A stretch of 35,391 nt of DNA, taken from assembly GCA_029261135.1 (NCBI GenBank), contig JAJDBX010000017.1, positions 1 through 35,391 on the forward strand. Reading direction: 5' to 3'. The notes beneath the pieces were generated by a model that searched no databases, was not told where the DNA came from, and worked only from the letters and a program-made list of their open reading frames with translations. Positions 1 to 35,391 of this stretch are shown piece by piece. Source of the DNA: Nitrospirota bacterium (lineage in GTDB: Bacteria; Nitrospirota; Nitrospiria; SBBL01; JAADHI01). The position numbers were made by a program, and so were the translations under genes. How positions within the stretch are numbered: position 1 is the stretch's first letter; each line of letters opens with the position of its first letter.

Positions 1-334
1 TTTTATCTCGCTGCCTGGTCAGGAGAAAGTCGATGGTCTTGCCGAATTTATCCACTGCGCGGTAGAAATAAACCCACTCGCCCTTGACCTTGATATACGT
101 CTCATCCATGCGCCAACTCACCCATACTTGACGTTTGCGGCGGTGGAATTCTGCCTCCAACTGCGGGCTATCCTTGATCACCCATCGGTTAATAGTGGAA
201 TGATCCACGTTGACCCCACGCTCTTCCATGAGTTCTTCGACATGGCGGGTGCTCAGCGGATAGGCCAAATACCAGCGCATACCCATGAGAATGACCTCTG
301 ACGGAAAATGTGCACCCTTGAAACTCATCGCCAT
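1..334 (-). CDS. IS6-like transposase, partial (runs off the window)
   Basis: This is the N-terminal part of a DDE transposase, about 111 residues, open at the left edge. My translation begins MAMSFKGAHFPSEVILMGMR and continues with a helix-turn-helix region (VEELMEERGVNVDHSTINRW). It then enters the catalytic core at WRMDETYIKVKGEWVYFYRA, whose DET supplies the first acidic residue of the IS6/IS26/IS240 family. The remaining catalytic residues lie outside the window, so I cannot tell whether the gene is intact. The start is the ATG at 334, with a GAGGGAGCG ribosome-binding site upstream. A terminal repeat typical of the family lies about 85 bp upstream. Confidence 0.88.
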   Translation of the reverse strand, partial: MAMSFKGAHFPSEVILMGMRWYLAYPLSTRHVEELMEERGVNVDHSTINRWVIKDSPQLEAEFHRRKRQVWVSWRMDETYIKVKGEWVYFYRAVDKFGKTIDFLLTRQRDK

Positions 335-397
335 TGTTTCGCTCCCTCATGAATGACTTTGCTCAGAGTGAGCAATCTATACCTCAATTCCCATCAC

Positions 398-420
398 ATG
401 CAAATTTGCGACAGAACCCC
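398..420 (-). repeat. Terminal inverted repeat of the IS6-like element
   Basis: Read on the minus strand the sequence starts GGGGTTCTGTCGCAAATTTG. This resembles IS6-family ends such as IS26 and IS431 (G-G-x-x-CTGT-x-GCAAA). It marks the right end of the insertion sequence whose transposase begins at 334. The exact outer base is uncertain by one or two positions because the other end and the target duplication are outside the window. Confidence 0.75.
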
Positions 421-745
421 TTAACGTGCCTTATTTTTGTGGGTTCTATCCCAAAAAAGATAAAATAAGTCTGATGTCTGGAATCTGACCAGGAGGTTGC
501 AAATTCCTACTCTATAAGCCGGAGCGTTAGCGACTTTTTTAATCTAATTGGTGTTTGAATTGGAGCGATCAGCGGAACTCCTTTTTTAGGCAGTGAAAGC
601 GGGGCGCAAGGAACTTTGCGACTGGAGGATAGGAGTTATTTGTTTGACTCCCCTCCCCGTTTCGACGATATTTTTTGCACATCATCAATTCCGATTATTT
701 TTTAGGATGGATTTAAAATTATCTAACTTAAAAATTTAAGTGTGG
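421..745. other. Intergenic stretch between the IS and repA
   Basis: I see no convincing gene here. The stretch is the downstream flank of the leftward repA gene. It contains a short 7-2-7 inverted repeat at 727-742 that could be a weak terminator just past the repA stop codon. The rest is low in recognisable signals and may be plasmid backbone cut by the insertion sequence. Confidence 0.5.
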
Positions 746-1846
746 CTAATTTGTCCCGTTTATTTCATTCAAATAGCGCTTGATTTTCGTTGTAAAAAGC
801 GCAGCTCTGTTGTTTACCTCACCATAGAGACATTCTTCTTTTAGTTCGCTTAAGGCTCTGTATACAAGGTTTTCATCAACCGTTTTACAGAGGTTTTCAT
901 AATAGCTTCTTGGTCCATGTGTGGGGCCTAATTCCTTAATAATGTAATCTACAAAATGTTGATCGACTGAGCTTGATTCTGAATTTGTGCTTTTTTTATC
1001 TGGTTTTTTAATTTTAATTTCAATTTTTTTGACTTTATGTTCCGTGTAAAAGGTGTACTCACTTATGAAATCATTCTTTTTAAGAATTTCGAGGGCTGGC
1101 ATAATGACTTGTTTTACTTTTGAGGGCGTATGACTTGTTAAGGGAATGACTTTCGCCAGCTCAACCAGATCATAAACGATGGTTTTTGATGTATAGGATC
1201 TTTTATCCAAGATTCCATAAAGACGTTTTGGAATCGGTTTTTTTAGATTTAGGTAATAGGTTAAATTAAGGGGCTTAACATAATAAGCTTTTAAAGACTC
1301 AATGTAATACGAGCCAAAATAAACAACAACATTTGTACGCGTGGATGATGGATCTATTATTTCATTAAAATTGAGTCTTTCAATTAAATAAAAACTGTCG
1401 GGAACATACCGTTTTGTACTTTTTAGAAAAAAGGCATTTTCCGATATATATCGTGTAATGTGAAGTCTCTCCAGGGACTCTTTAATATTTTTATAAGTCG
1501 TCCCCCCCATTTTTAATCCAAGAATTTCTACAATCTTGTAAATAGAAAACGATATTTTTCTGGTCTCAACGACTCGATCGATGCCCGTTGTAAATACAAT
1601 TTTATCAAGCGCCCTTTTTACATCTAAGTCGAATGGTCCAGGAAGGTGATTGTTGGGACCCGCAACCATTGTCCATGTTTGTCGAAGACTTCTTTTTGTT
1701 GAGTGGTCTTTAATCCATCTTTCGTAACGATACTCTTTTAATTTTTTTAAGTTTTTTAGCGCAACACAGGTGAATGGGAATTCTTCTAGGTTACATTCAA
1801 CAGAGATTATTTCTGCTTGGGGCTTTGTAGGAAGGGTTTTAATCAA
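746..1846 (-). CDS. repA: Plasmid replication initiator protein (RepA, RPA-type)
   Basis: This is a 366-residue protein resembling the 'replication initiator protein A' family (PF10134). An N-terminal FPFTCVALKN segment is followed near residue 60 by MVAGPNNHLPGPFDLDVKRA, the pattern of these initiators, and then by winged-helix-like DNA-binding segments (ISFSIYKIVEILGLKMGGTT). By analogy it should bind the iterons just upstream and open the plasmid origin. The only upstream start in frame is TTG at 1846 (a stop codon lies just before it). No strong ribosome site is visible, which would fit low expression. A DnaA-like 9-mer sits between the start codon and the iterons. Divergent parA lies on the other side of the iterons. 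Confidence 0.8.
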   Translation of the reverse strand: MIKTLPTKPQAEIISVECNLEEFPFTCVALKNLKKLKEYRYERWIKDHSTKRSLRQTWTMVAGPNNHLPGPFDLDVKRALDKIVFTTGIDRVVETRKISFSIYKIVEILGLKMGGTTYKNIKESLERLHITRYISENAFFLKSTKRYVPDSFYLIERLNFNEIIDPSSTRTNVVVYFGSYYIESLKAYYVKPLNLTYYLNLKKPIPKRLYGILDKRSYTSKTIVYDLVELAKVIPLTSHTPSKVKQVIMPALEILKKNDFISEYTFYTEHKVKKIEIKIKKPDKKSTNSESSSVDQHFVDYIIKELGPTHGPRSYYENLCKTVDENLVYRALSELKEECLYGEVNNRAALFTTKIKRYLNEINGTN

Positions 1847-1848
1847 TT

Positions 1849-1857
1849 TTATTCACA
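1849..1857. promoter_or_regulatory. DnaA-like box beside repA
   Basis: The sequence TTATTCACA differs by one base from the DnaA consensus TTATCCACA. It lies immediately upstream of the repA start codon and about 108 bp from the first iteron, a common arrangement in iteron plasmids. A single near-match is weak evidence by itself; its position supports it. Confidence 0.4.
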
Positions 1858-1964
1858 GCGTTTTTTTGGGTTATATTTTTGTTATAAGACGCTATTAAAG
1901 TTAATAAACTATACATTATAGGCAATGGAAAAGTTAATTATTTCAATAAGTTACGGATAGTATT

Positions 1965-2091
1965 TTCCTTCGAGAACCAGTATTTTTTCCTTGAAGCACC
2001 AATAAACCTTCCTTGCAATACCAGTAGCGCTTCCTTTGAATACCATCAAAACTTCCTTGTAATACCATATTTAAACCTTAGATTACCAGTA
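1965..2091. repeat. oriV: Plasmid origin iterons (six tandem 22-bp repeats)
   Basis: Copies begin at 1965, 1987, 2009, 2031 and 2053, with exact 22-bp spacing. A sixth, weaker copy begins near 2074. The shared core is TTCCTTgnAATACCAGTA, with the left copies more diverged. Equal spacing of two helical turns in front of a RepA-type gene is the hallmark of an iteron origin, where the initiator binds to start replication and to limit copy number. The array lies between the divergent repA and parA genes, so it probably overlaps both promoters. Confidence 0.88.
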
Positions 2092-2204
2092 ACGTATAAA
2101 ATATATTGAGATGATAATAACAATATGATATAGAATACAGTACAATGTAGGAAAAAAACAATCAACACATTAAATTCATCATTGTTTGAAATTGGAGTAA
2201 TTTT
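2092..2204. promoter_or_regulatory. AT-rich tract next to the iterons
   Basis: The bases between the last iteron and parA are very AT-rich (for example the stretch around 2096-2150). Iteron plasmids usually place an AT-rich unwinding element beside the iterons, so this is the likely melting site. It must also hold the parA promoter. I did not identify a clear -35/-10 pair or parS site. Confidence 0.5.
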
Positions 2205-3080
2205 ATGAAAGTGATTGTTCCGGCGAATAATAAAGGCGGAGTAGGAAAAACGAAACTCAGTATTTTGTTGTCTGAATATTTCTCTGTCGTCCTTGGTAAG
2301 AAAGTGTTGGCAATTGATTTTGATCCTCAATGTAATTTTTCACAACGATTCCTTTCCATGGAAATAGATCCTGCATCGCCGGGGGGAAAGATCCCCCCTA
2401 TTTATCCCGAATATAATCCCAAAGAATTTGAAGGGATCGGCCCGGAAGGAAGAAGTAGCATTGCAGATATTTTTTTTGGGGGACTTGTCTACCCGTATGA
2501 AACCTATATTGAGAACTTAGATGTCACGCCAGCCCATGCGGATAGGTTGCTTGAGGCAGAATCAGTCCGGCGTTCAGAAGTCCTTGAGAAGGTTCACAAA
2601 CAGCTCGGACTCTTTTTAGATATGCCAGACCTTAAGGAAATGTATGATGTTGTGATCATTGATACTGCCCCAAGTAAGGGCCCTTTAACCATAAGTGCTA
2701 TCAAAGCTGCGACACATATGGTTATTCCGTCTATTATGGAGGAGCAGCCCATCCAAGGGGTATACGGGATGTTGCAGCTTTGGAAGCAGGAGGCGCTTTG
2801 CCGTGAGCCGAGTAAACCGCTAAAGCTCATTGGGGTGCTGCCCAATATGTTCCGGCCTATTAATCTGCATCGGGACATGTTGCAGAGTTTGCGGGAAACA
2901 GATTTTGTAAAGCAGTATATAATGCCTGTTTCATTAGGGGCGAGAGCTAGTTTCTCAGAGGTTGACGCGGAAGGGGCCAAGCCTGAATCGATATTTGATC
3001 TGCCGGATTCGAGTAAGGCAAAAGAGGAAGCGCTTGCTGTGTGTAAGTATATTGCACAAAACGTGTTTGAGGGGGACTAA
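2205..3080 (+). CDS. parA: ParA-family partition ATPase
   Basis: This is a 291-residue Walker-type ATPase that would segregate plasmid copies on the nucleoid together with ParB. The deviant Walker A motif NNKGGVGKTKLS is at about residues 8-19. The A' motif VLAIDFDPQCNFSQRF follows at about 34-49, and Walker B VVIIDTAPSKGPL lies in the middle. It begins with the P-loop domain and has no N-terminal HTH extension, so repression of the operon probably falls to a partner protein. The ATG at 2205 follows a weak TTGGAG site. Its stop overlaps the parB start by one base, indicating translational coupling. Confidence 0.93.
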   Translation: MKVIVPANNKGGVGKTKLSILLSEYFSVVLGKKVLAIDFDPQCNFSQRFLSMEIDPASPGGKIPPIYPEYNPKEFEGIGPEGRSSIADIFFGGLVYPYETYIENLDVTPAHADRLLEAESVRRSEVLEKVHKQLGLFLDMPDLKEMYDVVIIDTAPSKGPLTISAIKAATHMVIPSIMEEQPIQGVYGMLQLWKQEALCREPSKPLKLIGVLPNMFRPINLHRDMLQSLRETDFVKQYIMPVSLGARASFSEVDAEGAKPESIFDLPDSSKAKEEALAVCKYIAQNVFEGD

Positions 3081-4102
3081 TGAAAGAAAGGAAAAGATTC
3101 GGGATTAGTAAAGATTTGCGGAAAGGCCTCCAGGAGACGTTTTCTGCAGTAAAAAATAATAGGAATGAGTTGCGGTACGAAGTTATTCCTTTATCGAGAA
3201 TTGAAGTCGATCCTGATAACCCCAGGGAACTTTCGATTTCTGCACAAGAAGTTCAAAGGGGCGTCAATCCCAGTGACCCTTTATTCGAGGCAAAAGAAGG
3301 GGAATTAGAGCGCTTAAAGCGGATGGGGGACACGATTCAAAAAAAAGGGTTGATCAATGCAATCGTGGTTTACAAACATGGTGACCAATATCGGGTTATT
3401 GCTGGTGAAAGGCGATTCCTTTCTTGTTTATTAATAGGAAAACAGGATATTCAATCAAGGATATATGGAGAACGTCCATCAGAAGAAGACCTTCGGATTA
3501 TACAGTGGATCGAGAATAATGAGCGGGAAGATTTAATATTAAAAGACAGAATTGGAAATATTAAGGCCATTATTGAGAGTATCCAAGCACAACAGCCAGA
3601 AATGAGGATGACTGGGACTGTTTTAAAGGATGTTTTGTCGGTGTCTTTACCTCAAGCAAGCAACTATTTGTCAATATTTAAAGCCCCCGATGATGTGAAG
3701 GAAAAAATAGATTCCGGAAAAATTAACAGTGTTGAAAAGGCAGCTTTTCTTTCAAAAATCAAAAACCGTGATATGAGAAGCACATTAATTAAAGAATGTG
3801 AAGGTGGTGCGTCTTTGCGGAAATTGAATGAAATATTGTCATTGCTTGAATCAGCCAAGAGAAAAATAAAGCAGGGTGGGGAGGGGCCGAAAAAAAAAGT
3901 GGGCAAACCCTTGTCTAAAATAAACTTAGGCGGCACGAAAAGCCCCCATGTCGTAGAGAAGTTGGTTGAGTGTGTGGTTCGACAGGCAGAGTATAATAAA
4001 TATGCTCAGATGTTTGAGGGAGTTGACTGGAAAGACTTCAACGAAACGGCTTCGGCATTTCAAAAGCTTATTAATCTGCTAGAGACAGAAAATGCAAGGT
4101 AA
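3080..4102 (+). CDS. parB: ParB-family partition protein
   Basis: This is a 340-residue centromere-binding protein. The N-terminal ParB/Srx CTPase-like domain begins near residue 37 (VIPLSRIEVDPDNPRE) and contains the conserved box VIAGERRFLSCLLIGK. A central KorB/HTH-like helical region contains LSVSLPQASNYLSIFKAPDD, and a variable C-terminal part presumably dimerises. It should bind parS and stimulate ParA. The ATG overlaps the parA stop codon, and its own end overlaps the next gene by 11 bases, so the three genes form one operon. I did not find an unambiguous parS sequence. Confidence 0.92.
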   Translation: MKERKRFGISKDLRKGLQETFSAVKNNRNELRYEVIPLSRIEVDPDNPRELSISAQEVQRGVNPSDPLFEAKEGELERLKRMGDTIQKKGLINAIVVYKHGDQYRVIAGERRFLSCLLIGKQDIQSRIYGERPSEEDLRIIQWIENNEREDLILKDRIGNIKAIIESIQAQQPEMRMTGTVLKDVLSVSLPQASNYLSIFKAPDDVKEKIDSGKINSVEKAAFLSKIKNRDMRSTLIKECEGGASLRKLNEILSLLESAKRKIKQGGEGPKKKVGKPLSKINLGGTKSPHVVEKLVECVVRQAEYNKYAQMFEGVDWKDFNETASAFQKLINLLETENAR

Positions 4103-4451
4103 GAAAGAGAAAAAAGTCAGTGGATCATTTCGAATAAATGAAAACACTGAAAAAGAAATGTTCTCTTGTTTGGTGAATGAAGGCTATGGTTTAAAGGGTA
4201 AAAGCAAGTGGATCGTTGATTCTGTTGAATCTTTTCTGAAAATGCCGGAATATTGGGATCTCGTTGATATTGCATCGGAGCAAGGCGACCTGAATCGGCC
4301 CGTTATGTGTGTCGTCCCGGAATCACTCAATAAAAAAATAGAAAATAGTATTGATGAGGTTAGGGCTCATTTCCCAAGGCTAGAAGGCGTAAAAAGCAAT
4401 ATTTTTCGTGCCGCAATCATGCAGCGCCTTATCCGGAGTAAAGTGACTTAA
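4092..4451 (+). CDS. Small protein with two ribbon-helix-helix-like segments
   Basis: This 119-residue protein is the third gene of the partition operon and overlaps the end of parB. I do not recognise a named family. The sequence shows two similar halves: a short strand followed by two helices around residues 11-48 (SGSFRINENTEKEMF, then KSKWIVDSVESFL), and again around 70-115 (VMCVVPESLNKKIEN, then KSNIFRAAIMQRLI). That is the pattern of a tandem RHH (CopG/Arc-like) DNA-binding protein. Its position suggests an operon autorepressor or an accessory partition or copy-number factor. The domain assignment is inferred from pattern only. Confidence 0.65.
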   Translation: MQGKKEKKVSGSFRINENTEKEMFSCLVNEGYGLKGKSKWIVDSVESFLKMPEYWDLVDIASEQGDLNRPVMCVVPESLNKKIENSIDEVRAHFPRLEGVKSNIFRAAIMQRLIRSKVT

Positions 4452-4651
4452 CCTTCTTATAACGTATTGATAATATAGGTGTAATATTGAACGTAATTCT
4501 GAAATACTTGGCTGTATATTTTCAATATGATCATTAAGGGTTTTTTTGTGAAATATGCCGGGATTTCTCGTATGCAAGTCCGGGAACGATTCTCAGCCCT
4601 GAACGAATTCAAAGTGAACCCTTCTTCATTCCTTTAGCCCCCTGCTTGTAA

Positions 4652-4692
4652 GGGAATGCTGGTTTTCTAAGGAAAGCAGCATTCCCGCTTTT
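4652..4692 (+). terminator. Rho-independent terminator-like hairpin
   Basis: A perfect 10-bp stem (GGGAATGCTG at 4652-4661 with CAGCATTCCC at 4677-4686) and a 15-nt loop are followed by GCTTTT. It lies 200 bp after the partition operon and is well placed to end its transcript. Confidence 0.6.
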
Positions 4693-5522
4693 GTCTCAAT
4701 AGAAAAGATGCAAGTTGTTTTGTGCTAGACACGATGCAAATGAGTTGTTCTGGCGGGTCCTTACTCCTCTGAGAGTAGAAATTTTTATGTCTTAGCCAGG
4801 ATTTATTCCCTTAAAACCTCGGATTAATTTTATTAGAGAGCAGCGTTTCCCCGCCTTGTTTTCAGTGGATTCTATTGTTAGATTGCGATGAACCCTTCCA
4901 TCTGAAGTTTGGATAGGTTCAGGTTTTGAAAGCGTGGTTCCCCTTAGATGTCACTGAGCGAGTATCCTGTTGGCTTTTTTGAAGCAAGTAAGGCTTCATT
5001 GCAGTAGGTTCATTCTGAAGAAAAATGAGAGATAGTTGTTGAATTGTACTCTTCCTTTGGAGGCGGTTATGCGGGTCCATTTTTTAATGGAAGGTACATA
5101 TTGTTCTCTTGGAAATAACGAAAAAATTTCAAAAATAGATACGGATCGGAGTGATTTATTCTTAACTATATCGGGAGAGATAGAAACACAGGGAGCAATT
5201 AATGTATGGGTACTCTGAAAAAGTAAAGTGACTTTAATAGGGTATAACTACATGAAAATAAAGGAATAATAATGCGCTTAATCCTATAAAATGTTATTAA
5301 TGGCTTACTTGGAATACCAGTAATCAGGGAAAAATCGATTCACGAGAATGTCTCTATGTATTATATTCAGGCGAATAAGATTTATTGGTTATAAAACAGA
5401 TCGGAAAGACAGAAATCCTGAACCCAAGGAGCTTTTGGAGAAATTAAAAGTAAGCTGGTAGGGGAGGAGACGGTCAGCAGATTTTAAACCCCCTGTCTCG
5501 CCAGCCATAACCGAGGTTTTCT
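4693..5522. other. Long non-coding plasmid stretch
   Basis: About 830 bases hold no gene that I can support. An open frame at 5036-5218 lacks a ribosome site and family features. The only structured element I see is a single iteron-like sequence at 5305-5322. The region is AT-rich and could contain replication-control or partition sites. Confidence 0.5.
5305..5322 (+). repeat. Orphan iteron-like sequence
   Basis: The sequence TTACTTGGAATACCAGTA matches the core of the origin iterons at about 16 of 18 positions but stands alone, 3.2 kb from them. In some iteron plasmids extra iterons act as incompatibility or handcuffing sites that titrate the initiator. Confidence 0.5.
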
Positions 5523-5720
5523 TTATTCCCTTGATGTGATCTCTTCCTCAAGTAGCAGCAAGCCTTTATGAATATGACAACCCCTTTTTTTATTTCGTTC
5601 ATAATTCAGACGTTCACCATATTGATTATAAAGCCGGACAACCTTTTTTCTTATATCAAGCTCATCCATGTCTATACGGACCCGATTTCCATAAACCGTT
5701 TTTACGTATTTTAAATTCAT
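5523..5720 (-). CDS. Hypothetical 65-aa protein
   Basis: This short basic protein begins MNLKYVKTVYGNRVRIDMDE and ends with an acidic LLLLEEEITSRE tail. I do not recognise a family. A strong AAGGGGG ribosome site lies 5 bases before the ATG at 5720, which supports translation. It lies downstream of, and on the same strand as, the DUF932 gene, separated by a hairpin at 5775-5811. Confidence 0.55.
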   Translation of the reverse strand: MNLKYVKTVYGNRVRIDMDELDIRKKVVRLYNQYGERLNYERNKKRGCHIHKGLLLLEEEITSRE

Positions 5721-5774
5721 AATTACCCCCTTGATTATTGATGTGAAATATAGAGATGTGCGAGCACTGAAGCG

Positions 5775-5811
5775 GGCTTGTGCTTGCCACTGGTTCGGTC
5801 AAGCACAAGCC
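5775..5811 (-). terminator. Hairpin after the DUF932 gene
   Basis: GGCTTGTGCTTG at 5775-5786 pairs perfectly with CAAGCACAAGCC at 5800-5811, leaving a 13-nt loop. It begins 9 bases past the DUF932 stop codon. There is no T-run on the minus strand, so it may be an mRNA-stabilising or weak termination hairpin. Confidence 0.45.
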
Positions 5812-5819
5812 TGTCCAAT

Positions 5820-6665
5820 TCAGCCCTTTAAGGCCGCGAATCGTTCCGTGAGCGTCCACAGGGCTTTATTGAGTCTGAGGTCTTCAGAAACGGATTTAAT
5901 GGCCCTAGAGGTCGTCCGCTGGGTTTTCCCATGGCTGTTCTTCTTTCTTCCCCTGATGCCGCCCCTTAGCAGGTTCTCCTGAATTCGATTGAATACCGTC
6001 CAGAGATCGGGACTTTGGTCGTCTCGTCTACGGGAGGCAAGCAGTTGAGCGGGGAGAAAGGGCCGGTCGTCTTCGGGCCATCGGAGGGTCAAGGCAGATT
6101 CGGCTAGAATTTCCTGTTCTTCTGAATCCAGCGAAATGCCGCGAAAGTGTTCAATCTGATGAAAGACTTTCGGGGTCTCTTCAACGATTTCATAAACGGC
6201 TTCAATGGCATCATCAACGACCTGCCCTGTATGCCGAATCCGGTGGTTTTGTATCGTGCTGTCCGCAACCACCATGCCGTTCTCGCAGACAAAGCGAAAG
6301 ATCCCGGCATGAAGCTGAAAGGAGGAAGTCCCGGCATGTGCATTCACCAGAACGATTTCGGGCACCAAGTCATTCACGGCCACATTGCCGGTGGTTTTGT
6401 CCATGTCGTCGGTATGCCGGAATCGGATCATGTGCTTACAATAATCTTTGTTCTCCTCCTTTCTGACCTTTGTTTCTTTGGCCAGGACAGGCATCCAGCC
6501 TTCATTTTTGAGTCCGGCCACCACTTTTGAGGTGGGGATAAATTCATAGCGACTGCTGGTCTGGCTGGATGCCTGATCCGCAAAGATAGACGGGGAGAGT
6601 CCCCGCAATTTTTCATCATCCAAAACCTTTAAACCTCCGAATCCATAAGCTGATAAATGTCTCAT
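5820..6665 (-). CDS. DUF932 (phage/plasmid-like) protein
   Basis: This 281-residue protein belongs by pattern to the DUF932 family (phage/plasmid-related protein TIGR03299-like), common on plasmids and phages and without an established biochemical role. Typical features are the SSRYEFIPTSKVVAGLKNEG segment near residues 35-55, the middle VNAHAGTSSFQLHAGIFRFV segment, and CENGMVV. The frame extends upstream, but I chose the ATG at 6665 because a near-perfect AAAGGAGGAAG ribosome site lies just before it and the family usually starts at this point. A large hairpin lies about 50 bp upstream. Confidence 0.85.
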   Translation of the reverse strand: MRHLSAYGFGGLKVLDDEKLRGLSPSIFADQASSQTSSRYEFIPTSKVVAGLKNEGWMPVLAKETKVRKEENKDYCKHMIRFRHTDDMDKTTGNVAVNDLVPEIVLVNAHAGTSSFQLHAGIFRFVCENGMVVADSTIQNHRIRHTGQVVDDAIEAVYEIVEETPKVFHQIEHFRGISLDSEEQEILAESALTLRWPEDDRPFLPAQLLASRRRDDQSPDLWTVFNRIQENLLRGGIRGRKKNSHGKTQRTTSRAIKSVSEDLRLNKALWTLTERFAALKG

Positions 6666-6713
6666 CTTGTCTTCCTCCTTTGTTGTTGTGGGGGGATTCC
6701 CATAAAAACTAAA

Positions 6714-6759
6714 TGCCCTCCTCCCCCCTTTCATAAGAAAACAAGGGGGGAGGAGGGCA
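6714..6759. terminator. Perfect 17-bp hairpin upstream of the DUF932 gene
   Basis: TGCCCTCCTCCCCCCTT at 6714-6730 pairs perfectly with its reverse complement at 6743-6759 around a 12-nt loop. The pyrimidine/purine strand asymmetry is strong. It could be a transcriptional insulator or a structured leader of the DUF932 gene. Confidence 0.55.
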
Positions 6760-7184
6760 AAGCGCATTCAAAGCGGCTGAAGGACATCCAATAAATAGAC
6801 AAGGCAATGCGGCAGGGTGTGACTGATCGCACTCAGGAAGGCGCAGCGGTCGCCAGGTCTGCTTCCTTCGCTTCAGACCACCATTCCTGTTGATGGGTGG
6901 CGGTGCGGGTTTTGAGATTCGAGCGCTGTTTCCGGGCGCTTGTATATCATGCAGGGGGAGCCCCCTGTGGGGGCGGACGGTTGGGACGTTGTGACTGGAA
7001 GCACGGGATTCCGTAATGAAAGGGAACAATGACCCGGATGGGCGGGGGAGATTTTATTCATAAATGTTTGAAATCACTCGACTGCGAGGATTGACCATTC
7101 CGTGAGGGAATGTTATAGGAGCGGTTTAAAATGAACACTCGGATAAAATATCATCGAGGACATCAAAGCTCTTAGGAAAAATCT
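6760..7184. other. Divergent intergenic region
   Basis: This is GC-rich sequence between the leftward DUF932 gene and the rightward AlbA_2 gene. Open frames on the minus strand here are proline-, serine- and arginine-rich, lack ribosome sites and look spurious. It must hold the promoters of both flanking genes, but I did not find a clear consensus pair. Confidence 0.4.
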
Positions 7185-8858
7185 ATGAATGAACAAATGA
7201 CTATTGAACAACTGGAAGAGCTGATGATTTCAAAAGAAGGGGAGCAGCTCGAATTCAAGGAAGCCAAAAAAAGCTTTCACTTTGAGACGCTTCTTCAATA
7301 TTGCGCAGCACTGGCCAATGAAGGCGGAGGGGAAATTGTTCTTGGCGTGACAGACAAACGCCCCAGAAGCGTTATCGGTTCTCAGGCCTTCAATCAACCG
7401 GAACGAACACGGTCTAGCCTTATTGAGCAATTACATCTCAACATTGATTTCAGCGTTGTTAATCACCCTAAGGGCCGGGTTCTGATTTTTCATGTTCCGA
7501 CGCATCCCATCGGAAATCCCGTCAAATATAAAGGGGTTTACTGGCAACGACAGGGCGACAGCCTGATCCCAATGTCCGAAGACCGGCTTCGGGGTATTTT
7601 TGCAGAGGCTGGACATGATTTTTCGGCGGATATATGTGCTTCCGCCACCCTGGATGATTTGGACAAGGAGGCGATTGAAAATTTCCGCAAACGTTGGATG
7701 AACAAGTCCAGAAATCAAGGCTTAGCGACGCTTACCCAGAAACAGCTGCTTAATGACGCGGAAGCCCTGATTGACGGCGGTCTCACCTATGCGGCACTGA
7801 TATTATTCGGCACCCGGAAGGCGCTTGGGCGACATCTTGCTCAGGCGGAAGTTATTTTTGAGTATCGAACCTCCGATGCCTCAGGTCCTGCTCAACAGAG
7901 AAAGGAATTTCGGGAGGGATTTTTCAGCTCTTACGATGAACTTTGGAACCTCATCAACCTGCGGAATGACATCCAGCACTTTCAGTCAGGCCTGTTTGTC
8001 CTGGATATTCCAACATTTTCCGAGCGTGTTGTTCGAGAAGCTGTTTTAAATGCCGTCAGCCATCGGGACTATCAGCTTGGCGGTAGCGTATTTATCAGAC
8101 AACATCCCCGCCGATTAGTCTTCGAAAGTCCTGGTGGATTTCCTATTGGGATTACAGAGCAGAACATTCTTGATCGCCAATTGCCGCGTAACCGCCGTAT
8201 TGCGGATATTTTTGCCAAATGCGGACTTGTGGAACGATCCGGATAGGGGATGAACCTGATGTTTGAATTGAGTATTCAGGGAAGTAAACCAAGCCCTGAT
8301 TTTACGGGGACGGATCAATATCTGGTTATTCTTAACCTCAACGGAGAAGTAGAAGAACCCCGCTTTTTACAGTTTCTCGAAAGGGTGGGGCGAGAGACTT
8401 TAGACTGCTTCAGTACAGCCGATTTTTTGTTGCTGGATCATATACACAGAGAGCGCAGGGTTCCGGATCAGCTTCAACCCCGTTTGCAATCACTTATAGA
8501 AAAGGGTGTTGTAGAGCGTTTTGGCCGTGGCCGTGGCCGTGGCGTCAAATATATCCTCAGCCGCCAGTATTACAAAATGGTTGATGAAAAGGGAGCCTAC
8601 ACACGCAAAAAAGGGCTGGATCGCGAAACAAACAAAGCCCTGCTCCTGAAACATATAAAGGAAAACAGAAGTAACGGCAGCAGGTTGAAGGAACTTATGC
8701 AGGTGCTTCCCGCATTAACGATGCCTCAAGTGCAAACCCTCCTTCGTGAACTCAAATCAGATGGGGAAATTCACAAAGTTGGCAAGACCAGAGCTGCATT
8801 ATGGTATCCGGGTTCTGATAGGGAGGCTATTGCATCAAGAGAAAATGATTTAGTGTAA
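7185..8858 (+). pseudogene. AlbA_2 / ATPase-like transcriptional regulator, interrupted by an in-frame amber codon
   Basis: Two open stretches (7185-8246 and 8250-8858) lie in the same frame, separated only by a TAG at 8244-8246. Together they make a 557-codon gene of the COG2865 type. The N-terminal AlbA_2 (Schlafen-like) domain includes LEFKEAKKSFHF and ANEGGGEIVLGV. The middle has a GHKL-ATPase-like REAVLNAVSHRDYQ segment. The C-terminal part is winged-helix. In this family the sequence around the stop normally reads ERSGQGMNLMFE. Here the Q codon is TAG, so one C-to-T change explains the break. The gene is either recently inactivated or read through. Translation could restart at the ATG at 8250. 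Confidence 0.85.
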
Positions 8859-8896
8859 TACAATAGTGTGTAACCCAATGATATTTAAGGTGTTAT

Positions 8897-8948
8897 ATTT
8901 CATCTGCTATTGCGTCGATGTTTTTTTTGACGTAATAGCAGATGAAAA
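8897..8948. terminator. Bidirectional terminator-like hairpin
   Basis: TTCATCTGCTATTGCGTC (to 8916) pairs with GACGTAATAGCAGATGAA (8929-8946) with a single G-U. A T-rich loop lies between the arms and A/T runs lie outside. It separates the AlbA_2 gene from the HU gene. Confidence 0.6.
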
Positions 8949-8987
8949 AAGATAAGGACTGGAGACAAACACAAAAAGGAGAAACCC

Positions 8988-9275
8988 ATGACCAAAGCGG
9001 AACTCATCGAAAAGATTTCTAAATCGCTTTCTAAAACCACGAAAACAGAGGTGAGTAAAAAGCTGGTGAACGCAGTGCTTTCGGATGGTTTTTCCATGAT
9101 TGGAAAAACCATCAAAAAAGAAGGGAAGCACAGTGTTCCCGGATTTGGCACTTTTACCAAGACCAAACGAAAAGCCCGGATGGGCCGCAACCCTCAGACG
9201 GGCGAGGCCATTAAGATCAAGGCCTCGAAGTCGATCAAGTTCAAACCCTCGACGGCTTTAAAAGGGTCCTTGTAA
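8988..9275 (+). CDS. HU-family DNA-binding protein
   Basis: This is a 95-residue nucleoid-associated protein. It has the usual HU fold pattern: an N-terminal helical dimer region MTKAELIEKISKSLSKTTKT, the VPGFGTFTKTKRKARMGRNP beta-arm with the conserved RxGRNPQTGE motif at about residues 65-75, and a final KFKPSTALKGSL helix. It bends DNA as a dimer. A clear AAGGAGAAA ribosome site precedes the ATG. A plasmid-borne HU copy may serve replication or recombination on the element. It stands alone between two hairpins. Confidence 0.95.
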   Translation: MTKAELIEKISKSLSKTTKTEVSKKLVNAVLSDGFSMIGKTIKKEGKHSVPGFGTFTKTKRKARMGRNPQTGEAIKIKASKSIKFKPSTALKGSL

Positions 9276-9391
9276 AGGGAGGCCTGAAATCTAAGGAAGC
9301 CGGTTCAGCAGGTGCCGCGCCCTCGCCAAGCTCCTTCACGTCCTCTGGCAGACCGGACCGTTTTGGATTATTTCAGGCAGTTTCTTTTTAG

Positions 9392-9429
9392 ATGAACCCC
9401 CCGTTCTTTTTGAGGGGGATTCATGTTTG
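9392..9429 (+). terminator. Terminator-like hairpin downstream of HU
   Basis: ATGAACCCCCC (9392-9402) pairs imperfectly with GGGGGATTCAT (9414-9424), and a T-rich GTTTGTTTT follows. It lies 117 bp after the HU stop codon. Confidence 0.5.
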
Positions 9430-9452
9430 TTTTGGGAGGGGAGTAAGAAGTT

Positions 9453-9514
9453 CTTCCCGTAACAGTGATTTTCGATTCACGCTAATTTGTCCAACCTTTC
9501 AAATGCGATTCGTT
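9453..9514 (+). repeat. 62-bp direct repeat, copy 1
   Basis: This 62-bp stretch (CTTCCCGTAACAGT to GCGATTCGTT) recurs at 11384-11445 in the same orientation with one mismatch. The copies are 1.9 kb apart and lie outside genes. They bracket the block with dodecin, the cold-shock gene and the candidate ncRNA. Confidence 0.9.
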
Positions 9515-9763
9515 ATTTTTTTTGACCGTAATACTCATGAAAAAGCAGGATATGTTACGTATAGCAAACGGAATTCGTAAAGTTTTTACCGAATTTTTGA
9601 ATTTTGATTTGATACATTTATTGTACTTTTCATATTTATTTCTTAATCTAACTTCTGAAAAAATACAGAGCATTATTATTCATTCGACATTGAACGACAA
9701 TTACTGGTTCATGACGATCTGAAGGATGGATATGAAAATTAAAACAATAGGGAGAGTAAGCGA

Positions 9764-9832
9764 ATGAAGATGATATTGATCATCATAGTGGCTGCCTACA
9801 TCGTGTTTATTTGGATCAGCGCTCAATATTGA
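9764..9832 (+). CDS. Putative 22-aa single-pass membrane peptide
   Basis: A very short frame starts MKMILIIIVAAYIVFIWISA and ends QY. It is almost wholly hydrophobic and would form one transmembrane helix with a basic N-terminus. A GGGAGAG ribosome-like site lies 7 bases before the ATG. Small proteins of this type are often stress-associated, and it sits just before dodecin. The prediction is modest because chance frames of this length are common. Confidence 0.4.
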   Translation: MKMILIIIVAAYIVFIWISAQY

Positions 9833-9940
9833 AATTGTATTTTGTGGGTTGTTTCGTTACTATCCAGAAGTTAGATATTAGCATGCAATACGGCCACAAG
9901 TTTCTTAAAACTTTAGCGTAGAGAATCAAAGGAGAAGGAT

Positions 9941-10156
9941 ATGTCAGAGAGTGTTTATAAAATAATTGAGCTAGTGGGTACGAGCAGCGAATCCTGGGAA
10001 AAGGCAGCAGCGGCCGCTGTAAGTAGAGCGGCCGAATCGCTCAGGGACATTCGGGTAGCAGAAGTCTCAGAGTTGGATATGCAAATGAAGGATGGGAAAG
10101 TGGAAGCGTTCCGAGCCAAGGTTAAAGTTTCATTCAAGTACGAAGGTAAAAACTAA
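9941..10156 (+). CDS. Dodecin family flavin-binding protein
   Basis: This is a 71-residue protein with the complete dodecin pattern: VYKIIELVGTSSESWEKAAA at residues 5-24, an alanine-rich helix, then beta strands DIRVAEVSELDMQMKDGKVE and FRAKVKVSFKYE. Dodecins assemble into hollow dodecamers that bind and store flavins (FMN/riboflavin) and may buffer them against photochemical damage. An AAAGGAGAAGG ribosome site precedes the ATG. A GC-rich hairpin follows, so it is probably monocistronic. Confidence 0.95.
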   Translation: MSESVYKIIELVGTSSESWEKAAAAAVSRAAESLRDIRVAEVSELDMQMKDGKVEAFRAKVKVSFKYEGKN

Positions 10157-10189
10157 GATTCCGTCGCCGTTTAACACGGGATTTGTTGA

Positions 10190-10227
10190 GGGGTGCCGCA
10201 AAAAACCGCGGCTCACCCCAACTTCAT
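10190..10227 (+). terminator. Terminator downstream of dodecin
   Basis: GGGGTG at 10190-10195 pairs with CACCCC at 10214-10219, with additional internal GC pairs. A T-containing tail follows. It ends the dodecin transcript. Confidence 0.55.
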
Positions 10228-10356
10228 TTTTAAAATTAGGGGACAAATATTATTTCAAAATCCACGTATTCTCCTGAAAAGACTGCTTGTCCCACAGCAA
10301 ATTTTTGATCTTGAATCGTGTGAAGCAACGATCCTCTTGTTTTTCTGCTCATGAGC

Positions 10357-10394
10357 AAAAAAAAGCCCCACCGGAAAATCAATTCCGGCAGGGC
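10357..10394 (-). terminator. Terminator of the cold-shock gene
   Basis: Read on the minus strand, GCCCTGCCGGAA pairs with TTCCGGTGGGGC around a short loop, and eight T residues follow. It lies 25 bp past the csp stop codon and is a strong intrinsic terminator. Confidence 0.85.
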
Positions 10395-10418
10395 AATTTC
10401 AATTCAATAAAATCTTTG

Positions 10419-10622
10419 TTAGGAAACTTTACTGACGTTTACGGCTTGCGGGCCTTTCTGGCCTTGGGTGGTTTCGAATTCGACTTCATCGCCCTCTTCG
10501 AGGGATTTGTAACCGTCACCGGCAATAGCTGAAAAGTGGACGAAGAGATCATCCCCATTCTCAGGGGTGATAAATCCAAAACCTTTGCTGCCGTTAAACC
10601 ATTTTACTGTTCCTGTATTCAA
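10419..10622 (-). CDS. Cold-shock protein (CspA family)
   Basis: This 67-residue single cold-shock domain has both RNA-binding motifs, KGFGFI (RNP1, about residues 13-18) and DLFVHFSAI (RNP2, about 25-33). Such proteins bind single-stranded RNA and DNA, act as RNA chaperones and can act as transcription antiterminators. The start is TTG at 10622, chosen because AGGAG lies 9 bases upstream and the family start [10 protein letters not shown] follows directly. The leader is about 140 nt long from the predicted promoter and contains an intrinsic terminator, suggesting control by antitermination or attenuation. Confidence 0.95.
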
Positions 10623-10687
10623 TGTTTGTTACTCCTGTTATGTGATCAGCAATTTGCTGACGAAATGTCCAAACGCGCTCAATTTGC

Positions 10688-10724
10688 AAAAAAAAAGCCG
10701 TAGCTCAATGGAAAGGGCTACAGC
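10688..10724 (-). terminator. Intrinsic terminator inside the cold-shock gene leader
   Basis: On the minus strand GCTGTAGC (10724-10717) pairs with GCTACGGC (10704-10697) and is followed by nine T residues. It lies between the predicted csp promoter and the csp coding region, so transcripts must read through it to express the protein. Confidence 0.75.
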
Positions 10725-10766
10725 AAATAAATTTTTCTGTTCACTTTCGTACTCTGAACCTGTGTA

Positions 10767-10796
10767 CTTATACCACAATCGTTCTTAAAAGTGCAA
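10767..10796 (-). promoter_or_regulatory. Predicted promoter of the cold-shock gene
   Basis: On the minus strand TTGCAC (10796-10791) and TATAAG (10772-10767) are separated by 18 bp. This is a good sigma-70 match, with a start point expected near 10760. Confidence 0.6.
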
Positions 10797-10802
10797 TATT
10801 AT

Positions 10803-10840
10803 AAAAAAAAGCCGGACTCCTCAAACCATGAAATCCGGCT
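10803..10840 (-). terminator. Terminator of the candidate ncRNA
   Basis: On the minus strand AGCCGGAT (from 10840) pairs with the GTCCGGC ending at 10811, and eight T residues follow. It is a classic intrinsic terminator. Confidence 0.8.
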
Positions 10841-11145
10841 TGTGCATGGCAGGCGACCGTTCCAAAGACTCTTACTTTTCGCCCGAGGCGTTTGAAATTC
10901 GATCAAACGCTTTACGCACTCACCGTGCGACGGACTGTCGAATGTCGACAGGCTTAGATTGGAACGATCTTCGCTGCAACTCCACGCGATTCACCGACTC
11001 TGAGGCGGTACGACCAAGCGGGATATTCTTTCTCTTCCGGTGTGTCATGCGCACCGACGAGGAAAGCGCTCTTTCTTCTGTCGTTTCGACAGGCCGATCC
11101 ATCGACATCTACATTGCAGTTCCTGTCTGCGTACTCTTTATTTCC
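10803..11145 (-). ncRNA. Candidate structured non-coding RNA (about 340 nt), family not recognised
   Basis: A strong promoter and a strong terminator on the minus strand bound a segment without a convincing protein frame. The segment is rich in perfect stems. An 11-bp helix pairs 10959-10969 with 10855-10865 (two G-U allowed). Inside it lie three hairpins: 10935-10951 (7-bp stem), 10915-10929 (5 bp) and 10888-10910 (8 bp), which together form a multi-branch junction. Another hairpin lies at 11078-11092. It does not match RNase P RNA, tmRNA, 6S or SRP RNA as I remember them. The frame at 10954-11181 would need a TTG that is itself part of the -35 box. Confidence 0.6.
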
Positions 11146-11151
11146 GTCTTC

Positions 11152-11196
11152 ATCATACGCTTTTAACTTAGAAAAAGTCAACGACGAAAATGTCGT
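11152..11196 (-). promoter_or_regulatory. Promoter of the candidate ncRNA with an abutting dyad
   Basis: On the minus strand TTGACT (11181-11176) and TATGAT (11157-11152) have an 18-bp spacer, close to ideal sigma-70. A 5-6-5 dyad (ACGAC...GTCGT, 11181-11196) abuts the -35 box and could be an operator. Confidence 0.65.
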
Positions 11197-11787
11197 AACA
11201 TACTAATATTATTAGTGTTTATTTAAGTTTAACTTTTGAGGTATAATGATCAGTGTTGTCCTAAAGATAGTAAAAATAAGGCCAGAGACTATTTCCCTAT
11301 TCTCTAATTTTCCTCAAGTTTTGTTCGTCTTTGATCCACGCCAATTTCTTGATGAATTTCTATCGAGTTAGAATCCAAAAATCCTTCCCGTAACAGTCAT
11401 TTTCGATTCACGCTAATTTGTCCAACCTTTCAAATGCGATTCGTTGTTTATTGATTTCTATATGTAAATTTTGAATCAAGCCCCCGTCTATACAACCTTT
11501 CGCAAATCATGCAATGGTAGATTCCTTGGGCTTTGCCGAAGCACTGACAAGACAAGTCGTTAGCCCGATCGTTCCTTCTGAGGCCCTAATTAAATTGGGA
11601 CATTAAACTATCCATATATACAATTAAAAACCTATCCTAAAAATTCGCTAAAAAGTGAATGAAAAATATAAAACTGTTAAAATTAGACTCATAGAGAATG
11701 AGGTGCTTTTTAGAAACTTAAGTCCTGAAATGGGGTTCACGCAGAGACAAAGGCTGCGGCATTTCAGAGCAGAGAGAGGGGAGTCCT
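11197..11787. other. Intergenic stretch with a repeat copy
   Basis: I see no gene in these 590 bases apart from a frame beginning at 11655 that only shadows the next gene. It contains the second copy of the 62-bp repeat. The rest is AT-rich and unremarkable. Confidence 0.5.
11384..11445 (+). repeat. 62-bp direct repeat, copy 2
   Basis: This is the same sequence as at 9453-9514 with one G/C difference. The orientation is the same. The bases outside the 62-bp block do not match, so the boundaries are sharp. Confidence 0.9.
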
Positions 11788-12396
11788 ATGAACCGCACCC
11801 TGGATCAAAACCGTCATCTATGGGGGAGAGTCAGCTTGCTGGGCCAGCGTGCCGGAAAGGGAAAGGCTTGGGCAGAAGATCTTATGCGGGCGGTCTGTGT
11901 TGAGATATCCGGCAAAGATAGCACTTCTCATCTCACTCACGCACAAGCCGAGAGACTCATCGCCCGGCTGGATGAATTGATCAGGCGGATCAAGCCAGCC
12001 TCGGATGCGGATGCCACTATCACCATCCGCCAACAGAAGGCCCTGCTATGGCTTTACCAAGAGACCGGGATCAAAAGCCCTCAAGGATTCTGCCAAAGAA
12101 TCATCAAAAAACCCTGGCCGCAAACAAGACAGGACGGTATCTATATGTACCTGGCTCTAGGGAATATGCTTCTCCGAGCTTATCCGCGCCAACGCATCCT
12201 TACCATGTTACAGGTACTTAGGAACTCAAGCCTTGAAAAGAGGTTAAATGACTGGGAGAGACAATTTATTACCGAACTCAACCACCGCCTTGCGAATAAA
12301 GATCCCCACTATCTCACCGCCGGGCGTGTTAGAAAACTATTGGAGATTTGGCGAGAATACCTGCCTTCGGAGGAGACCGCCAAGCATGCGTCGTGA
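11788..12396 (+). CDS. Phage-type protein, possibly GemA/DUF1018-like
   Basis: This is a 202-residue basic, helical protein. The first two thirds resemble Mu GemA-type regulators: LTHAQAERLIARLDELIRRI, then ITIRQQKALLWLYQETGI, then SPQGFCQRIIKKPWPQTRQD. GemA modulates host transcription and supercoiling during Mu development. I would not assign that role here, since no Mu-like genes surround it. The C-terminal 60 residues are helical and unassigned. GAGGGGAG before the ATG at 11788 supports the start. It stands alone and may be a leftover phage cargo gene. Confidence 0.6.
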   Translation: MNRTLDQNRHLWGRVSLLGQRAGKGKAWAEDLMRAVCVEISGKDSTSHLTHAQAERLIARLDELIRRIKPASDADATITIRQQKALLWLYQETGIKSPQGFCQRIIKKPWPQTRQDGIYMYLALGNMLLRAYPRQRILTMLQVLRNSSLEKRLNDWERQFITELNHRLANKDPHYLTAGRVRKLLEIWREYLPSEETAKHAS

Positions 12397-12533
12397 TCGG
12401 CCACAAAAAGGATCGTTTTTGACGGAAAGGTTTTAGGAAGATCGCATGGTTCATTTCGTGCCAACATCGTTCGCGGTGACGACGGAAGGGAGTTCCAGTT
12501 TTTCATCTGTATTATTTTTAGAAAGCATACCCC

Positions 12534-13748
12534 ATGACTGAGTCTGTTCCATTATCACGAAAAATCGGGCTAGCGCTGATCACCTTCTATGGGCTGGGCA
12601 CCATTTTGGGTGCAGGCATCTATGTTCTAGTGGGCAAAGTGGCAGGCATGGCCGGTTTGCTTGCCCCGCTTGCATTCTTGGTCGCTTCGCTCATCGCCGT
12701 CGTTACCGCGCTCAGTTATGCTCAGTTGGTTGCGCTTTTCCCGAAAAGCGCCGGGGAGGCGGTTTATATCTGGAAAGGATTTCATCACAGAGGCCTTTCA
12801 ACCGCCGTCGGGTGGCTCATTATCCTCACAGGTATCGTCTCCTCCGCAACACTCTCCAATGGGGTTGTGGGCTATGTGAATGTATTTTTCCAAAGCCCTC
12901 GTTGGATGTGCATTGTTTTTACCGTACTCATTCTCGGGGCCTTGGCCTTCTGGGGCATCTCCGAATCCATGTGGGCCTCTGCGGTGATGACCTTGATCGA
13001 GCTGGGCGGGTTATTACTGGTGCTCTCTTTTTCCGGGGACGCATTCCTTCGTTTTCCTGAGCGCGTGCCGGATTTTTTTATGCCAAACTCGCTGGCTCAG
13101 TTGGGCGGCGTCTTGTCTGCGGCCTTTCTTGCCTTTTATGCCTTTATCGGTTTTGAGGATATGGTGAATGTGGTGGAGGAAGTTAAAAACCCCAAAGAGA
13201 ACCTGCCGAGGGCGATTTTAATAGCGATTGGCGTGTCAACACTGCTGTATGTTTTGGTGGCCGTTGCGGTGGTTTCGGCCCTGCCTTTGGAGACGCTGGC
13301 CTCAAGCGATGCACCGCTGGCGCTCCTGATTGGATCGCACGGGGCCGGATGGGGAAAGGTGATTTCTGCAATTAGCATATTCGCGATTTTAAATGGGCTG
13401 TTGGTGCAAATGATTATGGGCTCCCGCGTGCTTTATGGCATGGCCGCTCAGGGCAACGCCCCAATTTTATTTTCCAAGATTTATCCCAAAACCCGCACAC
13501 CGATGGAAGCGACGGCGCTGATGATCGCCCTTGTCCTGATTTTTGCCCTTTGGCTACCCTTGGTGGTGCTCGCCAAAATCACGAGTTTTGTGATTTTAAT
13601 TATTTTTACCCTCGTTAATTTAGCATTGTGGCGGGTTAAAAAAGATCCACAATATACGGATGCACTTACCTTAAAAAGTTATCCGATCCTCGGGGCCATC
13701 CTTTGTTTTTCGCTAGTGGTTTTTCAGATTTTTGTGTTGATCCAATGA
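12534..13748 (+). CDS. APC-superfamily amino-acid permease
   Basis: This 404-residue inner-membrane transporter of the amino acid-polyamine-organocation superfamily imports or exchanges amino acids or polyamines. The first helix has the typical GLGTILGAGIYVLVGKVAG motif at about residues 20-38. Near residue 205 the segment FYAFIGFEDMVNVVEEVKNP is the family's conserved loop. I count about eleven hydrophobic segments, slightly short of the usual twelve, in keeping with smaller APC members. The substrate cannot be inferred. The frame also has a weakly supported ribosome site. It appears monocistronic. Confidence 0.9.
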   Translation: MTESVPLSRKIGLALITFYGLGTILGAGIYVLVGKVAGMAGLLAPLAFLVASLIAVVTALSYAQLVALFPKSAGEAVYIWKGFHHRGLSTAVGWLIILTGIVSSATLSNGVVGYVNVFFQSPRWMCIVFTVLILGALAFWGISESMWASAVMTLIELGGLLLVLSFSGDAFLRFPERVPDFFMPNSLAQLGGVLSAAFLAFYAFIGFEDMVNVVEEVKNPKENLPRAILIAIGVSTLLYVLVAVAVVSALPLETLASSDAPLALLIGSHGAGWGKVISAISIFAILNGLLVQMIMGSRVLYGMAAQGNAPILFSKIYPKTRTPMEATALMIALVLIFALWLPLVVLAKITSFVILIIFTLVNLALWRVKKDPQYTDALTLKSYPILGAILCFSLVVFQIFVLIQ

Positions 13749-13967
13749 TTTTTTTACAAGGATGACTTTTTAAACCCCACAGATCCTTCCAGTAACCTTC
13801 ACTCAGAAATTTTCTGAAAACGTAGAAGGATTCTATCGGCATTCGGTATTTTGGCTGGAATATTGGTGTTAGATATTTGTTGATCAAAGTTTCTTATCAG
13901 ACATCGTTATTCTGACTATTTTTGAAAAATTCATTACCTTTTAAAATATATCCACATCTAACATTAA
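13749..13967. other. Intergenic region with a diverged repeat
   Basis: There is no gene. Bases 13796-13844 resemble 15853-15901 (about 35 of 49 identical), suggesting an old dispersed element. The rest is the upstream region of the ferritin-like gene. Confidence 0.35.
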
Positions 13968-13975
13968 GTGTTGCA

Positions 13976-13994
13976 ATTGAGAATCGTTCTCAAT
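13976..13994. promoter_or_regulatory. Fur-box-like palindrome
   Basis: ATTGAGAA-TCG-TTCTCAAT is an 8-3-8 palindrome. It contains TGAGAAT-C-GTTCTCA, close to the 7-1-7 Fur-box pattern TGATAAT-N-ATTATCA. It lies 37 bp before a bacterioferritin-like start codon, a sensible place for iron-dependent control. Confidence 0.5.
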
Positions 13995-14030
13995 AAAATG
14001 GGTTCTGTTAAATCAATATGGAGGACAACG

Positions 14031-14504
14031 ATGAACGAACAAGCACTAGACAAAAATGCAGTAACCGAGAAACTAAACCGGATTTTAGAATCCGAACTTG
14101 CAGGGGTGGTGCGTTACACCCACTATGCTCTTATGGTCTACGGTTACAACCGGATTCCTATCATTGCCTGGATGCGGGAACAGGCGACACAATCTCTTGC
14201 TCATGCCGAAGAGGCCGGAGAGCTTATTACGCATTTAGGGGGACATCCCTCTTTGGCAATCGGGCCCTTGTTGGAGACCCAACAACACGATATTGGTGAC
14301 ATCCTACGGGAATCCTTGGACCACGAAGGCGAGGCGCTTCAGACTTATCGTGAGCTATTGGCTTTGGTGGAAGGGCGTTCTGTGCTATTGGAGGACTACG
14401 CACGTCGTATGATTTCCGAAGAAGAAATGCACCAGGGTGAAGTGGACAAGATGCTGCGCAGACCCGGCGACATCGGAGCCTTCTCCGCTTCGCGGGCGAA
14501 GTAG
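14031..14504 (+). CDS. Bacterioferritin / ferritin-like diiron protein
   Basis: This is a 157-residue four-helix protein. Diiron ligand motifs are visible: ESELAGVVRYTHYAL (helix A, E and Y/H), REQATQSLAHAEEAGELIT (helix B, E...H), a second DHEGEALQTYRELL helix, and EEEMHQGEVDKML (helix D, EExxH). It should oxidise and store iron or protect against peroxide. The frame is open further upstream, but I chose the ATG at 14031, where GGAGG precedes it and homology starts. A Fur-like palindrome lies upstream and a hairpin follows. Confidence 0.88.
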   Translation: MNEQALDKNAVTEKLNRILESELAGVVRYTHYALMVYGYNRIPIIAWMREQATQSLAHAEEAGELITHLGGHPSLAIGPLLETQQHDIGDILRESLDHEGEALQTYRELLALVEGRSVLLEDYARRMISEEEMHQGEVDKMLRRPGDIGAFSASRAK

Positions 14505-14522
14505 GTAGGAGGGCTTAGTAAT

Positions 14523-14556
14523 AATCCACGTTGCTATTGGAGGTGGATTTTATCTT
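14523..14556 (+). terminator. Terminator after the ferritin-like gene
   Basis: AATCCAC (14523-14529) pairs with GTGGATT (14543-14549). TTATCTTTTT follows. It lies about 20 bp past the stop codon. Confidence 0.55.
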
Positions 14557-14600
14557 TTTCATTGGGCTATCGTCTGAACCGGTTTCTATAGCGGTCAGAC

Positions 14601-14813
14601 ATGTTGAAAAAATCTTGCATGAGAGAGGTATTGGTGTCCACATCCTATGGGAATATTTCCCGATGTGAATGCGGCACCTATTATGTCGGGTTTTATTTGG
14701 TGCCGCTCTGTTTTTCGGCATCTGAATTTGAAAAATTGGCCAGGCTTTCGAAGCTGTCTCTCGGCCAGATTGCGGTAAAAAGACTGGTTAAAGCAGAGCC
14801 CGATCCGCTCTAG
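14601..14813 (+). CDS. Small CxCG protein, paralogue A
   Basis: This is a 70-residue protein of unknown function with a CECGTYYVGFYLV motif followed by FSASEFEKLARLSKL. It aligns with the protein encoded 96 bp downstream: both share G-x-V/I, C-x-CG-x-Y-x-V, about six residues, then S-x3-F-x2-L. The cysteine pair could bind a metal, but that is inference. The start is uncertain. The ATG at 14601 has no clear ribosome site, and the next ATG (14619) would remove six residues. Confidence 0.55.
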   Translation: MLKKSCMREVLVSTSYGNISRCECGTYYVGFYLVPLCFSASEFEKLARLSKLSLGQIAVKRLVKAEPDPL

Positions 14814-14908
14814 GAGAGGGTCGACGCATAGTTTGGAAGCTTGGGATAAGCATCTGGTTTTTATCAGGAAGATGCAAGGGGAAGGAGAAACAAACGGGTC
14901 AAGCGCCC

Positions 14909-15166
14909 ATGATCTTGGCACAGTCCGATTGCGGAAGGGTACACACGTGTCGCTGTGGCGGGTATCACGTAAACTGCCAGCAGATGGTGATTCATATTTC
15001 TAAGAAAGGATTCAATGGGTTGAAAGATCTGTTGGACGAGGCTCAACGGAAGACGGAAGAAGAGCTTATATCCAAGCAAAAAAAGAAACGGCAAAAGGTT
15101 GCTACTGTTAATAAACGGGCTGATCTGTACCTTGTGACGGATGAGGACCGCGCCACCCATTCGTAA
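14909..15166 (+). CDS. Small CxCG protein, paralogue B
   Basis: This is an 85-residue protein starting MILAQSDCGRVHTCRCGGYH. The CRCGGYHVNCQQMVIHIS block matches the preceding small protein in spacing and hydrophobic pattern. The C-terminal half is a charged helix (EELISKQKKKRQK) absent from paralogue A. The function is unknown. Two divergent copies following a bacterioferritin-like gene suggest, but do not prove, a link with iron. The ribosome site is weak. Confidence 0.6.
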   Translation: MILAQSDCGRVHTCRCGGYHVNCQQMVIHISKKGFNGLKDLLDEAQRKTEEELISKQKKKRQKVATVNKRADLYLVTDEDRATHS

Positions 15167-15250
15167 TGGAAGAGTGATGAATTTCCTGAGGTCGTATTTT
15201 GGGTTGCCCAGGATGGTTTTGCTGAGATCGGCTTAGGTTGAGGTTTTGCT

Positions 15251-15805
15251 ATGTCTGGCGGAAGAGATAGACCTACCAGAGAAGTGGAATTCGCTCTAAA
15301 ACAAGGGGACATGATTGCCATACTCGAACAGGTCGAATCTCACTTACCTTCTTTGCTGAGAGACGCCGTGAAGTGGAAGAGTCTTGATATTAATTACCAC
15401 CCCCCTAGAGTGGAAAGACTTTGGCGCCAACTAGACAACGTTCGCGTTTGCCTTCACAAGATTCATCCCTGTAAGGGTGATCAAGCACTTTTCCACCCCC
15501 ACCCATGGCCCTCGGCAATGAAAGTCCTTTCTGGAACTTATGAGATGGCGATTGGGTATGGAGCAGGTGATGAAGCGCCACCAATGGCGGTGACGATGAT
15601 CGTGACCGGCGGAATGAAATACGAGATGGTGGATCCCGATAGCTGGCACTACGTTCGTCCGATTGATGATGTCGCGATGACTCTCATGGTCACCGGACAT
15701 CCTTGGAGCCGAAGCGCTCCCGGTGGTGATCAACAGTTAAGCCCGGTCTCGGAGAGATCTCGAGAAGAAATGCTCCGTTTTTTTAGAGAGAAATATCCGG
15801 AATAG
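15251..15805 (+). CDS. Cupin-like hypothetical protein
   Basis: This is a 184-residue soluble protein. The centre (about residues 80-150) has the look of a cupin barrel: FHPHPWPSAMKVLSGTYEMA, then GMKYEMVDPDSWHYVRPIDD, then LMVTGHPWSR. The HPHPWP and WHY histidines are candidate metal ligands. I do not know the exact family or substrate. The N-terminal 75 residues are helical and charged. It begins with ATG at 15251, and no strong ribosome site is evident. Confidence 0.65.
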   Translation: MSGGRDRPTREVEFALKQGDMIAILEQVESHLPSLLRDAVKWKSLDINYHPPRVERLWRQLDNVRVCLHKIHPCKGDQALFHPHPWPSAMKVLSGTYEMAIGYGAGDEAPPMAVTMIVTGGMKYEMVDPDSWHYVRPIDDVAMTLMVTGHPWSRSAPGGDQQLSPVSERSREEMLRFFREKYPE

Positions 15806-16222
15806 TCTCGCGCGCCTGAGCGCTGATCTGGCCCACTTCTTCCTTCCCGTATCCTTCACATTGTGAATTCCTTCAAACATCGAAGGGTTCTTTCGGAATT
15901 CATCAAATTCGGAGATATCTCGTTTTCTTGATAACGTTACATTTGTAGTGATATCCAGATAGATTTGAGAAAAATACGAGGGCATTTCCTTTTTTTAACT
16001 GGGAACAAATTGATATTTGAGATCTGATTCGGTATTATCCAGAAACTATCTACTTACTTGATGCCCCACTTTCGGCGGCCCATCGCTCAGGATGAGGAGC
16101 GAGTCGGTCATCAAATATCATCGCGAGTGTTTGGCCATCAGACGGATCGAATCAGACGCCCTTCTGGCATTCCTCCTCCGCGCGATTAGGCCAATATATA
16201 TCCAAACAAAATTTGGGGAAAA
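15806..16222. other. Intergenic stretch
   Basis: No gene is supported. Bases 15853-15901 are a diverged copy of 13796-13844. They include the inverted pair GAATTCC/GGAATTC, which could fold. The remainder shows no clear signals. Confidence 0.4.
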
Positions 16223-17002
16223 ATGACGAAAAGACATCGAATCCAATTTCCGAAAGATGAATTAACCAGCATCAAACAAGACGAAGCCTATTTCTACCTA
16301 CAAGAATCAGGTAGCAAGAGAAAAATAAAGTTCCACGACTACGATGAAATTTATCAAGTACCAGGTCTATATGAACAAGTATTTTACGATCGCCTTAAAT
16401 GCACATCTCCAAGTAAAGTAGCATCAATACTCGAAGCCGCTGTAAAACAGTATCAAAATAACTTTACTGAACTTCGTATATTAGATTTAGGTGCGGGCAA
16501 TGGCATGATGGGAGAAGAGCTAAAAAAGTGTGGCGTTTCTCGCTTAATAGGCGTTGACATCATTCCCGAAGCTTATAATGCAGCAATTCGAGATAGACCG
16601 GGAATCTATGACGCATACTATGTTGAGGATTTCACCAGGCTAGATAAGAATAAAAGGGAAGAAATAGAATCGTGGCAATGTGATTGCATGGTAACGGTTG
16701 CCGCACTTGGTTTCGGCGACATTCCGACGAAGGCATTTTTAGAAGCATTTGATATAGTCAAGAGCGAAGCGTGGGTGGCCTTTAATATTAAGGACACCTT
16801 CTTTGATATAAACAATGAATCAGGATTTTCAAAAATGATTAGGGAATTGATATTCTCGAAATATCTTGAGATTTATAGTATTGAACGTTACAGGCATAGA
16901 TTATCTATTGAGGGTAAACCTTTATATTATTTTGCCATTACAGGTTGGAAAACGGCAGACGTTCCTGATAAATTTTTAGAGTCAAAAGGCATTATGACCT
17001 AA
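16223..17002 (+). CDS. Class I SAM-dependent methyltransferase
   Basis: This 259-residue protein has SAM-binding motif I at about residues 86-100 (ILDLGAGNGMMGEEL) and motif II at LIGVDIIPEAYNAA. The acidic strand YYVEDFTRLD follows, and later a DCMVTVAALGFGDIPT segment. This is the Methyltransf_11/25 pattern. The substrate is unknown. The N-terminal 80 residues hold a YxxVPGLYEQVFYDRLKC element seen in methyltransferases that act on small molecules. The coding sequence is more AT-rich than the transporter downstream, suggesting separate origins. GGGGAA lies shortly before the ATG. Confidence 0.88.
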   Translation: MTKRHRIQFPKDELTSIKQDEAYFYLQESGSKRKIKFHDYDEIYQVPGLYEQVFYDRLKCTSPSKVASILEAAVKQYQNNFTELRILDLGAGNGMMGEELKKCGVSRLIGVDIIPEAYNAAIRDRPGIYDAYYVEDFTRLDKNKREEIESWQCDCMVTVAALGFGDIPTKAFLEAFDIVKSEAWVAFNIKDTFFDINNESGFSKMIRELIFSKYLEIYSIERYRHRLSIEGKPLYYFAITGWKTADVPDKFLESKGIMT

Positions 17003-17460
17003 AAGCAGTTTCTATGGCAGAGTATTATGGCGTTCCTCCTCGAGCTGTCATTTACTGTCAAATAAATTTGCGTTGCCGACTGTTTTTTGCAGTTTTTAAA
17101 GTGCTGACAGTTAGGTGCGAGTAGAAATTATTCACCGTATTACTAAAGCTGAATATCCACGATCGTTGCAATCCGGTGTGCACCAAGAAATTCTAATCTC
17201 GGTTGCAGCATTCGGGATGATTTAATGGACCTAAGAGGTCGCAATGAACAGAGTGGCCAGCAAACAGCCGGGCATGCTACCGGAAAGCCACACTCTATTG
17301 CAGTCGATGTTACAAGACTTGTATCACTCATTCCGACATGATGCGGACGGCGTAGTAGCCGTAAACTGTTTCAGTATATCCTTTTATATGTTGGAAATAT
17401 GCTGATTGAAAGCCACATCCCTTCCTTGAGTGCCGTCGGTAAATCCAACACACTATCCGT
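17003..17460. other. Intergenic stretch before the ABC transporter
   Basis: No gene is supported in this 458-base gap. Short frames on the minus strand have no family features. It should hold the promoter of the transporter operon, which I could not place confidently. Confidence 0.4.
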
Positions 17461-18219
17461 ATGTTGATACTCTCACAGGTTTCCAAACGCTATGGCGACG
17501 TCCTGGCTCTGGCACCGACTGATCTTCAGGTGCCTGGCGGCGAAACCCTGGTACTCATAGGCCCCAGTGGCTGCGGTAAGTCCACTTTACTGCGCCTGAT
17601 TGCAGGTCTTATTCAGCCGGGTTCTGGCAGTATCACTTTCGAAGAAACCAGATTGTCGTCTGAAAATATTCTCCAGATTCGACAGCAAATGGGCTACGTT
17701 ATTCAGGAAGGTGGGCTGTTTCCTCATCTCACCGTACACGATAACGTCACAGTCATGGCACGCTATCTACGCCGAGATGTCGGCTGGATTGATTGCCGCC
17801 TCAACGAACTCGCTCAATTGGTGCGACTCCCTGAGGAAATGATGAACCGTTTCCCAGCTGAGCTATCCGGCGGCCAGCGCCAACGTGTCAGCCTCATGCG
17901 CGCACTGATGCTGGATCCTGATCTCTTGCTGTTGGATGAACCGCTGGGCGCACTTGATCCTATGATTCGCTTCCAGTTGCAAAAGGAGCTCAAGGCTATC
18001 TTTGCCCAGCTTGGCAAAACCGTCGTTATGGTCACCCACGATATTGCCGAAGCGGCTTTTTTCGGGCACACCCTGGTGCTAATGCGAGATGGACGTATCG
18101 TGCAAACAGGTCCCTTCAAAGAACTGGCCCAGACCCCGGCCGAACCCTTCGTCGAAGAGTTTATCACTGCCCAACGTGAACCCATGGCGCAGCTCGTTGA
18201 GGCACTCAAATGGACGTGA
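17461..18219 (+). CDS. ABC transporter ATP-binding protein (osmoprotectant/betaine type)
   Basis: This is a 252-residue ATPase. Walker A GPSGCGKST is at about 34-42, the Q-loop at GYVIQEGGLFPHLT, the signature LSGGQRQRV at about 135-143, Walker B DLLLLDEPLGALDP, and the H-loop MVTHDIAEA. It resembles the OpuCA/ProV group that energises uptake of glycine betaine, choline or related compounds. It lacks the C-terminal CBS pair that many of these carry. The next gene overlaps its end by 10 bases, so the two form one operon and one importer. Confidence 0.92.
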   Translation: MLILSQVSKRYGDVLALAPTDLQVPGGETLVLIGPSGCGKSTLLRLIAGLIQPGSGSITFEETRLSSENILQIRQQMGYVIQEGGLFPHLTVHDNVTVMARYLRRDVGWIDCRLNELAQLVRLPEEMMNRFPAELSGGQRQRVSLMRALMLDPDLLLLDEPLGALDPMIRFQLQKELKAIFAQLGKTVVMVTHDIAEAAFFGHTLVLMRDGRIVQTGPFKELAQTPAEPFVEEFITAQREPMAQLVEALKWT

Positions 18220-19742
18220 AACAAAGGATAGGCGTGGTGCTGTTGGTATTTTGCGCCTTACTGGTGCATCCCGTTGTCCGTGCCGAGGAAGCGGTGAGCA
18301 TCACTGTCGGCTCCAAAGGATTTACCGAATCGGTCATCCTAGGCGAGATGCTCCGACACCTAGCCCGGCAAACAGGCATCGAGGCTCACCATCAACGCCA
18401 ACTGGGTGGTACCCGCGTATTGTGGAACGCATTACTCAGCGGTGAAATCGATGCCTACCCCGAATACACTGGCACCTTGTTACAAGAGATCCTGGTCAAT
18501 GAAAACCTGCAAACCGAGATTGAACTCAAGCAGGCCCTGACGAGACGTGGCCTGCGAATGACGCCTCCGCTCGGCTTTAACAACACCTATGCCATAGGGA
18601 TGAAAGCAGAGCTTGCCGAACGACTCAATCTACGCACTATTTCTGATTTAAAAAACCATCCCGAACTTGTACTGGGTTTCAGTAACGAATTTATGGATCG
18701 GGCCGATGGCTGGCCGGGTCTGCAGCAAGGCTACCAATTACCTCAACATAACGTTCGGGGACTGGACCATGATCTGGCCTATCGCGGTATTGAATCAGGC
18801 ACGCTACATGTCACCGATCTTTACGCTACGGATGCGGAAATCGACTATTACAAGCTTCTGGCGCTTGAGGATGATCTAAATTACTTCCCCGTTTATAACG
18901 CGGTCATTCTGTATCGTGCCGATGTCGAACAACGTGCACCCGAAGTCGCGGCGATGTTCAATCGACTTGCCGGTCGCATTAATGCGCCGACAATGAGCAG
19001 GATGAACGCTCAGGTGAAACTGAACGGCGAACCGGAGTCCGCGGTTGCAGCAGGATTTTTGAAACAAGCGCTCAATCTGGACGTGGACTACCAGATACAG
19101 ACCGCATGGGAACGATTCTGGCAGCACACAGGTGAACATTTGGTACTGGTCGGTATTTCTTTGACCGCGGCAATTATTTTTGCTGTGCCGCTGGGTATCC
19201 TGGCGGCACGTCGTGAACACCTTGGTCCGATTGTGCTCGGCGTAGCTGGCATCCTTCAAACGATTCCTTCTTTAGCGTTGTTTGTCTTCATGATTCCGCT
19301 ACTTGGCATCGGTGGACCACCAGCGATCATGGCCTTGTTTCTCTATAGTCTGCTTCCTATTATTCGCAACACCTATGCCGGACTCAAGGATATCCCGCCA
19401 GCTATCGTCGAATCAGCTCAGGCGCTCGGATTACCATCGCGTGCCAGGCTGTATATCGTAGAGTTACCATTGGCTACGCGCGCCATTCTCGCTGGAATAA
19501 AAACTTCGGCGGTGATCAACGTGGGCACTGCTGCGCTTAGTGCCCTAATTGGCGCCGGCGGATACGGGCAACCCATACTCACTGGCATACGACTCGATGA
19601 CATAGGCTTGATCCTGCAAGGTGCTATTCCCGCTGCAGTGCTAGCGCTGCTAGTGCAAGGGTTATTTGAACTGATCGAGCGTGGATTATTACCGAAAGGC
19701 CTTCGAATACAGACGAGCGGAATAAAGGGGCCAAGTCTATAG
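18210..19742 (+). CDS. Fused substrate-binding protein and permease of the osmoprotectant-type ABC transporter
   Basis: This is a 510-residue fusion. Residues 1-25 are a signal/anchor ending in ...VVRAEE. Residues 28-290 form an OpuAC-type binding domain (ITVGSKGFTESVILGEMLRH, GEIDAYPEYTGTLLQEIL). Residues 305-500 form a permease with about five helices and the coupling motif ESAQALGLPSRARLYIVELP. The order, binding domain first, is the reverse of the permease-then-binding fusions I know from Firmicutes. Quaternary amines are the likely class of substrate. Ergothioneine is an alternative, since EgtU transporters share this fold. A single transporter made of two polypeptides is complete here. 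Confidence 0.9.
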   Translation: MDVKQRIGVVLLVFCALLVHPVVRAEEAVSITVGSKGFTESVILGEMLRHLARQTGIEAHHQRQLGGTRVLWNALLSGEIDAYPEYTGTLLQEILVNENLQTEIELKQALTRRGLRMTPPLGFNNTYAIGMKAELAERLNLRTISDLKNHPELVLGFSNEFMDRADGWPGLQQGYQLPQHNVRGLDHDLAYRGIESGTLHVTDLYATDAEIDYYKLLALEDDLNYFPVYNAVILYRADVEQRAPEVAAMFNRLAGRINAPTMSRMNAQVKLNGEPESAVAAGFLKQALNLDVDYQIQTAWERFWQHTGEHLVLVGISLTAAIIFAVPLGILAARREHLGPIVLGVAGILQTIPSLALFVFMIPLLGIGGPPAIMALFLYSLLPIIRNTYAGLKDIPPAIVESAQALGLPSRARLYIVELPLATRAILAGIKTSAVINVGTAALSALIGAGGYGQPILTGIRLDDIGLILQGAIPAAVLALLVQGLFELIERGLLPKGLRIQTSGIKGPSL

Positions 19743-19817
19743 AATTGCACTTAGAAAACTCGAACCAATAGATCTTGTTTCTTGCCATTTTTGTGACAAG
19801 CGTGCGATATCGTCTCT

Positions 19818-20047
19818 ATGGTGAGACCTTGCAAATCGAATGCTCAGGAGCCGTGCACCGTGTCGCCTCGGGAGGAAATGAAAGAAAACCAATTTTAAAA
19901 GAAGATGATCGGCAGCGCTTTCTTAAAATACTAATAAAAATAAACCACCACTATCACATCGCCATTCAGCTGGCTAATAATTATGTACGAAGAATAAAAG
20001 ATGCCAAGAGGCAAGATCTGGCCCCACTATTCTCGGGCCCAAGATAG
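19818..20047 (+). pseudogene. Remnant of a REP-associated (RAYT, IS200-like) transposase
   Basis: The segment LQIECSGAVHRVASGGNERK followed by PILKEDDRQRFLKIL matches the N-terminal start of Y1 transposases of the RAYT group (normally LRIEYPGAVYHVTSRGNERK). The catalytic HxH and tyrosine regions are gone; only about 90 codons remain before a stop codon. Short GATCTGGCCCC / GACCTGGCCCC sequences at about 20015 and 20104 are typical flanking debris. Confidence 0.7.
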
Positions 20048-20739
20048 GCGATGGAATCAGATGCTAAGGCGGATAGAGGAACCTCTCCAATTTCAATTCA
20101 ATAGACCTGGCCCCTTTTTACTCGCCTCTATTCGGGCAGTCTGTTTCTTGGTTCCTGCCATCCTAATATAGTTCACGCTACGCAGGAGCAAACCTTATTT
20201 TTGTTCCGTTGTGTTGGCATGCTGGAGCGTGTTTTACCTCGCTTGCCTGTTCGTGTTGTTTCCAGCTACTGATGGCCCATGAACACAATCGCACCCAACC
20301 CGGCAGTCAAGAGGGACGCCGCAAAAGCGCGGCGCCCCTTACTTTTACGGTAGCATCACATCCTCGCAAATCATCAACTTTCAGATAGTCCAGAAGTAAA
20401 GACTTGTAGTCGTATTCGTTAATTTTTTGAATATTGAATTTCATTGAATTTAAGATGACTTCGATAATAATTGTTGAGTTTCAAAATTTTCCGAGTTGTG
20501 CATTATTCATGGGGGTTAAAGCGTCGCCAGAGAGCAACCCCCATGTTCTCTTTCACTACTCCACTTCCGACAAATCCGGGCCAGCTCCGCCGGCCACCTT
20601 TGGACTTTAAACCCCGTAGCTAAAGCTCCGACAAAATTTCTGCATTTCCCAGTGTGCTGTACAGGTAAGACAGAAAAATGGGGTCGGGTTGACACTTGAT
20701 TTTAATTTAAGGTGGAAACGGCTAGAGGGTATTTTAGCT
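20048..20739. other. Non-coding remnant zone
   Basis: No intact gene is present. It holds RAYT-associated debris, a GC hairpin near 20308-20340 and the orphan recombinase tail at 20542-20601. A GGGTCGGGTTGACA motif near 20682 resembles the flanks of such transposons. Confidence 0.5.
20542..20601 (-). pseudogene. Orphan 3' tail of a tyrosine-recombinase gene
   Basis: On the minus strand this encodes PKVAGGAGPDLSEVE then a stop codon, matching the last residues (KVAGGKGPDLSEVT) of the complete recombinase whose 3' end is at 21494. The similarity extends past the stop codon through ATGTTC. It looks like the remnant of a second recombinase copy, and it places higBA between two copies of the same tail. 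Confidence 0.75.
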
Positions 20740-21024
20740 CTAGGCCGCGATATGTGGGATTGTCTCAAAATCGCTCTCTTTTAATTGGCTTAATTCCCAA
20801 TTATTGTGCAAATTAAGCCAAAATTGAGGACTCCCACCCAGTGCCCTCGAAAGTTTCATTGCCATTTCAGCGCTGATCCCTCGTTTCCCCCGGCATATTT
20901 CATTAATGGTTTTGGGCAATACGCCGATATGTTCAGCCAGACGGGTTTGTGTCAGCCTAATTTCCTCTAATTCATCTTGTAAGATTTTTCCCGGATGGAT
21001 CGGGGTAAGATGAAATTTAGTCAT
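20740..21024 (-). CDS. higA: HigA-family antitoxin (XRE type)
   Basis: This 94-residue HTH protein begins MTKFHLTPIHPGKILQDELE, the standard HigA start. The XRE helix-turn-helix is TQTRLAEHIGVLPKTINEIC, and the RGKRGISAEMAMKLSRALGG and PQFWLNLHNNWEL segments follow as in the family. It should bind and neutralise the neighbouring toxin and repress the operon. It is the downstream gene, 18 bp after the toxin, which is the usual order for higBA. The ATG has a clear AGGAG upstream. Confidence 0.93.
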   Translation of the reverse strand: MTKFHLTPIHPGKILQDELEEIRLTQTRLAEHIGVLPKTINEICRGKRGISAEMAMKLSRALGGSPQFWLNLHNNWELSQLKESDFETIPHIAA

Positions 21025-21042
21025 TTTTTCTCCTTGTATCGA

Positions 21043-21339
21043 TTAATGGTAATCAATAATTTCGACATCGAAGGCGTTTTCTTTTTCCCATGTAAAACAA
21101 ATCCGAAATTGATCATTAATGCGCATACTATATTGTCCTTTTCGATCGCCTTTCAGTATTTCAAAACGATTTCCTCGAACATCACGAAGATCCTGAATTG
21201 AAGTCGCAGCACCGAGTCGAGCTAGTTTCACTTGGGCTTTAGGGTGTAATTCTTTTGGCAGGGTTCTCAAGGCTTCTTTTGAAACCCTGCCATAGTTGAT
21301 ATCCTCACTGCCACTATTTTTAAAACTACGGATACCCAT
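21043..21339 (-). CDS. higB: HigB-family toxin (RelE-like mRNA interferase)
   Basis: This 98-residue RelE-fold toxin of the 'plasmid maintenance killer' group would cleave mRNA at the ribosome when not bound by HigA. The family patterns are LHPKAQVKLARLGAATSIQD, LRDVRGNRFEILKGDRKGQY, and SMRINDQFRICFTWEKENAF, with the usual C-terminal EIIDYH. It is somewhat short at the N-terminus (MGIRSFKNSG...) but otherwise complete. It is transcribed leftward with higA. Its role is probably plasmid stabilisation. Confidence 0.92.
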   Translation of the reverse strand: MGIRSFKNSGSEDINYGRVSKEALRTLPKELHPKAQVKLARLGAATSIQDLRDVRGNRFEILKGDRKGQYSMRINDQFRICFTWEKENAFDVEIIDYH

Positions 21340-21493
21340 TTATCCAACTATACCGGAATCAGGGATGTCTATCAAGATAAAGACCGAATGAAATTGATCC
21401 CTAAAAAATCGGGACAGCTCAAATTCACCGCCCTCCCAATTTTCTCTAGAATTTAGTAATTCTTAGATTCAACCAAGCTCAATGTTCCTCCCA

Positions 21494-22474
21494 CTACGTC
21501 ACTTCCGACAAATCAGGGCCTTTCCCGCCTGCCACCTTGATGAAGGATTCCGCGCCGTCTGAAATCCGCCGCACCATGTGGTCATACTTCATGGTGGTGT
21601 TCATCGACTTATGCCGCATCATGTCCTGAACGGCCTTAAAATCCGCCCCGTTGGTCAAGGCTTCCGTTGCGGCCGTATGCCGGAGGGAGTAGGCGGTGAC
21701 CCGTTTGCGTTTAATCCCGGCTTGTTTGAGGTATTTGGTAATAATGTATTGAATGCCCCGAACTGAAAGCCGGTGCCCTTTTTTCGGTTTTTCGGCGACA
21801 AAGAACGGCGCTTTAGGAGAGACCAGGCCTCTGAGGCTGAGATAGCGCTCCAGGGCCGGCACGAGCGCGGGCACAATCACCACAAAACTGTCGGCCGCCT
21901 CGCGGCCTTTCCCATGCACGTATAAAAGCCCGCCTTCGCCTTTTCGGACAAAATCTTCAATGTTGAGCCGATGCAGCTCGACCAAACGCACTGCGGTTTG
22001 TAAGATCAAAGACACCAATAAATAGTCTCGTAAGTCCGACATGCTTCGAATCGAGATCTGCGCCACCAGTTTTTCTTTTTCTTCGGCATCCAGGGCCTCT
22101 TTCCGGTATTCCAGCGAGAGGCTGGGCAGAGGCACCTTCTTGGTGGGGTCTTCCGGCAGGATATGCTCTTCTACTGCCCAGGCAGAAAAAGTTCTCAAGA
22201 CGGACAACTGACGTTGGACATAGGCCGGTGCGCGCTTGTTCAGATTGAGATGACGAACGTATTGTTTGACGAGTAGGGGAGCGAGGGCCGGATAGTCCCG
22301 GTCTTTGCGGTAGTTTTCAAACTGTTTTAAGGCCTGCGCGTAGGTAAGATGGGTCGCCTCAGCCCAATTGAGCTCGTGTGCGAGCAGAAACCCCGTGATA
22401 AAGGCTTGAAGGGGAATGCCTTCTTTAATCTGATTCATATCCAAGAGGGCTTGAATTGAGAGGTTTTTTTCCAC
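21494..22474 (-). CDS. Tyrosine recombinase (XerC/D-like integrase)
   Basis: This is a 326-residue site-specific recombinase. The N-terminal SAM-like core-binding domain covers about residues 20-110. In the catalytic domain I see Arg163 (TAVRLVELHRL), Lys189 (HGKGRE), Arg265 in YSLRHTAAT, His288 (MRHKSMNTT) and Tyr297 (KYDHM). The HxxR histidine position is a tyrosine (Y262), a substitution found in some integrases. It could resolve multimers of the plasmid or mobilise a cassette. The 3' end is duplicated as an orphan at 20542-20601. The start is the ATG at 22474. Confidence 0.9.
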   Translation of the reverse strand: MEKNLSIQALLDMNQIKEGIPLQAFITGFLLAHELNWAEATHLTYAQALKQFENYRKDRDYPALAPLLVKQYVRHLNLNKRAPAYVQRQLSVLRTFSAWAVEEHILPEDPTKKVPLPSLSLEYRKEALDAEEKEKLVAQISIRSMSDLRDYLLVSLILQTAVRLVELHRLNIEDFVRKGEGGLLYVHGKGREAADSFVVIVPALVPALERYLSLRGLVSPKAPFFVAEKPKKGHRLSVRGIQYIITKYLKQAGIKRKRVTAYSLRHTAATEALTNGADFKAVQDMMRHKSMNTTMKYDHMVRRISDGAESFIKVAGGKGPDLSEVT

Positions 22475-22761
22475 TGCTTTCTCTCCACTTTAGAAATAAA
22501 GACGGCTTAGAACGCCTTTTAGGAGCGAATCTACCGATTTCTCCTGTTTTAAGGCCTCAAATCACTGAAAATCCTCGAAACGACGGGTTTTCAGGCCCTT
22601 ATGGGCCTTTTCGGGGCATCATAGCATAGTTACTACGTGGAATGTACCTTCCGCGCAGTATAGCCTTGATTTTCCCTGTTTTATGTCTTAAAGTGCTTGT
22701 ATCAATATTTGATAGATAAGAAAGGAGGTTTGAAAACTTCCTGGATCTTAAGGGATCTTCC

Positions 22762-23214
22762 TTGGATTTAGACCCGTTATTCCCGCTGCTCGCAAAACTT
22801 AAGCCTTCTGAACAGGTGGTTTTGATTCACCTCTTTCAGCATAAAACGAATGACGATGTTTATGCCTCTCAAAAGCATCTGATGACTTGGACGGGCATTA
22901 AATCGATCAATACGATTAAAAGCGCGCTCAAAGGTCTGGGCGATCAGGGCTTTGTGACATGCTTAAAACCCGGCCAGCAAAATGCCCCGGCCCTTTATCG
23001 ATTGTGTCTTCCGGGAACAGAAAAGGTAGAAACGATTCCGGAGGAGAATACGCTTCAATTGAGTCGGGAAAACCAACTCCGCTTCGCCGCGATTAAAAAA
23101 GGCTTTTCTCCGGCAAGCTGGCAGGAGATCCAACGGGAAGCGAAGGCGGTCGAATTGGCGGAAGACACTTATATCATCAATAAGTATTTTGGCCCGGAAC
23201 GCCTCAATGGATAA
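22762..23214 (+). CDS. Hypothetical wHTH-like protein upstream of scpB
   Basis: This is a protein of about 150 residues. The first 60 residues look like a winged helix similar to plasmid-replication or regulatory wHTH proteins (PSEQVVLIHLFQHKTNDDVY, then MTWTGIKSINTIKSALKGLG). The remainder is charged and helical. The start is unclear: TTG at 22762 has no ribosome site, while AAAGGAGG at 22721-22728 would suit a CTG at 22741 or a non-standard start nearby. It overlaps the ScpB-like gene by 8 bases, so they are co-translated. The function is unknown. Confidence 0.65.
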   Translation: MDLDPLFPLLAKLKPSEQVVLIHLFQHKTNDDVYASQKHLMTWTGIKSINTIKSALKGLGDQGFVTCLKPGQQNAPALYRLCLPGTEKVETIPEENTLQLSRENQLRFAAIKKGFSPASWQEIQREAKAVELAEDTYIINKYFGPERLNG

Positions 23215-23719
23215 AGCATTTATGGCAAAGGTGCTTGAGAATATCTTTTTCGTGGCCACTGAACCGGTTACGATGGGGCAATTGAAAGAGACTTTTCAGA
23301 TTGAATCGCCTGAGGGTTTGGCCGGGCTTAATATCGCGCTGGCAGCGCTTTCCGAACAATACAAAAGCCGAGGACTTCAGCTGATGGAGGTGGGCGGGGG
23401 CTACCATTTGACGACGCAAGATCAATACGGCAGATGGATTCAGCGCTTTCGGTCTAATGCGCCCGTTCAGCTGACGGAAGAGGGTAGGGTGACTTTGGCG
23501 ATTATCGCCTATAAACAGCCGATCAAAAGAAACGAAATCGAGGGAATTAGGGGGGTCGATTGCGAAAGTGTGTTGCAGACTTTACGCGCTTATGGATTAG
23601 TGGTTGTTGCAGGAGAATTGGCAGGGGCCCATCTGTATTGCACGACGAAGAAATTTCTGACGCTTTATGGATTGAACCACTTGTCGGATCTGCCGCCTTT
23701 GGCTGTGGTGCTGGGATAA
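23207..23719 (+). CDS. ScpB-like segregation/condensation protein
   Basis: This 170-residue protein starts MDKAFMAKVLENIFFVATEP and has the two winged-helix domains of ScpB. TLAIIAYKQPIKRNEIEGIR, then GVDCESVLQTLRAYGLV, are the hallmark second-domain motifs. ScpB forms the SMC-ScpAB condensin with ScpA and SMC, neither of which is nearby. A stand-alone plasmid-borne copy next to a wHTH gene is unusual and could serve segregation of the element. I chose the ATG at 23207, which overlaps the upstream stop codon; an alternative TTG lies at 23189. Confidence 0.85.
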   Translation: MDKAFMAKVLENIFFVATEPVTMGQLKETFQIESPEGLAGLNIALAALSEQYKSRGLQLMEVGGGYHLTTQDQYGRWIQRFRSNAPVQLTEEGRVTLAIIAYKQPIKRNEIEGIRGVDCESVLQTLRAYGLVVVAGELAGAHLYCTTKKFLTLYGLNHLSDLPPLAVVLG

Positions 23720-23900
23720 ATTCTAGATTAGCCTAATGGGCACGTAACTGCGATATAAAGCCACATGCATAAATATCGCATGCAAGAGATTTTTTTACTG
23801 GACTTCCTTCCTGAAAGAATATTGTCAGCAATGTTTTTACGGCGCGTATGGGGAACTTTGAGTGGGGCTGAAACCTTTTTAATCCTACCTGCCATTTTTG

Positions 23901-23976
23901 ATGAGCCGATTGTAACAGTTATTCGGCTCATTTTTTAAGTTATATTTGAGCCGAATAACTGTTACAATCGGCTCAT
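23901..23976. promoter_or_regulatory. Perfect 30-bp inverted repeat overlapping the fic start (probable double operator)
   Basis: The arm at 23901-23930 is the exact reverse complement of 23947-23976, with a 16-bp AT-rich spacer. The ATG of the Fic gene is the end of the right arm. Each arm is itself a near-dyad (TGAGCCGA...TCGGCTCA around TAACTGTTA), so each could bind a dimer. TATATT at 23941-23946 in the spacer is a likely -10 box, so binding would block transcription. Confidence 0.75.
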
Positions 23977-25090
23977 GACCTATAATTGGCAACAAAAAGA
24001 CTGGCCTGAATTTAAGTACGATCTCGCGGATGTTGAAGATGTATTGTTTGCGTTTGCTGAAAAGGTAGGGCAGGTCAGTGGCCTTCTGAAAGGCTTGCCA
24101 GAAGACACACAAATCGAAACAACCATAGAGATGATGGTTTCTGAAGCCATTAAAACTTCAGAGATTGAAGGCGAGTACCTCAGCCGTAAAGATGTGGTGT
24201 CCTCAATCAGAAATAATCTGGGTTTTTATCAGAATATTGAACGGGTTCAAGACAAGAAGGCAGAAGGGGCAGCCGAGCTGATGATTGATGTTCGAGATAG
24301 CTACGCCGAAGAACTGAGTAAAGAAAAACTGTTCTCCTGGCATCGGATGATCATGAAAGGGAGCCGGGGGCTTAAAGTAGGTGACTGGCGAACTCACGAA
24401 GAACCCATGCAAGTGGTATCCGGCCCTATCGGTAGAGAAAAAATTCATTATGAAGCGCCTCCTTCAAGCCGAGTCCCAGGAGAAATGAGTCACTTTATCG
24501 CGTGGTTTAATAAAACCGGCCCAAATGGGAAAAATGAGATCAAGAAACCCGCCGTCCGCGCCGCGATTGCACATGTCTATTTTGAAAGCATTCATCCTTT
24601 TGAAGATGGAAATGGGAGAATAGGGCGGGCTATTTCTGAAAAAGCTTTGTCACAAGGGGTAGGTCGGCCCATCCTGCTCAGCCTGTCTAGAACCATAGCG
24701 GCAAACAGAAACGTTTACTACGACGCGCTCCAGGCTGGGCAGAGATCAACCGAGATTACCCCCTGGGTGACCTATTTTGTGACCATGGCGCTTAATTCAC
24801 AAATCCAGGCAGAAGAACAAATTGAATTTACATTAAAGAAAACTAAATTCTTTGATCGCTTTGGAGATCAATTGAATGATCGTCAATTACGTGTTACACG
24901 CCGAATATTGGAAGAAGGAGCGAAAGGCTTTGAAGGCGGGATGAGCACCAAGAAATACATCTCTATTACCCACACTTCAAAAGCCACAGCAACAAGGGAT
25001 TTACAAGACCTGGTGGAAAAAGGAGCGTTCATTCCTTTTGGAGGGGGACGGAGTACGCGTTATGAGGTTGACCTTGGACAAGGGCGGTGA
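23975..25090 (+). CDS. Fic-domain protein (AMPylator-type) with C-terminal wHTH
   Basis: This is a 371-residue protein. The Fic motif [12 protein letters not shown] is complete at 207-218, so nucleotidyl transfer (usually AMPylation) is predicted. An inhibitory-helix motif TSEIEGE at 61-67 matches (S/T)xxxE(G/N), suggesting intramolecular autoinhibition. The first 90 residues are the DUF4172-like N-terminus, and residues 300-371 look like a winged helix ([20 protein letters not shown]...). It may be both enzyme and regulator, which fits the operator-like repeat over its start codon. There is no ribosome site, so translation may be leaderless or inefficient. Confidence 0.93.
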
Positions 25091-25332
25091 GTTCCGTTCG
25101 GGGGATCCAAAAGCGGATTGAATATTATGCGAAAAAAACCGGCATCCCGGTCTCCTGTCATCACCTCAGGCATACCATGGTCACTCAACTTTTAAATGCG
25201 GATGCCGATCTTGTGACGATTCAAGATCTTTTGGGTCACAGCAGGGTGACCACCTGCAGGGTCTCAAATCTCAAAGTCCAGAGAGACTATTTTAAGGCCA
25301 TTGAGCTCGTTCTGAGGAGGAGCCAAGAAAGA
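25087..25332 (+). pseudogene. Truncated tyrosine-recombinase C-terminal fragment lacking the catalytic Tyr
   Basis: The frame encodes [20 protein letters not shown] then [20 protein letters not shown] and [13 protein letters not shown]. It is the C-terminal part of an integrase different from the one at 21494. The segment normally read as ...TTTQRYC... is ...TTC..., a 12-base in-frame loss that removes the tyrosine. The N-terminal two thirds are absent, and the fragment begins inside the fic stop codon. It ends at a MITE-like insertion. Confidence 0.85.
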
Positions 25333-25453
25333 GGGCTCTGTTGCAAATGTTGCAAAAATTCAATAACAAGATTTTTGATGTCTGTAACTCTTTGAAATTA
25401 CAACACCCCGCTTTCGTCAAGATCCCCAAAATCAGGTTTTTGCAACAGAGCCC
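25333..25453. mobile_element. 121-bp MITE-like element
   Basis: Perfect 15-bp terminal inverted repeats, GGGCTCTGTTGCAAA at 25333-25347 and its complement at 25439-25453, bound a non-coding AT-rich core. The ends resemble those of IS6-type elements (the IS at window position 1-420 has a related GGGGTTCTGTCGCAAA). No transposase is inside, and no clear target duplication flanks it. It interrupts the tail of the recombinase fragment and lies next to the array. Confidence 0.75.
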
Positions 25454-25587
25454 AATAATCTACTAAACATCATTATTGCACCCATCATTTTTTCGAGTAG
25501 AAGTAGAGGTAACACCTCATCACTTGTATTTCTTTGCTCTAAACCAAGAGTTATCTCCCATATGGAAATAAAACCTGCCTTCGAGAT

Positions 25588-25607
25588 GGTCGTTTTCTAA
25601 AACGACC
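25588..25607 (-). terminator. Hairpin at the trailer end of the CRISPR array
   Basis: GGTCGTTTT at 25588-25596 pairs perfectly with AAAACGACC at 25599-25607, with a 2-nt spacer. The hairpin reaches into the degenerate last repeat and lies at the end of the leftward pre-crRNA. It could terminate the transcript, although no T-run follows. Confidence 0.5.
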
Positions 25608-26525
25608 CATCCTCTATCAGCGAGGCAATCTTTCCGACACGACGGATTACTCGTCATCTTCGGGGGAATTGATCCGGGTTTCAATCCTCTATCAACGAGG
25701 CAATCCTTCCGACTATCCGACAGATGCTTGGCGCTAAGTCGATCAAGAAGCGTTTCAATCCTCTATCAACGAGGCAATCCTTCCGACATTACGATGAGTT
25801 TGAGATTGTAAATACTCCAACTCCGTTTCAATCCTCTATCAACGAGGCAATCCTTCCGACCCGGAATGACTGAGGCCGTGGCCCGAGCACAGGGGTATAG
25901 TTTCAATCCTCTATCAACGAGGCAATCCTTCCGACTAATAGAAGTCCCTGGCGTGGACGTTAAAGATATCGGGTTTCAATCCTCTATCAACGAGGCAATC
26001 CTTCCGACACCGAAAACGTCTACAAGCTCTTGGGTTTTCTGTTTTCAGTTTCAATCCTCTATCAACGAGGCAATCCTTCCGACGGTGCGAAACTTTAGTC
26101 CTGTGGGGTGGTATGAGACTGTTTCAATCCTCTATCAGCGAGGCATCCTTTCCGACCGCATAATTTAGGGTATGAATTAGTGCGGTTTAATGGAGTTTCA
26201 ATCCTCTATCAGCGAGGCATCCTTTCCGACAGTATGACTTACATTTTCTACAGTATTTTAACATGTGTTTCAATCCTCTATCAGCGAGGCATCCTTTCCG
26301 ACAAGAAACTGATGTATGGCTTGAGGTGTCGATAGAAAAGTTTCAATCCTCTCTCAGCGAGGCATCCTTTCCGACAGTGTTCGTGTCTTTAGTTTCGTTT
26401 TAAAATGAACGTTTTTGTTTCAATCCTCTATCAGCGAGGCATCCTTTCCGACCTGACAGTGACGCGCCATCAAACGTGGTCATGCGATTGTTTCAATCCT
26501 CTATCAGCGAGGCATCCTTTCCGAC
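25603..26525 (-). CRISPR. CRISPR array, 13 repeats / 12 spacers, transcribed leftward
   Basis: The 36-bp repeats begin at 25603, 25678, 25752, 25825, 25900, 25973, 26048, 26121, 26195, 26267, 26340, 26417 and 26490. Spacers are 36-41 bp. On the minus strand the repeat ends ATTGAAAC, the usual crRNA 5' handle of type III and many type I systems, so transcription runs leftward. This puts the leader to the right. Two repeat versions occur: GAGGCAATCCTTCCGAC in copies 2-7, and GAGGCATCCTTTCCGAC in copies 8-13. Copy 1 is degenerate, as expected of the leader-distal end. Copy 11 has CTCTC for CTATC. The cas operon lies just to the right on the same strand. Confidence 0.97.
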
Positions 26526-26814
26526 AGCACCTGTTTTTTTCCTTTTAAAATCATATGGTTACAAGGGCTAAAATAGACACCTCCACTTATCCACAGGAAA
26601 ACTATTCTGTCAGAAGATCTTTTTTCTGTTTCTTCGTTCATTTTCATCATATTATTCAATGGTTTATACAAAAGTACAAACCTATGCCCAAAATCACCTC
26701 CTTTCCGAATTCTTCTAAAATACATCTTTATGGTAATATATAAATATTTTACCGTTTCTACCTTGAATTCCTACACAATATCGATATCCACATTTCAAAT
26801 CTGTGATAACGCGC
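26526..26814 (-). promoter_or_regulatory. CRISPR leader region
   Basis: This AT-rich stretch separates the newest repeat from the last operon gene. No gene is supported. It should contain the array promoter and, elsewhere in such systems, the sites used for spacer integration. It includes a consensus DnaA 9-mer TTATCCACA at 26587-26595, which may be coincidental. An AAAGGAGGTG on the minus strand near 26700 has no good frame after it. Confidence 0.6.
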
Positions 26815-27054
26815 CTAAAATGGGTTGTGATCAAAAATGACAACATCTCCAGTAACAGGCGACGAATAAACTAGCTTTGACGCTTTACCATGCAGAGCAT
26901 GTGCTACGGAGAGATAAAGCCAAACCGGAGCAGGCCCAGTGAGGATTACATCATGACCCTCACCTGCAAGTTTTTTCGCCTCGATGATGAAAAAATCTAA
27001 ATCATCAATCTTCGCCACGTCATTGAAGAACTCACTTAAATCAACTATTCTCAA
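26815..27054 (-). CDS. Csx3-like CRISPR-associated small protein
   Basis: This 79-residue protein resembles the core of Csx3 (Crn3), a ring nuclease/deadenylase that degrades cyclic tetra-adenylate. The GPAPVWLYLSVAHALH block at residues 40-55 corresponds to the family's GRGPIWLHxxLAHxxH. The following strand, normally YDPRLG, reads YSSPVTG here. Residues thought to matter for catalysis are therefore changed, and the protein is shorter than usual (about 110). It may bind cA4 without cleaving it, or act with another partner. The start is TTG at 27054 with GAGG just upstream. It is the last gene of the cas operon, 10 bp after the SAVED-like gene. Confidence 0.65.
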   Translation of the reverse strand: MRIVDLSEFFNDVAKIDDLDFFIIEAKKLAGEGHDVILTGPAPVWLYLSVAHALHGKASKLVYSSPVTGDVVIFDHNPF

Positions 27055-27064
27055 CAGACCTCAC

Positions 27065-27619
27065 CTATTTTGTCAAAGGGCACCAGTATTCATAACGAAG
27101 CGTGTCCCTATCTTTTTGGTATAGCATTACAGGCTTCCAGTTATCGAGTATTGCCCCCACTAAAACAGCCGCTTGGACTGGACCAGCAATGAAGAGGTGT
27201 ATTTCAGTTGCACCTGCTGCTTCAAATTCCCGTCTTTTTATTCTTAACTTGTTAATAAATGATTCGATGCTGCCTGGCTTTAGGCCATCAAAATTTAACT
27301 CTTTTATAGGCATACTGTCCCATCCCTGCCCCTTGTTTTGTAAGAATTCCTTAACATCTTCTTTTATAGAAACGGAGGTCGGAATCAAAGATAGAGCAAA
27401 AGCATATGGTCTGGGAGACTGTACTTTTCGATGATGTTCGATCTGTGTTTTGAAATTTTCAACTTCGGGGGCATTTTGGCTCGACGCTAAAAGTTCTTTC
27501 TTTCGTTTCCTTTCTTTTGTCCACATCCAAACGCCATAGATTCCGCCTATAATTCCTATAACATTGGCAATATCTCCCATTGCAATGCTCTTTAAGGCGT
27601 CTAAAAAAGTATTGTTCAA
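27065..27619 (-). CDS. Membrane-anchored SAVED/CARF-like half-domain protein (candidate type III effector)
   Basis: This is a 184-residue protein. Residues 17-34 form one membrane helix followed by a strongly basic stretch TKERKRKKE, so the C-terminal part faces the cytoplasm. Residues 68-184 resemble one half of a SAVED domain, a sensor of cyclic oligonucleotides: PRPYAFALSLIPTSVSIKED at the start, and EIHLFIAGPVQAAVLVGA at 139-156 leading to a final strand KPVMLYQKD. SAVED normally has two such halves; one is present, so it would have to dimerise or oligomerise. No nuclease or protease domain is visible. The start is TTG at 27619 with GGGAGAAG upstream. Confidence 0.65.
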   Translation of the reverse strand: MNNTFLDALKSIAMGDIANVIGIIGGIYGVWMWTKERKRKKELLASSQNAPEVENFKTQIEHHRKVQSPRPYAFALSLIPTSVSIKEDVKEFLQNKGQGWDSMPIKELNFDGLKPGSIESFINKLRIKRREFEAAGATEIHLFIAGPVQAAVLVGAILDNWKPVMLYQKDRDTLRYEYWCPLTK

Positions 27620-27633
27620 TTACGCTTCTCCCT

Positions 27634-28716
27634 TCATCTCCATTTTTTCTTCTCTACTTTTTGCCGAGGAGGCTTTGGTTTTTCGGTACTAAAGTTATAG
27701 TTACTCCCAAATTGAGCCGTCACCCAAAGAGTGGTTTCTTCTCCAATTTCTATCTGAGGAGGCCTCCCGCGTACCACCACACCTCCAATACCATTCCCAT
27801 CTTGAAACCAAAAGCGTCCCTTTCCCTTTGGGTCTTCAATTCGGATAACTTTAGCTTGTTCCCTTATCTTGAAGAGATGTTTCTTAGGAACTTTTTTTAC
27901 TGGCTCCATCCGCCCGTAACCAGAACTTGTTTTTCCTCCGATGCCCCAATATTTCAAGGCTTCTCCTAAAAGTGTCATCGCAAGTGTTTTCCACTTTTCC
28001 CCTACCTCACCTTGCACATCACATGAAACTGATATCCAGAATGTCCCTGTCACAGATAAAAAAGTAATCGGGATCGGTTTGTCAAAATCAGTAGGTGCTT
28101 CACTGCCATCACGGTAGTAATCACGATGATGAGGGGTCATCACATCCAGTGCGAGACCCTGTGACTCATTTTTCAGAGAGTCCGGCGTCATCCATGCGTC
28201 GTGAAAAATGATATGCCCGGCATCGTCGGTATCACCAAATAAGGTGTGATGATTTTTCCCACTTCGGAGAAGTACTTGCTTCTCTTTATCTTGTCCTTCG
28301 ATTTCAGCGCAAAATTCTGAGTCTTTCTTCCCCCATACCTGTGAACAGTAATGGCTTGCCAAACCCTTAAGGGCAGCGCCAAGAATAATCGGGGTGCCGT
28401 AGGTGTGGTGGAGTGTTAAGCCCGTTTCTAATACACTTTCACTGCCAAGCCCAATCACTAGGCGATCTTTCACAGAAAATTCTTTTTTTCCAGGGTCATT
28501 TTCCTGGAAGGGGAATAGGCGTTCAAAGGCGAGTTTGTATATTTCTAAAGAAGACTTGCATGCACGGATACTCTCTTCTAAGAGTGTCCGTTTGGCGTTC
28601 CCGTCACCATCGGCTTGTTCAAGGTATCGGGAAAGAAGGAGACCCGCATGAGAAGGTTCCTGTTTACTTTTCGAGGATATAACGCCAGCTAATTGACGAC
28701 GGCAAGTTTGAATCAT
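27634..28716 (-). CDS. cmr6: Type III-B RAMP protein Cmr6, with C-terminal extension
   Basis: This 360-residue subunit caps the Cmr backbone at the crRNA 3' end. The TPIILGAALKGLASHYCSQV motif and the glycine-rich loop YWGIGGKTSSGYGRM (about 256-270) are typical. Most Cmr6 proteins end near there. This one continues for about 85 residues, with a predicted beta-rich module (KGKGRFWFQDGNGIGGVVV, then EETTLWVTAQF) and a basic KPKPPRQKVEKKKWR tail. The ATG overlaps the cmr5 stop codon. Confidence 0.9.
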   Translation of the reverse strand: MIQTCRRQLAGVISSKSKQEPSHAGLLLSRYLEQADGDGNAKRTLLEESIRACKSSLEIYKLAFERLFPFQENDPGKKEFSVKDRLVIGLGSESVLETGLTLHHTYGTPIILGAALKGLASHYCSQVWGKKDSEFCAEIEGQDKEKQVLLRSGKNHHTLFGDTDDAGHIIFHDAWMTPDSLKNESQGLALDVMTPHHRDYYRDGSEAPTDFDKPIPITFLSVTGTFWISVSCDVQGEVGEKWKTLAMTLLGEALKYWGIGGKTSSGYGRMEPVKKVPKKHLFKIREQAKVIRIEDPKGKGRFWFQDGNGIGGVVVRGRPPQIEIGEETTLWVTAQFGSNYNFSTEKPKPPRQKVEKKKWR

Positions 28717-29114
28717 TGCTTGTCCGCCTTCTCTCCTCCTGGCTCCACTTTGAGAACCGCTTCGGCATATCGTTTGAACCAGAGCGCACAGGAAAGTATT
28801 TCACGGCTCATCCGCTGATATTCTTGCATACGGACTTCGCGGGATTGTTGCGTTAGTGTTTCCCAATCGCGGATATCGGAAAGTTTCGAGGTAAGAGCAA
28901 GGTCATTCAGTAGTTTTTTGAAATAGGGTTTCTTTTCTTCATCCGCTCCTTTTGCGACTAAGAACGCAAGGGCCTGACATAACCCGCACTGATGGATTAA
29001 GGCTGGCAGATTGAGACATTGGCGACCATAATCGTCTGACCATTTTTCACCTTTAATCTCCATGACGGCCTTAAATGCGGCTTGGGCACGTTCCTGGGTT
29101 CGTGTTGTTTTCAT
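28713..29114 (-). CDS. cmr5: Type III-B small subunit Cmr5
   Basis: This is a 133-residue all-helical protein starting MKTTRTQERAQAAFKAVMEI, the usual Cmr5 opening. The LPALIHQCGLCQALAFLVAK helix is conserved in the family. Cmr5 lines the inner face of the complex and contacts target RNA. The frame is open upstream, but an upstream start would overlap cmr4. I chose the ATG at 29114, 10 bases after the cmr4 stop codon. Confidence 0.9.
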   Translation of the reverse strand: MKTTRTQERAQAAFKAVMEIKGEKWSDDYGRQCLNLPALIHQCGLCQALAFLVAKGADEEKKPYFKKLLNDLALTSKLSDIRDWETLTQQSREVRMQEYQRMSREILSCALWFKRYAEAVLKVEPGGEKADKQ

Positions 29115-29124
29115 TTCGCTCAAG

Positions 29125-30054
29125 TTACTGTCCCCCATCCGAAAACACAAATTGTACTTGGCCTTTCCCGGCGGTTGCCTTTCCACCAATCTGTAACTTC
29201 AGGTCTTTAGAACAATATTGCTCAATCAATTGTGTTGATGTCGCGCCATTTTTAGGGAAAACCTGCTCACTCCAAACCAGGCCCCCTAATATGGTTTCGG
29301 CAGGCAGAAATTCTTCATACCAGAGGGCACCACTTTGTACCGTCTTTTTGTCTGGCGCGATTCGAACATGTGCTTGGACCTCTGTTCCCATTTCGCAAAG
29401 AAAATTAAAGGTATCATCAGAAAGCACTGCAAAGCGTTTTTTGAATTCATTCTGCCAGAGCTCGTCATTTGGAAAGATCCATTCTGCCAAGTGTTCAGCC
29501 CAAATCTTTGTTTTTTCATCGGATTTTGTGATGAAATCTAGGTCTTCAAAATAGGATTTTTTGCTCTCTTTATCAAAAATGACGGAAGAATCCTCATCCG
29601 GAATTTGTAGTTGCTCTGCTTCGATGTCTTCTAATGAAGGCAACTCTTTCACCTTTATTGTTGTTTCAATATCTCTTTTGAGTCGCTTTAAAACGAGGGG
29701 AGAGGTCACCCAGGCAAAGGTACCGTAGAGGCTTCGAACCGGGAGACAGACTAGGCGGGCATCGGTAAAAACCAATGAACCCGAGTTAGCCGATTCCTTC
29801 TTTTCGCCCTTTGGGTCTGCGCGACCAAATGCGGCTCTGAGTAATCTCCCCTTTTCGTCCTCCTTGTCTCTTGCTTCTTCGGTTGCACCGAAATGGTCTG
29901 CCAAAACGCCTTTAATTGCTGAACCGGGAACGAGAGGCCATTGTGTCACTTTTTCTCGCATAATAGGCAGATCAATAAATCCAATGCCTCGTCCAACACC
30001 AACATGCAGTGGTGTCAGCGCATGGATCCAACACATTCTCGTGTTTGCACTCAT
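29125..30054 (-). CDS. cmr4: Type III-B backbone RAMP Cmr4 (target RNA nuclease)
   Basis: This 309-residue RAMP protein forms the helical backbone and cuts target RNA at 6-nt intervals. The opening ALTPLHVGVGRGIGFIDLPI carries the catalytic aspartate (Asp28 in FIDLP). It is followed by REKVTQWPLVPGSAIKGVLA, the RAMP glycine motif that grips crRNA. RNA cleavage should therefore be functional. It lies 3 bases downstream of cmr3. Confidence 0.95.
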   Translation of the reverse strand: MSANTRMCWIHALTPLHVGVGRGIGFIDLPIMREKVTQWPLVPGSAIKGVLADHFGATEEARDKEDEKGRLLRAAFGRADPKGEKKESANSGSLVFTDARLVCLPVRSLYGTFAWVTSPLVLKRLKRDIETTIKVKELPSLEDIEAEQLQIPDEDSSVIFDKESKKSYFEDLDFITKSDEKTKIWAEHLAEWIFPNDELWQNEFKKRFAVLSDDTFNFLCEMGTEVQAHVRIAPDKKTVQSGALWYEEFLPAETILGGLVWSEQVFPKNGATSTQLIEQYCSKDLKLQIGGKATAGKGQVQFVFSDGGQ

Positions 30055-30057
30055 CCT

Positions 30058-31251
30058 TCAGCTTCCTCCATCTTCATTATTTGTCTCTTTCCAAAGGCCC
30101 CAAAGGGCGAGGCCAAAACCATCTCGACGTTCTTGTACATCATCGCTGATTGGCCGAAGCCAAAGCGTTTCGGCCAAATTCTGAGCACTTCCCCCTTCCA
30201 AGATTTCAAAGAAATAAACGCTGCCAGCAGGCAACAGACGTTGAACCGCTTTCGGTCCGACCTTCCCTTTTTCAAGACTCCATCCTGAAATTGCGCTCCA
30301 TCGATCAACACAAGCTCCCCTAAGTCTCAATAGAATATTTGTTCCCGGCGGGCACCCTTCTAAGTGCTCGTTTAGCCAGCCCGGTTTCCACCCAGTTTCA
30401 AAAAGTGCAGGTGTGGCTAGAACAAGCCGAAGATGGGTTTTATTTTCTAAAGCGTCTTTCAAGTCGGGAGGGATTTCCCATTGATTGTTTTTTTCTATTT
30501 TTTCCCAATACAGTAAGCGGCGTTCTCCGCCAAATGGGTGGAAGGAATTGATACTGTCGAGGTGGCGGGAAAAACCATTATTAGCCTCTACACGTGTCGC
30601 AATCGATAAATCCTGTTCTGAATCTCTCACCGTACAATCCAGACCAACCGTCATAAAAAGAAGGCCTTCTTCTGCTGCTTCTATTTCCGGATCGATCTTG
30701 ACATGAAAGCGTTCGTCTTTTTCCAGTGCATAGAGATAGCCTTGTTCAAGTGTTGTCTCTTTGGTCGGCACATCGAATTTTTTATCTAAAGGATTTTTAA
30801 GCCACTGAATCATTTTTTCACAGGACCAGAACGCCGGAATTTTTTTGACTGGTTTTATATCTTTACTAACAATGACAGGAGAGAGGCCTTTTGGGAGATC
30901 ACAAGCAGAGCCATCGGGTTCCAGGGTGAGCGGAGACAGCGGGGTTAGTTTTCGTTTCAACTGATCCTGCTCGTCCTCCCACACGACGATATCCTTCGGG
31001 GCCGGAAAATAAAGTGCCTCACCAATGACTGGAAGAGGGCCTGCGATTTCGATGGCCTTCAGTTGTGTCACCTCATCAGCTTTAAATTCGCCTCCTGCCA
31101 TTTTTCCCAACAGAGTCCGAAGTGATCCAGCCAAAACAGAGGGATAGGGCCAATCTAACGATCTCATACGATGGCCTTGACCAGCCCCAAAGGGTCTGCC
31201 ATCACGTGCGATGATTGGGTCACGTGGTGTCATATTCAGATAATAAATCAT
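30058..31251 (-). CDS. cmr3: Type III-B RAMP protein Cmr3
   Basis: This 397-residue protein holds the crRNA 5' handle next to Cas10 in the Cmr complex. The family opening is NMTPRDPIIARDGRPFGAGQ and the following PYPSVLAGSLRTLLG is conserved. A later segment INSFHPFGGERRLLYWEKIE also fits. The ATG overlaps the cmr2 stop codon by 4 bases (ATGA), indicating coupled translation. Confidence 0.93.
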   Translation of the reverse strand: MIYYLNMTPRDPIIARDGRPFGAGQGHRMRSLDWPYPSVLAGSLRTLLGKMAGGEFKADEVTQLKAIEIAGPLPVIGEALYFPAPKDIVVWEDEQDQLKRKLTPLSPLTLEPDGSACDLPKGLSPVIVSKDIKPVKKIPAFWSCEKMIQWLKNPLDKKFDVPTKETTLEQGYLYALEKDERFHVKIDPEIEAAEEGLLFMTVGLDCTVRDSEQDLSIATRVEANNGFSRHLDSINSFHPFGGERRLLYWEKIEKNNQWEIPPDLKDALENKTHLRLVLATPALFETGWKPGWLNEHLEGCPPGTNILLRLRGACVDRWSAISGWSLEKGKVGPKAVQRLLPAGSVYFFEILEGGSAQNLAETLWLRPISDDVQERRDGFGLALWGLWKETNNEDGGS

Positions 31252-33023
31252 ATTTTTTGCTCTCGTTTATCTCTGTTCTGTGATATTCCTTTGGCCTGTA
31301 AATTCGCTTTGGCGAGTTGCCGAGCCAAGATGATTTCGTTTGCAACTTGCAGGATATCCTCATAGGCACAAACGGTCTTCAGTAACATTTCGAGTTCATT
31401 AAGCCCTTCTTCTCCTTGTCCCCCTTTCTTTTTTTTGATGAGTCGCAACACGTCACTCTGAAGGGCTGAGGCCAAAAGGACTTGTTGCCCGGCGGTTTGA
31501 TGGGGCCAGTTTTTATAGTTTTGAGCCAGCTCTCGGAGGTCGTAGGCCGCTTTGTCGGGGATCTTGTTCTCTTGGTGTAATCGAGTCCAGTTTTCTAGCC
31601 GTTCATCTAAACCTGCTGTCCACTGTCCCTGGATTTTAATGGGGGCCCCACCTCGAACATGTAAGTGGACAGCCAAGCCATTTCGGTCGGTTCCTTTTGC
31701 TGCATGCTCTGCATTTCGTCCATATTCCAATAAATCTTCCAGCGGCACCATAAAATGCCCGATCGCAAGGCCCACAGAAAGTGTCGGAGAGCGGCCCTCA
31801 AGATCTGTCCATTCCGCCATTAAATGGGCAAACTGATCATGGAGTGCCCTGGCACAAGCTAAACTCTGATCTAGTGGAAGAAAAGCGAGCACATCGTCGC
31901 CACCAGAATAGACCAATGCCCCTTTGTGCTCCTCAACCGTTTTTTCTGCACCCTCTGTAAATGTGGCCAGTTGTTGTGAAAATTTCCGATGTTCAACTGC
32001 TGATTCGATTGCGGCAATAGATTTTCCCATTCGATCACCATCGGCAACCAGCACAGTCATATAGGGCGCCGGTTCCCCATAGTTTTTTTCTAAGTTCTTT
32101 AATACATCGACCAACTTATTCAATATAGAAAAATCTTGAGCAATTTCTTTCACAAATTCCTTGTGGCGGTTACGGTAGACAATGCTTCCTTCGTACTGAA
32201 AATCACTGAATCGGGTCCATTTCACTCGTCCCAAACCCTTTGCGACAAGGGGTTCACACATTGAGATCAAGACCGCCAACTCATCCTTAGCGTCTGACTT
32301 TGCGAGTCCTCGCAACCAGGGATCTGCTGCAATTCGAGACACAGAGGGATAGCCTTTCTTGCCACCAGCCAGACGTTTTGTTAAGGCAACAACATCTAAT
32401 TGTTCGCCTTCGGCCAGTCGAAGGCGCAGTTCTAATTGCTTGTTAAGAGCATCGGTTTTCGCCCTATCGTTCCAAACAGATTCTCTTCTGCCATCAAGTG
32501 ACGACTTGGGAATAAGAGGGCGGCCCTTCGCCGGTCCAAAATCCTTCAGGGCTTTTCTACCAGCGAGCAATCGCATGAGTTTCTGCCTTGCTTGAGGGTA
32601 AGCCTCTTTTGATTCCACCGGTGTCCAGGCTGCGTAAAATTCAATTACGTCATTCAGTTGGTCTTCCCAGAGATCATGGCGAATCCGATCTTCGACCTTT
32701 TCTTTTGCTTCGGTGGCAAATTTTTTCCAAGAAATCTCGGCAGCCTTTTTCGCGAGATCTCTGATTATTTCGGGACGAACATTAGGAGGTAATTCCGCCA
32801 AAATCACATTTGCTACATTTAGCGGGCTCTCTTCCTCAAGATCACTCGGATCCTCTGGTGCAGGAAAGATGAGTTCTCCTTTTGCATCAGCGATGGCTCT
32901 TGATGTGGCTTTGCAGACTTCGGACAAAAGGAAGGATCCGAACCAGAGGTCTCTTGTTCGACGCGCAGAAGCGATGAATTCTTGTACCGGGCCGATAGAA
33001 ATAGCAATAAGATGAGCTGTCAT
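31248..33023 (-). CDS. cmr2: Type III-B large subunit Cmr2 (Cas10), GGDD present, HD domain absent
   Basis: This is a 591-residue Cas10. It begins almost at once with the SIGPVQEFIASARRTRDLWF segment, where HD-bearing relatives have about 200 extra N-terminal residues. The HD DNase is therefore missing. The cyclase palm keeps VLVADGDRMGK (about 324-334) and YSGGDDVLAF (GGDD about 374-377), so conversion of ATP to cyclic oligoadenylates on target recognition is expected. Defence should depend on RNA cutting by Cmr4 and on a cOA-activated effector. It overlaps cmr3 and cmr1 by 4 bases each. Confidence 0.95.
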   Translation of the reverse strand: MTAHLIAISIGPVQEFIASARRTRDLWFGSFLLSEVCKATSRAIADAKGELIFPAPEDPSDLEEESPLNVANVILAELPPNVRPEIIRDLAKKAAEISWKKFATEAKEKVEDRIRHDLWEDQLNDVIEFYAAWTPVESKEAYPQARQKLMRLLAGRKALKDFGPAKGRPLIPKSSLDGRRESVWNDRAKTDALNKQLELRLRLAEGEQLDVVALTKRLAGGKKGYPSVSRIAADPWLRGLAKSDAKDELAVLISMCEPLVAKGLGRVKWTRFSDFQYEGSIVYRNRHKEFVKEIAQDFSILNKLVDVLKNLEKNYGEPAPYMTVLVADGDRMGKSIAAIESAVEHRKFSQQLATFTEGAEKTVEEHKGALVYSGGDDVLAFLPLDQSLACARALHDQFAHLMAEWTDLEGRSPTLSVGLAIGHFMVPLEDLLEYGRNAEHAAKGTDRNGLAVHLHVRGGAPIKIQGQWTAGLDERLENWTRLHQENKIPDKAAYDLRELAQNYKNWPHQTAGQQVLLASALQSDVLRLIKKKKGGQGEEGLNELEMLLKTVCAYEDILQVANEIILARQLAKANLQAKGISQNRDKREQKI

Positions 33024-34345
33024 TTATCGATCTCCTCGAAGCCCTTTTCTATTGCAAAAGCGATAAACGCTTCTAGGGCAGAACCTTTTTCGGAGCGATT
33101 CATTGGGGAATTTGGATATCTAGAAAGCTCAGGTCTCCGAATATTCGTTTCACCGAAGTCCCGCTCTAGATCTTGGGGGTTCCTCTTGACCTTTAATGTA
33201 ATCTCATTTACTGGAGGGGTCGATAATTTCAATACCATCGGCACCGCCTTAGTCCCGTTCCCGAAAGCTAACGGACGTAAAATAATGGGACTCGCCATGC
33301 GCGTTTTATTTTTTGGGTAAACTTCAGGGGCTTTTAGCTTAGGTTCTTTTGGGAACTGAAAAATAATTGGAAGGCCAAACTCTGCCCGTGGAAAAGCCGG
33401 GGCCTCTTCTAAGTTCTCCAAAGTAATGCTTGATTTGTGATTGGGATCACCCAGGTGAGAGATCGCTCGAATGGAATCTGCCTCGGGCCAAAGAGAGCGT
33501 CCGAATCGATTCCCATTTTTTCCGGAATTTCTTCCGTTTGGAGTGCCTTGTCTGAATTGGTGCATTAGGTCAATGGCTTTCTTCCAGGCGACAACAGGAA
33601 GGGTAGGTGTTTTTGAAACAAAGAAAGTTGAGCCGAGTCGAGGCCATCCAGCTTTATTTTCGAATTCGGAAATACCATAATATTTTTTCTTTTTCTGAAA
33701 CCAAACTTCAAGACCCATTTCATCAGGCGGGGCTAATACCTTGCAAAGCAATGCGCCACAACCACGTCGCGTCCGCGCGCCAATACCGCCAAAATTGACC
33801 CAAGCCCAAATAGACGCCTCGATATCTTTTCGAAAACCCTCAGGAAAACAAATGGTTAAAGAAAATGAAAGATCTTTTCTTGCTTTACTTGGTTCTATGT
33901 CTTCCCTTTTATTTCCTTGAAATGGAAAGAGTGCATATGAAGGGTAATCGTCTAAAATTTTATAATAGTTTTTCTGAGGAGGAACAGAGGCGCAAGCCTC
34001 TTCTACTCCCAAAATTGAAATGTTCACCTCTAGTTCGACAGAGCTAGGGTTATCGGTTGTCCCCCAAATTTCGCCTTCTCGGTGATAGAGCTCTTTCTCA
34101 CTGCGAAAGTTCGCTCCTCTTGTTGCACGCCACCAAAACCTCAAATGTCCTCGAATCGAGGAGGGACGAATGAGGGTTATCGGGTCATTTTCACCCGCCT
34201 CCACACCGCCACCGAAGATCGGGGTGATCACTTTGATCAGATATGTTTTTATCTTATGATCCGGATAGTGTTCATCGGTTTCGGCTTTAAGATCGACTTG
34301 TAGCTTTGGGGCATCGGGACACGGGGTCATAATCGTCCGGCTCAT
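33020..34345 (-). CDS. cmr1: Type III-B RAMP protein Cmr1
   Basis: This 441-residue RAMP protein caps the Cmr complex with Cmr6 at the crRNA 3' end. The diagnostic segment IRGHLRFWWRATRG lies at about 64-77 after PIFGGGVEAGENDPITLIR. A second RAMP-like half follows with the glycine-rich FGGIGARTRRGCGAL. It is longer than many homologues because of a charged C-terminal part. It is separated from cas6 by 52 bp. Confidence 0.95.
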   Translation of the reverse strand: MSRTIMTPCPDAPKLQVDLKAETDEHYPDHKIKTYLIKVITPIFGGGVEAGENDPITLIRPSSIRGHLRFWWRATRGANFRSEKELYHREGEIWGTTDNPSSVELEVNISILGVEEACASVPPQKNYYKILDDYPSYALFPFQGNKREDIEPSKARKDLSFSLTICFPEGFRKDIEASIWAWVNFGGIGARTRRGCGALLCKVLAPPDEMGLEVWFQKKKKYYGISEFENKAGWPRLGSTFFVSKTPTLPVVAWKKAIDLMHQFRQGTPNGRNSGKNGNRFGRSLWPEADSIRAISHLGDPNHKSSITLENLEEAPAFPRAEFGLPIIFQFPKEPKLKAPEVYPKNKTRMASPIILRPLAFGNGTKAVPMVLKLSTPPVNEITLKVKRNPQDLERDFGETNIRRPELSRYPNSPMNRSEKGSALEAFIAFAIEKGFEEIDK

Positions 34346-34397
34346 ATTTGTTCCTTCATTTTGAGGAAAACTATCAAGGTTCCTTCAGGTTTTAAAC

Positions 34398-35303
34398 TCA
34401 AGTTCTTTGGACCTCATACCGTCCCATGCCGAAAGTTGCGCCCTTGCCAACATGAACCCATTCCCCCAACTGTAAATAAGCCAAGAAGGGTTCAAGATCC
34501 CCCTCAAAAGTCATCTCTCCCACAAAACCCCCTTGCGGGATGCTCCTGTTTTGCCGCCGGGAGTAGCGTTCCTGATCACGCCAGCGCAATGTATGGGAGG
34601 CCACTCGAATTTCTTTTGCGCGGGAAAGAAGCTCTTCAGGGAAAAACTCATCCTGGAAGCCCCCATGAAAAGCCTGTAGATTTGAAATCCGGCGGCAAAG
34701 TGTTCTGAAGAATATCGGGAAGTCAATTTCGACGACCGGGTGCCCATCGACAACAATGCGCGTCGGTGTTAAAAACCGGAGGGTGACTTGAGCGCGATCT
34801 GAAAACGCTTGGGTGGTTTCTAAGACAGGGTTCACCGTTTGCAGTTTAAATCGCCCCCTTGACGGCCCCAAACCACGCTGGCCCAGGGTCTCAAAAGCCC
34901 GAACAAAATAGGGCAGATAATCAATCCCCCTCCCGATCAGTACCAAACCGAACGTGATGGTTTCTCCTGGTTCATAATTCGAGTTATGTTCAATAGGCGG
35001 TTCAAGCACAAAAGGACGCGGGATGGCCAAACCTTTCGGCATACGGCTTGTGGATAGAGGGGGCGGCGTCTCAAAAAGATAGGGGTATGCACAAACCCGA
35101 TAAAGCGGACAATCGATACATTCCGTATCGGGAATCGTACAGGTGACTTTTTTTAACGCATTACCAAAGCCGCCCCGAAGCATGGCCCCGATATTTTTAG
35201 AAAAAGTGATTGGGGATTCGGTGATAAGGCTAAAGTGAAACCGAGACACCAAAAGAAGGTTTGTTTTTTCTTGGACGGAAAGAGAGGGAGCCATCGATAC
35301 CAT
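34398..35303 (-). CDS. cas6: Cas6-type pre-crRNA processing endoribonuclease
   Basis: This 301-residue protein is of the PF10040 Cas6 type that cuts repeats to leave the ATTGAAAC handle. The N-terminal cysteine set C55, C62, C65 and C71 around DCPLYRVCAYPYLFETPPP is a family feature that may bind zinc. The C-terminal RAMP glycine-rich loop is VGKGATFGMGRYEV (about 285-298). It is the first gene of the operon. Two in-frame starts exist, ATG at 35303 and ATG at 35294; neither has a strong ribosome site, so the choice is open. Confidence 0.92.
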   Translation of the reverse strand: MVSMAPSLSVQEKTNLLLVSRFHFSLITESPITFSKNIGAMLRGGFGNALKKVTCTIPDTECIDCPLYRVCAYPYLFETPPPLSTSRMPKGLAIPRPFVLEPPIEHNSNYEPGETITFGLVLIGRGIDYLPYFVRAFETLGQRGLGPSRGRFKLQTVNPVLETTQAFSDRAQVTLRFLTPTRIVVDGHPVVEIDFPIFFRTLCRRISNLQAFHGGFQDEFFPEELLSRAKEIRVASHTLRWRDQERYSRRQNRSIPQGGFVGEMTFEGDLEPFLAYLQLGEWVHVGKGATFGMGRYEVQRT

Positions 35304-35391
35304 TAAATCCCGCTGAGAAAAAGTGCTTTAAATATATATGATTGTGGATTTCTATCATTCCTAAAATGAATAGTCAATCCCCTCAGATGAG
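35304..35391 (-). promoter_or_regulatory. Upstream region of the cas operon (window edge)
   Basis: These 88 bases must contain the operon's upstream control region, at least in part. A TATATTTAAAG stretch near 35325-35335 on the minus strand could serve as a -10 box. I see no good -35 at the right spacing. Anything further upstream, including possible adaptation genes, is outside the window. Confidence 0.35.

Follow-up and report, generated by a model that had tools for sequence, protein, structure and literature searches.

A putative second 6S RNA with an additional folded 3' domain in Nitrospirota, and its relatives in ribosomal RNA leaders

A locus on the minus strand of a Nitrospirota contig (positions 10803-11181 of the window, the whole 35,391-nucleotide stretch of DNA analysed) probably encodes a divergent second 6S RNA (domain I) with an extra folded domain (domain II) at the 3' end of one shared transcript. 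6S RNA, which silences RNA polymerase by posing as a promoter, is described as one rod about 200 nt long. Judged from its sequence, the RNA described here is real and conserved in Nitrospirota, and it would be expected to be transcribed and to bind RNA polymerase.

Direct reading of the sequence places a promoter, a folded RNA of about 340 nt and an intrinsic terminator on this strand, all where they were first noted (Table 1). The promoter, described in an earlier note on this DNA as near-consensus, matches 10 of 12 consensus positions and is the top site in a scan of a 1.4-kb region. Promoter-like sites in that region are not rarer than chance (4 observed against 3.1 expected), so the promoter gains weight only from its conservation among homologous genes, where similar sites are found. 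Transcription would start near 11145. The terminator is evident from direct reading and folding and recurs in relatives, although it is missing from the output of a simple scan. For the 344-nt RNA the folding energy is -122.5 kcal/mol compared with -107.0 +/- 5.3 for shuffled sequences (z -2.95), about 15 kcal/mol more stable than the shuffle mean, and none of 100 shuffles folded as well. ARAGORN found no tRNA or tmRNA at the locus. The Rfam search that the earlier note had proposed gave no gathering-score match in the window and only chance-level matches at E<=10, which rules out a known Rfam family for the whole RNA. A protein-coding reading was rejected, as the note had anticipated in seeing no plausible protein frame, because the two main frames (75 and 112 amino acids) match no Pfam family and no open frame is maintained across homologues. 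Its proposal of an independent, non-coding structured RNA gene of about 340 nt, with its own promoter and terminator, is therefore upheld as far as sequence can tell, with predicted homologues in nine other genomes.

Table 1. Features of the RNA locus in the window, and the sets of related loci and genomes discussed in the text.
Feature	Position	Strand	Description and basis
Promoter	11152..11181	-	TTGACT (11181-11176), 18-nt spacer, TATGAT (11157-11152); position and type kept in nine homologous genes
Domain I, divergent 6S rod (closing stem, central bubble, apical arm)	10973..11123	-	R3 match; relatives match RF00013; covariation
Domain II, multibranched, no known family	10855..10969	-	Covariation; no Rfam match
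Domain II closing helix, 5' strand	10959..10969	-	GATCGTTCCAA; 11 bp; covariation
Domain II closing helix, 3' strand	10855..10865	-	TTGGAACGGTC; 11 bp; covariation
Hairpin A	10935..10951	-	CTGTCGA-CAT-TCGACAG; sequence, folding, covariation
Hairpin C	10915..10929	-	CGCAC...GTGCG; sequence, folding, covariation
Hairpin D	10888..10910	-	GCGTTTGA...TCAAACGC; tip present in relatives, absent from window copy
Intrinsic terminator	10803..10841	-	Hairpin AAGCCGGA...TCCGGCTTTTTTTT and eight T; direct reading and folding; relatives have a terminator at the same place
R2-positive genomes			f1: G000 (window's genome), G007; f10: G022, G027, G034, G036; f12: G024; f7: G019; f5: G015, G016
Leader 6S genes, sister Nitrospirota lineage, several families			L071, L089, L085, L090, L070, L087, L088, L091, L092, L084

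A BLAST search with a 401-nt query recovered a second copy in the window's own genome (contig C53, 78-79%), and a copy in another genome of the same family, f1 (G007, 79-80%); three genomes belonging to family f10 matched over short stretches. Covariance models of the 3' half (R1) and the 5' half (R2) matched seven and ten, respectively, of the 270 genomes of the class, the R2 matches being spread over five families (Table 1). Weak R2 matches in other class genomes (E 0.004-1) were taken as chance. The distribution is patchy, the RNA being absent from four genomes of the same genus. Each of the genes in the nine other genomes has a promoter-like site ahead of it and a U-run terminator at its end, and every intact copy has a single promoter ahead and a single terminator behind. 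The two domains always occur together: each strong R2 match has a domain II closing helix downstream, and domain II was never found as a separate RNA, R1 having matched only loci that also carry domain I. A mobile or phage RNA was considered and rejected, as one exact pattern tried against viral contigs gave no match and f10 and f12 share a conserved neighbouring gene. In the C53 copy the promoter and the 5' end are missing and the terminator is damaged, giving it a decayed appearance. It belongs to a duplicated block (locus L009, 4500-5521) made up of a ferritin-like fragment, the decayed RNA copy and an intact cold-shock (csp) gene; in the window, a ferritin-like gene (13968-14504) lies about 3 kb from the RNA.

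Domain I is a long irregular hairpin of about 150 nt, in which 22 of the 48 pairs vary at both positions while still pairing, whereas sliding the 3' strand gives at most 11; the corresponding covariation cells number 31, against at most 13 in slid controls. The Rfam 6S model (RF00013, gathering cut-off 46.4 bits) matches domain I end to end in several relatives, at 44.5 bits in G027, 40.2 in G019, 30.3 in G022, 29.8 in G036 and 28.2 in G034, so that no member bearing domain II reaches the gathering score. These matches take in conserved sequence blocks, namely CUGCGGUGUU, GGGAGC...GCACCC and AACGGCA. Rfam detects no 6S in the window copy itself, even when that copy is searched alone with permissive filters. 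A further model, R3, was built from eight sequences outside f1 so that the window copy could be tested without circularity. Its best match in the 35-kb window is 10950-11125 on the minus strand (26.2 bits, E 1.6e-5; the next match scores 14.8 bits), and it also matches the C53 copy (29.2 bits), the G007 copy (17.2 bits) and L071, an Rfam-confirmed 6S gene of another lineage (28.9 bits). Phylum-wide, R3 finds Rfam-confirmed 6S genes, and homology to 6S is thereby recovered through a non-circular model. The RF00013 matches of the relatives, together with the ability of R3 to find both the window copy and bona fide 6S genes, identify domain I as a divergent 6S RNA, by way of its sequence relatives rather than by direct classification of the window copy. 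The earlier note called the whole RNA unrecognised; this holds for domain II, which has no Rfam family, but not for the 5' portion of about 150 nt, to which the note assigned no structure and which is the part related to 6S.

Canonical 6S genes, scoring 84-120 bits, are present elsewhere in nine of the ten genomes (G000, at C41:288971-289152, and G007, G015, G016, G019, G022, G027, G034 and G036), which makes the RNA containing domain I a second 6S; none was detected in the tenth, G024, a genome that is 85% complete. An additional canonical-type 6S without domain II (L049 2987-3169, minus strand; G006:C56:17486-17668) scores 49 bits with RF00013 in another genome of the window's family.

Run over 396 genomes of the phylum, R3 matched 11 genomes outside the class, and in ten of these the match falls shortly ahead of a 16S rRNA gene in the same orientation, with 14-139 nt between its end and that gene. 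Eight of the ten are classed as 6S by Rfam, and related rRNA-leader copies reach its 6S cut-off (47-73 bits). All ten genomes also have a separate 6S elsewhere, matched by Rfam but not by R3. A boxA precedes the 16S gene in these ten loci and, in most, the 6S gene as well; the leader 6S genes are positioned between promoter and 16S, beside boxA. An independent survey of 16S genes in the sister lineage found more leader 6S genes, by model in L128, L136, L137 and L144 and by eye in L132, as well as many rRNA leaders that lack one, and the arrangement is thus widespread, not universal. The rRNA leaders examined in the window's own class have a boxA-like element and no 6S by R2. Free-standing genes in f10 and f5, and less well those in f12, have a boxA between the promoter and the 6S domain; none was found in the window, G007 or G019. 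The second 6S thus occurs both in rRNA leaders and as a free-standing gene. On the best reading, the fused free-standing gene is related to the rRNA-leader 6S of the sister lineage; any direction of evolution between them would be conjectural, and selective matches of a model are not a tree. A wider scenario is put forward tentatively: Nitrospirota may possess a separate 6S lineage that resides in the rRNA leader and that, in the window's class, stands outside the operon, keeps a promoter-boxA start in most families and has a second domain, making a two-domain polymerase regulator. A separate locus (L064 1501-1640; G023:C1:183480-183619) matches R2 and R3 at 26-31 bits and has no Rfam 6S match, no domain II and no adjoining 16S gene.

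The copy in the window departs from this pattern in several respects. The large central bubble of the rod is present in f10, f12, f5 and f7, but is partly paired in the predicted folds of the window copy and of G007; in the window copy 5 bp are predicted across it. Together with its lack of boxA, its truncated arm D, the 11 of 48 consensus pairs broken in domain I relative to G007 (2 of 34 in domain II) and the plain damage to the other copy in this genome, this raises the question of whether such an RNA survives in the window's genome only as a decaying relic. This seems somewhat unlikely, as the promoter, the terminator and the helices of domain II are intact and the fold is stronger than those of shuffled sequences. 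Nevertheless, the pairs across the bubble and the greater number of broken pairs in domain I make 6S function in f1 uncertain: the window copy may be derived or weakening, and its 6S activity may be weaker.

The 11-bp closing helix around three hairpins that the earlier note described is present in the sequence and in the predicted fold of domain II, and in the covariation analysis that it suggested for this helix, the extended helix has 14 pairs, 8 of which vary at both positions in nine distinct sequences, with at most 2 in slid controls. When every helix of domain II is counted in the first six sequences, 7 pairs and 13 cells covary, against at most 4 and 7 when slid. The covariation counts for both domains are favoured by structures having come from the same sequences, and they draw on sequences few and related. 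The closing helix begins only a few nucleotides away from the closing stem of the 6S. At the tip of arm D, other families have a sequence of the type CCC-NNAA-GGG-CCGT-GAG. It could be argued that the mature RNA is an ordinary 6S of about 150-180 nt, and that the 3' part is only an elaborate trailer, trimmed off after transcription; the interior of domain II varies much between families (G015 lacks hairpin A), and in G019 its closing helix continues straight into the terminator U-run. However, the closing helix covaries and domain II is conserved over five families, and the one canonical 6S gene examined in these genomes (G000:C41) has no such trailer, so that trimming is an unlikely explanation.

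A more radical proposal is that this is a new RNA class unrelated to 6S, with domain II as its functional core and the likeness of domain I due to convergence among long irregular hairpins. The window copy's failure to match Rfam would suit it, as would domain II being the better conserved half between the window and G007. Convergence does not readily account for end-to-end RF00013 matches that include conserved sequence blocks in several genomes, nor for rRNA-linked 6S genes found reciprocally by R2 and R3, and I consider it very unlikely.

With domain I read as a divergent 6S, the RNA can be set beside known systems. Like 6S/SsrS (RF00013), domain I is one long rod with a closing stem, a central bubble, an apical arm and conserved sequence blocks; unlike it, the RNA falls below the cut-off, spans about 340-400 nt from promoter to terminator where about 200 nt is expected, has a second 3' domain and coexists with a canonical 6S. 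A second 6S within a genome has parallels in 6S-2 of Bacillus subtilis and the tandem 6S of the Bacillus cereus group (PMC7726162). Those, however, are rods of ordinary length, and the papers searched report neither an extra domain nor an rRNA-leader position for the second 6S. Ms1 of Actinobacteria, which binds the RNA polymerase core (PMC4191392, PMC9130861), is likewise a structured 6S-like RNA, diverged in sequence, and interaction with RNA polymerase is a feature of Ms1; it differs in being a core-enzyme binder of another phylum, and an Rfam-wide search with the whole RNA gave no match tying Ms1 to it. The order of promoter, boxA and structured RNA also recalls an rRNA leader, and the boxA resembles that of the class's own rRNA leaders, but here no rRNA follows, a terminator stands after domain II and the window copy has no boxA. 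In open-access full text, neither a 6S located in an rRNA leader nor a 6S of two domains was found described; most subscription literature lies outside that scope, so this negative is weak evidence of novelty.

The closing stem of 6S corresponds to downstream DNA. If the two-domain 6S functions as proposed, domain I would pass for a melted promoter and, in the manner of 6S, occupy the RNA polymerase holoenzyme, and domain II, directly following the closing stem, would protrude from the downstream side of the enzyme. The 6S helix adjoining the bubble on the closing-stem side is termed the downstream helix, and product-RNA synthesis unwinds it (PMC8876501); a folded domain at the end of this helix could hence influence release or attract a partner. 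Domain II might bind a partner, or alter the unwinding of the closing stem or release of the enzyme during product-RNA synthesis; any function assigned to it is conjectural. In the window's class the gene is free-standing, and domain II and a terminator take the place of the rRNA that would otherwise follow. A conserved two-domain 6S, and a relative built into rRNA leaders, would if true mean that the 6S design tolerates extension and can be tied straight to ribosome production, with a polymerase-silencing RNA produced in step with rRNA. Because every transcription of rRNA would also yield a leader 6S, a coupling of polymerase supply to rRNA output would be directly testable.

It is scarcely credible that the RNA is a leader or thermosensor of the downstream csp gene, which is the shared neighbour in the window, C53 and G007 but lies downstream in f1 only, follows a promoter-like site of its own that lies beyond the terminator of the RNA, and is replaced in f10 and f12 by a Lon-like protease gene (Pfam AAA_32, LonB and LonC-type domains); the connection to cold shock drawn in the earlier note is not supported. 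The sole match to the cspA thermoregulator (RF01766), at 53.8 bits against a cut-off of 78, is in G007 and starts after the terminator of the RNA. Between the csp promoter-like site and the csp start codon in the window lies another hairpin with nine T (10688-10724, minus strand; GCTGTAGC...GCTACGGC TTTTTTTTT), which is found again in G007 and C53 and is possibly an attenuator or a short RNA in the csp leader.
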